Positions 1 through 64,000 of a stretch of 64,000 nucleotides of DNA are shown piece by piece. Origin of the DNA: Cycloclasticus sp. (GTDB taxonomy: Bacteria; Pseudomonadota; Gammaproteobacteria; Methylococcales; Cycloclasticaceae); assembly GCA_040743155.1 (NCBI GenBank), contig JBFLJU010000001.1, positions 744,001-808,000 of the forward strand, given 5' to 3'. A program made the position numbers and the translations under genes. Within the stretch, counting starts at the first letter, position 1. Each line of letters opens with the position of its first letter. Below the pieces are notes generated by a model, which saw only the letters and a list, made by a program, of their open reading frames with translations, was not told where the DNA came from and ran no database searches.

Positions 1-603
1 AAGAGCAAAAGTTAATAGGAAAAGACCTAAGGACAATACACGAAACAGTAAGGCTTCCATTAACTGAAGCGGTGGCAAGAAATTTATGAGGCGGCTTGGG
101 TGTCGGTTATGTAGTTGCTTTTCTTGAAAGGACAGGAATATGGCTTGAAACGCAGCAACGGTTAATAAGCAGTACGACAAGATAGATAGAATAATATGAG
201 TCTGCAAGGCACCATCAAATGCGACTGAAGTGGCAACAGGTGCAGAATTATTAATATTAAGCAAAACAGCTATTGCGGATAAAGGAAATACAATAATAGC
301 AAGAGTTTCAATGGGTTGCTTAAAAGCGCTGGCAATAAACAGTACGCTAATAACGAGAAAGACTAAAGACAGCATGCTGAAGAAATCATTAGCAATAATC
401 TGGTTGACGTTATAGCTATGAGTGACAAGTAGTGCATGCGTGACGATGGCTGCCATTGCGCTTAACAGTACGAATTGACGAGGATTGTTGATTTTCTCAC
501 CTTTGTTGATATGTATCGCAACAAGGGATGCGCCAATGATGTACATGAGCGCGCTAACAATAGTTAGGCCATTAAATATAGTAAGGGAAAGAAGCATGAG
601 CAT
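1..603 (-). CDS. CcsA/YpjD-family cytochrome c assembly membrane protein (5' part)
   Basis: The reverse strand is open from an ATG at 603 (a second in-frame ATG lies at 597) through position 1, giving about 201 N-terminal residues of a protein that continues outside the window. The visible part is very hydrophobic, with several probable membrane helices, a short basic cytoplasmic loop (residues near HINKGEKINNPRQ) and the motif THALLVTHSYN. This matches the YpjD branch of the CcsA/CcmC/CycK family. That gene is classically found divergent from ffh in gammaproteobacteria, as here. Family members act in the inner membrane in haem handling or cytochrome c assembly, but the function of the YpjD branch is not firmly established. 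No convincing Shine-Dalgarno separates the two start codons. The family call comes from hydropathy, motifs and synteny. Confidence 0.75.
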   Translation of the reverse strand, partial: MLMLLSLTIFNGLTIVSALMYIIGASLVAIHINKGEKINNPRQFVLLSAMAAIVTHALLVTHSYNVNQIIANDFFSMLSLVFLVISVLFIASAFKQPIETLAIIVFPLSAIAVLLNINNSAPVATSVAFDGALQTHIILSILSYCLLTVAAFQAIFLSFQEKQLHNRHPSRLINFLPPLQLMEALLFRVLSLGLFLLTFAL

Positions 604-742
604 AGTGTGTCATAAAGCGCTGTGCGGTAGAAGTGCTGGGTTTTAAAATTGTTTACTTATGCTGCCTTTAAACTATAAAAATCAACTGCATCAGCTGGAA
701 AGACGTGCGAAAATACGACAGATAACTTTTTAGGATATAACT

Positions 743-2110
743 ATGTTTAACAACTTAACAGACCGTTTAAGCGCTACCTTTAAAAACATTAGAGGGCAAG
801 GGCGATTAACAGAAGACAATATTAAAGAGACCATGCGTGAAGTTAGAATGGCCTTGTTGGAAGCAGATGTTGCGCTTTCTGTTGTCAAAGCGTTTACCGA
901 GGTTGTTAAAGAGCGTGCGCTAGGCCAGGAAGTGATGCAAAGCCTTTCACCAGGTCAAGCGATGCTCAAAATAGTTAATGACGAACTCGTTAAAACGATG
1001 GGTGAGGCAAATGAGTCCTTAGACCTATCTGCTGCGCCGCCAGTTGTTATTCTTATGGCCGGCTTACAGGGTTCTGGTAAGACAACAACAGTAGCCAAGC
1101 TGTCGCGGTTACTCATTGAGCGCCATAAAAAGTCTGTGATGGTGGTGAGTGCCGACGTGTACCGTCCAGCAGCGATAGATCAGCTGCAAACATTAGCAAC
1201 TGAAGTGGGTGCTAACTTCTTCCCAAGTAGCGTAGAACAAAAGCCGGTTGATATTGTAAAAAACGCGATAGCTGAAGCGAGCAAGCAATTTAGTGATGTG
1301 TTAATTGTTGATACAGCGGGTCGTTTACATGTTGACGATGCGATGATGGATGAAATCCGTCAAGTTCATAAGGTTGCTAATCCAGCTGAAACCTTATTTG
1401 TTGTTGATAGTATGACTGGGCAGGATGCGGCTAATACGGCGAAAGCGTTTAACGATGTGTTGCAACTGACGGGTATTGTTCTAACGAAAACAGACGGTGA
1501 TGCACGAGGTGGTGCGGCTTTATCAATACGCCAAATCACTGGTAAACCGATTAAGTTTTTAGGTGTTGGTGAAAAAACAGATGCGTTAGAGCCGTTTCAC
1601 CCAGACCGCGTTGCGTCGCGATTGTTGGGTATGGGGGACGCGTTAAGCTTAGTTGAAGAAATTGAGCGTAAAGTTGACAAAGAAAAAGCCGAAAAGTTAG
1701 CTAAAAAAATCCAAAAAGGAAAAGGGTTTGACTTAGATGACTACAGGGATCAATTAGCTCAAATGATGGATATGGGCGGTATGAGTGCGATGATGGATAA
1801 AATTCCTGGCATGTCGAATGTTCCGCAAAACGTTAAAAGCCAAGTAAATGATAAAGACTTCACTAGGCAAATTGCATTGATTAACTCAATGACAAAAAAG
1901 GAAAAAATATTCCCTAATTTAATTAACGGTTCAAGAAGAAAGCGTATTGCTGCTGGTGCAGGCTTGCAAGTTCAAGACGTCAATAAGTTGATGAAGCAAT
2001 ATAAACAAGCGCAAAAAATGATGAAAAAAATGTCCAAAGGCGGCATGGCAAAAATGATGCGGGGCCTAAAAGGGCAGTTAGGTCAGGGGCAAGGGTCCCC
2101 TTTTCAGTAA
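743..2110 (+). CDS. ffh: signal recognition particle protein Ffh
   Basis: Ffh is the GTPase and signal-sequence-binding subunit of the bacterial signal recognition particle, which delivers nascent membrane proteins to FtsY and SecYEG. At 455 residues it has normal family length. The sequence shows an N-terminal helical bundle, the G1 loop GLQGSGKTTT (about residues 106-115), the DVYRPAA motif, the G3 loop DTAGR, and TKTDGDARGGAALS. A methionine-rich M domain follows from about residue 320, with MMDMGGMSAMMDKIPGM and the KRIAAGAG RNA-binding segment. It opens a cluster with rpsP, rimM, trmD and rplS, a standard gammaproteobacterial order, although a gap of about 130 bp before rpsP suggests that rpsP also has its own promoter. 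I see nothing unusual in the gene. Confidence 0.98.
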   Translation: MFNNLTDRLSATFKNIRGQGRLTEDNIKETMREVRMALLEADVALSVVKAFTEVVKERALGQEVMQSLSPGQAMLKIVNDELVKTMGEANESLDLSAAPPVVILMAGLQGSGKTTTVAKLSRLLIERHKKSVMVVSADVYRPAAIDQLQTLATEVGANFFPSSVEQKPVDIVKNAIAEASKQFSDVLIVDTAGRLHVDDAMMDEIRQVHKVANPAETLFVVDSMTGQDAANTAKAFNDVLQLTGIVLTKTDGDARGGAALSIRQITGKPIKFLGVGEKTDALEPFHPDRVASRLLGMGDALSLVEEIERKVDKEKAEKLAKKIQKGKGFDLDDYRDQLAQMMDMGGMSAMMDKIPGMSNVPQNVKSQVNDKDFTRQIALINSMTKKEKIFPNLINGSRRKRIAAGAGLQVQDVNKLMKQYKQAQKMMKKMSKGGMAKMMRGLKGQLGQGQGSPFQ

Positions 2111-2149
2111 TTAGTTTCGAGTAGTTTTTTAAGTAATAATGCTGTGAAA

Positions 2150-2167
2150 GGTGAAAAAAACTTCACC
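2150..2167 (+). other. small inverted repeat between ffh and rpsP
   Basis: GGTGAA and TTCACC face each other across a short A-rich loop, making a weak hairpin just after the ffh stop. No T-run follows, so it is not a canonical terminator. It may modulate read-through from ffh into rpsP. Confidence 0.3.
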
Positions 2168-2241
2168 AAATCAAATAATTCACGTAAAATTAACTGGTTA
2201 ACTCAATCAAGATTTACAAAAACAGAATTCAAGGAAAATAA

Positions 2242-2493
2242 ATGGTAAAGATACGTCTTTCAAGAACAGGCGCAAAAAAGCGTCCTTTCTATCACGTTGT
2301 TGTTGCAGATAGTCGCAGAAGTCGCGATGGTCGTTACATCGAAAGAGTTGGTTATTACAACCCTAGAGCGACAGGTGGCGAAGTTCGTTTAACACTTGAC
2401 GCTGCTCGTGTTGATCACTGGGTTGCACAAGGTGCCCAAACAACAGAACGTGTTGCAAAGCTTGTAAAAGAGGCTGCTGAAGCTGCCGCTTAA
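2242..2493 (+). CDS. rpsP: 30S ribosomal protein S16
   Basis: S16 is a small-subunit ribosomal protein needed for 30S assembly. The 83-residue product begins [20 protein letters not shown] and contains the family hallmarks: [16 protein letters not shown], then [16 protein letters not shown]. The ATG is preceded by the Shine-Dalgarno AAGGAAAA. The rimM start lies 2 bp after its TAA stop, indicating translational coupling within the ribosome-maturation operon. Length and sequence are typical. Confidence 0.98.
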
Positions 2494-2495
2494 CG

Positions 2496-3032
2496 GTGTC
2501 TGAAGTAACTCGCTCAGAAAAGATAGCGGAAGAAAATGCCTGGTTAAAGCTGGGCAGTATATCTGGGGTATTTGGTGTTAAAGGCTGGTTAAAAGTCTAT
2601 GCCAACACAGATAAAAAAGAAAACATACTGTCTTATCAGCCTTGGTATATTGAACGTAATAAAGTTCGTAAGGCTGTTAAATTAAAAGCTGGAAAGCCTC
2701 ATGGTAAAACTATCGTTGTGCTAATAGAGGGCATTGATGATAGAAATGAAGCTGAGAAGTGGATTGGGTGTGATATTTATATGCCATCCGATCAGCTCCC
2801 AACGTTAAGGAAAGATGAGTATTACTGGTCTGACTTAATTGGTTTAAAGGTTGTATCAGTTGATGGTGATGACTATGGCGTTATTGACCATATGCTTGAA
2901 ACTGGAGCCAATGATGTCATTGTTGTAAAAGGGGATAGGGAGCGATTGATTCCTTATGTCACAGGTCAGGTGGTTAAGTCTGTTGACCTGAAAGAACAAA
3001 AAATGGTCGTTGACTGGGATGTGGATTTTTAA
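2496..3032 (+). CDS. rimM: 16S rRNA processing protein RimM
   Basis: RimM assists 30S head assembly and binds S19. The 178-residue product has the N-terminal beta-barrel signature [20 protein letters not shown] (about residues 18-37) and the C-terminal PRC-barrel part with [19 protein letters not shown], and ERLIPYV. The start codon is GTG at 2496, immediately after the rpsP stop; no better ATG lies in frame upstream. It sits between rpsP and trmD, the invariant order in this operon. Confidence 0.97.
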
Positions 3033-3037
3033 CGGTT

Positions 3038-3787
3038 ATGCGCTTTGATGTTATAACGTTATTTCCAGAGTTGTTTGAAAAAACCGCCTCGATGGGCGTA
3101 GTGGGTAGAGCCATTGCGTCTAATACGATACAGTTGAAAACGTGGAATCCAAGAGATTTTACGGAAGATCTACACCGTACCGTGGATGATCGGCCTTTTG
3201 GTGGAGGTCCTGGAATGGTGATGAAGGTTGAGCCGCTTAAAAAAGCGATTCAATCGGCAGTAGATGCTGTAAATGAACCTGTTAAGGTTATTTACTTAAG
3301 CCCTCAAGGGCGTAGGTTAGATCAGCAGGGCGTGAACTATTTGTCAGGGTTTTCGCGTTTAGTATTATTGGCAGGTCGATATGAAGGTGTTGACGAGAGA
3401 CTATTAGAAGCGAACGTTGATGAAGAGTGGTCGATTGGTGATTTTGTACTCAGTGGTGGTGAATTGCCAGCATTAGTATTAATTGATGCGGTGTCCAGAA
3501 TGTTACCAGATGTCTTAGGACATGAATGTTCAGCGGTCGAAGACTCGTTTGTTAATGGCTTGTTGGATCACCCGCATTACACACGGCCAGATGTGTGTGA
3601 TGGGCTAGAAGTGCCGGGTGTGCTATTGAGTGGCAATCATAAAAAGATAGAGCGTTGGCGAGAAAAACAAGCATTAGGTAAAACATGGCAAAAGCGCCCT
3701 GATTTATTAGAAAAAATTGAATTAAGCAAACATCAACAATCGCTACTTGATGAATTCATACAAGAACTGAATAATTTACAGAGTTAA
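3038..3787 (+). CDS. trmD: tRNA (guanine-N1)-methyltransferase TrmD
   Basis: TrmD transfers a methyl group from S-adenosylmethionine to G37 of tRNAs to prevent frameshifting. The 249-residue protein begins [13 protein letters not shown] and carries the trefoil-knot cofactor site: [24 protein letters not shown], and [21 protein letters not shown]. The C-terminal domain includes DHPHYTRP. It starts 5 bp after rimM and ends 16 bp before rplS, so all are probably co-transcribed. Confidence 0.98.
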
Positions 3788-3803
3788 AACTAGGGAATAA
3801 AAA

Positions 3804-4148
3804 ATGAGTAATATAATTGCACAATTAGAAGCAGAACAGATGACGAATGAATTGCCTGCATTTAGTGCTGGTGATACGGTTATCGTAAAAGTAAAAGTTA
3901 AAGAAGGAACAACAGAGCGTGTTCAGTCTTTTGAAGGTGTTGTGATTGCGAAGCGTAATCGTGGCCTTAACTCAGCTTTTACAGTTCGTAAAATTTCACA
4001 CGGCGAAGGCGTTGAACGTGTTTTCCAAACATACAGTAAGTTGATTGCTGGCGTTGAAGTAAAGAGACGTGGTTCAGTTAGACGTGCCAAACTTTACTAT
4101 CTTCGTGAACTTCGTGGTAAAGCAGCTCGTATTAAAGAGAAGCTATAA
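3804..4148 (+). CDS. rplS: 50S ribosomal protein L19
   Basis: L19 sits at the 30S-50S interface of the ribosome. The product is 114 residues long and typical of the family: the motif [16 protein letters not shown] near the N terminus, [27 protein letters not shown] in the centre and the basic C terminus [19 protein letters not shown]. It is the last gene of the ffh-rpsP-rimM-trmD-rplS cluster and is followed by a strong terminator at about 4222-4252. Confidence 0.98.
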
Positions 4149-4221
4149 CGCTGAATTGAAGCTGTTTTTTGCTTCAGTGGAACTTATGCCTCTGGGTGTA
4201 AGTTACTCGAAAGTAGAGTAC

Positions 4222-4252
4222 AAAAAAGGTCGGTTTATCCGGCCTTTTTTTG
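4222..4252 (+). terminator. rho-independent terminator of the ffh-rplS operon
   Basis: AAAAAAGG followed by a CGG/CCG stem and CCTTTTTTTT forms a hairpin ending in a long T run, about 75 bp after the rplS stop and before the xerD start. Confidence 0.85.
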
Positions 4253-4340
4253 TGCCTATTAATGTTTGAATTTGCTGACGAAAGGGCGCCTGTTTATTGC
4301 TAAGATAGCATCATTATAAAAGTGGGAAAAGGTAACATCA

Positions 4341-5231
4341 TTGAGTGATAACGATGACATCGTTTTGTTTCTTGATAGTTTGTGGGTAGAGTGTGGGCTA
4401 AGCGACAATACCCTCGCGGCATACAAAACAGATATACAACTGTTTTCAAAATGGATTAATAGTCGACATAAAACGTTATTAACGTGCGAATCTTCGGACG
4501 TTTCTTTATATCTAGCCGATCGCTTGGGGCGAGGTATATCGGCAAGGTCATCGGCTCGCTTTTTATCCAGCTTAAAACGGTTTTATATCTACGCGGTACG
4601 AGAAGGGAAGGTGAAAGAAGACCCTGCTGCAATTATAGAAGCACCTAGGTTAGGGCGTAGTTTACCGTCTACCTTATCTGAAAGTGATGTTGAAGCGTTG
4701 TTAAATGCGCCGGATACATTAACAGCGTTAGGTTTTAGAGATAGAGCCATGCTTGAACTATTGTATGCAAGTGGTCTTAGGGTCAGTGAATTGATCGGGC
4801 TGACATTGGCTGAAATAAACTTTCGCCAAGGCTTGGTCAGGGTGACGGGGAAAGGCAATAAAGACCGTTTAGTGCCCGTTGGTGAAGAAGCGTTAACTTG
4901 GCTTCAGGATTTTATTAACCAGTGGCGGTTAGAAATTTTAGCTGAAAAGAAAACGGATTTTGTTTTCCCTACAAACCGTGGTACAGGAATGACGCGGCAG
5001 GCTTTTTGGTACATCATTAAGCGCTATGCGACGAAAGCGGGTATCAATAAAGCTATTTCGCCGCACAGTTTACGGCACGCCTTTGCGACACATTTGTTGA
5101 ATCATGGTGCCGATTTACGGGTTGTTCAGCTCCTACTTGGTCACAGCGATTTGTCAACAACGCAAATTTATACACATATTGCGAAACAACGTTTAAAAGA
5201 TATTCACGAGAAGTTTCACCCAAGAGGGTGA
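4341..5231 (+). CDS. xerD: site-specific tyrosine recombinase XerD
   Basis: XerD, with XerC, resolves chromosome dimers at dif sites. The 296-residue product has an N-terminal SAM-like core-binding domain (about 1-95) and a C-terminal catalytic domain. Catalytic positions are visible: Arg in ASGLRVSEL, Lys in GKGNKDRLVP, HSLRHAFATHLL (His and Arg), LGHSDLSTTQIYTH (His and nucleophile Tyr). The start is a TTG at 4341, preceded by GGGAAAAGG; no ATG fits the conserved N terminus. Synteny with dsbC just downstream is typical of gammaproteobacteria and supports XerD rather than XerC. Confidence 0.95.
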   Translation: MSDNDDIVLFLDSLWVECGLSDNTLAAYKTDIQLFSKWINSRHKTLLTCESSDVSLYLADRLGRGISARSSARFLSSLKRFYIYAVREGKVKEDPAAIIEAPRLGRSLPSTLSESDVEALLNAPDTLTALGFRDRAMLELLYASGLRVSELIGLTLAEINFRQGLVRVTGKGNKDRLVPVGEEALTWLQDFINQWRLEILAEKKTDFVFPTNRGTGMTRQAFWYIIKRYATKAGINKAISPHSLRHAFATHLLNHGADLRVVQLLLGHSDLSTTQIYTHIAKQRLKDIHEKFHPRG

Positions 5232-5308
5232 AAAAATTCAAACAGTATGTATGTTTTTTAGCTTTAAACGTGTCTAATAAAATTAATATGGATAAGGAAT
5301 GTTAATAA

Positions 5309-6010
5309 ATGAATAAATTCTTGCTTGCTTGGTTATTGGTGATAGGTTTTTCTACAGCAACTTTTGCTGATGAGTCGTCTGTTGCTAAAGGGTTGTCTAA
5401 AGTTATTCCCAGTGTGACAAAAGATAGTGTGTCTAAAACACCCATTAAAGGTTTATACCAAGTACTGGTTGGTGCGCGTGTTATTTATGCTTCAGAGGAT
5501 GGGCGATATATTATTCAAGGAGAGATGGTGGATTTGCTCAATCGTGAAAACATGACTGACAATGCGTTGAAAATGGCGCGTAAAGCGGAGCTGGCAAAAA
5601 TAGACGAAAAAACCATGGTTATCTTTCCAGCTAAGAATGAGAAACATAAAATCACCATCTTTTCTGACATTGATTGTGGTTACTGTAGAAAGTTACATTC
5701 TCAAATTAGTACGTATACCGATGCAGGCATGACAGTGAGATACTTGTTCTATCCGCGTTCAGGCCCAAATACTGAGTCCTACCATAAAGCTGTTTCTGTT
5801 TGGTGTGCAAAGGATAGGAATGAAGCATTAACGGATGCGAAACTTAACGATAAAGTTATTAATAAGAGCTGTGACAACCCAGTGGATGAGCATATGAGGA
5901 TTGCTCAGCTATTTGGAGTAACTGGTACACCAGCTATTATTGCTGAAGATGGCACGATGGTGCCGGGTTTCGTTCCAGCTAAGGACCTCATCAAGCATTT
6001 AGGCTGGTAG
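5309..6010 (+). CDS. dsbC: thiol:disulfide interchange protein DsbC
   Basis: DsbC is a periplasmic disulfide isomerase that is kept reduced by DsbD. The 233-residue protein has a signal peptide (MNKFLLAWLLVIGFSTATFA), an N-terminal dimerisation domain and a thioredoxin-fold domain with the active site CGYC (IDCGYCRKLH, about residue 123) and the cis-proline region GVTGTPAIIAEDG. It follows xerD, as in many relatives. Its TAG stop at 6008-6010 abuts the mutS stop on the other strand. Confidence 0.95.
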   Translation: MNKFLLAWLLVIGFSTATFADESSVAKGLSKVIPSVTKDSVSKTPIKGLYQVLVGARVIYASEDGRYIIQGEMVDLLNRENMTDNALKMARKAELAKIDEKTMVIFPAKNEKHKITIFSDIDCGYCRKLHSQISTYTDAGMTVRYLFYPRSGPNTESYHKAVSVWCAKDRNEALTDAKLNDKVINKSCDNPVDEHMRIAQLFGVTGTPAIIAEDGTMVPGFVPAKDLIKHLGW

Positions 6011-8581
6011 TTAAGTAACTAAGGCCTTTAGCTGATATAAAGTATCAAGTGCTTCTTTTGGGCTTAAGTCATCGGGTGATAGTTGCTCAATAAAGTTAGA
6101 TGCTTCTTGGTTTAAGCCGGAGCTGAAGATATCGAGCTGTGGATGTGCTTGAGGGCTGTGACTGACCGTATTTTTTTGTGCTTCCAACGAGGCTAGTTTT
6201 TTACGGGCATTGTTGATAACGGTTTTTGGTACGCCTGCTAGGGCAGCGACTTGCAGGCCGTAACTTTGATTCGCCGCGCCTTCTCTTACCGCATGCAAAA
6301 AGACAATGTTGTCACCATGTTCAATGGCGTCTAAGTGAACGTTCGCAGCCGTTTCGGCGTGTTCTGGCAATGAGGTCATTTCAAAATAATGCGTCGCGAA
6401 TAAGGTAAATGGCTGGGCTTTGTTAGCGAGGTATTCGGCGCTGGCCCAAGCTAAAGATAGGCCGTCAAAAGTGCTCGTTCCGCGACCAATTTCGTCCATT
6501 AGGACTAAGCTTTGATCGCTGGCATTGTGCAAAATATTGGCGGTTTCAGACATTTCAACCATAAACGTTGAGCGACCACTCGCTAGGTCGTCAGATGCGC
6601 CGATGCGAGTAAATATTTGGTCAATAGGGCCGATGATTGCTTCAGAAGCGGGGACATAGCAACCTATGTGGGCCATTAGTGTTAGTAAGGCTATTTGACG
6701 CATATAAGTTGATTTTCCACCCATATTGGGGCCGGTGATGATGAGCATTCTACGCTCTGCATGAAGCTCAATGTCGTTAGGGATAAATTGAGTATCTATC
6801 ACGCTTTCGACAATAGGGTGGCGACCTTGCTTTATCGAAATGCCAACTTTATCCGTTAATACGGGTTGATTGAAATTAAGTGCCAATGCGCGTTCAGAAA
6901 AGTTGCTTAATAGGTCAATTTCAGCGAGTGCTTCGGCACAAGCTTGTAGTTGACTGAGCTGCGGTGCGAAACTTAAAAGTAATTCGTTATATAATTTTTT
7001 TTCACAGGCGAGCGCTTGCTCTTTAGCATGTAATACTTTGTCTTCGAACGCTTTTAGCTCGGGTGTTATATAGCGTTCGACATTTTTTAATGTTTGTTTT
7101 CGAATGAAGTGCTCGGGCACTTTGTCTGCTTGAGACCGTGGCACTTCAATGTAATAGCCGTGAACGCGATTGTAATTAAGTTTTAAGGTGCTTATTTGGC
7201 TGCCATCGCGCTCTTTTTGTTCCATATCCAGTAAAAACTGGTCTGCATTGGCGCTAATGTTTTTAAGCTCATCTAGTGTTGTGTTGTAGCCTTCGGCGAT
7301 CACCCCGCCATCGCGGATCAAAACGGGTGGGTTTTCAATGATGGCGCTCTCTAATAGGTCGGCTAACGCTTGATGGTTGCCTGTTTGCAGGCGCAAAGTT
7401 GTTAACCGGGGTGCGTCTAAATTAGTTAAGCAGTTTTGAATGGTAGGTAGTATTTTTAGGGTTTCTCTTAAAACCACAAGGTCGCGAGGTCGAGCCGTGA
7501 GTAAGGCAATGCGACTGCTGATGCGTTCGATATCCCCTGTTAATTTGAGTGATGTTTGCAACTCGTCGACGGTATTATTTTGAAGTAACTGCTCAATTGC
7601 TAAATAGCGGTGTTTGATGGTTTCTTGCTTGCGCAACGGTAGGTGAATCCAACGCCGCAGCAGGCGCGTGCCCATGGTTGTTTTGCAGCGATTTAGCAAG
7701 CCGAATAAAGTGAAGTTGTTGTTACCACTCGGGTGGTAATCAAGCTCAAGGTGCTGTCTGGTGGCCGCATCTAATGAGATAAAATCAGTTTGTTGGACAA
7801 CCTTGATAGATTGTAAATGAGGCAGTGATGATTGATGAGTGTCTTTAAGGTACTGCATTAATGCACCAGCAGCACTGATGGCTAGCAACATATCTTGACA
7901 GCCAAAGCCTTGTAAATCTTTTGTGCCAAACTGTTTGTTTAACAATCGCGTCGCCGTTTGGTAGTCAAAGTGCCAATCGGCTAATGGGCAAAGTCCTTTT
8001 TGAATCCTGAGTAGATTTGATAGCTGGCTGTCCTCACTGATCAATGTTTCTGCTGGATTAATGCGTGCAAGTTCAGTTTTTAAAGTATGTTCATTGCCTA
8101 TTTCTTGCAGTATGAAGCGACCGCTTGCGAGATCAATAGTGGCTAGTCCGTATTGGCTTTTTTGTTCAAAAACGGCGCAAAGCAAGCTGTCAGTGTGCGA
8201 ATCCAGTAGCGAGTCTTCGGTCAAGGTGCCTGGTGTAATAACGCGTACAACTTTGCGTTCGACTGGGCCTTTTGACGTCGCAGGGTCGCCAATTTGTTCA
8301 CAAAGGGCGACAGATTCACTGGCTTTTAATAACTTAGCGAGGTAACCGTCAGCAGCGTGATGGGGGATCCCAGCCATTTGAACAGGCTTACCATTGATTT
8401 GACCGCGACTTGTCAATGTTATGCCAAGTAGAGCAGAGGCCTTAACGGCATCATCAAGAAAAAGTTCGTAAAAATCACCCATGCGGTAAAATATAAGAGT
8501 ATTAGGATGGTCTTCTTTGATGCGTAAATATTGCTGCATCATCGGTGTGATCGTTGGTTTTGTTTTTACGTTTTTCGGCAT
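6011..8581 (-). CDS. mutS: DNA mismatch repair protein MutS
   Basis: MutS recognises mismatches and recruits MutL. The 856-residue protein has the mismatch-binding N-terminal domain with the [11 protein letters not shown] motif (Phe-X-Glu wedge), the connector, lever and clamp domains, and the ATPase with Walker [16 protein letters not shown]-motif [14 protein letters not shown], Walker [17 protein letters not shown] and the switch region [13 protein letters not shown]. Length is normal. It is convergent with dsbC with no gap between the stops and divergent from pncC (65 bp). Confidence 0.98.
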
Positions 8582-8646
8582 CCGGCTAGTTTAACAATCT
8601 TGCCGATATTCGGTGAATTTTAATAGGAAGTTTCGAGAGGGTATCG

Positions 8647-9147
8647 ATGGTTGAATCTATCGCTAAAGAAGTAAGTTTACAGGCAAAAAAGTTGGCTGGG
8701 TTGTTGCTGGATCAAAATAAAACGCTGGCCGTCGCGGAGTCCTGCACGGGGGGCTGGCTTTCAAAAGTGCTGACGGATTTATCGGGCAGCAGTGAGTGGT
8801 TTTTGGGCGGAGTAGTCAGTTATAGCAATCAAACCAAGCAAGATTTTCTGAAAGTGAAAGAGCAGTGTCTTGATGAATTTGGCGCAGTGAGTCAGCAGGT
8901 GGCAGAGCAGATGGTTGGTGGAGTGGATAAAGCCTTTTCATCATCTATATCATTATCCATTACGGGTATTGCAGGGCCATCTGGTGGATCGAATGATAAA
9001 CCCGTAGGCTTGGTTTGGTTTGGGGTGAAGAAGTCGTTAACTCAGGCGCGTTCATGTAGTAAGACCTTTACTGGTAACCGTGAACAAGTCAGGCAACAGG
9101 CTGTATTAATGGCGCTGCAGTTATTGGTCGATATGTTGACTGAATAA
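8647..9147 (+). CDS. pncC: nicotinamide-nucleotide amidohydrolase PncC (CinA C-terminal domain)
   Basis: PncC deamidates nicotinamide mononucleotide to nicotinic acid mononucleotide in pyridine-nucleotide recycling. The 166-residue protein corresponds to the stand-alone CinA C-terminal domain, with LAVAESCTGGWLSKVLTDLSG, the GGVVSYSNQTK segment and SITGIAGPSGGS, followed by KPVGLVWFG. It precedes recA, a widespread gammaproteobacterial arrangement. It begins with an ATG preceded by GAGAGGG. Confidence 0.95.
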   Translation: MVESIAKEVSLQAKKLAGLLLDQNKTLAVAESCTGGWLSKVLTDLSGSSEWFLGGVVSYSNQTKQDFLKVKEQCLDEFGAVSQQVAEQMVGGVDKAFSSSISLSITGIAGPSGGSNDKPVGLVWFGVKKSLTQARSCSKTFTGNREQVRQQAVLMALQLLVDMLTE

Positions 9148-9179
9148 GCTATTATAAAACCGTGATTTTCATTTTGAGC

Positions 9180-9200
9180 TTATCCCAGTATGTGGGATAA
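9180..9200. promoter_or_regulatory. inverted repeat between pncC and recA
   Basis: TTATCCCA and TGGGATAA are perfect 8-bp arms around GTATG, 62 bp before the recA start. It could be a weak terminator for pncC or an operator for recA. No T-run follows, and it does not match the E. coli-type LexA box (CTGT-N8-ACAG). Confidence 0.5.
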
Positions 9201-9261
9201 TTCCGAGTTACTTACGCTAATTAGCTTTTACAGGGAGTAGAAGCACTAAAGAGGATGAAAA

Positions 9262-10290
9262 ATGGACGAAAATAAGAAAAAAGCACTAAGCGCTGCGTTG
9301 TTACAAATTGAAAAGCAGTTTGGCAAAGGTTCAGTCATGCGGATGGGTGATGGCTCGAGTATTCCAGGTATTGAAACGTATTCAACGGGGTCGATTGCGC
9401 TAGATGTCGCTTTAGGTGTTGGTGGCCTACCTCGTGGGCGAGTGGTTGAAATTTATGGTCCAGAATCTTCTGGTAAAACAACCTTAACACTCGAAACCAT
9501 AGCGCAATGCCAAAAAGCAGGTGGTACGGCCGCGTTTGTTGATGCCGAGCATGCGTTAGACCCGATTTATGCTGACAAAATTGGTGTGAATATGGAGGAG
9601 CTATTAGTTTCGCAGCCGGATACCGGTGAACAAGCTTTAGAAATTGTCGATATGCTAGTACGCTCAGGCGCAGTCGACATGGTGGTGATTGACTCCGTTG
9701 CTGCGTTAACACCCAAAGCTGAAATAGAAGGTGATATGGGTGACCATCACGTGGGCTTGCAAGCACGATTAATGTCGCAAGCGCTGCGAAAGCTGACGGG
9801 TAACATCAAACGTTCAAACACACTGGTCGTTTTCATTAACCAAATTCGTATGAAAATTGGCGTGATGTTTGGTAATCCAGAAACGACAACGGGTGGTAAT
9901 GCGTTGAAGTTTTACTCTTCAGTACGTCTTGATATTCGTCGTATTGGCGCTATCAAAAAAGGTGATGAAATACTCGGTAATGATACGCGCGTTAAGGTCG
10001 TAAAAAACAAGGTAGCTCCTCCTTTTAAGCAAGCACTGTTTGAAATACTGTATGGGGAAGGCATTTCACGCGAGGGTGAGTTGGTGGACTTGGGTGTGAG
10101 TTTAGATTTGGTTGAAAAAGCGGGTTCTTGGTATAGCTATGGCGGTACTAAGATTGGTCAAGGCAAAGATAACGCGAAGAGTTTCTTCAGAGAAAACTCG
10201 GATAAGGCGGCTGAGCTTGAGGCTAATATTAGAGCGGCGTTGTTACCTAAAAAAACTGAAAAGCCTGAAGCAGAAGGTGAGAAAGTCTGA
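9262..10290 (+). CDS. recA: recombinase RecA
   Basis: RecA polymerises on single-stranded DNA to drive strand exchange and to trigger LexA cleavage. The 342-residue product begins [30 protein letters not shown]. It carries Walker [11 protein letters not shown] (about 66-75), [10 protein letters not shown], loop L1 [22 protein letters not shown] and loop L2 [34 protein letters not shown]. The C terminus is Lys/Glu-rich as usual. It is followed directly by recX. Confidence 0.99.
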
Positions 10291-10319
10291 CCGAAGAAAA
10301 GAAAAGAGAAATATCACGA

Positions 10320-10742
10320 TTGCGAGCAAGTTGCCTAGGTCTGTTAGCTAGACGGGAACATAGCCAACGTGAGTTGTTTCAAAAGCTAACATCAAAAGGT
10401 TACGATGAGGACGATATTAGCCGCTTGCTGGAAGAGTTTGTTGACTTGAATTGGCAAAGTGATCAACGTTTCGCTGAAAGCTATGGACGCTCAAGGGTGC
10501 ATAAGGGTTTTGGCCCGATTCGGATTCAGTATGAATTGAAAGAAAGAGGCGTGGACACAAGTATTAATAATGTGTTTGAAGAGCAGCCTGATTGGCAGAC
10601 ATTACTAGTCGAGTTGCACATAAAAAAATATGGCGAGCAGTCGCCAGTCGATATAAAAGAGCGTGCAAAGCGTACACGTTTTTTTCAACATAAGGGTTTT
10701 ACACACGACATGATCAAGCAGTTATTTGATCAGTTGTCTTAA
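10320..10742 (+). CDS. recX: regulatory protein RecX
   Basis: RecX caps and destabilises RecA filaments. The product, about 140 residues, has three-helix repeat features: [47 protein letters not shown], then [17 protein letters not shown], and [16 protein letters not shown]. The start is uncertain. I use the TTG at 10320, but the frame is open back to a CTG at 10287 that overlaps the recA stop (encoding [10 protein letters not shown]), and that extension also looks family-like. The close spacing to recA implies co-transcription. Confidence 0.85.
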
Positions 10743-10758
10743 TACAGGTTTTAACGAA

Positions 10759-13377
10759 ATGAAAAATTTAAGTAGTGCTGAGGTTAGATCAGCCTTTTTG
10801 ACATATTTTGAAAAGCAGGGGCATAAAATTGTACCTTCTAGCTCGTTAGTACCTGGGAATGACCCGACCTTATTGTTTACGAATGCGGGTATGGTTCAGT
10901 TTAAAGACGTTTTCCTAGGTCAAGAAAAACGTTCGTATACCACAGCAACATCGTCACAGCGTTGTGTTAGGGCAGGTGGCAAGCACAACGATCTTGAAAA
11001 TGTTGGTTACACAGCCCGTCACCACACCTTTTTTGAAATGCTTGGGAACTTTAGTTTTGGTGAATATTTTAAACGTGATGCGATTAAATATGCGTGGGAG
11101 TTTTTGGTTAAAGAACTTGGTATTCCTGCTGAGAAACTATGGGTTACGGTGTTTGATGAAGACCCAGAAGCGGCCGATATTTGGCTGAATGAAGTAGGCG
11201 TTAGCCCTGATAGGCTATCGCGAATTGGTGCGAAGGATAATTTTTGGTCAATGGGTGATACCGGTCCCTGTGGCCCATGCTCGGAAATATTTTATGATCA
11301 TGGCGAAGAGGTTGCAGGTGGCCCACCAGGAACACCAGAAGAGGACGGCGATCGGTATGTCGAAATCTGGAACCTAGTGTTTATGCAATACGATCGTAAT
11401 GATAAAGGAGAGTTAACGCCTTTACCAAAGCCCTCTGTTGATACGGGTATGGGGCTGGAACGCGTCGCGGCAGTTTTGCAGGGCGTTCACAATAACTATG
11501 ATATTGAATTATTTAAGGGGTTGATTAAAAGCGCCTCAAAACTAACAAACACAAAGGATACAAGTCATACCTCTTTACGGGTTTTAGTTGACCATATCCG
11601 TTCTTGTGCGTTTCTTATCGTCGACGGTGTTCAACCGTCTAATGAAGGTAGAGGTTACGTACTGAGGCGAATTATTCGTCGGGCAATACGCCATGGTTAC
11701 AAACTGGAAATGAAGGGTATTTTCTTTCACAAATTAGTACAGCCGTTAGCCGAAATCATGGGGGAAGCGTATCCAGAATTGATAGCCAAAGCTGAGATGG
11801 TGAGTAACATTTTGCTCAAAGAGGAGCAGCGTTTTGCGGAAACGCTAGAACAAGGTATGAAACTGTTGCAAGGTGGTACACAGGCGCTGAAAGATAATTT
11901 GATTACGGGTGAAACGGCTTTCAAGCTGTACGACACATATGGCTTTCCTGTTGATTTAACGGCGGATTATGCAAGAGAAAATGGCTTAACCGTTGATATT
12001 AAAGGCTTCGAAGAAGCGATGGATGCACAGCGTGAGCGTGCAAGGTCATCAAGTTCATTTGCCGTTGGTCAGTCAGAATTGCCACAAATAGATTTAACGA
12101 CAGAGTTTGTTGGATATGAAACCTTAGAGTCCAACGGAGTACTACAGGCTATTTATAAAGAGGGAGAAGAAGTATCGTCAATCAGTGAGGGAGACAGCGC
12201 TTATTTGGTGTTAAATAAAACAGCGTTTTACGCTGAATCCGGCGGGCAAGCGGGCGACCGAGGCGAGATTACGACACCAGCGGCAGTTTTTGAGGTGTTA
12301 GACGTACAAAAGCAAGGTAATGCGTATTTCCATGTTGGCCGAGTTACACAAGGTGAATTTTTATTACAACAAGCAGTGGTGGCGAGGGTTGATAGCGACA
12401 AACGTTTAGCAACGGCATCAAACCACTCGGCTACTCATTTGTTACACGCAGCTCTTCGTCAAGTGTTGGGTGAACATGTGACGCAAAAAGGCTCATTAGT
12501 AGAGGCGGCGAGATTGCGCTTTGACTTTAGTCATTTTGAACCAATTACAAGAACTCAGCTTCAAGAAGTTGAGCGCTTAGTTAACCTACAAATACGCTCC
12601 AATGCAGATGTTGAAACACAAATAACAGACCAAGAAACGGCGGTTGCTAATGGTGCGATGGCATTGTTTGGCGAAAAGTATGGCGATAAAGTTCGGGTGT
12701 TGAAGATAGGTGATTTCTCTACAGAACTTTGTGGTGGAACACACGTGAATCGTGCCGGTGATATTGGCTTAATGAAAATACTATCTGAAACAGGTATTGC
12801 TTCGGGGGTTCGTCGTATTGAGGCTATTGCTGGCGAAGGTGCTTTATCGTGGGTTGAGCGAAGTGACGACTTGTTGCAAGAAATTGGTAAATTGGTCAAA
12901 GGCAATCGCGACTCTTCGATTGATAAAATCACGCAAATTCAAGATAAAAACAAAGCGCTTGAAAAAGAACTAGAGCAATTAAAAGGCCAGTTAGCAAAAG
13001 CAGCCAGTGGTGATCTGGTAAATCAAGCCGTTAACATTGACGGACTAAATGTACTAGCAGCTTATATCGAAGGCAGTGATGGTAAAACCTTACGTGACTT
13101 AGTCGATCAATTAAAAGACAAATTAGGTAATGCGGCGATTGTTTTATCAACAGTTCAAAGCGGTAAAGTAACACTGATAGCCGGCGTGTCTAAAGATCAA
13201 ACAAGCCGAATTAAAGCAGGAGACTTGGTTAATTCAGTCGCACTTCAAGTCGGCGGTAAAGGTGGTGGTCGGCCGGATATGGCACAAGCTGGTGGCGATA
13301 ATCCTGAAGCCTTAGACGCAGCACTCAGGTCAGTACCTGAATGGGTGGAAGCTCAACTCAATGCAGCAAACGGTTAG
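10759..13377 (+). CDS. alaS: alanyl-tRNA synthetase
   Basis: AlaRS charges tRNA-Ala and edits mischarged Ser and Gly. The start at 10759 ([22 protein letters not shown]) matches the conserved N terminus. An upstream in-frame ATG at 10726 lies inside recX and is unlikely. The 872-residue product has the class II catalytic core ([46 protein letters not shown]), the editing domain zinc site [12 protein letters not shown] and CGGTHV, and the C-terminal glycine-rich segment [16 protein letters not shown]. It lies 16 bp after recX. Confidence 0.98.
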
Positions 13378-13397
13378 TCCGCCTAATTTAAATAGCT

Positions 13398-13417
13398 CTT
13401 ATACCCAATGGTATAAG
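13398..13417. promoter_or_regulatory. perfect inverted repeat between alaS and lysC
   Basis: CTTATACC and GGTATAAG form 8-bp perfect arms around a CAAT loop, 32 bp before lysC. There is no T-run, so it is more likely an operator or an mRNA hairpin than a terminator. Confidence 0.4.
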
Positions 13418-13449
13418 CATTAAATAACACAATTAAGCACGATAGAACT

Positions 13450-14670
13450 ATGACGTTACATGTACACAAATACGGTGGTACATCCGTAGGCACTGCTGAA
13501 AAAATTCAGGCTGTTGCTAAAAAATTAGTCGATGAAAAAAATGCAACAGGACATGATCTTGTTGTTGTCGTTTCAGCAATGAGCGGTGAAACAAATCGGA
13601 TGACTGAGTTAGCAAAGCAGATGCAGCAAACGCCATCCACGAAGCAAATGGATGTGCTGTTATCGACCGGCGAGCAGGTCACTATTGCGTTGTTATGTAT
13701 GGCGTTAGAAGAATTGGGGCAACCGGCAGCATCCTACACGGGTGGTCAGGTTAAAATTGTCACGGATGACATTCACAGTAAAGCCCGTATCGAAGAAATT
13801 CATACCGATAGAATCGAAGCTGATTTAAAAAGTAATAAAATTGTTGTTGTTGCGGGTTTCCAAGGTGTTACTGCTGAAGGCGCTATTACAACACTCGGGC
13901 GAGGGGGGTCTGATACGACAGCGGTCGCGTTAGCGGCATCACTAAATGCGGATGAATGTCGAATCTATACAGATGTAGATGGCGTTTATACCACCGACCC
14001 TAGAGTAGAACCGAAAGCGAGAAGGTTGGATAAAATCACTTTTGAAGAAATGCTAGAAATGGCGAGTTTAGGATCAAAGATTTTGCAAATTCGTTCAGTT
14101 GAATTTGCGGGCAAATACAATGTTCCATTGCGTGTTTTATCAACGTTTATCGATGGTGAAGGCACGTTAATTACATATGAGGATGAAGGTATGGAAAAAG
14201 CACTAATTTCAGGTATTGCATTCAACCGTGATGAAGCAAAAGTTACCCTAGCGGGTGTGCCAGATATGCCTGGCGTAGCATCAGCCATTTTAAAGCCAAT
14301 TTCAGAAGCAAATATTGAAATTGATATGATCGTGCAAAATGTTGCAGAAGATAAAACAACAGACTTTACCTTTACCGTGCATAGAAATGATTTTGATAAA
14401 ACAATGCAGGTTTTACAAAGTATTTGTACGGAGTTGGGTGCAGAAAAAGTTGATGGTGACAATAAAATAGTAAAAGTATCTATTGTGGGCGTTGGAATGC
14501 GTTCACACGCCGGTATTGCTAGCCAAATGTTTGAGGCGCTTGCGAATGAAGGTATTAATATACGGATGATATCAACGTCAGAAATTAAAATTTCCGTTGT
14601 GGTCGACGAGAAATACTTGGAGTTAGCTGTACGCACTTTGCACGAATCATTTGGCTTATCAGAAAAATAA
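13450..14670 (+). CDS. lysC: aspartate kinase
   Basis: Aspartate kinase makes beta-aspartyl phosphate, the first step towards lysine, threonine and methionine. The 406-residue product is the alpha/beta-type enzyme: HKYGGTSVGTAEKIQAVA at the N terminus, VVVVSAMSGETNRM, FQGVTAEGAITTLGRGGSDTTAVALAA, and two C-terminal ACT repeats (around residues 265-335 and 345-403, including VSIVGVGMRSHAGIASQMFEAL and STSEIKISVVV). ACT domains indicate allosteric feedback control. The position between alaS and csrA is conserved in Pseudomonas-like genomes. Confidence 0.97.
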   Translation: MTLHVHKYGGTSVGTAEKIQAVAKKLVDEKNATGHDLVVVVSAMSGETNRMTELAKQMQQTPSTKQMDVLLSTGEQVTIALLCMALEELGQPAASYTGGQVKIVTDDIHSKARIEEIHTDRIEADLKSNKIVVVAGFQGVTAEGAITTLGRGGSDTTAVALAASLNADECRIYTDVDGVYTTDPRVEPKARRLDKITFEEMLEMASLGSKILQIRSVEFAGKYNVPLRVLSTFIDGEGTLITYEDEGMEKALISGIAFNRDEAKVTLAGVPDMPGVASAILKPISEANIEIDMIVQNVAEDKTTDFTFTVHRNDFDKTMQVLQSICTELGAEKVDGDNKIVKVSIVGVGMRSHAGIASQMFEALANEGINIRMISTSEIKISVVVDEKYLELAVRTLHESFGLSEK

Positions 14671-14784
14671 TCAACGTTTGATGGCTGTTTGCGCTTAGAT
14701 AGCTATGGTAGAATACACTCAATAATAAGAAAAAATGTAATTGGTTGGCAACGCTTCAATGATATGGAGCAACAAGGAGATATT

Positions 14785-14970
14785 ATGCTTATTTTAACGC
14801 GTAAAGTTGGTGAATCCCTCGTTATTGGTGATGACGTATCGATCATCGTATTAGGGGTTAAAGGAAATCAAGTAAGAATTGGAGTTGACGCACCTAAAAG
14901 TGTTTCTGTTCATCGTGAAGAGATTTATAACAAAATCCAAGATGAAAAGAATTCCAGCGGCAATAGATAG
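14785..14970 (+). CDS. csrA: carbon storage regulator CsrA/RsmA
   Basis: CsrA is a small RNA-binding translational regulator of carbon flow, motility and biofilm genes. The start at 14785 ([20 protein letters not shown]) follows the Shine-Dalgarno AAGGAG; the frame is open upstream but the conserved N terminus begins here. The product has 61 residues, including [24 protein letters not shown], the RNA-binding edge. It lies between lysC and tRNA-Ser, a classic arrangement. Confidence 0.97.
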
Positions 14971-14985
14971 TCAGTAGTAAATTCC

Positions 14986-15077
14986 GGAGAGATGGCCGAG
15001 CGGCTGAAGGCGCTCCCCTGCTAAGGGAGTATGGGTTTTAAAGCCCATCGAGGGTTCGAATCCCTCTCTCTCCGCCA
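14986..15077 (+). tRNA. tRNA-Ser (anticodon GCU)
   Basis: A complete class II tRNA of 92 nt with encoded CCA. The acceptor GGAGAGA pairs with TCTCTCC, followed by discriminator G and CCA. The anticodon stem CTCCC/GGGAG encloses a loop with GCT at 15020-15022. The long variable arm is ATGGG/CCCAT and the T arm is GAGGG-TTCGAAT-CCCTC. It reads AGC and AGU codons. Serine tRNA genes are common integration sites, but I see no repeat of the 3' end downstream in this window. Confidence 0.98.
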
Positions 15078-15295
15078 TTATCCCTTATAAATCAATGAGT
15101 TAATTTGTTTTTATTGAGGTGCCACATAATCTCAAGGTGATGGATTTTATCTTTAAAACCTCATTGGAGAATTAGTGGGATTTGCTACTTAATAAGTATT
15201 AGTAGCAGATATGAAAACCATTCGTATATAGGAATTTCGAACTTATACAGAAATTTTGGCCGTGAGTTTCACTTTTTGTACGCCTTCCTAAGTAG

Positions 15296-18200
15296 TTATT
15301 TGGCTAAATATTTTTCCATTGCTAATGAGGGCATTGGTCTGTGGAAATAATAACCTTGCACAATGTCACAATTCATTTCCATGCAAAGATCGGCTTGCTC
15401 TTTTGTCTCAACACCTTCAACAAGAACCTCTAAGCCAAGGCTGTGACCTACAACGGTAATGGCTTCCATAATAGCTTTATCATCAGGGTCCTCTGGGGCA
15501 TCACGTACAAATTCTTGATCAATCTTTAACGTTGTGACGGGGAATCGCTTTAAATAACTTAATGATGAATAGCCTGTTCCAAAATTATCAATTGATATAT
15601 TCATCCCCGATTCCTTCAGCTCTAGCAGTTTCTCAAGCACGGTATTGTCTGAATCGATCAGTACATTTTCTGTTAGTTCAATGCCAATATCTTTAGGGCT
15701 GAGCTTGTTTTCTTCTAACGCCTGCTCAATTAATGAAAAAATTCGCCCATGTCTAAAGTCTCTCCCTGATATATTTAAATCAACACGAACAGGTATTAAG
15801 CCTTGATCTTGCCATTGCCGTTGTTGTCGGCAGGCTGTGGTAATAACCCATGCTGTAATTCTATTAATGAGTCCTGTTTTTTCAGCGATGGGGATAAACT
15901 CTGCTGGCGATACCCATTCATCATCAACTGACCAACGAATTAATGCTTCACAAGCAAGCACCTCGTTATTTTCTAATTGAACCTGTGGTTGGTAATAAAG
16001 TTGAAACTCCTCGTTTTCAAGTGCCTTTCGTAACCCTGATTCAATCCATCGATCCCTTTGAAGTTTATTATTCATTTCAAGGGTAAAGAAGCGGTAACAA
16101 TTACGGCCCGCATCTTTTGCTCGATACATCGCAATATCGGCGCTTTTAAGGAGTGAATGCATATCTTCCGCGTCGTCTGGGTATAGACTGATACCAATGC
16201 TTGGTGTGATATTAATTTGATGCTCTTTTAGAGAAAATGGCTCAATAAAGGCCTGTAGTATTTTGTCTGCAACGGTAGAAGCATTTCTTTCATCTTCGGA
16301 GTGGGGCAAAATAATAACAAACTCGTCACCACCAAATCGGGCAATAAAATCATACTCCCTTAAAATAGTTGAGACTCGTGTTGAAACTTGTTGCAATAAG
16401 TCATCGCCTCTTTCATGGCCAAGCGAATCATTCACCGACTTGAAATGATCAAGATCAAAAAACAAAAGCGCTAGCTTCCCTTTAAACCGCTTGGCCTCAT
16501 CAATTTTCATTCGTAATTCTGTATCTAATTGAAAACGATTAGGCAGTTTAGTCAATTGGTCGTAGGTTGCTATATATTCGAGTTTATTTTCAATTCTTTT
16601 TCTTTCATAAATTTCATTTTCGAGGGTGACGTTCTTTTTAGTGAGTTCATCTTCAACAAAAGTACGACTCTCCTGCATTAAAACAATTAGCCAACTTCCA
16701 ATAAGCGAAATAAGGGCGAATATGTAAAATATATTGATATAGGTTGCTTGGATGTTTTGAATGGTTGCCGGATCTATATCTAATATTCTGATGGTATAGG
16801 TTGTCCAAAGAATGAAACCGATAATTGATAACAAGGCTATAAGAACCAGTATAAAACTGGTTAACCTGGACAAGCTTTCAAGGTGAAATTTATTGGCAGT
16901 GGCTATATTTGCAAACTTAAGAAGCTTTTCTTTTAAACTAAATTCTTTTACGTCTTTACATGAATCATGACAACGCGCTTCTAGTGAACAGCATAAGGAG
17001 CAAATGTTAGAAGAATACATTGAGCAGGAAGCCATGTCCTTTGCATTATATTGGATATTGCAAATACCGCAGGTATGTAGGCCGTCTTCAAAGTTTTCTG
17101 ATTGACGTGCGATGTAATACTTTCCTTTGGTGGCAAAGGCGATGAGTGGTGAGAGTATAAATGCAGTACTAAGGGCGATAATGGATGAAAATGATTGGAG
17201 ACCTTCACCTAATAAACCTGAAAAGGCAACAATAGAAATAATAGAGGCTATCAATGTGCTAAAAACGCCCACGGGGTTTATATTAAACAAGTGAGCTCGC
17301 TTAAACTCAATAACGGGAGGGCTTAACCCTAGGGGTTTATTAATAACAAGGTCGGCAACGATGGCAGCAATCCACGCGATGGCAATGTTGGAATATAACC
17401 CCAGTATCTTAGTCAATACATCAAACACGCCTATCTCCATAAGAAGTAGCGCAATTGAAATATTAAAAATAACCCAAACGACCCGTCCGGGGTGAGTGTG
17501 TGTTGTTCTTGAGAAAAAATTAGACCATGCTAATGATCCCGCATAGGCATTCGTTACATTTATTTTGATTTGCGAGATCATAACGAAAATAAAACTAACG
17601 CCCAACGCCAGAGAAGGGTGCTCAAAAACATAAGTATAAGCGGCGTTATACATATAAATGGGCTCTTTGGCTTCGATGATGGATGCGCCACCTAAGAGCA
17701 CTAATGCCGCTAAAAGAATCCCCCCCATTTGTTTTAGAAAACCGAGAATGACCCAGCCTGGCCCAGCTAAGATAACGGCAGTCCACCATTTAAGTCGATT
17801 ATCTTTTGTTTTATCGGGCATAAAACGCAAGTAATCAACTTGCTCACCAATCTGCGCAATGAGTGACAAAGAGATGCCTATTGCTAAACCAAAAGGGTAA
17901 AGAGAAAACTCTGAACTTCCAGTTTTGGTGCCTGCTAAATTAAAAAAATTGTCTAGTAGATCCGGTTCTTTAAATAGCACCATACCGAATGGAAGAATCA
18001 TTAAAGCTAACCATACCGGCTGTGTAACAAGCTGTAACCGATTTATGGCTGTCATGCCATAAAAAACAATTGGAATTATAATTATCGAGCAAAGGGCATA
18101 CCCAATTGAAAGAGGTAGGCCTGTATATAGGAAGAGTGCCTGAGCCATGATGGCTGCTTCTAACGCAAAGAATATAAAACAGAATGAAGCGTAAATTAAT

Positions 18201-18559
18201 GAGGTGATTGTTGACCCCATATAACCAAACCCTGCTGCACGGGTTAACAGGTCAATATCAATATTATTTTTTGCGGCCTGATAGCAAATAGGCAAGCCCA
18301 TCAGAAAGATTATTATCGAAGCCGTTAGGATTCCCCAAAAAGCATTCTGAAAGCCATAACTTATCGCTATGCTTGCGCCAATCGCTTCAAGGGCAAGAAA
18401 AGAGATGCTACCAATGGCGGTGTTCGCAACAAGAAATTCTGACCAGTTCCGAAAGCTTGATGGGGAATAGCGGAGTGCGTAATCCTCAATACTTTCTTCT
18501 GCAACAAATTGATTGTATTCCCGCCGCTTTATTTCAACTTGAACGGTATTGTCATTCAT
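15296..18559 (-). CDS. NCS1-like permease fused to GGDEF and EAL domains
   Basis: This single 1087-residue protein appears to join a transporter to cyclic-di-GMP enzymes. Residues about 40-480 form a multi-spanning membrane domain resembling cytosine/purine permeases of the NCS1 family (AVDYLRFMP-like segment EQVDYLRFMPD, and PIYMYNAAYTYVFEHP). Residues about 497-532 are cysteine-rich (CGIC...ICSLCC...CHDSC), suggesting metal binding. Two more helices follow (about 565-630), then a GGDEF domain with intact RFGGDEF (residues 743-747) and LPNRFQLD, then an EAL domain with intact CEALIRW (871-873). Both enzymatic motifs are complete, so synthesis and breakdown of c-di-GMP are both possible. It stands alone, convergent with tRNA-Ser. 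The transporter part may serve as a ligand sensor; this is inference. Confidence 0.85.
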   Translation of the reverse strand: MNDNTVQVEIKRREYNQFVAEESIEDYALRYSPSSFRNWSEFLVANTAIGSISFLALEAIGASIAISYGFQNAFWGILTASIIIFLMGLPICYQAAKNNIDIDLLTRAAGFGYMGSTITSLIYASFCFIFFALEAAIMAQALFLYTGLPLSIGYALCSIIIIPIVFYGMTAINRLQLVTQPVWLALMILPFGMVLFKEPDLLDNFFNLAGTKTGSSEFSLYPFGLAIGISLSLIAQIGEQVDYLRFMPDKTKDNRLKWWTAVILAGPGWVILGFLKQMGGILLAALVLLGGASIIEAKEPIYMYNAAYTYVFEHPSLALGVSFIFVMISQIKINVTNAYAGSLAWSNFFSRTTHTHPGRVVWVIFNISIALLLMEIGVFDVLTKILGLYSNIAIAWIAAIVADLVINKPLGLSPPVIEFKRAHLFNINPVGVFSTLIASIISIVAFSGLLGEGLQSFSSIIALSTAFILSPLIAFATKGKYYIARQSENFEDGLHTCGICNIQYNAKDMASCSMYSSNICSLCCSLEARCHDSCKDVKEFSLKEKLLKFANIATANKFHLESLSRLTSFILVLIALLSIIGFILWTTYTIRILDIDPATIQNIQATYINIFYIFALISLIGSWLIVLMQESRTFVEDELTKKNVTLENEIYERKRIENKLEYIATYDQLTKLPNRFQLDTELRMKIDEAKRFKGKLALLFFDLDHFKSVNDSLGHERGDDLLQQVSTRVSTILREYDFIARFGGDEFVIILPHSEDERNASTVADKILQAFIEPFSLKEHQINITPSIGISLYPDDAEDMHSLLKSADIAMYRAKDAGRNCYRFFTLEMNNKLQRDRWIESGLRKALENEEFQLYYQPQVQLENNEVLACEALIRWSVDDEWVSPAEFIPIAEKTGLINRITAWVITTACRQQRQWQDQGLIPVRVDLNISGRDFRHGRIFSLIEQALEENKLSPKDIGIELTENVLIDSDNTVLEKLLELKESGMNISIDNFGTGYSSLSYLKRFPVTTLKIDQEFVRDAPEDPDDKAIMEAITVVGHSLGLEVLVEGVETKEQADLCMEMNCDIVQGYYFHRPMPSLAMEKYLAK

Positions 18560-18784
18560 CGGGTGAGATGGCGTCTAGCTAAAGTATGATGCATGCTATT
18601 TAAAAAAAAGTGTAATGTCTTGAGTATAAGTTAACGGTCATGTTTAGGTTGTCTTTAAATGTTTTTTTTTGATTTAAAACAGCGTTCACTAATAAAAATA
18701 GAGAATCACTAGAATTGATTGAAGATGTGCGAGTGTGATTTCAGATTTGACCATCTCCCAGAGCTGTTATTTCTCGGCGTTTTT

Positions 18785-18832
18785 CTCCGTCGACTGGATT
18801 CGAGCCAGTAACCCAATGATTAACGCTGACCT
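18785..18832 (-). pseudogene. degraded tRNA-Asn-like 3' fragment
   Basis: Read on the reverse strand, this piece resembles the 3' half of tRNA-Asn: GCGTTAATCATT (an anticodon-loop-like segment containing GTT), a short variable loop GGGTT, the T arm ACTGG-CTCGAAT-CCAGT, then CGACGGAG like an acceptor 3' strand. The CCA position reads AAA, T54 is C, and the 5' half is not recognisable. Such 3' tRNA pieces are left by integrating elements, or it may be a decayed gene. The assignment rests on my visual comparison only. Confidence 0.45.
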
Positions 18833-18856
18833 AGTCCATAATAGGGAAAGCTAAAG

Positions 18857-19200
18857 ATCACTGACTTAGTGATCGACGCATTGTTGGTGGTCGTTTGGCG
18901 GCGAAAGCCAAAGATCGAGTCCTCATTCATTCTGATTAATGCGTGCAATATACCTGCAGCGACTGGAAGAAATTTGTAGATGACCATAACCTGGAACTAA
19001 GCATGAGCAGCCGAGGAAATTGACACGATAGTGCTGTTGCCGAAAGCTTTTTCTCATTGCTAAAAGCAGAGCGAATTAAGCGGGGTATATTCAAAACGCG
19101 AGCTGAAGCACGCTCAGAGATATTTGATTACATAGAATTTTACTACAACCAGAAAAGAAACTATGGGCACAATGGCGGGCTACCTCCGGTCGTTCTTTGA
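18857..19200 (+). pseudogene. IS3-family transposase (OrfB) C-terminal remnant
   Basis: Translation gives the C-terminal DDE region of an IS3-group transposase: ITDLVIDALLVVVWRRKPK, then after a frameshift DRVLIHSD-stop-CVQYTCSDWKKFV, LELSMSSRGN-stop-HDSAVAESFFSLLKAE and FYYNQKRNYGHNGGLPPVVL ending at the TGA at 19198-19200. One frameshift and two in-frame stops (in positions normally reading HSDQG and RGNC) show that it is dead. The N-terminal part is missing or unrecognisable. It lies immediately upstream of the accessory catabolic region. Confidence 0.85.
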
Positions 19201-19449
19201 AGAACAACATATTAAGAAGTTAAAGGCTGTCTAAAAAACTAGGGGCTTGCCAGTAATTTTGAAGAATGTAATTAAGCGAAGAGTGCCAGCTCAACTATTA
19301 GTTTCCTTTTCTTTTATTCGGCATTGGGGTAGCATCTAGAAAACAAAGATGCTAGTGGGTCACGAAAAGTGTTTGTTTTTTTTGCAAAAAACTCTTTTAA
19401 TTGACCTGTTATTGAAAAAAAATGCATTGAATAAAAGTGGTCTAGCTGA

Positions 19450-19469
19450 TTCTTCTTACATAAGAAGAA
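19450..19469. promoter_or_regulatory. inverted repeat upstream of the sigma-54 activator gene
   Basis: TTCTTCTTA and TAAGAAGAA are perfect 9-bp arms separated by CA, 35 bp before the ATG at 19505. It could be an autoregulatory operator or an mRNA hairpin. If translation began at the in-frame ATG at 19349, the repeat would lie within coding sequence, but that start looks unlikely. Confidence 0.45.
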
Positions 19470-19504
19470 CCGTTTTAAAGATGGGGCGAGAAGGGGGAAT
19501 AGTT

Positions 19505-21445
19505 ATGGGTAGTTTACATATTAGTCGTGGTCGGGATTATCAGAGAAATGTAGAAAAGGCTTGGGAACTTTTCAATTGTGACATAAAGATTGATAAACCT
19601 AATGTTTCAAAAGATATCCTTGAGTCATGGAATCGATCACGGCAGTTTCAAGTAAATAAAAAACAGAGCAAAGCCCCTGATATTGAGAAAACTCCTGACT
19701 TGAATGTAGCGAGTGACATTTATTTGGAGTTACGGAAAGCGGCTTTGCCAATTATTAAAGATGCTAGAAATATTTTAGACGATAACCAGCTTTTTATGCT
19801 GCTGACGACAGCGGAAGGGTTAATTCTTGAGCGAGAAGGTAATACAAGTTCACTTATGATGGCTGATACACAGCACCTAGTGATCGGAAGTAACTGGTCT
19901 GAAGAGCAAGTTGGAACTAATGCAGTAGGAACAGCCATCTCATTGAAGCGCCCTGTACAAGTCATTGCTCGAGAACATTACTGTAATATGACTCAGGTTT
20001 GGGGTTGCGCTGCGGTACCAATAAGGGACTTACGGGATGGGCGAGTGCTTGGGGTTTTGGATACCACGGGGCCTGAACATTCGTTTTTGTCAATGAATTT
20101 CGGCTGGGTTAATTCAATGGCTTCGTGCATTGAGTACCGTTTAAATGAGGAACGAAATAGATCCAAATACCGTTTGATTGAAGATTGTATGGAGATAATG
20201 CGGCGGTGGCATAAAGAAAAAATCATGGTTTTTGACAAAGAAGGCTTTCTGGTCTGGGTGAGTAACGAAGTCACTTCTCTGCCTGAAGAACTGCCAAGCT
20301 TCTTGCAACAAATCTCTATTGGATCAAGAATAGATGAAATGTCTGTAGGTCAGATCGACATAGATAACTTGCCAGAGGGTGTTAGCAGTGAATGGATTGA
20401 AACTGTTATGGATGGTGAAAAAATTGCGGGGCATATTGTTGTTATTCCTACATCGAATAAAGTAAAGAAACAGCAACAGGCTTTTAAGAAAAAGAATGAT
20501 TACGGCGACAATGAAACCTTGTTAGTCGGTGTTAGTGATACTGTCGTAGGGCTTCGTAAATTAGCAAAAAAACTGTCAGGTTTTAATGCAATCGTGACCA
20601 TTACTGGGGAGACAGGTACAGGAAAAGATGTCATGGCAAGGGAAATTCACTCCTTGAGTGGTAAAACGGGTGCATTTGTTGCTGTGAATTGTGGGGCCAT
20701 TCAAAAAGAATTGTTGGCAAGTGAATTGTTTGGGTATGCAGAAGGTAGTTTTTCAGGAGCAAAACGAGGTGGGATGATTGGGAAGTTTGAAGCTGCCCAA
20801 AATGGGACGATTTTATTAGATGAGTTTTGTGAATTACCTTTAGATCTACAAGTTTATTTGCTTAGAGTGTTGGAAGAGAGGGCAGTGGTTAGAATTGGTG
20901 AATCGAAGGTTCGCCAAGTCAACGCGCGAATCATAGTGGCAACCAATAAAAACTTAGAAAAAGAAATGGCAGCGGGTCGTTTGAGGGAAGACTTATATTA
21001 TCGAGTAAATGCTACCACCATTGAATTACCGCCTTTGCGGGAGCATAAAGAAGATATTTCTATTTTATTCAGTTATTTTATGGACAAAGTGTCTAGGGAA
21101 AATTGTGGCGAGCCCTCAACGCCAAATGCCGCTTTTACTAAGGCGATTCAAGAGCATCATTGGCCAGGGAATATAAGAGAGTTACGAAACTTTGCTGAAA
21201 ATTGTTTCTTGATGAATGCAGATGAAGAGCTAACGTTTAAATGTATTCCAAAAAGGATGCTTGTAACTCAAACCAGTATAAGCTCTTCTTCGGGTAGCAC
21301 CCTCGAAAAAGTTGAACATGAAGCAATCATTCAAGCACTTGAACTAAAGGATGGGAATGTTTCTAAGGCAGCGAGTCATTTAGGTATTGCGCGAAGCACT
21401 TTTTATAAAAAAATGCAAAAATATCAGTTGGCAGATTACTCATAA
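19505..21445 (+). CDS. sigma-54-dependent activator, AcoR/AcxR type
   Basis: Probable transcription activator of the ketone catabolic genes downstream. The preferred start is the ATG at 19505 after GAAGGGGG, giving 646 residues (MGSLHISRGRDYQRNVEKAW); an in-frame ATG at 19349 would add an unconvincing hydrophobic stretch. The N-terminal half is a GAF-type sensor (ADTQHLVIGSNWSEEQVGTNAVGTA, as in AcoR). Then follows the AAA+ domain with Walker A GETGTGKD (about residue 368), Walker B ILLDEF and the sigma-54 contact loop, here GSFSGA instead of GAFTGA (about 414). A Fis-type helix-turn-helix closes the protein (GNVSKAASHLGIARSTFYKKM). Regulators of this class control acetoin (acoR) and acetone carboxylase (acxR) operons. 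Location and putative sigma-54 promoters nearby support this role; the effector is unknown. Confidence 0.88.
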   Translation: MGSLHISRGRDYQRNVEKAWELFNCDIKIDKPNVSKDILESWNRSRQFQVNKKQSKAPDIEKTPDLNVASDIYLELRKAALPIIKDARNILDDNQLFMLLTTAEGLILEREGNTSSLMMADTQHLVIGSNWSEEQVGTNAVGTAISLKRPVQVIAREHYCNMTQVWGCAAVPIRDLRDGRVLGVLDTTGPEHSFLSMNFGWVNSMASCIEYRLNEERNRSKYRLIEDCMEIMRRWHKEKIMVFDKEGFLVWVSNEVTSLPEELPSFLQQISIGSRIDEMSVGQIDIDNLPEGVSSEWIETVMDGEKIAGHIVVIPTSNKVKKQQQAFKKKNDYGDNETLLVGVSDTVVGLRKLAKKLSGFNAIVTITGETGTGKDVMAREIHSLSGKTGAFVAVNCGAIQKELLASELFGYAEGSFSGAKRGGMIGKFEAAQNGTILLDEFCELPLDLQVYLLRVLEERAVVRIGESKVRQVNARIIVATNKNLEKEMAAGRLREDLYYRVNATTIELPPLREHKEDISILFSYFMDKVSRENCGEPSTPNAAFTKAIQEHHWPGNIRELRNFAENCFLMNADEELTFKCIPKRMLVTQTSISSSSGSTLEKVEHEAIIQALELKDGNVSKAASHLGIARSTFYKKMQKYQLADYS

Positions 21446-21570
21446 TTATTTTTGAAACGTGGCTAAAGCATACTTAGCCTTCTTCTATCAAGAACGTCTT
21501 ATCTGCTGCAGCTTTTAGAGCTGAAGCTGAGTTACCCTATCTTTTAGTACAGCAAGCTGTTTTTATTTAT

Positions 21571-21588
21571 GGGGAAAATATTTTCCCC
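21571..21588. promoter_or_regulatory. 18-bp perfect palindrome
   Basis: GGGGAAAATATTTTCCCC is self-complementary with no spacer. It lies 126 bp after the activator stop and about 400 bp before the next gene. Candidate protein-binding site; as an RNA hairpin it would lack a loop and a T tail, so it does not fit a terminator. Confidence 0.5.
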
Positions 21589-21959
21589 AGCGTTGAAATA
21601 TCATCAAGTGATACATGCTAGTTGCTCATAAATGGGGTGACAGGCCTACCTTAGGTCATGCGGCAGTGAGCTAATCTTGGTTTTAATCGTTCAAGTCGTC
21701 TCCTCTCAGTCATCACCTTACACATTAGTTAATAACTATTACATCCACAAATCATTGTGTTTGAACATGTTGTTGAATCCCATTTTTTCTTATTGGTATG
21801 TCTTATTTGCGCTAGTGACGTTGGATGTTTATTCGATTGTATAAATATGAGACTAATGAACCTAACAAGTGTATTAAATTAGTACAAACAAATATTAAAA
21901 CGCCAGTATTATTAAAATAATGTTGTTTAACATTCTGTTTTAAAAAGAAAAAATAAACA

Positions 21960-21975
21960 TGGAATAGAAAGTGCA
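21960..21975 (+). promoter_or_regulatory. candidate sigma-54 (-24/-12) promoter of the envelope cluster
   Basis: TGGAATAGAAAGTGCA has the GG and GC dinucleotides at the correct spacing and a good TGCA -12 half, but the -24 half departs from TGGCAC at three positions. Transcription would start near 21986, just before the GGAG Shine-Dalgarno at 21995-21998. Confidence 0.4.
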
Positions 21976-22007
21976 GAACTTCTTATAAATTAATGGAGTT
22001 TCTGGCT

Positions 22008-23231
22008 ATGTTAAGTATTTTTTCACGAAGTTTGTTTTTAGTTTTATTGGTTTTGGTGGAGGCTCAGGCTCAGGCGTCTAAAGCTGAAACCTATGTCAGT
22101 AAGCTAATCACCTCAGATATTCTTTCCATTGATCGTATTCCCAACACCCAAGAGCTTTTTATTGGTGGGTATAGGGGGTTTTTAGGAAAAGTTAGGCTTT
22201 CAGAAGAAGGTGCTAGATTCGAAGAGCTGATGGCACCTTTGTCTATCGATATCCTTGTTATTAAGGCGTTTTCAGCTGAAGAAGCAGTTATTGGAACTTC
22301 AAAAGGTGATATTTATCGGCTTGTTAATGGAAAGTTACAACATGTCAAAGCACTATCTGAATATAAAGACCCGATTCTTGATATGGCCGTTAAGGGTAAT
22401 GAGGTTTGGGCTGTTGGGCCAAGGGGACTAATTGCTAAATCTAAAGATAGAGGGAAAACTTGGGAAACCTTGATCATTGATGAAGTTAAGAAATCTGTGA
22501 CACTAACGTCGAACTCATCTACGACATGGTTTTTGGGTGTGTCAAATATCATCCCTGAAACATTTGTTTTTAGTGCAACGGTAAACGGAAAAAAGGTGGA
22601 GGAAGATGAGGATTATTACCTTGATGCTAATGCAGGGAATATTGAAATTGTTAATCCGCTTGATGAATCCAGTAATTTAAAACTGGAATTTAGCTATCTG
22701 CCAGGTCCTCAATTCCAAGCAGGAGATGTTTCACTTAACACAGTTAGCTATGGCATGGGCACAGTGCTGATTGCTGGAGAGTTTGGCACGGTCATTATCT
22801 TAGATGAGGATGGCAGCTGGAAGAGTATATATGAAGATGTTAGGCAAGAAGAAGTGGTTATGCCTTACTGGATAGAAAGTAGCGCTAGCGATCAAAATGT
22901 TGTGATGGTTGGCGCTGGTGGGGTTGCAACTATGACTCATAACGGCGGTGAAACTTGGGTTCAGCACAATATGAAGAATGACAATGGTATTTTTGACGTT
23001 GCTTTATCAGGCGAAGGTGGGGCGATAGCAGCGGGTGCAGTTGGTACAGTGGCGATACTAAAGGGTGGTGAATGGGACATAGCAGATCGATCAAGCTTGG
23101 ATTTGATTGCTTGGCTCAAAGCTGTCATTAGCCTGGGTGATGGTTCGCATTTAGTGGCGGGTGGCCGAGGCTCATTGGTCCTATATAAAAATGATACATG
23201 GCATAAACTGGTTTTACGGAGTGTGAACTAA
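22008..23231 (+). CDS. YCF48/BNR-type beta-propeller protein, exported
   Basis: A secreted repeat protein. The start at 22008 follows GGAG at 21995-21998 with good spacing and yields a clean signal peptide (MLSIFSRSLFLVLLVLVEAQAQA); an ATG at 21993 is also in frame. The body has repeating propeller-like units with motifs such as VGPRGLIAKSKDRGKTWETL, IAGEFGTVIILDEDGSWKSI, VGAGGVATMTHNGGETWVQH and AAGAVGTVAILKGGEW, typical of the YCF48/photosystem II assembly-factor-like and BNR families. In bacteria these genes often lie beside MMPL/RND transporters, as here, where the next gene overlaps by 1 nt. It may be a periplasmic partner of that transporter; this is inferred from context. Confidence 0.8.
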   Translation: MLSIFSRSLFLVLLVLVEAQAQASKAETYVSKLITSDILSIDRIPNTQELFIGGYRGFLGKVRLSEEGARFEELMAPLSIDILVIKAFSAEEAVIGTSKGDIYRLVNGKLQHVKALSEYKDPILDMAVKGNEVWAVGPRGLIAKSKDRGKTWETLIIDEVKKSVTLTSNSSTTWFLGVSNIIPETFVFSATVNGKKVEEDEDYYLDANAGNIEIVNPLDESSNLKLEFSYLPGPQFQAGDVSLNTVSYGMGTVLIAGEFGTVIILDEDGSWKSIYEDVRQEEVVMPYWIESSASDQNVVMVGAGGVATMTHNGGETWVQHNMKNDNGIFDVALSGEGGAIAAGAVGTVAILKGGEWDIADRSSLDLIAWLKAVISLGDGSHLVAGGRGSLVLYKNDTWHKLVLRSVN

Positions 23232-25648
23232 TGACTGAGGTACATAGTAAAGCGGGCCGAGTTTCCGCTAGGATCGCGAACTGGGTAGTTGAACACCGGA
23301 AAACTGCCTACATATTAGTTCTTTTGCCGAGTTTGCTGTTGGCATATTCGATTCCGTCAATAGAGATTTTTTCACGTTTTTCTGATTTATTGCCACAGCA
23401 ACACGAGTACGTTAAGAACTACAATCGGATGAAAGAAGTGTTCGGTGGGGCAAATGTTATTACGATGTCCTTAGAGTCCAAAAAGGGTGACTTATTCACT
23501 AAAAAAACCTTAGACAAGGTTAAGTATTTAACCGAACAAGTTGATTTGATCAGCGGCGTTAACCATTATCAAGTTGCTAGTATTGCCCACGCTAAAATCA
23601 GAGTGGTTAAGACTAATAAAGAAGGAATGGTAATTTCAAGAGCGGTTCTGCCTAGAGAGGTTCCTTCGGATATAGTTGGCCTAAAAACACTTAAAGAAGA
23701 AATACTTAATAACCCCATTGTTTATGGAACTTACGTGTCAAAAGATGGAAGTTCTGCCTTAATAACAGCAGGGTTTGATGAGAAGAGACTGGATTATGAA
23801 CAGATACATACTCGTCTCTCTGAGCTTAAAAATGAGATAGAAAAAGATGGTGAAACCTTGCTGCATATTGCTGGCGAGCCAATGCTCAAAGGGTGGATTT
23901 ACAGCTATTCAGAGCAGCTTTACCAAATATTTTTTATTACTTTCCTTATTATTATCGTTTTATTGTTTATGCATTTTCGTGCGATTTCTGGTGTGTTTAT
24001 TCCAGTATTCTGTACGTTGCTATCGGCTGTTTGGGGGCTAGGTCTAGTCGGATGGATGGACTATAACCTAGACCCGTTAATTTTAGTTGTGCCGATTCTA
24101 ATCTCTGCACGTACAACGAGTCATTGCGTTCAATTGATTGAGAGGTTTCAAGACGAAAGAAGGAATGGTGCATCTCCTCAAGAGGCTGTTCGAACTTCAA
24201 TGGGTGAATTAATGATCCCTGCCTTTATTGCAATCTTTACTGATGCTGCAGGCTTGCTTGTGTTGTCAGTTTCTTCAATTCCAATGATCTCTAAATTAGG
24301 CGTTTACTGTAGTTTTTGGTCATTAAGCAACATCGTTACAGTGTCAATTTTGGTGCCCTTGCTATTACTTTCTTTTCCAGTGCCTATTAGACAGAAAGCG
24401 GGGAAGGTGACACATTCTTTCGCATCAAATTTTATGGGTTCATTAGGGCGTTTTTTAGTATCTGGAAAGTCGACTATACCGGTTACAGTTTTAGTCATAG
24501 TTATTTTAATGGGCGGTTTCTTTTATGGGGGGAAGGTAACGGTTGGCGAAAATAAACCTGGCTCACCATTATTATTCGAACACTCAGAATACAACCAAGC
24601 GGCGCAAAGAATTTCAGAAAAATTTGCAGGCGCTAATCAGCTTAGTATCTACATTGAAGGCGAGGAAGCCCATGTTGTTAAGCGCCCAGATGTAGCAAAG
24701 ACAATGGAAGCGTTTATTGAACATATGCAAGATGCGCCTAAATTCGGGGGTACACGCGACTTACCAACCCTGGTTCGTTCAGTGAATAGACTGTATCACT
24801 ATGATGACCCACGCTGGTATATCTTGCCTAATTCACAAAAAAACATAGGCAATACCTTGTTTATGTATGAAGCGGGTGCCGCTGTACCTGGTGTTATCCA
24901 AGAATATATGGACCTTGAAGGAAGACGCGCCAATTTTGTTGTTTATTTTAAGGATGCAACTGGGAGTACTGTTGATGCAGCAATAGAACGGGCCAAGGAG
25001 TTTATTGAGACGCACCCATTGGAAGGGGTTAAATATTATTTAGCTGGTGGAATCATTGGTGTTACAGCCGCCTCCAATGAAGAGGTGGAATATTCAGAAT
25101 TGATGCAAACAGTATTGATATTAATGGTTGTAATGGTATCGGTAATTGTCACTTATCAGTCATTTGTTGCAGCGTTATTTGTGTTTGTTGTGTTGTTTTT
25201 AGCCATTGTGATTAACCGTGCCTATATGGGGTTTCGTGAAATAGGTCTAAACATCAACACGTTGCCGGTTACAGCTGTTGGTATAGGTATTGGGGTTGAT
25301 TATGTCATTTATGTTATCGACAGAATCAAAGAAGAATATCACATCAATATGCTTAAAGTGGGTGACAAAATAATTGATAAAACGAAAGAGTTAAATGAAG
25401 CCATTATCACCACATTAAGAACGACTGGTGCTGCAGTTGTTTTTACTGCCGTGACGGTCGTTGGCGGCATTGTGTATTGGATACCAGGCTCGGCCTTACG
25501 CTTTAATAGTGAAATGGCGATACTCCTTATTTTGTTAATGGTCAGTAATATGATTGGTGCTATCACTATCGTGCCTTTGCTCATTAGAGTATTGAAGCCT
25601 AAGTTTTTAGCAAAGGGGTTAGATAAAAAACTGGGGCAAAAAAAGTAA
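23231..25648 (+). CDS. MMPL/RND-family transporter
   Basis: An 805-residue inner-membrane exporter-like protein of the RND superfamily (COG1033/MMPL). It shows the duplicated layout: one helix near residues 30-48, a periplasmic loop, five helices including IFFITFLIIIVLLFMHF and the conserved ISARTTSHCVQLIERF region, then a second helix near 415-435, another large loop and a second set of helices (VLILMVVMVSVIVTYQSF, TLPVTAVGIGIGVDYVIYVIDRI, where GIGVDY is the RND motif D). Related proteins move lipids, hopanoids and other hydrophobic molecules. It overlaps the propeller gene (TAATG) and is followed 70 bp later by the DUF1302 gene, so they form an operon. The substrate is unknown. Confidence 0.88.
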   Translation: MTEVHSKAGRVSARIANWVVEHRKTAYILVLLPSLLLAYSIPSIEIFSRFSDLLPQQHEYVKNYNRMKEVFGGANVITMSLESKKGDLFTKKTLDKVKYLTEQVDLISGVNHYQVASIAHAKIRVVKTNKEGMVISRAVLPREVPSDIVGLKTLKEEILNNPIVYGTYVSKDGSSALITAGFDEKRLDYEQIHTRLSELKNEIEKDGETLLHIAGEPMLKGWIYSYSEQLYQIFFITFLIIIVLLFMHFRAISGVFIPVFCTLLSAVWGLGLVGWMDYNLDPLILVVPILISARTTSHCVQLIERFQDERRNGASPQEAVRTSMGELMIPAFIAIFTDAAGLLVLSVSSIPMISKLGVYCSFWSLSNIVTVSILVPLLLLSFPVPIRQKAGKVTHSFASNFMGSLGRFLVSGKSTIPVTVLVIVILMGGFFYGGKVTVGENKPGSPLLFEHSEYNQAAQRISEKFAGANQLSIYIEGEEAHVVKRPDVAKTMEAFIEHMQDAPKFGGTRDLPTLVRSVNRLYHYDDPRWYILPNSQKNIGNTLFMYEAGAAVPGVIQEYMDLEGRRANFVVYFKDATGSTVDAAIERAKEFIETHPLEGVKYYLAGGIIGVTAASNEEVEYSELMQTVLILMVVMVSVIVTYQSFVAALFVFVVLFLAIVINRAYMGFREIGLNINTLPVTAVGIGIGVDYVIYVIDRIKEEYHINMLKVGDKIIDKTKELNEAIITTLRTTGAAVVFTAVTVVGGIVYWIPGSALRFNSEMAILLILLMVSNMIGAITIVPLLIRVLKPKFLAKGLDKKLGQKK

Positions 25649-25718
25649 GACTAATTGATGTAGGTGTAGAGGTAGATGTAACTAGGTTATTAAAAATAAT
25701 GAAGTAAAGGGGAAAACT

Positions 25719-27803
25719 ATGAAAATAAGGTTAATTTGTATTGGGCTTATAGGGCTGCTGCTGTTTACTGGCTCGAGTATGGCTCGTCAGTCGATAGATT
25801 TGGCCGGAGGGGAGTTAGAGTATTCTGGCTATCTTAGAAATGAAACGAGGTATGGTTTAGGTGAGCATGAAGCAACACAAAATATTGTAAGATTGCAAAT
25901 TGAAGCTGCTTGGAAAATCGAAGAGTTTGGTATTTTTGATGAGTTTAGTATCAATGCGGTTATCCGCCCTGAATATGATACTTTGTTTAATTCTAGAGAT
26001 GACAAAGTCTCTTATTTAGGTGAAAGCTTAAATTTTGCGACAGATCCTTTGGCTTATAGTGGGTTTGATTTTGCATTTGCGCTGCCCAGTGGTTCGCTAT
26101 CTACAGGTGGTTTGTTAAAAAATGTTAATGAAGGTATATGGTCTGCCAATAGATTAAATCAATTTGAAGTGATTGCAAATCACGCGGGAAACTTCCCGTT
26201 AGTTGCACCTTTAAGCGACCATAAACTAGCGTGTAAACATTGCCCAAACGTTAATACTAGCTCTAGAGACGTTGCATTGAATCGTAATGATACATCCGGT
26301 GACTTCTATCCATTAAGAGAGCTTTTCGTTGATGCTATTGTCGGTGATTGGTGGCTTCGCTTGGGTAAACAACAAATTGTTTGGGGTAAAACAGATTTCT
26401 TCAGAATGCAAGATATCGTTAACCCAATGGATTTTGGCCAGCATTTCTTTTTTGATCCGTTTGAAGATATTCGAGTGCCAGAATGGGCCGCCTCGCTCCA
26501 ATACAAAGCCGGGGATATTGGGCCATTACAAGAATCGGCTATTACTGTTGTATGGAACTTTGATGAATTTAAACCAGTCGGTTTAGGCAACCATGCGCAA
26601 GCATGGGCGCACCCATTTGCAAAAGAGATCGGTACGTTTGCTGTGTTTAATTCGTATTTTTCACCGGATCCTTGCGTTTCTGCCGCAACAGCTGGCGCTG
26701 CAGGTGCACCAGGTTCAACAGTATGTGTCGCAGGTGATGGGCGTTTACCATCTGGCTTTGGTATACCAGTGGGGTTGTCAGAATTTGAAGTGCCAGACTA
26801 TAAGCTCTCAAATACCGAAATAGGTGGGCGTTTTGAATTTAAGTTGGGTGAAGTTCGTTTTGCCTTATCGCATTACTATCATTGGGGAGATGGTCCAGTA
26901 TTTAAATTTAACTCTATTAATTTAAATACATTAGCGAATGGTATTCCGTTAGGTTCTGCAAACGATGCACTAGTTTTTGGTTTAACTGACGGTGCTGGTG
27001 GCTCATCAATTGAAACACCAATTACTGTGATGTCACCAGAGGCTGGTATTGCTTATGTAGCGGCTAATGGGGCAGGAGCAGCTCAAATAGCGGCACAAGC
27101 AGCAATTGATCAAGATAAGGCAAGCATCTTTTATAGCCAAGGTACGACAGCAGGTGGTTTAACATCGGTTGTGTTTGATCAAGTTCACACAACAGGGTTA
27201 TCGTTTGATTACTTTGACGACAATACAGGCATTGTGTTTAGGGTCGAGTCATCGTACACATTTGATGAGCTGGTAAACAATACCTATAAAGCGGATTGGG
27301 TTGATACCAGTGATGTATTTAGATTTTCAGTGGGCGTGGATAGACCAACCTTTATTAAGGCACTAAACCCGCTAAGAACATTCTTCTTGTCAGCGCAATT
27401 ATTTAATACGCATTATTTGGATTATGAGGGTGATAGCCATACAGGCTTTGTACCCAGTGAAAATAATTTGATTTTGACGTTGTTTGCACAAACTCAATAC
27501 ATGAGAGATCGTTTAATTCCAAATGCTTTCTATGTGTATGAGGATGGTTCTGATACTCACGTTGCTGGTGCTTCGGTTCAATACTTAATCGATAACCACT
27601 TCTCAATTAAAGGTGGAATCAATATTATTTCAGGTGGGGAAGATAACCAGACGTTTGACGTAGGCCCATTCAGTGCATTTGCTGGAGCAGGTACGACGCC
27701 AACGGCGAATGAGCAGCAAGCTGTGTTTGGTTTTGCTAAAGAAGGTATTGGTGCTTTAAGAGACAACGACGAGCTATTCCTTCAACTGCAGTATCAATTT
27801 TAA
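25719..27803 (+). CDS. DUF1302 family outer-membrane-type protein
   Basis: A 694-residue exported protein with a signal peptide (MKIRLICIGLIGLLLFTGSSMA). The body is rich in alternating hydrophobic and polar beta-strand-like segments (LEYSGYLRNETRYGL, FALSHYYHWGDGPVFKF, GIVFRVESSYTFDEL) and ends in an aromatic residue (LFLQLQYQF), a hallmark of BAM-assembled outer-membrane barrels. Motifs WWLRLGKQQIVWGKTDFFRMQDIVNPMDFGQ are typical of DUF1302. These proteins occur with DUF1329 and MMPL partners in degraders of hydrophobic compounds. It may form an outer-membrane channel or uptake barrel. This role is inferred; the family is uncharacterised to my knowledge. Confidence 0.85.
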   Translation: MKIRLICIGLIGLLLFTGSSMARQSIDLAGGELEYSGYLRNETRYGLGEHEATQNIVRLQIEAAWKIEEFGIFDEFSINAVIRPEYDTLFNSRDDKVSYLGESLNFATDPLAYSGFDFAFALPSGSLSTGGLLKNVNEGIWSANRLNQFEVIANHAGNFPLVAPLSDHKLACKHCPNVNTSSRDVALNRNDTSGDFYPLRELFVDAIVGDWWLRLGKQQIVWGKTDFFRMQDIVNPMDFGQHFFFDPFEDIRVPEWAASLQYKAGDIGPLQESAITVVWNFDEFKPVGLGNHAQAWAHPFAKEIGTFAVFNSYFSPDPCVSAATAGAAGAPGSTVCVAGDGRLPSGFGIPVGLSEFEVPDYKLSNTEIGGRFEFKLGEVRFALSHYYHWGDGPVFKFNSINLNTLANGIPLGSANDALVFGLTDGAGGSSIETPITVMSPEAGIAYVAANGAGAAQIAAQAAIDQDKASIFYSQGTTAGGLTSVVFDQVHTTGLSFDYFDDNTGIVFRVESSYTFDELVNNTYKADWVDTSDVFRFSVGVDRPTFIKALNPLRTFFLSAQLFNTHYLDYEGDSHTGFVPSENNLILTLFAQTQYMRDRLIPNAFYVYEDGSDTHVAGASVQYLIDNHFSIKGGINIISGGEDNQTFDVGPFSAFAGAGTTPTANEQQAVFGFAKEGIGALRDNDELFLQLQYQF

Positions 27804-27827
27804 TAGTTTTATTAGGGAGAATTAATA

Positions 27828-29183
27828 ATGAAAATGAAGAAAATCAAGCTATTAGTCATAGCATTAGGTATTTCATGCCCTTTAATGGTCGGCGCATATA
27901 CTCAAGCAGATGTAAAAAAATGGCTTGAAGAAAATAATGCGGCTACGGTAAGTTTTAAAGATGGGGACGTCATAACTTATCAAGACAAGGACAAGATAAA
28001 AGCATTTATACCACCAGGTTATGAAAGCATTATGAACTTTGAAGGAATGAAAGTAGTCGTCAAAGACCCTACAGACCTTAGTCCATCACAGGTTTATGAT
28101 GATGCGACGGCAAAGTTTCAATCTAAAGTTTCTTTAGCAGCAGATGGCTCACTGGTTGATTACGTAGCAGGCGAACCTTTTGATCCTGCAAGTTTAAAAG
28201 TTGGTGATGCAACATCAGGTATTAAAGCGGCTTGGAACTTCAATTATAGATGGCAGCGACAAGGCCTAAGTTCGGACCCTGTTCATTGGGTTTGGGTACG
28301 TGAAGGGGGCGATCACGAAGGGCATGAGTTAAGAAAAAACAAAGATTATGGTGAACTTTTTGGTGGTGGAGGCTCATTTAATAGAGCATTGTGGTCATCA
28401 TATAAACGTGTTTATTTTAATCATAGGGCCGATCTAGCAGACCAAGATTACAAGTTAAAAGGGAGCATGGCGAGAGATACGGAGTTTAGAGAACTAACCA
28501 GTTTCTATGAGCCGTTTGATATTGCAGGTACAGCTTTTATGATTCTAAGGCATCTAAAGCCTAACAAAGCGGATGACTCATGGGCTTATGTTCCAAGTAC
28601 TCGTCGAGTTAGGAGAATTTCTGTTGAGGCGAAAACGGATAGCTTATTGGGTACCGATCATACGCTTGAAGATTTCTTTGGTTTTGCAGGTCGAGTAATT
28701 GATCATGATTGGGAGTATGCTGGAACGGCTCGTATTCTTGCTGTTGCAAGGTCACGTAATCGCAATGCTACCTTCGCAGGTCCGAATGGTTGGACTCCTG
28801 ATGATAACTGGGAGTTGCGAACAACAGATGTGTTTATTCAGAAGCCTCGCAGCGCTTCACATCCTTATTCCATAAAATATATTTTTGCAGATAGGCAGAA
28901 CCATACTAGCTACTTTTCAGTTGCTTTCGATCAAGCAGGTGAACTTTGGAAAGTGTGGCAACAGTCTCGAGTTTGGTCTGAGGATCCTCAAGGACTTGGT
29001 CGTAAAAAGATGTCAGAAACCGCATCAGGTTTAAACGTTAATATATTCCAATCTATTAATGTGGTTGATCTTCAGAATGGTAGAGGCACATTGGTGCCAA
29101 CACAGAATGCCTATTACCCAATGGATAAGCTTTCCAAAATCAAGCGGACTATGGATGTTAATAAACTGACTGAAGGTAAATAA
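27828..29183 (+). CDS. DUF1329 family protein, copy 1
   Basis: A 451-residue exported protein with a signal peptide (MKMKKIKLLVIALGISCPLMVGA) and the DUF1329 body: VAGEPFDPASLKVGD, AWNFNYRWQRQGL, YKRVYFNHRADL, WAYVPSTRRVRRIS, and DSLLGTDHTLEDFFGF. Homologues are thought to adopt a LolA/LolB-like lipid-binding fold, which would suit a periplasmic carrier for hydrophobic cargo; I cannot test that here. It lies 24 bp after the DUF1302 gene and is followed by a terminator. A clear paralogue lies at 31578, sharing most of the listed motifs and the C-terminal MDVNKLTEG. Confidence 0.88.
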   Translation: MKMKKIKLLVIALGISCPLMVGAYTQADVKKWLEENNAATVSFKDGDVITYQDKDKIKAFIPPGYESIMNFEGMKVVVKDPTDLSPSQVYDDATAKFQSKVSLAADGSLVDYVAGEPFDPASLKVGDATSGIKAAWNFNYRWQRQGLSSDPVHWVWVREGGDHEGHELRKNKDYGELFGGGGSFNRALWSSYKRVYFNHRADLADQDYKLKGSMARDTEFRELTSFYEPFDIAGTAFMILRHLKPNKADDSWAYVPSTRRVRRISVEAKTDSLLGTDHTLEDFFGFAGRVIDHDWEYAGTARILAVARSRNRNATFAGPNGWTPDDNWELRTTDVFIQKPRSASHPYSIKYIFADRQNHTSYFSVAFDQAGELWKVWQQSRVWSEDPQGLGRKKMSETASGLNVNIFQSINVVDLQNGRGTLVPTQNAYYPMDKLSKIKRTMDVNKLTEGK

Positions 29184-29214
29184 GGGATTAGTTGTAGTTG
29201 GATCAATAATTATT

Positions 29215-29240
29215 AGTGGGCTCTAGTAGCCCACTTTTTT
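29215..29240 (+). terminator. rho-independent terminator after DUF1329 copy 1
   Basis: AGTGGGCT and AGCCCACT form an 8-bp stem around a short loop, followed by a T6 run. It lies 32 bp after the DUF1329 stop, before the HEAT-repeat gene, and may only partially terminate. Confidence 0.85.
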
Positions 29241-29248
29241 AGAATAAA

Positions 29249-30388
29249 ATGACATATCAACCTAAAAAGACATTTCATAACACACTTTTGACGCTCTTTT
29301 TGATTGTAGGTTTTCAACCTATATCATTAGCGGTGGGCTTTGATTGTACGAAAGCCATTAACGCAGCGAAGAAGGCTTATGCTTCGGATAACCAATACGA
29401 TAAGTTTCTTGCAGTTGAAGCGTTGGATATGGCTGATCATCAGCTTGATACGGACTTTTTGTTACAGGCGATTGACCCACAAACTCCATTTTTGACCCGT
29501 TCCGCCATTTCAACAATTGCTGCATTGAATAAAGCCAGCATGACGGAGCAACTCATTAGCAAAGCAGCAGCTGACGATGAAATATCAGATTTACTGATAG
29601 ATACCTTGCAGCACGAAGGCATGGTTGGCGCAGAAAATTTTATTAGTCGGTATCTTCTAGAACACCCTAATAAGTTTGATCAAATAAAGGTCATGAAAGC
29701 GATTGCTAAAGCAAATAATAGCTCGTTGGCAGATGAATTAAAAAAGAACTATAAGACTTATAACAGGGACAAGTTAGTTCAAGCATATGCCCTGTATGCA
29801 ATAGTTAAGTTGCGAAATGAGTTTCAAGGTGCAAAAGATGAGGCATTAGTTTTTGCCAATGACGCAGATCCTCTAGTAAGAGAAATGGCTGTAATAGTTT
29901 TAGGTGAGCTGATGATAAAGGAATCAGCTATCCGATTAAAAACGTTAATAAATGACAATGAGCCAAGAGTGGGCATTGCAGCACTAGCAAGTTTTTTGAA
30001 GGTGACGAATGGGGAAAAAAAAGAAGAATTGATCTCCATTCTTAAATCAAAAAACATCTCTAGTGGTGAAATAGCTGCTGGGAGTTTAAAACGTTTACCA
30101 GCGCCCCTAGCGATGGATATTATAAAAAAATCATTAGTTGAGAATACAAATACAAGAGTTTTTCTAAGGGTTATGGAATCAATAGCAGTTTTAAAAGGAG
30201 GAAAGGCAATTGAGTTTCTTCGTTTGGGACTTGCACACCAAAATGAAGATATTGTGGTGCAAACACTTTTTGCTATTGGAAGTAGATCTTTGCTATCTGA
30301 AAGAGAGCTATTGACACCTTTTTTAGAGAGTGAGAATGCTGCTTTTAGAAGTATAGCTAGCTGGGCATATTTGAAGCATCCGTGTTAG
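29249..30388 (+). CDS. HEAT-repeat protein, exported
   Basis: A 379-residue protein with an N-terminal hydrophobic segment (residues about 13-30, LTLFLIVGFQPISLAV) that suggests export. The remainder is built from repeated helix pairs of HEAT or PBS-lyase type, for example FANDADPLVREMAVIVLGELM, LINDNEPRVGIAALASFLKV and LAHQNEDIVVQTLFAIGSR. Such repeats mediate protein-protein contacts; no catalytic motif is visible. It starts 9 bp after the terminator and is followed 32 bp later by the flavin reductase gene. It may be a scaffold for the transport cluster, but no function can be assigned. Confidence 0.7.
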   Translation: MTYQPKKTFHNTLLTLFLIVGFQPISLAVGFDCTKAINAAKKAYASDNQYDKFLAVEALDMADHQLDTDFLLQAIDPQTPFLTRSAISTIAALNKASMTEQLISKAAADDEISDLLIDTLQHEGMVGAENFISRYLLEHPNKFDQIKVMKAIAKANNSSLADELKKNYKTYNRDKLVQAYALYAIVKLRNEFQGAKDEALVFANDADPLVREMAVIVLGELMIKESAIRLKTLINDNEPRVGIAALASFLKVTNGEKKEELISILKSKNISSGEIAAGSLKRLPAPLAMDIIKKSLVENTNTRVFLRVMESIAVLKGGKAIEFLRLGLAHQNEDIVVQTLFAIGSRSLLSERELLTPFLESENAAFRSIASWAYLKHPC

Positions 30389-30419
30389 CTAATTATTATT
30401 CTAAATAAATGAGGTCGAA

Positions 30420-31535
30420 ATGAATACTAAATTTGATATGTTATTTTCACCATTCAAACTGGGTCAGCTACATTTATCTAATAGAACAGTAATGGCACCA
30501 TTGACACGTTCACATTCTCCAAATGGTGTGCCTGGAAGTGATGTTGCCGCTTATTACAAGCGAAGAGCTGAAGGAGGTATTAGCCTCATTATTTCTGAAG
30601 GAACAACGATTAACCATCGTGCCTCAAATGCTTATAGTGATGTGCCTAGGTTTTATGGAAAAGACGCGTTGGATGGTTGGAAAAAGGTACTTGATGGCGT
30701 ACACGCAGCTGGCGCTAAAATGGTTCCACAAATATGGCATGTTGGGATGCATAGAAAAGAGGGAACAGAACCAGTGCCGTCTGAATGTGGCGTTGGGCCA
30801 ATTGATGTTTTTGAGGATGGTAAACTTATTACTAGAGGGCTTGATAAACTCGAGATAACTGAAATTATAGCGGCATATGCACAGGCCGCGAGAGACGCAA
30901 AAACTCTTGGGTTTGATGGAGTTGAAATACATGGTGCACATCAATACTTAATTGACCAATTTTTCTGGGAGCAAACAAATAAACGCACGGATGAATACGG
31001 TGGAGATATACAAAAAAGAGTCCGTTTTGGTGCTGAAGTAGTATCAGCCGTCCGTGAGGCTGTTGGAGAGAGTTTTCCAATTTTATTTCGTTTTTCGCAA
31101 TGGAAGTTGCTGGATTACACTGCAAAAATTGCTAACTCACCAGAAGAATTAAGAGAAATATTAATGCCTCTGAGTGATGCAGGTGTTGATATCTTTCATG
31201 CAAGTACACGTCGTTTTTGGGAACCAGAGTTCGAAGGGTCAAGTTTGAATTTGGCTGGCTGGGCAAAAAAAATTACGGGCAAGCCTTCAATTACCGTCGG
31301 CAGTGTCGGTTTAGACAAGGAGTTTACTCTTGAGCATTTTTTAGGTACGGAGGACCCACAAGCAGGAACAACTGGCATAGATGAGCTGTGCTCTAGGTTA
31401 AATGATGGTGAGTTTGATTTGGTGGCATTAGGGCGTGCTGTAATGGGAGACTCAGAATGGGTCAACAAAGTAAAAATAGGCGATTTAGAAAGTATTAAAC
31501 CCTTCGATAAAGTTGCACTTAGCACCTTGACCTAA
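30420..31535 (+). CDS. Old Yellow Enzyme family NADH:flavin oxidoreductase
   Basis: A 371-residue FMN enzyme of the OYE family, which reduces activated C=C bonds of enones with NAD(P)H. It begins MLFSPFKLGQLHLSNRTVMAPLTRS, has QIWHVGM, the substrate-anion pair region EIHGAHQYLIDQFFWEQTNKRTDEYGG (the HGAH histidines), and VALGRAVMGDSEW near the C terminus, where FMN phosphate is bound. No Fe-S cysteine cluster is visible, so it is the short type. In this cluster it could act on an unsaturated ketone, feeding a saturated ketone to later steps; that is an inference from context. Confidence 0.9.
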   Translation: MNTKFDMLFSPFKLGQLHLSNRTVMAPLTRSHSPNGVPGSDVAAYYKRRAEGGISLIISEGTTINHRASNAYSDVPRFYGKDALDGWKKVLDGVHAAGAKMVPQIWHVGMHRKEGTEPVPSECGVGPIDVFEDGKLITRGLDKLEITEIIAAYAQAARDAKTLGFDGVEIHGAHQYLIDQFFWEQTNKRTDEYGGDIQKRVRFGAEVVSAVREAVGESFPILFRFSQWKLLDYTAKIANSPEELREILMPLSDAGVDIFHASTRRFWEPEFEGSSLNLAGWAKKITGKPSITVGSVGLDKEFTLEHFLGTEDPQAGTTGIDELCSRLNDGEFDLVALGRAVMGDSEWVNKVKIGDLESIKPFDKVALSTLT

Positions 31536-31577
31536 CGTTAATGAAAATTAGCATGTTTATGTACAAATTTATTTAAC

Positions 31578-32936
31578 ATGCTTAACTATATTCAAAAGGC
31601 TTTCTTTTCAGCTCTTTTTGTTATTGTCTACACAAACTGTTCTGCCGTTTCTTTTTCTGAAGGGGACTTCCTATCTTGGTTAACGTTAAACCAATCTTCT
31701 ATCGCTAACTTTTCTGCCGGAGATGTTGTTCATTATGCAGACAAAGAAAAGTTTCGGCCATTCGTGCCACCTGGCTATATTGATATTTTGTTTTTCGACA
31801 AAATGGAGTTTATGCTCCAGCCATCAAAGAGATTTTCACCCTCAATAGAATATCAACAAGCGACGAACCTATTTTCTGGACGACCTTTTTTAGATGAGTC
31901 GGGTTTATTAAGAGACTATCAAGCTGGGGAGCCATTTAATCCAAGCTCTCTGAATGTTAACGATAAGTTTTCTGGGTATAAGGCTGTATGGAATTTCAAT
32001 TATCGTTGGCAACGACAAGGCTTAGAAGGCAAAAATTCGCAATGGATATGGGTTAGGAAAGGTGGAGAACATAGCATTCAAAGTACGGATGAAGAATTCA
32101 AAGGGATGTACCTAGGAGGCGGAAAATTTGAGCGTATTTTAAATGCCAAATACAAACGCGTTTACTTTAATTCACGAGCTGATCTTTCTAAAACCAACTA
32201 CAAAATAAAAGGTCGGTTTGGTCAAGATGAAGAGTACCGTGAAGTTATTAGTTTCTATGCACCGTTTGATATTAAAGATACAGCTTACCTGACTATTCGG
32301 TACCTTGATGCTGAAAAGTCAGATGATGCATGGGCCTATATCCCATCTACTCGGCGAGTGCGGCGAGTATCCGCTGACTCTAAATCAGATAGTTTATTGG
32401 GCACAGATCATACACTTGAAGATTTCTATTGTTTTTCAGGAAGGATTGATGAGCATACGTGGAAATATTACGGTGTTGCGAGAATACTTGCTGTAGCTCA
32501 ATCTAAAAGGGCTGCGGCATTTTATTATGGTCCCGATGGCTGGACCGCCAACGATGATTGGCAGCTAAAGGAAGTTGATGTTTTTGCACAAATTCCCAAA
32601 CGCAAAAATCATCCATATTCAATCAAATACATTATGACAGACCGTGATAATCATCATGCTTATTACTGTAATGCGTTTGACCGATCTGGAGTGATATGGA
32701 AGGTTTGGCAACAATCAAAGCTATGGAGTGAAGACTCACCAGCAAGAAAATATGCAAAACAACGAGGCTTTGATGTTGATGGGTTAAATATTCCCGTTTT
32801 TCAAAGTTCCAATGCAATTGACCTTCAAGCAGAGCGTGGCACCATTGTTAATGGAACTATTGGTGGTTATCCACTTAATAAAAGTTCAAAAATAAAACGT
32901 GAAATGGATGTGAATAAGCTAACAGAGGGTCATTAA
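31578..32936 (+). CDS. DUF1329 family protein, copy 2
   Basis: A 452-residue paralogue of the protein at 27828. It has a probable signal peptide (AFFSALFVIVYTNCSAVS) and the same landmarks: YQAGEPFNPSSLNVND, VWNFNYRWQRQGL, YKRVYFNSRADL, WAYIPSTRRVRRVS, DSLLGTDHTLEDFYCFSG and the C-terminal MDVNKLTEG. Differences include an extra Cys in DFYCF and divergent N-terminal thirds. It ends the envelope cluster and is followed by the carboxylase promoter region. The duplicates may bind different ligands or form a pair. Confidence 0.88.
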   Translation: MLNYIQKAFFSALFVIVYTNCSAVSFSEGDFLSWLTLNQSSIANFSAGDVVHYADKEKFRPFVPPGYIDILFFDKMEFMLQPSKRFSPSIEYQQATNLFSGRPFLDESGLLRDYQAGEPFNPSSLNVNDKFSGYKAVWNFNYRWQRQGLEGKNSQWIWVRKGGEHSIQSTDEEFKGMYLGGGKFERILNAKYKRVYFNSRADLSKTNYKIKGRFGQDEEYREVISFYAPFDIKDTAYLTIRYLDAEKSDDAWAYIPSTRRVRRVSADSKSDSLLGTDHTLEDFYCFSGRIDEHTWKYYGVARILAVAQSKRAAAFYYGPDGWTANDDWQLKEVDVFAQIPKRKNHPYSIKYIMTDRDNHHAYYCNAFDRSGVIWKVWQQSKLWSEDSPARKYAKQRGFDVDGLNIPVFQSSNAIDLQAERGTIVNGTIGGYPLNKSSKIKREMDVNKLTEGH

Positions 32937-32973
32937 GGTTGTCTTTTATGAGTGTCCTTTTTTTAGACAATCT
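32936..32973 (+). terminator. possible weak terminator after DUF1329 copy 2
   Basis: AGGTTGTCT and AGACAATCT can pair around an 18-20 nt loop containing a T-run. The T-run lies inside the loop rather than after the stem, so termination is doubtful. Confidence 0.35.
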
Positions 32974-33013
32974 GTTTGATTTTGATGCAATTTTTGATGT
33001 TAATTTATCCTCC

Positions 33014-33041
33014 ATCTTAGTTAAATATATTTAACTAAGAT
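33014..33041. promoter_or_regulatory. 28-bp perfect palindrome, candidate activator site
   Basis: The half ATCTTAGTTAAATA is followed directly by its exact reverse complement. Its centre lies about 78 bp upstream of the predicted transcription start, a normal place for a sigma-54 activator enhancer. A half-site-like TTAGTTA also occurs in a smaller palindrome at 21725-21738. Confidence 0.65.
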
Positions 33042-33048
33042 ATTGATA
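33036..33048. promoter_or_regulatory. IHF consensus match
   Basis: TAAGATATTGATA fits YAANNNNTTGATW, the reverse complement of the IHF consensus WATCAANNNNTTR, at every defined position. It lies between the palindrome (overlapping its last 6 bases) and the -24 box, where IHF bends DNA at sigma-54 promoters. Confidence 0.55.
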
Positions 33049-33078
33049 TATAAGAATATATTGTTATATTTTTGTGTT

Positions 33079-33094
33079 TGGCACGAAGAATGCT
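33079..33094 (+). promoter_or_regulatory. sigma-54 (-24/-12) promoter of the carboxylase operon
   Basis: TGGCACGAAGAATGCT matches TGGCACG-N4-TTGCW at every defined position except one (A for the first T of TTGC). The predicted start is near 33106, giving a leader of about 48 nt that contains AGGAGG at 33142-33147. Confidence 0.8.
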
Positions 33095-33153
33095 TTTGTT
33101 TTAAAGAGATGTTTTATTTGAATAATTAAAATGAGTTCCTCAGGAGGACATGT

Positions 33154-35367
33154 ATGGCTACTGTAATGAAAGAAGGTTTAGGATTACCGATTGAAAAAAC
33201 ACTGGCTTATAAGCTGAGACAGAAAGATGAGTTATATGAAGAGTCTGGACATTATTGGGGGACGAAAGAATTAACATTAAAGAATAAAGACCCTATTAGG
33301 TTTGAACAGTTCTTCTCGCGGTTGCAATCAGCAGTATTCGCCGCCCGAGAAAAAGCAAGGTATGTGGCGGCCAGCCCTGGTGGTCGTGAGATGGGTGAGT
33401 CAGTATGGGCTTTAACCACGGCTGAGGGGGACACCTTGGCGATGTCACTCGGCTTTATCTCACATTGTGCTGCGTTTCCCGTCTCTGTAAAGCACATGAT
33501 TGATAATGATTTCGAAGAAAATCCTGGCATCAATGATGGCGATGTTTTTGGTGCTGATGACCCATTAACGTCGGGTGCTCCACACCCTGGCGACACGTAT
33601 ACATTAGTACCTATTGCTGTTGAAGGCGAAGTTGTTGCCTGGGCATGTTCGGTTAACCATATTATGGAAGCGGGTGCGCCGCAGGCGGGTAGTTGGCCAG
33701 TATTTACTGTTGATACCTTTATGGATGGCTTTGTTTTCCCTCCCATGAAGACAGGGGAGAATCTCAGGCAAGCAAAATGGTGGGACAATCTTTGGATGCG
33801 CCGTACACGTGCGGGTGCGATGAATATTTTAGATGACAAAATGCGTTTAGCTGGTTGTTCGATGATTCATAGCTCTATTCATGAAATTATCGAAGAATAC
33901 GGTGTTGAATATTACACACAAGCATGTAAAGAAGTTATCGAAGAAAGTCGCCAAATGATTCTCGATAATATGCGTTCGACCTTAATTCCTGGTCGTTACG
34001 AAGGCAGTTGTTTCAGAATTTCTATGCTAAAAGATCAACAAAAAATCTGGAAGCACGCTGATAAGAATGAAATGATTCACGTACACACTATGTTTAGCCA
34101 AGATGAAAAAGGCGGCATTGTTTGGGATACAGAAGGTTCTTCTCGTTGGGGTTATCACGGATTTAACGGTTACCCTGGCGGATCTGATGTTAGCTTGTAT
34201 TTAGGCATTACGACGACGTTTGCACATAGCTGTAAAGCGAGTGCCGGTGTGAATATGAACGTTAAAAGTATTTACCATGAAGGCAGTATTTATAACCCAG
34301 ATACCGAGTTTGCCGCTTGTGCAAATATTTGGGCTCAGTCAATGCAAATGCAATGCCTTTCAGCAAGTGCTATCCACAGAAATTTCTTTATGCGCGGCTA
34401 TTTAGAAGAGGCTTTCGCACCTGAAGACTCATGGGATGGTGTGCAAGGTAGTGGTGTTTTAGAGGATGGAACACCGTATGGTTTTACCAATTTCGAATGG
34501 GTTGGTGGTGGTGCAATGGGTGCGTACCCATTTAAAGATGGAACTCCGTGTACTTGGGCGCAGCATACACAATTGTGTAATGTCGGTAATTCTGAAGAGT
34601 TTGAATATTTGATCCCACCTTTACATCACTTAGGTAGGAAGTTAGAACCCGGCTATTGCGGACACGGTAAATACCGTGGAGGTGTTGGTCAAAGTTCTGT
34701 TCATTGGATGCAAGAAACAGGTCAACGTTTGGGTGTTTCTCGAGGTGGCTCTGCAACAGCGATGACGACTTATGTATCTTCAGGCATGAATGGGGGTTAC
34801 CCTGCGCCAGGTGTCGTTACGGTCACTGCATTAGATACAAACCTGCAGGAGTTATTTGAAACAGGTGGTGATACACCAACAACAGCTGGCGAGGTGTTGA
34901 GTTACGTTAATGAAGGTAAATTAACTGGTGATGTAACGGTCTGGAAATATGATCCACCAGAGCAAGCAATGGGAGATGATGATATTTGGGCAAATTCTGC
35001 GGGTGCCTCTGGAGGTTGGGGTGACCCATTAGAACGAGAAATTGCGTCAGTGGTGGAGGATATTCGAATTGGTCAACTACCTGAAAGCTTTGCAAAAGTT
35101 ATGTATGGCGTTGTGGCAAGTAAGAATGATGTTGGACAAGTAACGCTTGATGAATCATCTACTAGCACGGCACGAGAGGTATTGGTTGCTGCTCGTCGGT
35201 CGAACTCAATACCTGCTTCACAATGGTGGAAGGATCAAAAAGTCAAAGTAGAGTCACATACGATTAGAGAGGAACTACTAGAAATGTATAGGAGCTCTAC
35301 CAGTTTTGATGGCTACGATAAACACTACCGATCTTTTTGGCAGTTAGACGATAAATTTGAAATATAA
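33154..35367 (+). CDS. acxB: acetone carboxylase-like alpha subunit (hydantoinase B family)
   Basis: Probable large subunit of an ATP-dependent ketone carboxylase; acetone carboxylase turns acetone and bicarbonate into acetoacetate. The 737-residue protein belongs to the HyuB/AcxB family: GDVFGADDPLTSGAPHPGDTYTLVPI, VNHIMEAGAPQAGSWPVFTVDTF, GYPGGSDVSLYLGITTTFAHSCKASAGVNMN and VWKYDPPEQAMGDDDIWANSAGASGGWGDPLERE. The start has an excellent AGGAGG Shine-Dalgarno. Xanthobacter-type alpha subunits are slightly longer (about 776 residues). It is followed by the gamma and beta genes. The presence of a gamma subunit favours acetone carboxylase over acetophenone carboxylase or hydantoinase, but other small ketones such as butanone are possible substrates. 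Confidence 0.85.
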   Translation: MATVMKEGLGLPIEKTLAYKLRQKDELYEESGHYWGTKELTLKNKDPIRFEQFFSRLQSAVFAAREKARYVAASPGGREMGESVWALTTAEGDTLAMSLGFISHCAAFPVSVKHMIDNDFEENPGINDGDVFGADDPLTSGAPHPGDTYTLVPIAVEGEVVAWACSVNHIMEAGAPQAGSWPVFTVDTFMDGFVFPPMKTGENLRQAKWWDNLWMRRTRAGAMNILDDKMRLAGCSMIHSSIHEIIEEYGVEYYTQACKEVIEESRQMILDNMRSTLIPGRYEGSCFRISMLKDQQKIWKHADKNEMIHVHTMFSQDEKGGIVWDTEGSSRWGYHGFNGYPGGSDVSLYLGITTTFAHSCKASAGVNMNVKSIYHEGSIYNPDTEFAACANIWAQSMQMQCLSASAIHRNFFMRGYLEEAFAPEDSWDGVQGSGVLEDGTPYGFTNFEWVGGGAMGAYPFKDGTPCTWAQHTQLCNVGNSEEFEYLIPPLHHLGRKLEPGYCGHGKYRGGVGQSSVHWMQETGQRLGVSRGGSATAMTTYVSSGMNGGYPAPGVVTVTALDTNLQELFETGGDTPTTAGEVLSYVNEGKLTGDVTVWKYDPPEQAMGDDDIWANSAGASGGWGDPLEREIASVVEDIRIGQLPESFAKVMYGVVASKNDVGQVTLDESSTSTAREVLVAARRSNSIPASQWWKDQKVKVESHTIREELLEMYRSSTSFDGYDKHYRSFWQLDDKFEI

Positions 35368-35420
35368 CGCAAGAGTTAAATTCAGCGATATAAAAATTTA
35401 AGGTATTTTGGGAGAAAGAA

Positions 35421-35972
35421 ATGGAAAAAGTTGATAAAGGTTTAATGAAAAAACTGGTCGAAGGCCATATATCGGATAACGATGTAGATGAAATGAGGCG
35501 TATGGCAAAAAAGGACCCAGAAAGATTTTGGACTTATCTTGATGTGTTGAAAGAAAATGTTTCATGGGATAACCAAATTCTAATGAGGTTGAATGATCAT
35601 TTATATATTGTAAAAAAAGGTGAAAGTGAGCGAATTGTTAAATGTGATTGTGGCCATGAATACGGCGATTATCGAGTGAACTGGAAATTAAAAACAGATA
35701 TACGAACAAGAGATACCCAAGAGCAAATGGAAGAAGTTTATTATCCAGCTGCTGCATCGCCCGATTCTGAATGGATGGAAATACGCGAGTTTTACTGCCC
35801 TGGCTGTACAGCTCAATTGGCGATAGAAGTTGTTCCACCAGGGTACCCGCTTATTTTTGAGGCATTACCCGATTTAGACCGGTTTTATAGGGAGTTTTTG
35901 AATAAACCATTAAGTGATGAGTCGCCTGATTGGTTCCAAGATAAAACAGTCGAATATTTAGCAGCACTTTAA
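35421..35972 (+). CDS. acxC: acetone carboxylase gamma subunit
   Basis: The small subunit of the carboxylase (183 residues; about 170 in known enzymes). It contains a zinc-type cysteine set: KCDCGHEYGDYRVNWKLKT in the centre and FYCPGCTAQLAIEVVPPG further on, plus the conserved C-terminal FEALPDLDRFYREFLN. This subunit is diagnostic for acetone carboxylase-like complexes. It lies 53 bp after the alpha gene and 21 bp before the beta gene, with an AGAAAG-type ribosome site. The gene order alpha-gamma-beta differs from Xanthobacter acxABC (beta-alpha-gamma). Confidence 0.85.
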   Translation: MEKVDKGLMKKLVEGHISDNDVDEMRRMAKKDPERFWTYLDVLKENVSWDNQILMRLNDHLYIVKKGESERIVKCDCGHEYGDYRVNWKLKTDIRTRDTQEQMEEVYYPAAASPDSEWMEIREFYCPGCTAQLAIEVVPPGYPLIFEALPDLDRFYREFLNKPLSDESPDWFQDKTVEYLAAL

Positions 35973-35993
35973 AAGTAATTTTAGGAGAACTTT

Positions 35994-38162
35994 ATGTCAG
36001 TTACGAAAGGTTTATTACGTGAGAATAAAAAATATATATTAGCTCTCGATGCCGGCGGCACAATGACAGACACCATTTTGGTCCAAGATGATGGCACATT
36101 TACTGTAGGAAAGGCGTTAACAAATAAAAAAGACGAAGCCTCAAGTTATTTAGAGTCTGTTGAAGATGCGGCGCAAAGTATTGGTATTACTTCGAAAGAA
36201 GCACATGAAAGTGCCTCTGTCAGTATCTATGCCGGTACGGGTATGCTTAATACCTTGTTAACCGGTACTGGTAAAAAAGTAGGTTTGATCGTCACTCGTG
36301 GCTTTGAAGATATGTCTATTATGGAAGGTGGTTTGACATATTTAGGTCAAACACAATCTGAGATTTTACATAATCAATTACATAAACATACAAGACCTAT
36401 GGTTGATCGCCAGAATATTCATGGCGTTAGTGAACGAATAAGTGGCGGCAGTTATTTTATGGAAAAGCATATAGCGCCGGGCACTGTATTGGCACCATTA
36501 AGTGAGAAGCATGTTAGGGAAGGCGTCAAAAAACTCATTGCATCCAATGTTGAAGTTATTGGGATTTTGTTTATAAACTCTTATATTGAACAAAGCCATG
36601 AACACCGTGCAAAAGAGATAGCATTGGAAATGGTTGAAGCGGCGGGTGTTAGTATCCCTGTTGTCTGCTCATCTGATATAGCGCCTGTTAGCAAGGAAAA
36701 TAACCGCTTGAAGAGCTTATTATTACAATGTTTTGCTGCTGAACATACGCGTGAAACTATTGTTGATGTTGAAAAATCAGCTGTAGCAGATGGCTATGAT
36801 GCACGATTGTTAACGCTATTATCGTATGGTGGTGCGGTTAATGTTGAATACCCTAGATTGTATGAGACAGTTATTTCCGGCCCCATTGGTGGCATGATGG
36901 GTGCGCAGGTAATGAGCCATAAACTTGGTTTAAAAAATGTTTGTACTGCTGACATGGGAGGGACAAGTTTTGATGTAGGTCTTATCGTTAATAATATGTT
37001 AACGATTCGTAAAGATCCTGATTTTGCTGGGCATCGTTTGGCGTTACCAATGGTTGCCATTGATTCTGTGGGTTCAGGCGCGGGCTCTGCGGTATGGATA
37101 GATGAGTACAAGCGTCTTCATGTGGGGCCAGAAAGTGCTGGCTCGGAGGTCGGTCTTTGCTATAAATATGACAAGTTAACCGTCACCGATGTGAATGTGG
37201 CGATGGGCTACGTAGATCCTAATTATTTCTTGGGTGGCAAAATAATCTTAGATGCTGAAAAAGCTAAGAAAGCATTGAAAGAAACAATTGCTGACCCTTT
37301 AGGGCTTGATATTTATGAAGCAGGTAAAGGTATTTTGGCGGTTGTTAATGCGCAAATGCGTGATGCAGCAAAGGCTATTCTTGTCTCAAAAGGTTACAAC
37401 ACGCGTGACTTTACTATGATGTGTTACGGTGGAGCGGGCCCTGTTCATATGTGGGGTTACACGCAAGACTTTGATCTGGCTGATGTTATTACCTTCCCCT
37501 ACGCGGCTGCTTTTTCAGCTTTTGGTGGAGCGTGCGCTGAATACCTACATCGATATCATATGGGTGTGGTCATTACAATTCCAAATGGATTAGGTGATGA
37601 TGGGAAAGTCGGTGTCGCTAACGAGATTGATACGGCATGGCGCACACTTGAGAAGAAAGCAGTTGATGAAATGGAGTCTGAAGGGATAGATTCAGAAGAT
37701 CTAGTATATCGCTACGGTTTTTATGGGCGTTACATGGGGCAGTTGGAAAGTTTTGAGACATTACTAGAGTCAGGTGAAGCGAAAAGTGCGGCTGATATTG
37801 ATAGAATCATTGCGGCGTTCGAAGAAATGTATACCAATATTTACCCGGATGGCGCAAGGTTCCCAGATGCTGGTTACGCAGTGACGGAGGTGTTTGTACA
37901 AGCCGTTGCTCCTAAGGCGATGCCTGAGATTACTAAACATGAACTTGAGGGAGTAATACCACCAAAAGCGGCGTATGTTGAAAGCAGAGAAGTGAGCCAT
38001 GAAGGCCAGTTCTATGATTTTAAGGTTTGGCAAATGTCAGAACTTAAGGCTGGAAATGTTATTCATGGTCCTTCAATTATCCGTGACCCGATGACAACAG
38101 TTATCATTCCACCAGAAAAGCGAGTTGAGTTAGACGAATACCTTATCTTGCATTATCGGTAA
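35994..38162 (+). CDS. acxA: acetone carboxylase-like beta subunit (hydantoinase A family)
   Basis: The ATP-binding subunit that phosphorylates the substrate enol and/or bicarbonate. The 722-residue protein has the ASKHA/HyuA phosphate-binding motif LDAGGTMTDTILVQDDGTF (about residues 18-36), then GTGMLNTLLTGTGKKVGLIVTRGFEDM, SGPIGGMMGAQ, DMGGTSFDVGLI and MCYGGAGPVHMWGYTQDF. Length is normal (717 in Xanthobacter). It is the last gene before a clear terminator. The preceding AGGAGAAC serves as ribosome-binding site. Confidence 0.87.
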   Translation: MSVTKGLLRENKKYILALDAGGTMTDTILVQDDGTFTVGKALTNKKDEASSYLESVEDAAQSIGITSKEAHESASVSIYAGTGMLNTLLTGTGKKVGLIVTRGFEDMSIMEGGLTYLGQTQSEILHNQLHKHTRPMVDRQNIHGVSERISGGSYFMEKHIAPGTVLAPLSEKHVREGVKKLIASNVEVIGILFINSYIEQSHEHRAKEIALEMVEAAGVSIPVVCSSDIAPVSKENNRLKSLLLQCFAAEHTRETIVDVEKSAVADGYDARLLTLLSYGGAVNVEYPRLYETVISGPIGGMMGAQVMSHKLGLKNVCTADMGGTSFDVGLIVNNMLTIRKDPDFAGHRLALPMVAIDSVGSGAGSAVWIDEYKRLHVGPESAGSEVGLCYKYDKLTVTDVNVAMGYVDPNYFLGGKIILDAEKAKKALKETIADPLGLDIYEAGKGILAVVNAQMRDAAKAILVSKGYNTRDFTMMCYGGAGPVHMWGYTQDFDLADVITFPYAAAFSAFGGACAEYLHRYHMGVVITIPNGLGDDGKVGVANEIDTAWRTLEKKAVDEMESEGIDSEDLVYRYGFYGRYMGQLESFETLLESGEAKSAADIDRIIAAFEEMYTNIYPDGARFPDAGYAVTEVFVQAVAPKAMPEITKHELEGVIPPKAAYVESREVSHEGQFYDFKVWQMSELKAGNVIHGPSIIRDPMTTVIIPPEKRVELDEYLILHYR

Positions 38163-38167
38163 AATTT

Positions 38168-38208
38168 AAAAGCCGCTATCTTACACTTTGTACGGTAGCG
38201 GCTTTTTT
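38168..38208 (+). terminator. rho-independent terminator of the carboxylase operon
   Basis: AAGCCGCTATC pairs with GGTAGCGGCTT around a 13-nt loop, followed by TTTTT. It lies directly after the beta-subunit stop. Confidence 0.9.
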
Positions 38209-38288
38209 GTATGCTTTAGATAAACAAGCATCTTTTTATAAATGAGTACGTTTTAAAGCAAATCAAGATATGTTTATGGAGTTATAAA

Positions 38289-40241
38289 ATGCAATTCGAG
38301 CCTTATCCAGACATCGTATGGCAGCCGACAGAAGAGTTACTTGCTAATTCGCAAATACAAAAGTTCATTAATGCCGCGGGCGTTAAGGACTATGATGAAT
38401 TACTGAGTAAATCTGACAATGACCCGGAGTGGTTTTGGAATGCAGCAATAAAGTTTCTTGATATCAAGTTTTATCAAGATTACGACAAAGTGGTAGACCT
38501 ATCGGGTGGTATTGAGTGGAGTCGATGGTGTGTAGGCGGCAAAACAAATGTAGCATTAAATTGTTTAGATAAGCACAAAGGGACAGATGTTTGGGATAAA
38601 ACCTTTATTCATCACGAGACTGAAGCGGGGTATAAAAACTCTTTAACGTATGCCGAACTTGATGCGAAAGTTTCTCAATTAACTGAAGGGTTGCGTTCTT
38701 TAGGGCTCAAAAAAGGTGATGCTGTCGGCCTTTATATGCCGATGATTCCAGAAGTTGCTATTGCATTTTTGGCCATTATTAAAATGGGTGGAGTTGTGAT
38801 TCCTCTCTTTTCCGGTTTCGGTCCAGAACCCATTATTGTGCGTTTAAATGATGGTGAAGCTAAAGCGGTTATAACCGTTGATGGCACCACAAGGCGGTCC
38901 AATGTGGTCAATTTAAAATCGACCATTGATACAGCACGCAAAAGTATTCCAAGTTTAAAACACGTTGTTGTTTATCAACACGTGGGCATGGAGAGCTGTA
39001 CAGAAGAGGGCGACGTTGATTGGTTGGCATTAACAAAAAATATGCCAACCATTAGTGATACAGAAGTCATGGACGCTGAAGATCCAATGATGCTTGTTTA
39101 TACATCGGGTACGACCGGAATGCCTAAAGGAACGGTGCAAACCCATTGCGGCTTTATGGTTAAAGCGATGTTTGATTTGCAGGTGATGTCAGAGTTGACG
39201 GAAGCTGATCGTTTACTGTGGATGAGCGATATGGGGTGGGTCGTTGGCCCGCTTGAAATTATGGGGGTAAGTTTTGTTGGTGCGACATTAATAATGGGGG
39301 AGGGTGCGCCTAATTACCCAGAACCTGGCCGAATTTGGCGGCTACTTGAAGAATATAAGGTTAGCTGGCTAGGCTTTGCACCGACTATTGCGCGTATATT
39401 TATGAGTCAACCGGAGGAAAGCATTAGCCAATATGATTTTTCTTCGCTAAAAGTTGTACTAACGACGGGTGAGCCTTGGAATCCAGATGCTTGGTTATGG
39501 TTTTTTGATAAAATCTGCAACAAGCGTGTGCCGATAATGAACTTAACTGGAGGGACAGAAATTGGTTGTGGGATTTTAGGTTGCACTATTGCTAGGCCAT
39601 TAAAACCGTGTTGTTTTAATACACAAATGCCTGCTATGGGCGCAGATATTATTGATGAGCAAGGTCTTTCTATAGAAGATGGAAAAGTCGGTGAGCTAGT
39701 GCTTCGCCATGCGTCTATAGGTTTAACACGTGGCTTGTGGAACAACCCTGAACGCTACTTAGATAGTTATTGGCGAACTATTCCAGGGCTATGGGTGCAT
39801 GGTGACTGGGCGGTAAAAGATGCTCATGGCATGTGGTACGTGTTGGGACGTTCTGATGACACGTTGAAGATTTCAGGAAAGCGCACCGGCCCAGCAGAAA
39901 TTGAAGGGCCATTATTAGCAACGGGGAAAATTGTAGAAGCAGCCGTTATTGGGGTGCCCGATGAAATTGGTGGCTCTGCGGTGGTCTGTGTTTGTGTACC
40001 TAAAGAAGGTTTTGTTGAAGACGAGCTACAACAAGAACTAATAGATGCAGTGGTCAATGAAATGGGGAAATCCTATAAGCCTAAACAAGTAGTTTTTGTT
40101 GAAGATTTACCAAAAACTCGGACCATGAAAATTATGCGCCGTGTTGTTAAGGCGCTTTTAGTAGGTGCAGAACCGGGCGATTTATCATCAATGGTCAATC
40201 CTGAGTCAATTGATTACATTAAACAAAAAAAGCTGAAATGA
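38289..40241 (+). CDS. AMP-forming acyl-CoA synthetase, probably acetoacetate--CoA ligase
   Basis: A 650-residue adenylate-forming ligase of the acetyl-CoA synthetase branch. The N-terminal lid-like region has NVALNCLDKHKG, the phosphate loop is LVYTSGTTGMPKGTVQTH (about residues 273-290), then TGGTEIGCGILG, WVHGDWAV, and a C-terminal PKTRTMKIMRRVVKAL containing the catalytic lysine. Adjacent acetone carboxylase suggests that it activates acetoacetate to acetoacetyl-CoA, which thiolase would split to acetyl-CoA. A propionyl-CoA or other short-chain acid ligase is an alternative. It lies 127 bp after the carboxylase stop and beyond a terminator, so it probably has its own promoter or depends on read-through. 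Confidence 0.82.
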   Translation: MQFEPYPDIVWQPTEELLANSQIQKFINAAGVKDYDELLSKSDNDPEWFWNAAIKFLDIKFYQDYDKVVDLSGGIEWSRWCVGGKTNVALNCLDKHKGTDVWDKTFIHHETEAGYKNSLTYAELDAKVSQLTEGLRSLGLKKGDAVGLYMPMIPEVAIAFLAIIKMGGVVIPLFSGFGPEPIIVRLNDGEAKAVITVDGTTRRSNVVNLKSTIDTARKSIPSLKHVVVYQHVGMESCTEEGDVDWLALTKNMPTISDTEVMDAEDPMMLVYTSGTTGMPKGTVQTHCGFMVKAMFDLQVMSELTEADRLLWMSDMGWVVGPLEIMGVSFVGATLIMGEGAPNYPEPGRIWRLLEEYKVSWLGFAPTIARIFMSQPEESISQYDFSSLKVVLTTGEPWNPDAWLWFFDKICNKRVPIMNLTGGTEIGCGILGCTIARPLKPCCFNTQMPAMGADIIDEQGLSIEDGKVGELVLRHASIGLTRGLWNNPERYLDSYWRTIPGLWVHGDWAVKDAHGMWYVLGRSDDTLKISGKRTGPAEIEGPLLATGKIVEAAVIGVPDEIGGSAVVCVCVPKEGFVEDELQQELIDAVVNEMGKSYKPKQVVFVEDLPKTRTMKIMRRVVKALLVGAEPGDLSSMVNPESIDYIKQKKLK

Positions 40242-40258
40242 TTTTTAGAAAACCGTCG

Positions 40259-40798
40259 TTATTGTCTAACAGGCCTTTTAGCTAATTTTCTTTGTAAGGT
40301 ACGGCGGTGCATATTAAGCTGTCTTGCAGCTTCTGAAATATTTCCATTGCACTCCAATAAAACTTTTTGCATATGCTCCCATTCCAAACGTTTAACGGAT
40401 AAAGGCTTATCCGACGGGAGGACTTCAGAATCGGCGTCTGTTTGCTCAAACGCAGCCAAGATTTCATCAGCATTTGCTGGTTTAGTAATGTATTGAATAG
40501 CGCCTAATTTAACGGCCTCTACTGCGGTTGCAATGCTGGCATAGCCTGTCAGCATGATGACCTTAGTATCCTGGTTTTTTTTCTTGAGATGTTTGATTAA
40601 ATGCAGGCCTGATCCTTGCTCTAACCGCAAATCCACTACGGCCATTTCGGGCTTAAATTCGTCAATTTTTTGGATGGCTTGATCTTCTGTATGCGCTGAC
40701 TGAACATCAAAGCCACGACGTTTAAATGCATCGCTCAATACGGAACAATACACTTCATCATCATCAATAATTAACATTCTTTTGTTGTTATTAGTCAT
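40259..40798 (-). CDS. regA: response regulator RegA/ActR/PrrA family
   Basis: The DNA-binding partner of RegB in a global redox two-component system. The ATG at 40798 starts MTNNNKRMLIIDDDEVYCSVLS; a TTG three codons upstream is possible. The receiver domain has IIDDDE, the phosphorylated Asp in MAVVDLRLEQGSG and the switch Lys in YITKPAN. The C-terminal Fis-like HTH is GNISEAARQLNMHRRTLQRKL, nearly identical to the invariant helix of RegA/ActR. It lies 15 bp after regB. Homologues control respiration, carbon fixation and dehydrogenases in response to quinone redox state. Confidence 0.93.
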   Translation of the reverse strand: MTNNNKRMLIIDDDEVYCSVLSDAFKRRGFDVQSAHTEDQAIQKIDEFKPEMAVVDLRLEQGSGLHLIKHLKKKNQDTKVIMLTGYASIATAVEAVKLGAIQYITKPANADEILAAFEQTDADSEVLPSDKPLSVKRLEWEHMQKVLLECNGNISEAARQLNMHRRTLQRKLAKRPVRQ

Positions 40799-40813
40799 GA
40801 AATCCAAAGTAAT

Positions 40814-42094
40814 TTAAGCTCTCAAGGGAAGTGAAATGCTGACGCGCATACCCTTCGGTTTGCGGTTTGCCCATTTAATATCGCCACCTAATTGCTCCAA
40901 GGTAGCTTTAGTGATGTAGATCCCTATTCCTAATCCTTCTTCTTTAGAACTCATCATATGTGTGCCCAACCTAGCTAACTGTGCGTCATCCATACCTTTT
41001 CCTTCATCTTCAATGACAAGGCTAACGCATTCTTCATTCCAGTTAATCGTTAGTTTTACATATGAAGGTGATGCTTGAGCCGCATTATCTAAAATGTTAA
41101 TAAGAGCACGTGTCAGCGTTAGGTTGGAAATGAGCTTTGGGGTAGCTCCTTTTCCATTGATCAGCTCAATTAGATTCACATCTAAATTTGAAATTCGCCA
41201 TTGATTAAGGACGTTGGTAATGTATTGATCAATGGCTAATAATTGCCCTGCATCATACTTCTCAGAAGTCGCTGTTTCAGTGATGCTAAAAAGTACATTT
41301 TTACAGCGTTTTATTTGCTCGCCAATGATAGATAATTTACTAATGGCTGATTGATTATCCGTTTGCTCAAGCTCGATTTTTAGCTCATGGGCTAGAACAT
41401 CCATCGTTCCTAATGGTGTTCCTAATTCATGTGCTGCTCCGGTCGCTAATGTGCCTAAAGCGACAAGGCGCTCATCTATAAATATGCGTTCCTTCATGTC
41501 AGATAATAATTTATTTCTTTTGCGCAGCGATTCAGCCATACCTGCTACAAAATAGGCTAATAAAAAAGTAGACAATACAAAACCAATCCACATGCCAATA
41601 ATATGGTCTGCAAAGTGCCCTCCCGCGCTTATTTCCATTGTGTGATCAAGGTGCACTAAGGGTCGATAAAAAAACACAAGCAAAGTATATGATGAAGAGG
41701 TGAGTAAGGCCATTAACCAAACATGCACGCGCGGTAGTAGGGTGGAGACAATAGTGTGTGGCACTAATAAAAACCAAACAAATGGGTTGGTTGCACCGCC
41801 AGTGAAATATAAAATAGCGGTCAATGCGACAACGTCAACAATCAACTGGATAAAGAAACTATTGTCGGTGATATTTGAGGGTTTTTTTAGTAAAAAAAGT
41901 GTAAACAAACTCCAAGTGATTAGAGTGATTAATATGATCGCCAACGGCTTAATGGGTAAAGCCATTTCCAGATAATAAATACTGACAATAATAGCGATCA
42001 ATTGCCCACTGATGTTGAGCGCCCTTAGCGACAATAAATGCTTTAAATTTTCACTGGGTGCGGAAGAGGTGGTCTTAGGAAGTAGGTTTATCAT
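40814..42094 (-). CDS. regB: redox sensor histidine kinase RegB/ActS/PrrB family
   Basis: A 426-residue membrane kinase. It has about six N-terminal helices with the quinone-binding motif GGATNPFVWFLLVPH (the GGXXNPF box, about residues 98-105). The phosphorylation site is LGTLATGAAHELGTPLGTMDVL, and a conserved cysteine is present in QIKRCKNVLF, as in RegB. The ATPase domain shows NILDNAAQAS, EDEGKGM and GLGIGIYITKATLEQLGG. It is co-transcribed with regA. Its position beside the ketone genes and one gene-block from sox suggests, but does not prove, redox control of these pathways. Confidence 0.93.
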   Translation of the reverse strand: MINLLPKTTSSAPSENLKHLLSLRALNISGQLIAIIVSIYYLEMALPIKPLAIILITLITWSLFTLFLLKKPSNITDNSFFIQLIVDVVALTAILYFTGGATNPFVWFLLVPHTIVSTLLPRVHVWLMALLTSSSYTLLVFFYRPLVHLDHTMEISAGGHFADHIIGMWIGFVLSTFLLAYFVAGMAESLRKRNKLLSDMKERIFIDERLVALGTLATGAAHELGTPLGTMDVLAHELKIELEQTDNQSAISKLSIIGEQIKRCKNVLFSITETATSEKYDAGQLLAIDQYITNVLNQWRISNLDVNLIELINGKGATPKLISNLTLTRALINILDNAAQASPSYVKLTINWNEECVSLVIEDEGKGMDDAQLARLGTHMMSSKEEGLGIGIYITKATLEQLGGDIKWANRKPKGMRVSISLPLRA

Positions 42095-42271
42095 CGATGC
42101 ATTATTAATAAGGCTAAAGCTACTTTAACAGCATACAATCATGACAACGAGCCCCTGCGTCAATTTGTCGCAAGCTAGGCTTGATTTTTTAATTATTTTG
42201 CGCATCACGACTAGTAAATTATTAATAACCTGCCATGATTTGTAAACACTCATATTTATAAAATAAAACCT

Positions 42272-42733
42272 ATGAATTCCAAGCAACAAGAGAGTAAGCA
42301 GTCTGTAACAGGTTTAGCCGATGCAGCGACTTTTGAAGAACAAACTAAACACTTACTTGAATTTAGCAAACGTACTAATGCAAAGGCAGTTATGCTGTTT
42401 ATTACGTTTGATTTACTCATTAGCGATATCAATACGCAACAAAGTGATCTTGCCTTAAAAGCGATTGCCGATCGTCTATTATCTAAGGCCCGTGATTCAG
42501 ACGTTTATGCGCATTTATATGATATGAATTTCGCGAATCTTACGATTGAAACCAGCGAAGACCACGTTTCTATACTGGTCGAAAAACTGAAAAATGAGTT
42601 GGCTGAACCGATTGTGTTAGAAGGCGGTTCCTCAATTAAACTAAATGCTGCGATCGGTATTGCAGAGTTTCCGCAACAAGGGGATTCCTATAAGGAACTC
42701 CTCGATATAGCAAAAAAGGATGCCCTAAAGTAA
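42272..42733 (+). CDS. degenerate GGDEF-like small protein
   Basis: A 153-residue soluble protein resembling the latter part of a diguanylate cyclase domain: LALKAIADRLLSKARDSDVYAHLYDMNFANLTIE followed by IKLNAAIGIAEFPQQGDSYKELLDIAKKDALK, which mirrors the usual TASIGIA-FP-DG--ELL--AD-A. The catalytic site is lost: where RYGGDEF should be it reads HLYDMNF. It therefore should not make c-di-GMP, but it could bind a partner or a nucleotide. It is divergent from regB, with 177 bp between, and ends at the bidirectional terminator shared with icd. Confidence 0.65.
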   Translation: MNSKQQESKQSVTGLADAATFEEQTKHLLEFSKRTNAKAVMLFITFDLLISDINTQQSDLALKAIADRLLSKARDSDVYAHLYDMNFANLTIETSEDHVSILVEKLKNELAEPIVLEGGSSIKLNAAIGIAEFPQQGDSYKELLDIAKKDALK

Positions 42734-42793
42734 CGTTTTTTATGCCGTTATAAACAGTAAAAAACATACCAAAGAAATTAATAATAAAAAAAG

Positions 42794-42819
42794 CTGGTGC
42801 TTATTTAACTAAGCACCAG
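42794..42819. terminator. bidirectional terminator between the GGDEF-like gene and icd
   Basis: CTGGTGCTTA and TAAGCACCAG form a perfect 10-bp stem with a 6-nt loop between two convergent genes. An A-rich flank (AAAAAAAG) on the left gives a T-run for the reverse strand; the right flank has TTTAG. Confidence 0.85.
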
Positions 42820-42849
42820 GTTTAGTTTCGTAGCTATTTTCTTAATGAG

Positions 42850-45075
42850 CTAGGCTAATGTGGTAAGAGCCTCATTAAATAACGCTGAAGGTCTCATTAT
42901 GGCTGCTGTCTGTTCAAGATTTGGTTTGTAATAACCACCAATATCAACCGCATGCCATTGGGCGGTAGTTAAATCACTAACAATTTTTTCTTCGTTATCT
43001 GATAACGCTTTTGCTAATGGCTTGAAATAAGCTTGCAACTCTTCATTGTCAGTCTGCTCAGCCAGTGCTTGAGCCCAATATAGTGCAACATAAAAATGAC
43101 TGCCTCTGTTGTCAAGCTCACCTGTTTTACGTGAAGGGGATTTCCCTGTGTCTAATAACTTAGCAGTGGCTTCATCAAGTGTTTTTGCCAATATGCCGGC
43201 CTTTTCGTTGCCATCTGTTATTGCTGTGTGTTCTAACGATGCACAAAGTGCTAAAAACTCACCCAGTGAATCCCAGCGCAGGTGATTTTCTTCTAATAAC
43301 TGCTTAACGTGCTTTGGCGCGGAACCACCTGCGCCGGTTTCAAATAAACCGCCACCTGCCATTAACGGAACAATGGATAACATTTTGGCACTGGTGCCTA
43401 ATTCTAAAATTGGAAACAAATCAGTGAGGTAATCACGCAGGATATTACCGGTAACAGAAATCGTATCACTGCCACGTAAGATACGCTCCAAGGTGTAACG
43501 CATCGCTCTTGTTTGCGACATAATCCTAATATCAACACCGGTTAAATCGTGGTCTTGAAGATATGTATTAACTTTTTTGATGAGTTCATTTTCATGAGGG
43601 CGGTATTCATCTAACCAAAAAACAGCCGGTGTTTTTGATAGGCGTGCACGCGTTACTGCTAATTTCACCCAGTCTTGAATAGGTGCGTCTTTTACCTGAC
43701 ACATTCTCCAGATATCGCCTTCTTCAACATCCATTTCAAGCAAGATGTTTCCTTTGTCATCGACAATGCGTGTACTACCATCCGCCGTCATTTCAAATGT
43801 TTTGTCATGAGAGCCGTACTCTTCTGCTTTTTGTGCCATTAGGCCAACATTAGGGACTGTACCCATTGTTGTTGGGTCAAAGGCGCCATGAGTTTTACAG
43901 AAACTGATGATTTCTTGATATATCCTAGCGAACGTACTTTCCGGCATGACTGCTTTTGTATCATTCATTTTGCCGTCTGGACCCCACATCTTACCGCCTG
44001 CACGAATCATCGCCGGCATCGAAGCGTCAACAATCACCTCGTTAGGTGTATGTAGATTTGAGATACCTTTTGCAGAGTCAACCATGGCTAATTCAGGGCG
44101 CGTTTCATAACACGCATGCATGTCAGCTAGAATTTCATCTTTAACGGATGCAGGTAATTTCTCGATATGGTCATATACGCTGCTTAAGCCATCATTAGGG
44201 TTAACGCCTAACTCATCAAAAAGCTTACCGTGTTTTGCAAATAAATCTTTGTAATATATTTTAACCGCGTGGCCAAAAACAATAGGGTGCGATACTTTCA
44301 TCATGGTTGCTTTCACATGGAATGAGAAAATAACCCCAGTTTCTTTAGCGTCATTCAACTCTGCTTCAAGGTACTCACACAGTTGCTTCTTACTCATAAA
44401 CATACTGTCTATGATTTCACCCTTTAAAAGCGCTATGTTTTCCTTCAATACAGTGACATCACCATTTTTGGCAATAAATTCAATCTTTACATTGCAGTCT
44501 TTATCTAACGTTAAACTTTTCTCGCTGGAGTAAAAATCTCCTGACTGCATATGAGATACATGAGTTCTTGAAGCTTGGCTCCACTTACCCATTGAATGAG
44601 GGTTTTTCTTTGCGTATTCTTTTACCGCTTTCGGCGCACGACGGTCTGAATTGCCTTCGCGTAACACAGGGTTAACAGCACTGCCTAACGTTTTACCATA
44701 TCTTAACTGAAGCGCTTTTTCTTCATCGGTTTTAGGATCATCGGGGTAACTTGGAATATTAAAACCCTTCGACTGCAACTCAGCAATAGCATCTTTAAGC
44801 TGAGGAATGGAGGCACTAATATTGGGTAACTTGATAATATTAGTTTTTGGATCTTGGGTTAATTTTCCAAGTTCCGCTAGTGCGTCTGTTTTCTGCTGCT
44901 CAGTGGGTAAAATATCAGAAAATATTGCCAAGATTCGACTTGATAACGATATGTCGGCCAACTGCACGTCAATATCTGCAGCAGCGGCAAATGTTTTAAT
45001 TATTGGAAGGAGCGAACTCGTTGCTAGCAAGGGCGCTTCATCTGTTTGCGTATAGATAATTTTTGAACTCATCAA
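42850..45075 (-). CDS. icd: isocitrate dehydrogenase, NADP-dependent, monomeric type
   Basis: This enzyme oxidises isocitrate to 2-oxoglutarate in the TCA cycle. The 741-residue product is the monomeric class, unrelated in length to the 416-residue dimeric enzyme. Landmarks include [15 protein letters not shown] near the N terminus, [32 protein letters not shown]-like [32 protein letters not shown]-like [19 protein letters not shown], and the C-terminal [52 protein letters not shown]-type region (here [16 protein letters not shown]). It is a stand-alone gene with its own promoter region upstream of 45075. Confidence 0.96.
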
Positions 45076-45360
45076 TGTCTTCCTTAGGACTCGTTAATTG
45101 ATTTATTTAAAGAGGGTCTTTCCAGCATCAGAAATAAGCGTTAAACGTTGTTATTCCGTCTATTAAATGCAAGGTTTCTTTGTAGCAAAATTGTACCGCA
45201 AAACATTAGCTACGTTTAATAAAGAATAAAGAAAAACAACAAAGCGCTTAGCTTTTTTTGATTTAACCGTGCTGACAAAAAATAAGCAGTTAATTCGAGA
45301 TTGTAAGTGATGGCGGAAGCTAAATTAATAGATAAAGAAGTAATGACTTAGCTCGGCGGT

Positions 45361-47109
45361 TTATAGAGTCATTCCCGGGTTATTAAAGACATTCTTTAAG
45401 TTAGGTGAATTGATGCTATTAATGCGGATCGTTTTTTTGTTGCGTAAGTAGTTTGCAACAACCTCCCATATTGGTTTACCCGGTGCCTTTGATCCAACTG
45501 TTGCCCAACCAGCTACTTTGTAATATTTATTAGGCTCAATTTTCTTGCCACTATCGAGGGTCATATTGCTAATTCGTTTGCCGGCGTTTGTAGTGGGGTC
45601 ACAGGTGTAATTCATACCCCCAACACGGACCATATCACCACCTTGTTGATAGAACGGGTCGGGGTGGAAGAGGTTATCTGCTACATCTTCTAAAATGGCC
45701 TTAATTTCAGTGCCGAGCATGTTGCGTGCATAGGTTTCAGGATAAGTAATACAGGTTTGGTCCATGACATGTTCAAAGGTAATAGCTTGGCCAGGAAGTA
45801 CGGTGGTGCCCCATCTAAAACCGGGTGAAAGGGATATTTCTGCATTTAATTCATGGCGAAGTGCATCACAGATCAATTGGTCAAACGTACCATTAAAGTT
45901 ACCACGGCGGTAAAGTAGGGACTCGCTCACGGCGAGTTCTTCGGTTAGTGTTGCCAGATAGGGTTTTCGAATTTCGTCAATTAAAGCGCTCATTTCGCTG
46001 TCAGCTTTAATGAAGTTTGAGAACACTGGGAGTAGGCGATATTCATAACCCTTTAGCGTTCCGTTATCTAAATTCAAATCAAGTACAGCAATGAATTTAC
46101 CGTTTGAACCGGCATTAGTAACAACTGTCACGCCGCTACTATTTTTTACGGTAACAGGAATGGGGACGCCATCATGTGTATGTCCGCCCAAAATAAAATC
46201 TATACCGCTAACAACGGACGCGAGTTTAAGGTCAACATCCATACCATTATGAGAAAGAAGAATAACGGCGGCTGGTTTTTCTTTTTCTTTAATATCGTCT
46301 ACAAGCTCTTGTAACGCCTGATTTTGGATGCCAAAGCTCCAATCAGGAATGAAACGTTTTGGGTTGGCCACGGGTGTGTATGGGAAAGCCTGCCCGATAA
46401 TGGCGATTCTATGGCCGTTTAATTCTTTAATACTGTAAGGTTTGAATACGTGCCCAGTGTCTTCGTCATGAGCTTGCTTGCCTTCAAATAAAGCTTCTTC
46501 TGTTAGTGTGATGTTTTGTGCTAAAAATTCGCCGTTAAAGTCATCGACATTCGACAAAACTTCTTCTTCTTGATAGGTGAATTCCCAGTGTCCGGTCATC
46601 ACGTCTATGCCTAATAAATTGGCTGCTTGAACCATATCTTTGCCGCGTGACCAGTAGGCCGTTGCTGAGCCTTGCCATGTGTCACCGCCGTCCAATAATA
46701 GGCTGTTGTTTTTTCCACCAGCAGACGCTCTGAGTGACTTTATGAGTGTGCTTAAATGCGCGAAACCACCGACTTTGCCGTATTCTCTGGCTGCAGAATT
46801 GAAGTTTAAATAAGTAAATGCATGTGCTTCAATAGAATTTTTATTTAGCTTGTTTTTGCTTAAAAAGGCGTCGCCAACAATATGTGGTGTGCGGCCTAAT
46901 GCATCATTTAACCCAATGTTGACATTAGGCTCTCTAAAATAAATAGGCTTAAGTTGTGCGTGACAGTCGGTTATATGGAGTAGCCGAACATCACCGCTTT
47001 GGGGAAGGTTGTAGTTGGGGAGACTGCTTGAAAGGGCTAAGCTTGTTTTAGGTAAGATGCCCGCGATAGCGCCAGCGCAGAGCAGGCGATTGAATTCTCT
47101 ACGATTCAT
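45361..47109 (-). CDS. soxB: thiosulfohydrolase SoxB
   Basis: SoxB hydrolyses the terminal sulfonate from SoxY-bound thiosulfate as sulfate in the periplasm. The 582-residue protein has a twin-arginine signal (NRREFNRLLCAGAIAG) and the 5'-nucleotidase/calcineurin-like fold: LLHITDCHAQLKPIYFREP, LLLDGGDTWQGSATAYWSRG, NGMDVDLKLASVVSGIDFILGGHTHDG for metal binding, and the C-terminal domain with VGGMNYTCDP. It is the last gene of the operon soxCDXYZAKB, 20 bp after soxK. The signature DGGDTWQGS with the full length identifies SoxB. Confidence 0.96.
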   Translation of the reverse strand: MNRREFNRLLCAGAIAGILPKTSLALSSSLPNYNLPQSGDVRLLHITDCHAQLKPIYFREPNVNIGLNDALGRTPHIVGDAFLSKNKLNKNSIEAHAFTYLNFNSAAREYGKVGGFAHLSTLIKSLRASAGGKNNSLLLDGGDTWQGSATAYWSRGKDMVQAANLLGIDVMTGHWEFTYQEEEVLSNVDDFNGEFLAQNITLTEEALFEGKQAHDEDTGHVFKPYSIKELNGHRIAIIGQAFPYTPVANPKRFIPDWSFGIQNQALQELVDDIKEKEKPAAVILLSHNGMDVDLKLASVVSGIDFILGGHTHDGVPIPVTVKNSSGVTVVTNAGSNGKFIAVLDLNLDNGTLKGYEYRLLPVFSNFIKADSEMSALIDEIRKPYLATLTEELAVSESLLYRRGNFNGTFDQLICDALRHELNAEISLSPGFRWGTTVLPGQAITFEHVMDQTCITYPETYARNMLGTEIKAILEDVADNLFHPDPFYQQGGDMVRVGGMNYTCDPTTNAGKRISNMTLDSGKKIEPNKYYKVAGWATVGSKAPGKPIWEVVANYLRNKKTIRINSINSPNLKNVFNNPGMTL

Positions 47110-47129
47110 TTATTCCCCCCCAAGGTAAA

Positions 47130-47441
47130 TTATTTCGGCAGATTATTTATCCAATTGTTTTTTTCGAATTCTGCCTGAATTAATGCCTGCTTTGATTGAG
47201 CAGATGCTTCATTTGCTAAGGCGATTGCGGTTTCAAAATCCTTGTTAGCAAGTGCCTGTTTTGCCTGTGCAACAAGTGGCTGTATCGTGTTCCATGCATG
47301 GCCAGCGGCGATGCTTTGTTGCCATAATTCGTTGGCTTGCTGTATGGCTATTTTTGCATGAGACTGTGTTGCGGATTGTGAAATAGTTGCAAAGCTGGCA
47401 AAGCTTAATAATAGGACAAATAACAGAGTTTTAGTGTTCAT
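47130..47441 (-). CDS. soxK: SoxXA-binding protein SoxK
   Basis: A 103-residue exported protein with a signal peptide (MNTKTLLFVLLLSFASFATISQSA) and a helical body: AWNTIQPLVAQAKQALANKDFETAIALANEASAQSKQALIQAEFE. The pattern of two amphipathic helices with alternating Ala/Lys and the location between soxA and soxB match SoxK (SAXB), which tightens the SoxXA cytochrome complex in type III systems. No haem motif is present. The family is short and variable, so the call rests partly on context. Confidence 0.72.
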   Translation of the reverse strand: MNTKTLLFVLLLSFASFATISQSATQSHAKIAIQQANELWQQSIAAGHAWNTIQPLVAQAKQALANKDFETAIALANEASAQSKQALIQAEFEKNNWINNLPK

Positions 47442-47453
47442 TGATTTGCTCGC

Positions 47454-48293
47454 TTACTTTCTAGATGCTGGACCGTTAACAGGTAGACCATTGCTCATAT
47501 AAGTTAAAAAATACTCCAAGTTTTTATAGGCATCACTTTGAGCGGCAAGTGGTTGCGCGCCCACCTGCTTATTGCATATATCAAATCGTCTGTGCATAGT
47601 GCCTAGGCTTGCCCATTTCATTCTATAAACAGGGAAGTGAGTGGGGTGGCCTAATGAAGGGCTTAATGTTTCTGAACGAGCTTTACGACCAACATTTTGT
47701 ATATGGCAGTTTGAACATGAAAAATTTAACTGCCCTCGTTTAGAATAATAATACTGTTTGCCTGCTTGGTAGGCTGTTAGTCCGTCTCCTTTGTTTGGAA
47801 TGATAATATTAATTAATGAACCCTCTGAGGTTGATGCCATATAAGCGGATATCCTTGCTAAATCACCTTTTTTATACGGCAGCGGGTCTTCTCCGTTGCT
47901 TGTCCGACATTCATTAATAGCCAGTTCCAATGTAATGACAGTATTACGTTCGGTATCAAATCGTGGGTAATTCTGACGAATATTAATGCCACCGTTTTCA
48001 AAGCAGCTGGCGTAGTTTTTACCATTGCTAAAGGGCGTATTAAAAAGTTCTTCGCCTATCTCAAGGTCGTCTTCGTAGGGCGGGAAGTCGTTCATGGCTT
48101 CCCATTGCTCACGGGCGTCCTGGTCAATCGAATAAACACCATTGGCAAAGTCTTCTAATGCAATACCTGGAAATTTTTGCATGTAAAATTTTTGAAAAGC
48201 TTTTTTATCTTCTTCGGGTGTGGCACTAACTATGCCTGCGCATGCAAATAGACAGGCAATGATTATTAGACTTAGACGTGTTCTCATGGTCAT
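47454..48293 (-). CDS. soxA: L-cysteine S-thiosulfotransferase subunit SoxA, single-haem
   Basis: SoxA with SoxX attaches thiosulfate to the SoxY cysteine. The 279-residue precursor has a signal peptide (LSLIIIACLFACAGIVSA). Only one haem site is visible, CSNCH (about residue 197), and the catalytic cysteine is in DICNKQVGAQP. The N-terminal haem position of diheme SoxA is replaced by SCFENGG, and CRTSNGEDPL follows, which fits the monoheme class where these cysteines form a disulfide. It lies directly after soxZ (2 bp) and before soxK. Confidence 0.94.
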   Translation of the reverse strand: MTMRTRLSLIIIACLFACAGIVSATPEEDKKAFQKFYMQKFPGIALEDFANGVYSIDQDAREQWEAMNDFPPYEDDLEIGEELFNTPFSNGKNYASCFENGGINIRQNYPRFDTERNTVITLELAINECRTSNGEDPLPYKKGDLARISAYMASTSEGSLINIIIPNKGDGLTAYQAGKQYYYSKRGQLNFSCSNCHIQNVGRKARSETLSPSLGHPTHFPVYRMKWASLGTMHRRFDICNKQVGAQPLAAQSDAYKNLEYFLTYMSNGLPVNGPASRK

Positions 48294-48295
48294 TA

Positions 48296-48598
48296 TTATT
48301 TGATCGTAGCGTCTGTCTTTTCTATATCACCCGTATTGTCATTCCAACGAAGCTGTATGCTCTCACCTTTTTTACCACCTTCAAACGCAAAGGCAAGGTA
48401 TGGGTTTTGCGAGACAGAGGTGCCAAATTGAGCAACAAAAACTACTTTTCCATCGTATTCACAGGTTAGTTCTTGTATATATTTTGCAGGGATTTTTTCA
48501 CCGGTTTCTTTGTTAACGCGACGGCCAGTTTCCATTGGGTGTTTCGCTAATACACGTACTGAGGTAATGTCGTTCTTAAATTTTGCTTTAACTTTCAT
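48296..48598 (-). CDS. soxZ: sulfur carrier complex subunit SoxZ
   Basis: SoxZ binds SoxY to form the carrier to which sulfur intermediates are attached. The 100-residue product starts MKVKAKFKNDITSVRVLAKHPMETGRR and has IPAKYIQELTCEYDGKVVF and the C-terminal PYLAFAFEGGKKGESIQLRWNDNTG. It has no signal peptide, as expected, because it is exported with SoxY through the Tat system. It lies 22 bp after soxY. Confidence 0.96.
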   Translation of the reverse strand: MKVKAKFKNDITSVRVLAKHPMETGRRVNKETGEKIPAKYIQELTCEYDGKVVFVAQFGTSVSQNPYLAFAFEGGKKGESIQLRWNDNTGDIEKTDATIK

Positions 48599-48620
48599 AT
48601 TAATCTCCGAGTTCTATGCT

Positions 48621-49079
48621 TTAGCCGCCGCAACCACCAATAGTTACTTTTACTTCTTGGCTTTTACTGAAAAGCTTGCCATCTGCTTTGATAACAGCCG
48701 TTACGGTACTGGTTTGTGCTAAACGAATACGCGTTGAAATATCAGGGATTGTGCCACTAGGGATCTTAAAAGAAGCGGTTAAGGGCTGAGGGTTGTCTTT
48801 CACAAAAATATTGATGGAGTCGACATTTTTCATGCTGGTTTTAACCGATACAGGAACAGCGCCGCCATTTTCTGCGATTTTAGGCACTTTTAGCTTAACT
48901 TGATCGCTTTCAACCAGCTCAGTTGAACCGAATAAATTTTTGTATGCATCTTCTGGTTTGGTTGCGTTAAAGGCATCGCTAGCCCAAGCGGCCCATGCGG
49001 TAAGAGGGGTCATCAGTGCGAAGCAAGCAGTTGACCCGATTGTTAACAGGTTTAGAAACTTTCTACGTGAAATATCCAT
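48621..49079 (-). CDS. soxY: sulfur carrier subunit SoxY
   Basis: SoxY carries the sulfur intermediates on a mobile C-terminal cysteine. The 152-residue protein has a twin-arginine signal (ISRRKFLNLLTIGSTACFALM) and ends with VKVTIGGCGG, the family's swinging-arm motif. The body includes LKVPKIAENGGAVPVSVKT. It lies 22 bp after soxX and before soxZ. Confidence 0.97.
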   Translation of the reverse strand: MDISRRKFLNLLTIGSTACFALMTPLTAWAAWASDAFNATKPEDAYKNLFGSTELVESDQVKLKVPKIAENGGAVPVSVKTSMKNVDSINIFVKDNPQPLTASFKIPSGTIPDISTRIRLAQTSTVTAVIKADGKLFSKSQEVKVTIGGCGG

Positions 49080-49101
49080 TTTTTCTCCGGTTGCTATAGG
49101 G

Positions 49102-49449
49102 TTAAAGTGTGTATAAATAATCGATTATTTTGTCAACCTCGGCATTGCTTAGAATATGGTGCCTGCCGAAAGGTGGCATGATTGTAATCGGGTTTTTGCT
49201 GGTAGCATCCCATATTTGTGCTCTTAAAATGGCGCGTTCTGGGAACCTCGCTTTCATGGCGATAAGGGGTGGCCCAATGTTTCCTGGCATCTCCCCGTCG
49301 TCAATTGCGTGACAAGCTAGGCAGTTGCCCTTTGATCGGTCAAAGGCTAATTTTTTGCCCTCCATACTTTCAGCAAATGCCACATTGGATAGCACGCTAA
49401 ATAAGATAAGCCGTAAAATATTTTTAATGTTTATTACTTTAAATGTCAT
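49102..49449 (-). CDS. soxX: cytochrome c subunit SoxX
   Basis: SoxX is the electron-accepting haem partner of SoxA. The 115-residue protein has a signal peptide (LRLILFSVLSNVAFA), the haem site CLACH in SKGNCLACHAIDDGEMPGNIGPPL, and a distal methionine in ITIMPPFGRHHILSNAEVDKIIDYLYTL. It is short, as in compact type III SoxX forms associated with SoxK. It starts 3 bp after soxD. Confidence 0.94.
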   Translation of the reverse strand: MTFKVINIKNILRLILFSVLSNVAFAESMEGKKLAFDRSKGNCLACHAIDDGEMPGNIGPPLIAMKARFPERAILRAQIWDATSKNPITIMPPFGRHHILSNAEVDKIIDYLYTL

Positions 49450-49452
49450 TAC

Positions 49453-50373
49453 CTACTTAGCCTCAATCATATAATGAACGGCATTTTCAATTTGTTCGTC
49501 TGTTAATGATAGGTTACCGCCTTTTGCCGGCATTATGCCTTTATCTCCAAGAAAACCATCAATTGCGTGTTTTACAAGGGTGTCCATGCCTTGCTCGAGT
49601 CGTTTAGTCCATGCTTCTTTATCGTTTAATGTAGGTGCGCCAGCAACGCCGCTTCCATGGCAAATTAAACAACTTGTTGAGTAAATAGCCTGACCTGCAC
49701 TAGCGGATTTGCTTAGAGATGATTTTTTTTCTTCACCTGAACTTCTTTTTTGATCAGGCGTGATGCCACGTAGTGATTGCACTACAATGATTTTGTCGGG
49801 GTCTTTGCAGCTTTCCATGCAACGTATATTTTTTGTATCAGGCCGGTTATCTATATAGAAGTTGTCTTCATTTGGCATCTTGATGGCCGCGAAATTGTTT
49901 ACGGTTAATATAAAGTCATCCTCTACTAGATCGTTTAAAAAAAGAACGTAGGCGGTAAGGGCATATACTTCATCAGGTTTTAATGTCTTAGGCGCAGCGA
50001 ACGGCATGGCCCTATTGATATAATCCCATAAGGTTGAAGCATAAGGCCAATAGCTTCCAACTGTTTTTTCAGGACGGTCTTCTGTGAGCGAACCTTCACC
50101 ACCAGCTAGGGGAGGCCAACGACCTTCACCTTCACCAAATATGCCATGACAAGAGGCGCATTTTTCTTCATATAAGCCCTCGCCGAGGGTGACGGATCCT
50201 TGCCCTTTTGGCAGTCCTTTACCGTCTGGCCGGACGTCAATATCCCATCCAGCAATTTCTTCTAAAGTTGCTTTTTTACCGATACCAAAACTTCCTGCAG
50301 CAAAAGATGTTGTTGAGATGATAGCAATGATGACGACAGCAACGGCGATAAATAGTTTACTTAAGCTGCACAT
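49453..50373 (-). CDS. soxD: diheme cytochrome c SoxD
   Basis: SoxD passes electrons from the SoxC molybdenum centre. The start at 50373 (MCSLSKLFIAVAVVIIAII) follows GGAAG and gives a good signal peptide; earlier in-frame starts at 50388 and 50451 lie within soxC. About 306 residues. Two haem sites are visible: CASCHGIFGEGEG and CLICHGSGVAGAPTLND. The start overlaps the soxC end by 17 bp, so the two are translationally coupled. Confidence 0.93.
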   Translation of the reverse strand: MCSLSKLFIAVAVVIIAIISTTSFAAGSFGIGKKATLEEIAGWDIDVRPDGKGLPKGQGSVTLGEGLYEEKCASCHGIFGEGEGRWPPLAGGEGSLTEDRPEKTVGSYWPYASTLWDYINRAMPFAAPKTLKPDEVYALTAYVLFLNDLVEDDFILTVNNFAAIKMPNEDNFYIDNRPDTKNIRCMESCKDPDKIIVVQSLRGITPDQKRSSGEEKKSSLSKSASAGQAIYSTSCLICHGSGVAGAPTLNDKEAWTKRLEQGMDTLVKHAIDGFLGDKGIMPAKGGNLSLTDEQIENAVHYMIEAK

Positions 50374-51667
50374 TTTTGATACTTCCATTGCTTTGTAATT
50401 GCCAAGTATGAATTGAGTTCTTATGGTAAATGGAGTTTGTGCCGCGGACATTGCGGAGCTGAGTTAGTGTTGGTTGAACATAACCCGTCTCATCGATCGC
50501 ACGGCTTTGTAGTAGACCGGGTGCGCCATCCCACTTAAATGGCAAGGAAAAACGCGTAAGGGCCTTTGATAAGACCAGTCCTTTTAGTCTAGCCGGCTGC
50601 CATGAAACACCACCATTAATTGAAATATCGACCTGTTTGATTTTTCCTCGTCCACTCCACGCTAAGCCTTCAATTTCGTATGAGCCTTTTGTACTCCATG
50701 GGTTTTCAGGGCAGGGTGATGTAATAACGGAATTAGCTTCTTGTTCGTACGAGAAACGACGAGCACGGCCATCTGGCATGAGGTCGGTGTATTTCGATGT
50801 TTCTTCTCGGTGGTGCCATGGTTTATCGCCAATTTCTAAACGGCGTAACCACTTAACCGATGTGTTCCCTTCCCAGCCAGGGTTAAACAGGCGGACGGGG
50901 TAGCCTTGTTCTGGACGGAGCTTTTCACCGTTTTGAGCGTAAACGATAAGCGCATCATCTAAGGCTTTACCTATAGGAATACTACGGCTCATGCTAGCTC
51001 CATCTGCGCCTTCTGCTAAAACCCATTTGCCTGTGTTTTGAACGCCCACTTCCTCAAGTAATGTAGATAAACGTACCCCTGTCCACTCGCAACAGCTGAT
51101 CATGCCGTGTGTGAACTGCAGGGCTTCCATTTGAGGTCCACGCCATTCCATGCCGCCGTTAGCAGGGCATTCAAGAAAGTTGATAACGGATTCAGATGGA
51201 AACCTCATTAGATCATCCATCGTGAATATCAGTGGGTTGTCAACTAAGCCATGGATTATTAAGCGATGTTCCTCAGGGTTAATTATCGGTGCGCCGGCAT
51301 GATAGCGCTCAAAAACAAGACCATTTGGGGTAATAATGCCTTTTAATTCATGAATGGGCGACATGCTGATGGATGAAATTTTATCAGCGGTTAGCCAAGG
51401 TACTGTGCGTCGAATAACATTTTTTTCAAATTTTGATGGGGCCCCGTATGGGGCTGAGACAACCCCCGTGCCTAGTGTCTTACTCCAGATTGGGGTGTTA
51501 GGCGGTAGGTTGTCCGAGATGGCTCCGCCTGTGACAGATGCTGCGACAAGGCCAGTGCTAAATTTAACACCTTTTTTTAGGAAATCCCTTCGTGAAGAGG
51601 AAGGGACTTGGCTAGCTAATTCAGCAAGGTATGCTTTAGAGCTCTCTGGTTTTTTTGAGTTCGCCAT
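50357..51667 (-). CDS. soxC: sulfane dehydrogenase SoxC
   Basis: SoxC is the molybdopterin subunit that oxidises the SoxY-bound sulfane to sulfone. The 436-residue precursor has a twin-arginine signal (SSRRDFLKKGVKFSTGLVAASVTGGA) and a sulfite-oxidase-type Moco domain with HRLIIHGLVDNP, the Mo-ligand cysteine in FLECPANGGMEWRGPQ, AEGADGASMSRSIP and GYPVRLFNPGWEGNTSVKWLRRLEI, then a dimerisation domain. It is the first gene of the sox operon. With SoxCD present, thiosulfate can be oxidised fully to sulfate. Confidence 0.95.
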   Translation of the reverse strand: MANSKKPESSKAYLAELASQVPSSSRRDFLKKGVKFSTGLVAASVTGGAISDNLPPNTPIWSKTLGTGVVSAPYGAPSKFEKNVIRRTVPWLTADKISSISMSPIHELKGIITPNGLVFERYHAGAPIINPEEHRLIIHGLVDNPLIFTMDDLMRFPSESVINFLECPANGGMEWRGPQMEALQFTHGMISCCEWTGVRLSTLLEEVGVQNTGKWVLAEGADGASMSRSIPIGKALDDALIVYAQNGEKLRPEQGYPVRLFNPGWEGNTSVKWLRRLEIGDKPWHHREETSKYTDLMPDGRARRFSYEQEANSVITSPCPENPWSTKGSYEIEGLAWSGRGKIKQVDISINGGVSWQPARLKGLVLSKALTRFSLPFKWDGAPGLLQSRAIDETGYVQPTLTQLRNVRGTNSIYHKNSIHTWQLQSNGSIKNVQLK

Positions 51668-51753
51668 CTCTCTATCAGGTACTTAGTGTGACACAATTGT
51701 ATAACAGAAATTAGCATATCTATATAGCAATATATTATATATAGAGTTTTTTT

Positions 51754-53868
51754 TTATAGGTTGTCTAACATTTCCTGAGCTTTTTGTTTCTCAGCATCGT
51801 TACCAGACGCTAATACTTCATTCAAGGTATTGCGAGCGGACTCAATGTCTTCCATTTCAATTGATGCTTGAGCGAGTGCTAATTTTGTTTCGAGATTATC
51901 TTCAACAGTGTCGGTTGAAGCGATGTCCATTTCGTCAGATGGCGCGATACTTGGTTTATCTAATGATGTTTCATTTTTGATCAGGTTGAAATCGAATTCA
52001 AATTCGCTATTTGTATTACTGTCAGCTGAGTTGTCTTCTTCTATGCTGTGGTCAGCTTCCGTATCGGGCTCCGACTCTGACTCTGACTCTATTGTTGCTT
52101 GCTTAATCTCAATTTCTTCATTCAAAGGTGAAAGAAAGAGTGATGAGTCTGGGTTAAGTTCTGCTCCCATTTCAGCAATGCTGTTCCACGTGTCAGGGTC
52201 GGACTCTTGAAGGTTGGATAAAGAACTGGCAAGCTCTTCAAATGACTCTGGGTTATCCGATGAGAAGTGTATGTCCAATAATTTTAGTTTGTAGCTCAAA
52301 TTATCTGGATCGGTTTCAAGAGCTTTGCTGATAAGGTCTTCAGCTTGTTGGTAACGACCGTACGCAATATAAACATCACACTCAGTTAGTGGATCCGCCT
52401 CTTGAGTATGTATGTTTGAATCAAATTCAGTTGGAGTAAATTCACTTAATAAAGGCTCCTCTTCAACGATGCTCGAAGATGTTTCGCTGCTATCAGCATC
52501 GAGCATATCTTCAGTGATGGTTGGTGAAAAAGCGGGTGTTTCACTAAATGATTCGTCACCTTTTGGGTCTGTGGTTTGTTTTTTACGGCGTGCTAAGAAT
52601 AACCCAAGTAAGGCGATGGCAAGTCCGCCACCATAAAGTGGTAGATTATCGCTTTGCTCAATGATAGGTGCCGATGCTTGTTTAGGTGTCGTGGCTGGAG
52701 AAGCATCAACGACAGGTTTGTTTGATTGCAGTTGCGCCAGCTGTTCATCCTTTAATACGAGAAGGCGTTGAAGCTTCTCTAACTGTGATTCTAAATCGCT
52801 AAGTCGTGATTTGACTTCTTTGTTTTCTTCTTCAAGGGTGGTCGCCATTTCAATGGCAATATTAGCCTGTTCATTAGGGTCTGTTGCGCCAACGGGTGTG
52901 TCTGTCGTGCCACCTTCGATGGGGATGTCTTTCCCAGCCTCTTGCTTAGGTGTTAAAAGCGTTAGCTTCGCCTCTTCTAGGTTACTTTTAAGTTTTTTTT
53001 TAGCGCTTGATTCGGTAGCGGATTGTTGTTCGATGCTATTTACTGCTGCAACAGCCGTTGGTGGTTGTTTGGACTTAGTTGAAGACGACCATAAGGCGTT
53101 TTGTTCGACGTACTCATTGTTAGCTTGAGCTGACGTTCTGCTGTCAACTTGCTCATTGCTAGGAAGTTGAAGAATAGCGCCTTTTTTTAACGCATTAATA
53201 TTTTTTTTATAGAATGCTTTTGGGTTGTTGTCGTATAAAGCCAACATCATTTGTTGATGTGTCACAGTGCTATTATCAGCTATCAGTTTTTTGGCAATGC
53301 CCCAAACGGTGTCTCTATTTTTAGTAGGGCCATATTCTACTGCTACTGGTTGAGCAGCAGGGGGCACATTACTTGTTAGCTGAGTATTTGTTGTAGTTGT
53401 TACAACCGCTTGAGGTGTTGGGGTGATCGCTGGGCTTTTGGGTAATTCAAGTGGCGTAGTTCTAACGTCGGACATGGTGATTGGTGGGTCTAAAAGAATA
53501 GTGAATTCTTTTAGGGTGCGACCTTGAGGCCATTCAACTTCAAGTATAAAGTTTACGAAAGGTTCTTTTATCGTCGTGTTAGAGCGAACGTCAACAGTGA
53601 TTTCGCCATTTTTCCCAAGTACTGGCGTAAATTTAAGTTGAGTTAGGTAATGAGGCCTATCAATTCCAGCTTTTTCGAACGTTTCCCGAGACGCTATACC
53701 TATGCGAATGTTACTAGGGTCTTCTTTTTGAGAACCAACGAGAGGGATTTGGGCATTCAATAACTGATTTAACGCGGAATGGGTTTCAATTTCCCCAACA
53801 CCGAGCGCATAGGCGCTGGCTGTGTTAAGTAAGCAGAATGCTGCAACGGCTTTAGTTGGTTTGTTCAT
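51754..53868 (-). CDS. fimV: pilus assembly/polar hub protein FimV
   Basis: FimV is a large inner-membrane hub that binds peptidoglycan and organises polar type IV pili and related proteins. The 704-residue product has a signal-like N terminus, the FimV N-terminal domain (GVGEIETHSALNQLLNAQIPL), a LysM-like segment (KNRDTVWGIAKKLI...VTHQQMMLALYDNNP), a coiled coil (about 340-380), a transmembrane helix (LPLYGGGLAIALLGLFLARRKK), a long acidic linker (SESESEPDTEAD) and the C-terminal TPR-like repeats ending in KQKAQEMLDNL. It lies 78 bp after asd, a typical pairing in gammaproteobacteria. Confidence 0.92.
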   Translation of the reverse strand: MNKPTKAVAAFCLLNTASAYALGVGEIETHSALNQLLNAQIPLVGSQKEDPSNIRIGIASRETFEKAGIDRPHYLTQLKFTPVLGKNGEITVDVRSNTTIKEPFVNFILEVEWPQGRTLKEFTILLDPPITMSDVRTTPLELPKSPAITPTPQAVVTTTTNTQLTSNVPPAAQPVAVEYGPTKNRDTVWGIAKKLIADNSTVTHQQMMLALYDNNPKAFYKKNINALKKGAILQLPSNEQVDSRTSAQANNEYVEQNALWSSSTKSKQPPTAVAAVNSIEQQSATESSAKKKLKSNLEEAKLTLLTPKQEAGKDIPIEGGTTDTPVGATDPNEQANIAIEMATTLEEENKEVKSRLSDLESQLEKLQRLLVLKDEQLAQLQSNKPVVDASPATTPKQASAPIIEQSDNLPLYGGGLAIALLGLFLARRKKQTTDPKGDESFSETPAFSPTITEDMLDADSSETSSSIVEEEPLLSEFTPTEFDSNIHTQEADPLTECDVYIAYGRYQQAEDLISKALETDPDNLSYKLKLLDIHFSSDNPESFEELASSLSNLQESDPDTWNSIAEMGAELNPDSSLFLSPLNEEIEIKQATIESESESEPDTEADHSIEEDNSADSNTNSEFEFDFNLIKNETSLDKPSIAPSDEMDIASTDTVEDNLETKLALAQASIEMEDIESARNTLNEVLASGNDAEKQKAQEMLDNL

Positions 53869-53946
53869 TATATTGCTCCTAAACTAACGATAGTCTTATT
53901 CCCTAAAAACGATAATAGTGAGACATCTAAGTACCTCAACTATAGA

Positions 53947-54966
53947 CTAAAGATATTTTTTTACCAGCACTTCGGCTATTTGTACACTGTTTAACGCGGC
54001 ACCTTTACGAACGTTATCTGCAACGACCCACATATCGAGGCCTCTTGGGTGTGAAATGTCTTCTCTGATACGACTAACATATACATCATCATGACCAGCT
54101 GACTCGCTAACAGCCGTTGCGTATCCGCCATCAATACGTTCATCCATTAACGTAATGCCTTCAAAATTGAACATTAATTCGCGAACCTTTTCTACGCTAA
54201 TTTTTTCTTTAGTTTCAATATGTAACGCTTCTGAATGACCATAAAAAACGGGAACACGAACAGCCGTTGGGTTTACCTTAATTGAATCATCGTTAAAGAT
54301 TTTGTTGGTTTCCCAAACCATTTTCATTTCTTCTTTGGTGTAGCCATTTTCTTGAAAAACATCAATTTGAGGTAATACGTTAAAAGCAATTTGTTTTGGG
54401 TATACCTTGGCTTCAGGATCCTTGCCATTTAATAATTTGGCCGTTTGCCCAGCGAGCTCTTCAATGGCGCTTTTGCCTGTACCTGAAACGGCTTGGTAGG
54501 TCGCCACATTGATACGTTCAATACCAACGGCATCATAAATAGGCTTAAGAGCAACCAACATTTGGATGGTTGAGCAGTTAGGGTTGGCGATAATGCCTCT
54601 TTTAGTGTGTTGTGCAATAGCGTCTGGGTTTACTTCAGGAATAACAAGAGGGATATCGTCGTCATAACGAAAGTGTGATGTGTTATCGATGACAACACAC
54701 CCAGCAGCGGCAGCTATAGGCGCGTACTCGGCTGAGACTGAGCCACCAGCAGAAAACAGGCCGATTTGGACAGTACTAAAATCGAAGTCAGCAAGGTCAC
54801 CAATTTTCACATTTTTGCCATTAAATTGGATGCTACCACCGGCAGAGCGGCTACTGGCTAACGGGTATAAATTCCCAACAGGAAAATTTCGTTGCTCAAG
54901 GATGGATAACATGGTTTCACCAACAGCACCTGTGGCACCAACAACAGCAATATCATAAGTTTTCAT
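53947..54966 (-). CDS. asd: aspartate-semialdehyde dehydrogenase
   Basis: Asd reduces beta-aspartyl phosphate to the semialdehyde, the step after LysC. The 339-residue protein has the NADP-binding start VAVVGATGAVGETMLSILE-like VVGATGAVGETML, the catalytic cysteine in IANPNCSTIQMLVAL, and YQAVSGTGKSAIEEL. It precedes fimV. The sequence looks complete and typical. Confidence 0.96.
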   Translation of the reverse strand: MKTYDIAVVGATGAVGETMLSILEQRNFPVGNLYPLASSRSAGGSIQFNGKNVKIGDLADFDFSTVQIGLFSAGGSVSAEYAPIAAAAGCVVIDNTSHFRYDDDIPLVIPEVNPDAIAQHTKRGIIANPNCSTIQMLVALKPIYDAVGIERINVATYQAVSGTGKSAIEELAGQTAKLLNGKDPEAKVYPKQIAFNVLPQIDVFQENGYTKEEMKMVWETNKIFNDDSIKVNPTAVRVPVFYGHSEALHIETKEKISVEKVRELMFNFEGITLMDERIDGGYATAVSESAGHDDVYVSRIREDISHPRGLDMWVVADNVRKGAALNSVQIAEVLVKKYL

Positions 54967-55081
54967 TTATCTGTGTTCCTACTAAAAATGATTAATTTTT
55001 AAAGTGAAAGCGTCACCTCATTGACTATAAGGTGACGTTTAGTTTGTTACTAAATCAGCGTTTGGCGAAGACAGTTAATAT

Positions 55082-56224
<1,143 letters not shown>

Positions 56225-57031
56225 TTACTTGAGGGGGGTACTTTGAGGAACCTCAATCTTAGCTCTTTTTCTTAAATCATTAATATGTTTTTGAATATGC
56301 TCTTGCTCTAACGCAGCACTAATGCTTGGTTTAACGTCTTCAAATGATGGCGGTGTGCCGTCACGTTTTCCTGCACGTAAAATGATGTGCCAGCCAAATT
56401 GAGTGCGTACAGCCTGTTTAGTGTATTCGCCATCTTTCATTGCAAGTGCGGCTTGTGAGAATTCTGGAACCATTCGCTGAGGTGAAAACCATCCTAGATC
56501 ACCGCCTTTAGGTGCAGTTGGTCCCGTTGAGTATTCCTTAGCTAAGGCTGCAAAATTGCCGCCTTTGTTAAGCTTTTCAATTACTTCTTTAGCGGTGGTT
56601 TCTTCTTTGACTAAAATATGGCTCGCTTTTAGCTCGGTCACGTCCATTTCACCAATTTTAGAATCATATTCTTTTTTTAAACGTTCTTCGGAAATTGGGT
56701 TGTTATCTAGGAAGTTAATCATTGCGACTTGAGATAACATGCTCAAATTGATGAATTTCATTCTCGCTTTGAAATCAGCTGATTTATCCAATTTCATTTT
56801 AAAAGCCTCTTCTTTGAGCAACTGCATGTTAATGATGTCATTAACAAGTTGGTCTGCAGGAGGGGCGTTTTTTGGGTCAATTTGACGTCTTTCTAAGGCG
56901 TAAAACTGAAGTGTTGATTGTTTTAGTTCTTGCCCGTTAACGATAGCGATGGTCGAATCGTCGTTGGCGAATGCTTGTGGGCTCATCGCTCCAAGTAAAA
57001 GTGAAGCAATAATTGCTAGTCTAACCTTCAT
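56225..57031 (-). CDS. parvulin-type peptidyl-prolyl isomerase
   Basis: A 268-residue periplasmic foldase. A signal peptide (MKVRLAIIASLLLGAMSPQAFA) precedes a SurA-like chaperone region (about 25-130) and a single parvulin domain (ASHILVKEETTAKEVIEKLNKGGNFAALAKEYSTGPTAPKGGDLGWFSPQRMVPEFSQAALAMKDGE, abbreviated here by its motifs ASHILV and GGDLGWF). It catalyses cis/trans prolyl isomerisation in exported proteins. It starts directly at the bolA stop and ends at a strong terminator. Confidence 0.93.
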   Translation of the reverse strand: MKVRLAIIASLLLGAMSPQAFANDDSTIAIVNGQELKQSTLQFYALERRQIDPKNAPPADQLVNDIINMQLLKEEAFKMKLDKSADFKARMKFINLSMLSQVAMINFLDNNPISEERLKKEYDSKIGEMDVTELKASHILVKEETTAKEVIEKLNKGGNFAALAKEYSTGPTAPKGGDLGWFSPQRMVPEFSQAALAMKDGEYTKQAVRTQFGWHIILRAGKRDGTPPSFEDVKPSISAALEQEHIQKHINDLRKRAKIEVPQSTPLK

Positions 57032-57319
57032 TTAAATCTCCTTTGGTTGAGGTTGTTCTTCTGGTGTAAAAGCTTTGATGCTTAATGCGTGGATATCATT
57101 TTTCATCATGTCACCTAAGGCGCTATAGACTAATTGGTGACGCTGGATTCTCGATTTATTAGCAAATTTATCAGAAACAATGGTCAGGTAGAAATGTCCG
57201 CCGCCCGATTTAGCACCCTCATGACCCGCATGAGCTTGGCTATCATCTAATACTTGAATGAACTCTGGCTGAATTGCTTCAGTTAAGGTGTTTTTTATAA
57301 TTTCTGTACGATTAGTCAT
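57032..57319 (-). CDS. BolA/IbaG family protein
   Basis: A 95-residue BolA-like protein that, in the family, binds monothiol glutaredoxins and [2Fe-2S] clusters. It contains LTEAIQPEFIQVLDDSQAHAGHEGAKSGGGHFYLTIVSDKFANKSRIQRHQLVYSALGDMM (quoted by parts: DDSQAHAGH and KSRIQRHQLVYSAL are the signature). The His residues in SQAHAGH are the likely ligand region. It stands between yciB and ppiC and overlaps neither. Confidence 0.93.
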   Translation of the reverse strand: MTNRTEIIKNTLTEAIQPEFIQVLDDSQAHAGHEGAKSGGGHFYLTIVSDKFANKSRIQRHQLVYSALGDMMKNDIHALSIKAFTPEEQPQPKEI

Positions 57320-57339
57320 TTTTTTGAGTGGAAATATCC

Positions 57340-57894
57340 CTAGTTATTGTCGTCTGTGATGTTTACGGGGTCTTCGATGTGCCTCATTAAATAAAAGCCT
57401 TGAGCGACAATGAAAATAATCGTCAATCCAAGCATTCCAAATAGTTTGAAATCAACCCAAGTATCCGTGTCAAAATTGTATAGAACATAAAGGTTTAAAA
57501 GCCCTTGTACAATAAAGAAAAGAGCCCAAATACCATTTAGTTTTGTCCAAATATTATCAGGCAGTGTTAACCCGCCACTCATCATACGTTTAATTAGAGG
57601 GGTTTTTCCAATAAAGTGCGTTATTAGGCATGCAAACGCAAAAAGCCAATTTATAACGGTGGGTTTCCACTTTATGAACATTTCATCTTGAAGGTAAAGT
57701 GTAGCGCCGCCGAAAATAAGGATGATAAAGAAGGTCATCAAATGGGTCGATTCAAAGCGTTTGTTTTTGAGCCAATAAGTAGCGACTTGTATGCCCGACG
57801 CGGCCATAGCAACAACGGTAGCTACGTAAATACCTTGCAATTTGTAAGCAATAAAAAACAATAGAATAGGGAAAAAATCAGCTAGGAGTTTCAT
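57340..57894 (-). CDS. yciB: septation protein A / YciB family
   Basis: An inner-membrane protein linked to cell-envelope synthesis and division. The start at 57894 (MKLLADFFPILLFFIAYKLQGIY) matches the conserved YciB N terminus; a longer in-frame start at 57954 adds 20 residues but overlaps the upstream gene. The product (about 184 residues) has five or six hydrophobic segments and the conserved KPTVINWLFAFACLITHFIG and LNGIWALFFIVQGLLNLYV stretches. It is followed by bolA and ppiC. Confidence 0.92.
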   Translation of the reverse strand: MKLLADFFPILLFFIAYKLQGIYVATVVAMAASGIQVATYWLKNKRFESTHLMTFFIILIFGGATLYLQDEMFIKWKPTVINWLFAFACLITHFIGKTPLIKRMMSGGLTLPDNIWTKLNGIWALFFIVQGLLNLYVLYNFDTDTWVDFKLFGMLGLTIIFIVAQGFYLMRHIEDPVNITDDNN

Positions 57895-57913
57895 GAGGCA
57901 AAAAATTAAGTGT

Positions 57914-58246
57914 TTAGACGGTAAAATCGATACCAAGCTGCTCACGAAGTTCATCGCGGGTTTCTTGGTTTTCTAAGGCTTGGTTATCGATATAATATTG
58001 AATTGATTTTTGGTTCTTGTTTTCTATGTCACTGGCGCGGAAACTTGTTTGTTGACTATTGTCTAAAGATTCAATTTGTTCAAATAGTTCAGCACGATCC
58101 ACCCCGTTGAATGATAACTGAGCGCTTTGTTGACTATCAGTTGCCTGCTTTTGATCCAAGCCTTCATTAGAAACAGGCTGTTTAGTAACCGCTTTTTTTG
58201 TATTGGTTATTAACCCAACATTGGATAAATTTGCTTGAATGTTCAT
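57914..58246 (-). CDS. hypothetical protein, 110 residues
   Basis: I do not recognise a characterised family. The 110-residue product has no signal peptide or membrane segment. It starts MNIQANLSNVGLITNTKKAV, then has a Gln/Ser-rich low-complexity stretch (DQKQATDSQQSAQ) and a conserved-looking C terminus (IQYYIDNQALENQETRDELREQLGIDFTV). It leads the operon with yciB, bolA and ppiC (20 bp gap to yciB), and is divergent from zapE. The C-terminal part resembles a short helical segment that could interact with a partner protein. Coding is supported by clean codon use and spacing. Confidence 0.6.
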   Translation of the reverse strand: MNIQANLSNVGLITNTKKAVTKQPVSNEGLDQKQATDSQQSAQLSFNGVDRAELFEQIESLDNSQQTSFRASDIENKNQKSIQYYIDNQALENQETRDELREQLGIDFTV

Positions 58247-58345
58247 GGGTGATAATTGCTACAATGTACCAACAAGAATGTCCTAACTTGTGACGTCTTT
58301 ATTTCTATAGGATGACCAATCTAACACAATTATTAATATTTCACT

Positions 58346-59449
58346 ATGAGTCCATTAGAGCGCTATTTGGCGGATCAAGCGCAAAACGGTTTTATTAAGG
58401 ATGATGCGCAAAAACAGGTTATTCAGCGACTGAATGACTTATACATAAAACTGCAAGAACCGATCGCTCAGCCAGTTGAAAGCAAAGGTTTTTTCTCTAA
58501 ATTCAAAAGCCAACCTAAACCAGCTATGAATGCGCCTAAAGGGCTTTATCTATGGGGTGGCGTTGGTCAGGGCAAAACCTATCTGATGGACATCTTTTAC
58601 GATGCCTTGCCCTTTAAAGAAAAGCAGCGAACTCATTTTCATCGGTTCATGCAAAAGGTACATCATCAATTGGCTGAGATAACAAATGTAGAGGATCCAC
58701 TACAGATTGTTGCGGATAAAATTGCTCGTGAATGCCGTGTGCTCTGCTTTGATGAGTTTTTTGTGTCAGATATTACAGATGCCATGCTTCTAGGGCGCTT
58801 ATTTGAAGCCTTGTTTAAACGCGGAATATGCCTTGTTGCCACATCCAACATTGAGCCAGATGGCCTCTACAAAGGCGGTTTGCAGCGCGCTCGGTTTTTA
58901 CCCGCTATCGCCGCGTTGAAAGCACATTGTGACGTGTTAAAGCTGGATAGTGGAACGGATTATCGACTACGTGAATTAGAGCAAGCTGAAATTTACCATT
59001 GGCCGCTCGATAAGCAAGCCGATAAGGTTTTAACCGAGCTGTTTGACCATTTGTCTGCAAATGATGTGGAACCCGAATCAAGCCTTGAGATAGAAGGGCG
59101 CAACGTTCAAGTTAAACATTGTGCTGAAGGTGTGGTTTGGTTTGATTACAAAGCGATTTGTGATATCCCCCGAGGTTCTGCCGATTACATAGAAATTTCG
59201 CGATGCTTTCATACAGTACTTGTGTCCAACGTTGTGGTGATGAATGACATGAGCAATGATTTGGCGAGTCGTTTCGTGAATCTAGTGGATGAGATGTATG
59301 ATCATAATGTTAAGTTAGTTATGTCGGCTGAGGTATCGGCAGAAAAGCTATATCAAGGCAAAAAACTTGCATTTCAGTTTGAGCGTACGGTGAGTCGCTT
59401 GCTAGAAATGCAGTCTCATGACTATTTAGAAAGACCTCATTTACCGTAA
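58346..59449 (+). CDS. zapE: cell division protein ZapE (AFG1-like ATPase)
   Basis: A 367-residue ATPase. ZapE interacts with FtsZ in E. coli. The protein shows Walker A GGVGQGKTYLMDIFYDALP (about residues 72-90), the conserved RTHFHRFMQKVH, Walker B LCFDEFFVSDITDAMLLGRLF, and the sensor region VATSNIEPDGLYKGGLQRARFLPAI. The C-terminal motif RCFHTVLVSNV is typical. It is followed by a DUF1244 gene 15 bp later. Confidence 0.95.
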   Translation: MSPLERYLADQAQNGFIKDDAQKQVIQRLNDLYIKLQEPIAQPVESKGFFSKFKSQPKPAMNAPKGLYLWGGVGQGKTYLMDIFYDALPFKEKQRTHFHRFMQKVHHQLAEITNVEDPLQIVADKIARECRVLCFDEFFVSDITDAMLLGRLFEALFKRGICLVATSNIEPDGLYKGGLQRARFLPAIAALKAHCDVLKLDSGTDYRLRELEQAEIYHWPLDKQADKVLTELFDHLSANDVEPESSLEIEGRNVQVKHCAEGVVWFDYKAICDIPRGSADYIEISRCFHTVLVSNVVVMNDMSNDLASRFVNLVDEMYDHNVKLVMSAEVSAEKLYQGKKLAFQFERTVSRLLEMQSHDYLERPHLP

Positions 59450-59464
59450 AACAGGAGAATAACG

Positions 59465-59773
59465 ATGGATAAACAGACACAATTAGAAATAGAAGCGGCC
59501 TCCTTTAGGCGAATTCTGCAACATTTTCAAACTCATACTGATGTGCAAAATATCGATCTTATGAATTTAGCCGATTTTTGCCGTAATTGCTTTTCAAAAT
59601 GGTATATGGCAGAAGCCAAAGAACGTGGTGTGGATATTGATTATGATGCCGCGCGAGAAGTGGTTTATGGCATGCCTTTTTCAGAATGGAAGAGTCAATA
59701 CCAAAAACCAGCAACGTCAGAACAGTTAGCGGAGTTTGAAGAGGGAGAAAAGAGGCGTAAGGGGAATCAATAA
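59465..59773 (+). CDS. DUF1244 family protein
   Basis: A 102-residue soluble protein of unknown function with the DUF1244 core: FRRILQHFQTHTDVQNIDLMNLADFCRNCFSKWY, then AKERGVDIDYDAAREVVYGMPFSEWKSQYQKPA. The CRNC and Trp/Tyr residues are strongly conserved in the family. It lies 15 bp after zapE with an AGGAG ribosome site. Confidence 0.9.
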   Translation: MDKQTQLEIEAASFRRILQHFQTHTDVQNIDLMNLADFCRNCFSKWYMAEAKERGVDIDYDAAREVVYGMPFSEWKSQYQKPATSEQLAEFEEGEKRRKGNQ

Positions 59774-59887
59774 TAGTCGGCCCGGCTTCTTGCTGTGCTA
59801 ACAAAGGCGGCGTAGACCTTTGGGATAGGTGCGCTGCTTATTGTGCGTTCCAGGGAATGTGTTTTCTCGGTTCTGCTGGAGCTTAAC

Positions 59888-60841
59888 CTAAGTTTGTTGC
59901 GTGCCGAACAGCTGTTGTGCTAAGCGGATTCGATCATTTATGGGTTGTTTGATGGTCTTCATGCGGTCAATTTGTTTTAAACGCTTTTGTAGCCCGGCTT
60001 GGTTAGCAATTTGAATGGTGAGCCCTGGGCGGGCATTTAGTTCTAGAATGACGGGCCCGTTTTTTTTATCTAAAACAATATCGGCGCCAAAATAACCGAG
60101 CTTTGTCATTTCATAACAAGCGGAAGCGAGTTGAAGTACTTCATTCCAGCGGGGTAGTTTTAGTTCATGAAAATGACAGCCCGTATCGGGGTGTGTTTCA
60201 ACTTTAATGTCGTTTTGAACCGCATAAAGACTATGTCCATTGGCGATATCAATACCTACGCCGACAGCACCCTGATGTAAATTAGCTTTGCCATCGGAGG
60301 CATGGGTCGAACATCGCATCATCGCCATCACTGGATACCCGTGGTAAATAATAACTCTAATATCGGGCACGCCTTCATAACTATAGTTGCTGAGTATGGG
60401 GTCGAAATCGATCATATCTTCAATCATCGCCACATCTGGGCGGCCACCCAAGCTGTATAGGCCGCTGAGGATGTTAGAGGTATGTCGCCTAACGTCCTGA
60501 AAGCTTAAGGTTGCCCCGGTGGTTTTTATAAAGTTATCGCCTTGTCGATCAATGATAACCAAAATGCCTTTTCCGCCACTGCCTTGAGCGGGTTTAATAA
60601 CAAACTTTTTACTCCCATGAAGCAGCTCTTCAAGAAGTTGTACTTCGTGTTGAATTTCTACCACGCCAATCAACTTGGGAACGGACATGCCCAGCTGTAT
60701 TGCTGCCTTTTTGGTTTTTAATTTATTATCAACCAGCGGATAAAGTCGTCGATCATTGCCGCGGCCAATATAATCGATATTGCGACTGTTCATACCAAGA
60801 ATGCCTTGCCGGCGTAATTGGCTAGGCGTTGCCCACTTCAT
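59888..60841 (-). CDS. ATP-grasp alpha-L-glutamate ligase-like protein
   Basis: A 317-residue RimK-like ATP-grasp ligase. It has an N-terminal part (MNSRNIDYIGRGNDRRLYPLVDNKL), the ATP-grasp loop FVIKPAQGSGGKGI (about residues 96-109) and the metal-binding GADIVLDKKNGPVILELNARPGLTIQIAN (Glu and Asn). Such ligases form peptide bonds between an acyl phosphate and an amine. It overlaps the membrane-protein gene upstream by 4 bp (ATGA), forming a three-gene operon with that gene and the protease gene. The substrate is unknown. Confidence 0.9.
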   Translation of the reverse strand: MKWATPSQLRRQGILGMNSRNIDYIGRGNDRRLYPLVDNKLKTKKAAIQLGMSVPKLIGVVEIQHEVQLLEELLHGSKKFVIKPAQGSGGKGILVIIDRQGDNFIKTTGATLSFQDVRRHTSNILSGLYSLGGRPDVAMIEDMIDFDPILSNYSYEGVPDIRVIIYHGYPVMAMMRCSTHASDGKANLHQGAVGVGIDIANGHSLYAVQNDIKVETHPDTGCHFHELKLPRWNEVLQLASACYEMTKLGYFGADIVLDKKNGPVILELNARPGLTIQIANQAGLQKRLKQIDRMKTIKQPINDRIRLAQQLFGTQQT

Positions 60842-62367
60842 TGGTCAAGTTTGCCTAAGTCACGAAAACGGTATAATTCTACTAGGCGGTAACCTGTGTA
60901 TCGGCCAAGTAATAGCACAACACCCAACAAGCTAATCATTAGCTCAGGGAAGTTAAATGTAAGGTGCTTAACTAGTTCGACAGACATTAATAAGTAAGCA
61001 AGAGTAGCGGCAAATAAGCTTCCACTGCCTTGGATGAGCACTTCATGGCCACCTTCTTCCTCCCACAGAATGGACATTCTTTCAATAGTCCAAGCAAGGA
61101 TAATAGTGGGGAAAAAAGTAACCGTGAGTAGTTGGTCAAAACCAAATTTATAGCTGACGATGCTGAGCGCCGCCATTAATAAAATAACCACAATCACCAC
61201 TGCCGTTATTCGTGCGACGAGGAGTAAGTTTAGGTAACTCAGGTAGTAGCGGATCCATAAGCCTACGCCGACGACCAATAAAAAAATGAATAGCCCAGTC
61301 AGTAAGGTCGTTTGAATGAATGCCAGTGCAATCAATATAGGCATAAACGTTCCTGAAGTACGAATACCCACCAATACGCGAAGTAAAACGACAACGAGCG
61401 CGCCAACAGGAATTAACAATAAGCCTTTAAAAACGCCCTGTTGCTCTACGGGTAGGGAATAGATAGAAAAATCCAGTAGGAGCTGCTCTTGTACGTGTTG
61501 TTCCATAAATAACACGGTTTTAATGGGCAGCGTATTTCTAACCAGAGCAAATTCTAGCTGTGAACGTTCGCCACCGATCATATCGAGAACAGATTTTGCG
61601 CCGCGTTGCCAAACAAAGAAATTCTCGGGTAACCCTTGCTGCGCAGAAGAAGGGTTGAATACATGCCAGCGTTCAGCATCATGTATTTCTATTAGAGAAT
61701 CTAACGTTTGTCGCCGTCGGCCATCTTCTAAAAATATACCCTTAACGGGCTGATGCGGGATCTTAGCAAAGGCCAAGATGTCCATAATAACAGCCAGTTT
61801 ATTTTCCTCTCGGTTAGCCAATAAAAAGGCAGCATCTTGGCCTATATCGTCGAGTAACAACTGTTCTAGCAGTATTTTAGTAAAGCTGACAGAGTCGGAT
61901 GAACGTTGTTTAAGTGATGACGTTATGGATTCTATAGCGGCTAACCGATCTGCGGTGAGTTCTGGAGGAATAATTACAGGTATTGGGCTATCTTCTAGCT
62001 CATCTGCACTTGTCCGATAAATTTCGAGTTTGTAATGAAGCGTCGTGTTTCGATCCAATGAATCACGGGTCCACTTTGCTTGTCGTTCAGCTTGGTTTTG
62101 GTCGATAATAAAATTAAAACCAGATGAGGCAAAGTGATCATCCAATATATTCCAGCCAGCTTGTGGGGTAGGTAGTGCCAGTGAAATTTCAATCGGGCCG
62201 CCAATAGGTTTGAAACTTATTTTTGACTCGACAGTCCAAACGGCCTGCTGTTGCCCAGGAGATAGAGGGAAGCCAAGCTCTAATCTTTTATACAGCGTTA
62301 GGCCAAGGCCAAGAGTAATAAATACTCCTGCTACAAGAATAATTTGTAATCGTGGAGAGATGTTCAT
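60838..62367 (-). CDS. inactive transglutaminase fused to 7TM domain (UUP1 family)
   Basis: A 509-residue membrane protein. One N-terminal helix (LQIILVAGVFITLGLGLTL) precedes a periplasmic domain resembling a transglutaminase fold (DIGQDAAFLLANREENKLAVIMDILAFAKIPHQPVKGIFLEDGRRRQTLDS, quoted by its motifs AKIPHQPVKGI) that lacks a Cys-His-Asp triad. Seven or so helices follow from about residue 310 (GLLLIPVGALVVVLLRVLVGIRTSGTFMPILIALAF). Known gene neighbourhoods place this family with the ATP-grasp ligase and the retropepsin-like protease, as here. It probably anchors or presents a substrate for the ligase; this is inferred. Confidence 0.85.
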   Translation of the reverse strand: MNISPRLQIILVAGVFITLGLGLTLYKRLELGFPLSPGQQQAVWTVESKISFKPIGGPIEISLALPTPQAGWNILDDHFASSGFNFIIDQNQAERQAKWTRDSLDRNTTLHYKLEIYRTSADELEDSPIPVIIPPELTADRLAAIESITSSLKQRSSDSVSFTKILLEQLLLDDIGQDAAFLLANREENKLAVIMDILAFAKIPHQPVKGIFLEDGRRRQTLDSLIEIHDAERWHVFNPSSAQQGLPENFFVWQRGAKSVLDMIGGERSQLEFALVRNTLPIKTVLFMEQHVQEQLLLDFSIYSLPVEQQGVFKGLLLIPVGALVVVLLRVLVGIRTSGTFMPILIALAFIQTTLLTGLFIFLLVVGVGLWIRYYLSYLNLLLVARITAVVIVVILLMAALSIVSYKFGFDQLLTVTFFPTIILAWTIERMSILWEEEGGHEVLIQGSGSLFAATLAYLLMSVELVKHLTFNFPELMISLLGVVLLLGRYTGYRLVELYRFRDLGKLDQ

Positions 62368-62376
62368 GTATGCATG

Positions 62377-62979
62377 TTACTTGACAGTGTACTTGCGACT
62401 AACATCAACAATAGCGGTGTCGGTTAACAGGTTACGCCCGACCAGCAATTGGTAGTTGAAGTCAGTTCGGTCCGTTAGCGTAACATCGACAAGTTCTTTA
62501 ATATTTCCCAATGATAGCCAAAGTTTAACAACATAACGCCGCTCAGGCTTTCCCCGTTTTTGTTTTATTAACACTTTACGATGGAGCTTTCGTTCTAATT
62601 TGGTTAGTGTGTTAGTTGTTCGGTTTCTCAAAAAGAACGTAATGCGCTTTTCCCCATCGCGTTCAACCAATTGAATGTTCTCGGCATGAATGGATGACGA
62701 ATTTGCGCCAGTATCAATACGTGCGTCATACCAAGTTCCTGTCGGGCTAATTTGTACTTTTTCCACCTCACCAATAATTGGGAGGTTCAATTCTCCCCCC
62801 GTTTTAGCAGGAACGGGAACTTCTATGATTTTTTCTATAACTTTGGGTGAGGGACAAACTAGAGATTCATTAGTACGCTGAGAATTAAATGGAGGGTTTT
62901 TAAGAAGCATGCCATTGCAACCCGTCATTAAAAACAATAGAGCAATGGTTAGGCTAGGCAGCTTGATTATTTTATACAC
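62377..62979 (-). CDS. retropepsin-like (ATP-dependent zinc protease) family lipoprotein
   Basis: A 200-residue exported protein. The N terminus has a lipobox (LLFLMTGC, cysteine about residue 21), so it is probably lipid-anchored. The core has an aspartic-protease-like motif YDARIDTGANSSSIHAENI (about residues 83-101), then FLRNRTTNTLTKLERK and a C-terminal LLVGRNLLTDTAIVDVSRKY. The family is often annotated as ATP-dependent zinc protease (COG4067), although the visible motif DTG is pepsin/retropepsin-like, not a zinc site. It is first in the three-gene operon with the 7TM protein and the ATP-grasp ligase. Confidence 0.85.
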   Translation of the reverse strand: MYKIIKLPSLTIALLFLMTGCNGMLLKNPPFNSQRTNESLVCPSPKVIEKIIEVPVPAKTGGELNLPIIGEVEKVQISPTGTWYDARIDTGANSSSIHAENIQLVERDGEKRITFFLRNRTTNTLTKLERKLHRKVLIKQKRGKPERRYVVKLWLSLGNIKELVDVTLTDRTDFNYQLLVGRNLLTDTAIVDVSRKYTVK

Positions 62980-63199
62980 GCTTATTCACTATTTTCGCGA
63001 ATGATGCATCAAATTATACCTCAAAATGAATAATTCAAGAGAGGGCTCATCATTCTGCCTCAGCGGGGGACTCATGTGTAGGTTAATGGGTTTGTAAATG
63101 GACCGTTTTGTTAAATGGCTCTATACAGTGAAAGTAATTTCTCGTGACCAGGCGTTAATAAGGGTGTAATCTTAATCGATCACAGCGAGCAAAATTCAA

Positions 63200-64000
63200 G
63201 TGAAAATTCAGATTGAAACGATGAATTTACCCGGCGCTGATGTTAGGCATATTTTTAATCATGACATTGCGTCCTGTACCCATCCCGATGTAGTGGGTAA
63301 TTACCTGTATTCAGGGCGTGCGCTTGGGCTTAGCAGTCCGGCGGATATCGTTCAGCTTCATCCCTTCCTAAAAAAAGAATGGTCTTCAATTTCTCAGCAT
63401 TACCGGCGTATTGGCCTTAGCCATAGTGAAAATATTATTTGGGATATTTCGTTTGATGTCCTCAAAAAATACCAAGATTTGGATGCCAGCCTTTTTTATT
63501 TCGGTGAGAAGGAGAATCAGGCGCGCCGAGATCACGCATGGATGAAAGTAGTTGATTATATTAATTCAAAAAATAATTTTGTCGCACTTGCCTCTCATTT
63601 GCGAATAGCTATCCCGAAAACCCTCTGTTTTCGTGGCAAAGAATGGTTTGCTGGTATCGAATTATTTCCTTATCCTTGTTATCTCAAAGCGGCTATATCT
63701 GTGGCTGGTATGGGGATATTTCGTTGTGAAACGTCGCAATCAGTCATCAAGGCATTGGCGTATTTTAATGAAGGTGTACCACTTCAGGTGCAGGCAGAGG
63801 TAGACGCGAAGGTTTTCCTCAACATGCAGTATTACTCAGACGATAAGGGTTTGATGCGATGGTTGGTGACTGAACAGGTTCTGGACGGTTATAGTCACAA
63901 AGGAAATCGTTACCCGTCTGGACATCAACCGTGGTGGGTTGTAGAACCGATGGCAGAGTGGTTGCATAGTAAAGGAATGAAAGGCATTTTCGCCTTCGAT
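63200..64000 (+). CDS. ATP-grasp-like protein, 3' end outside the window
   Basis: An open frame from a GTG at 63200 (or ATG at 63221) runs to the right edge without a stop, giving about 267 residues. It contains VGNYLYSGRALGLSSPADIVQLHP, later FAGIELFPYPCYLKAAISVAGMGIFRCE, where the Lys and glycine run resemble an ATP-grasp nucleotide loop, and HQPWWVVEPMAEWLHSKGMKGIFAFD at the edge, where the C-terminal metal-binding part of ATP-grasp usually begins. This suggests a ligase or carboxylate-amine enzyme. It is divergent from the protease-7TM-ligase operon with 220 bp between. The identity is inferred and no start signal is strong. Confidence 0.6.
   Translation, partial: MKIQIETMNLPGADVRHIFNHDIASCTHPDVVGNYLYSGRALGLSSPADIVQLHPFLKKEWSSISQHYRRIGLSHSENIIWDISFDVLKKYQDLDASLFYFGEKENQARRDHAWMKVVDYINSKNNFVALASHLRIAIPKTLCFRGKEWFAGIELFPYPCYLKAAISVAGMGIFRCETSQSVIKALAYFNEGVPLQVQAEVDAKVFLNMQYYSDDKGLMRWLVTEQVLDGYSHKGNRYPSGHQPWWVVEPMAEWLHSKGMKGIFAFD

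Follow-up and report, generated by a model that had tools for sequence, protein, structure and literature searches.

One open reading frame in the 64,000-nucleotide stretch of Cycloclasticus sp. DNA analysed here (the window) encodes a protein in which an NCS1-like permease domain and an eight-cysteine cluster are joined to GGDEF and EAL domains. We tentatively explain it as a transporter-type membrane receptor (transceptor) with c-di-GMP output, whose solute would most likely be of the urea/short-amide class, and we rate this account at a little under an even chance of being right. The permease–cysteine part points to a receptor module of wide distribution that no Pfam model matches. Its gene neighbourhood links it to the use of urea and short amides, and bacteria couple it to kinases or to c-di-GMP domains, one module apparently being exchanged between two signalling systems. 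It offers a testable idea of how urea and short-amide nitrogen compounds could be sensed at the membrane.

Domain architecture

The features of the protein are listed in Table 1. The coordinates, length and motif positions given in a preliminary description of this DNA were correct: the frame is single and intact, the GGDEF and EAL signatures lie where they had been placed, and both domains give strong Pfam matches. The cysteine-rich element reported there is present as well, but spans residues 497–534 rather than 497–532, and the two-helix hairpin between the cysteines and the GGDEF domain is additional to the earlier layout. Twelve helices presumably precede the cysteines, as in Mhp1, in which case the cysteine cluster and the enzymatic domains would be cytoplasmic.

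Table 1. Features of the gene and its flanking tRNA, in window coordinates
Feature	Position	Strand	Basis or content
Whole ORF, 1087 aa	15296..18559	(-)	NCS1-like permease, eight-cysteine cluster, two-helix hairpin, signalling helix, GGDEF, EAL
NCS1-like permease domain, residues 1-485	17105..18559	(-)	Fold and profile comparison
Eight-cysteine cluster, residues 497-534	16958..17071	(-)	All eight Cys kept in 110/114 distinct modules
Extra two-helix membrane hairpin, ~residues 564-635	16655..16870	(-)	Predicted helices 564-592, 597-635; hydropathy peaks 567-586, 611-622
Presumed signalling helix into GGDEF, ~residues 636-660	16580..16654	(-)	Inferred from sequence: position between hairpin and GGDEF
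GGDEF domain, residues 664-820; GGDEF 743-747, I-site RxxD 734-737	16100..16570	(-)	PF00990, E 8.1e-50
EAL domain, residues 843-1075; EAL motif 871-873	15335..16033	(-)	PF00563, E 4e-71
Asn992 codon AAT, replacing second Asp of DDFGTG	15584..15586	(-)	Codon read; Asp in other 50/51 aligned EAL rows
tRNA-Ser(gct), edge of region variable within genus	14986..15077	(+)	

A frameshift or assembly error joining two separate genes was ruled out, since the frame is uninterrupted and the same fusion type occurs in two other records, genome G196 (L046/L068) and a gammaproteobacterial MAG (L035). A search of the protein's own genome with the whole sequence returned 33 places, namely the gene itself and 32 others that match the GGDEF/EAL part only.

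Fold of the membrane domain

No credible Pfam match was obtained for the first 560 residues even at an E-value of 10, and neither the NCS1 profile (PF02133) nor the SSF (SLC5) profile matched the window protein or five homologues at E-values up to 10. The Pfam matches to the window protein included no STAC domain, if STAC is represented in the model set. PDB sequence searches with the membrane part and with its profile returned nothing useful. An AlphaFold2 model built from six sequences was of moderate confidence (mean pLDDT 62.5, pTM 0.66), and the best five rows of a Foldseek search with this model were CodB and Mhp1. In VIA-align comparisons the predicted model aligned to CodB with a Z score of 29.4 over 398 residues (3.9 Å) and to Mhp1 with scores of 25.7, 25.6 and 23.7; these fill the top four rows, the next family scoring 22.5 and the SLC5 structures ranking below the NCS1 ones at about 19–20. 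Identity to CodB and Mhp1 in the structural alignment is 14–16%. A distant protein (L063), chosen because it already matched the module, scores above the PF02133 cut-off (E = 2.3e-7) and matched the module profile with a probability of 97.7 and a pairwise E-value of 1.3e-12.

The preliminary description had proposed an NCS1-like permease, and had named the lack of an NCS1 match as grounds for abandoning that assignment. No such HMM match was found, but the predicted fold and the alignment of the module profile with an NCS1 protein both speak for a permease of this type. We call it NCS1-like rather than a member because the PF02133 profile test fails.

Distribution of the module and its outputs

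At E-values up to 0.001, the module was detected in 22 of 60 relatives, not counting the window's genome, and in none of 17 genomes of the same genus, some of which are incomplete. Among genomes of the class it was present in 18 of 368 besides the window's (one with only the distant L063), in a sample of the phylum in 61 of 397 besides the window's (several being distant NCS1-type matches), and among relatives of G196 in 2 of 57 besides G196 itself, one of them already seen. It was also found at 5 loci in genome_contigs and, at E-values up to 0.01, in 546 plasmid records, ten of which were opened; the overall sample is non-random. A scan of IMG/VR gave 105 pattern matches, with no relative among them.

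Alignment of 115 modules gave 114 distinct ones, L060 and L067 being one protein. Of these, 102 are histidine kinases, 3 are GGDEF-EAL proteins, 7 are stand-alone forms and 2 (L011, L170) are truncated where their contigs end. Output classes were assigned by BLAST comparison with a single kinase and with the domains of the window protein, and L064 was placed with the kinases by eye. No further GGDEF-EAL form was present among the 62 loci and stretches of one later classing round. Since 102 of the 114 modules are on histidine kinases and 3 on GGDEF-EAL proteins, the module is best explained as an exchangeable input unit. The fusion proposed in the preliminary description, in which a cysteine element connects a transporter-like domain with c-di-GMP domains, holds up and is best read as a sensor, the module being on a histidine kinase in 102 of 114 cases.

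The module also matches 342 Klebsiella plasmid records; in the one that was opened (L171:2879-12351), the module protein is annotated as ATP-binding and adjoins urtABCDE and formamidase.

The window protein, L046, L035 and the kinase L064 form one module clade (support 100/99), in which the module of the window protein shares 83% identity with that of L046, 78% with that of L064 and 76% with that of L035. Outputs differ inside this clade, being GGDEF-EAL in the window protein, L046 and L035, and a kinase in L064. The window's GGDEF-EAL part shares 40–41% identity with the outputs of L046 and L035, two outputs that share 67% with one another. Its identity reaches 44% with paralogues encoded by the same genome and 48% with unrelated proteins. 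By eye, a PAS-like stretch lies ahead of the GGDEF domain in L046 and L035 and is absent from the window protein. A sister grouping of the window output with that of L046 was rejected (AU p = 2e-6); a single clade of all three outputs was compatible with the data (p = 0.56), as were module trees joining L035 with L046 (p = 0.27) or joining all three GGDEF-EAL proteins (p = 0.14). A separate gain of the window's GGDEF-EAL, or output swap, is favoured by these sequence comparisons, though not proven, because the window protein is closer to L046 and L035 in its module (83% and 76% identity) than in its output (40–41%), and because the grouping with L046 is rejected. Rapid change of one output, instead of its replacement, is possible.

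Predicted activity of the GGDEF and EAL domains

The metal-binding aspartate, the motif and the I-site are all present in the GGDEF domain, and the cyclase side looks intact. In the EAL domain, the positions checked, which apart from the DDFGTG pair are those we take to be catalytic, are kept except for the second aspartate of DDFGTG, which is replaced by Asn992. The earlier designation of an intact EAL domain is therefore right for the EAL signature, but not for the full metal-ligand set of an EAL phosphodiesterase, which includes both aspartates of DDFGTG. Asn992 is unique among the 51 aligned EAL rows, the other 50 having aspartate (L068 and L163 are identical, leaving 50 distinct proteins), and a one-base sequencing error is a possible source of it. 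In PA3825-EAL the second aspartate of the motif, Asp161, binds the M2 magnesium (PMC5301497). Judging from the residues present, hydrolysis of c-di-GMP by the window's EAL domain is expected to be weak or absent.

An EAL domain that is still an active phosphodiesterase, in a protein that mainly lowers c-di-GMP, would agree with the other checked catalytic positions being intact, but N992 replaces an M2 ligand and the GGDEF domain looks competent, making this unlikely. The best reading is that of a ligand-controlled diguanylate cyclase whose EAL domain is predicted to bind rather than cut c-di-GMP. An EAL domain lacking one metal ligand with the other checked positions kept would also suit signalling in reverse, with c-di-GMP at the EAL domain or the I-site controlling uptake by the permease, and the occurrence of stand-alone forms next to urease genes hints at a module capable of transport. 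However, the kinase-fused relatives usually adjoin response regulators, which points to an input role for the module, and we consider reverse control very unlikely.

The eight-cysteine cluster

The cysteines lie at positions 497, 500, 512, 520, 523, 524, 530 and 534, and the four modules that do not keep all eight are all stand-alone forms (4 of 7 stand-alone forms against 0 of 107 others; Fisher p = 5e-6, ignoring kinship). In three of these, cysteines 512, 524, 530 and 534 are lost together and 497, 500, 520 and 523 are retained, while the fourth retains a single cysteine. The joint loss suggests that the eight cysteines form two interleaved four-cysteine sites, putatively for metal. It may represent one event, as two of the three forms are sisters in the tree, which does not include the third.

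The retention of all eight cysteines in 110 of 114 modules, with exceptions confined to stand-alone forms, would also be expected if the cluster were the main sensor (of metal, redox state or nitric oxide) and the permease mainly an anchor. We regard this as improbable: nine permease residues (E134, Q236, E239, Q240, D242, R245, K332, N334 and N337) are equally strict, being kept in 115 of 115 aligned rows, and three of the seven stand-alone forms have the full cluster, which is therefore not specific to signalling.

Gene context and the likely ligand

The regions around 40 modules (from 38 genomes), drawn from the surveys of relatives and of the class, were compared with 20 control regions at hand-picked positions in 19 of those genomes, using urease, formamidase, aliphatic amidase and UrtA/UrtB as markers (tblastn, E-values up to 1e-15, half of the marker covered). 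Urea/amide markers were found in 30 of the 40 module regions and in none of the controls (Fisher p = 1.4e-8); a marker match of at least 60% identity is present in only 12 of the 30, and the other 18 rest on UrtA/UrtB-type genes at ~38–48% identity, whose substrate is uncertain. Ten regions are free of markers (L068–L071, L087, L090, L096, L100, L102 and L104), and several regions, marker-positive and marker-free alike, are shortened by contig ends. In all eight annotated plasmid regions viewed, the module adjoins urease, urt, formamidase or amidase genes, two further regions being unannotated, and by eye the stand-alone form of Alicyclobacillus (L039) has an amidase-like gene on each side. 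For Urt-type transporters adjoining formamidase genes, transport of formamide or related amides has been proposed (PMC13209695, PMC3098086). Because markers lie near 30 of 40 modules and 0 of 20 control positions, an amide or urea is more likely than a nucleobase to be the ligand of the family.

The nucleobase ligand suggested in the preliminary description thus fits poorly with relatives that often adjoin urea, formamide and amidase genes. Sensing or transport of a nucleobase or hydantoin, as in classical NCS1 proteins, is nevertheless in line with the closest solved folds, which are cytosine and hydantoin transporters, and with a window gene that has no adjoining amide genes, in a genome without the three marker families. 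Given the lack of an NCS1 HMM match and the urease, urt, formamidase and amidase genes next to relatives, we find it distinctly improbable. The marker-free kinase loci L087 and L090, which by eye we take to resemble biuret/ureide degradation loci with an NCS2-like permease, would fit an amide or a nucleobase alike.

For the window's own clade, genome searches detected no urease alpha, formamidase or UrtA in the window's genome (G000) or in G196. The full-length modules nearest the window's among the 40 regions, L068–L071, have no urea/amide marker in the stretch covered, and none was seen by eye around L035 and L036; a partial module in G019 (L094), 62% identical over 191 residues, does have Urt-type genes. 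The GGDEF-EAL gene of G196 is, by eye, near RuBisCO-like genes. The clade of the window protein departs from the urea/amide context of the family, and its ligand may have changed.

Two stand-alone modules that adjoin urease genes (L173:8950-10557 and L072:8592-10277) are candidate urea/amide transporters that no Pfam model matches. In three regions a small lipoprotein-like gene was seen, by eye, to recur beside the module gene (L074:1747-2670, L080:7692-8600 and L081:10809-11669).

Proposed mechanism and related systems

We propose that the NCS1-like permease would bind and perhaps also carry a small solute, the urea/short-amide class being the most likely. Binding would shift the permease, and this shift would be relayed by the eight-cysteine cluster, which probably forms a pair of interleaved four-cysteine metal sites facing the cytoplasm, to the two-helix hairpin and the signalling helix, setting how the GGDEF domains of a presumed dimer meet. 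The GGDEF domain would then make c-di-GMP under feedback from its own I-site, and the EAL domain, without one metal ligand, would hydrolyse it poorly or not at all, more likely acting as a c-di-GMP-binding brake or partner site. A more elaborate version, which we hold to be decidedly unlikely, would close uptake, sensing and c-di-GMP output into a loop within one chain, a ligand-gated cyclase built on a hitherto undescribed family of NCS1-like amide/urea receptors, with an N992-disabled EAL domain that senses c-di-GMP and in turn acts on the permease.

The SLC5-STAC histidine kinases CbrA, CrbS and MxtR likewise have a LeuT-fold transporter domain joined by a linker to signalling domains; they are described as combining an SLC5 domain of 13 helices with a helical STAC bundle (PMC13022988, PMC7918813), and SLC5-STAC as also fused to diguanylate cyclase domains (PMC7096432). 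Unlike these, the window protein has an NCS1-like permease, an eight-cysteine cluster and a two-helix hairpin. The Amt-type ammonium sensor kinase of Kuenenia also uses a transporter domain as sensor, but with an ammonium transporter domain and kinase output (PMC5764959). CodB and Mhp1 resemble the window protein in predicted fold (Z 29.4 and 25.7), but it is only 14–16% identical to them, lacks a Pfam match in this part and has added cysteine and signalling parts. The module-bearing histidine kinases L040, L043 and L171 have the same permease and eight-cysteine module (~49–55% identity), but a kinase and receiver output, and lie beside urt, formamidase or urease genes. MorA-type GGDEF-EAL proteins match the window's GGDEF-EAL part at ~350 bits, the window protein differing from them in N992 and in its permease input. 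Among the literature matches listed on transporter fusions, urea/amide sensing and c-di-GMP architectures, mostly open papers, the NCS1-like eight-cysteine module is not described. Transporter–kinase fusions (CbrA and kin) and SLC5-STAC–diguanylate cyclase fusions are already in print, and relative to the literature matches listed the NCS1-like variant is new.

Genomic location

Ten regions from the same genus retain lysC and tRNA-Ser(gct), three of them ending within 1.4 kb of the tRNA, and none contains the gene; in six regions compared gene by gene, the content after the tRNA differs from that of the window. The gene is accessory and probably gained laterally, because it is absent from these ten tRNA regions and from all 17 same-genus genomes. 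Clean island ends were not identified, as the 3' end of tRNA-Ser does not recur within the window. A link of the gene to the carboxylase-like cluster of the window found no support, this cluster being unseen in the neighbourhoods of relatives read by eye. The cluster (window 19349-40241) encodes a sigma-54 regulator, an RND/MMPL transporter, a three-subunit carboxylase resembling acetone/acetophenone carboxylase, an acetyl- or acetoacetyl-CoA synthetase-like ligase and, we presume, DUF1302/DUF1329-like proteins, and, with matches below curated cut-offs, looks like a ketone-use cluster.
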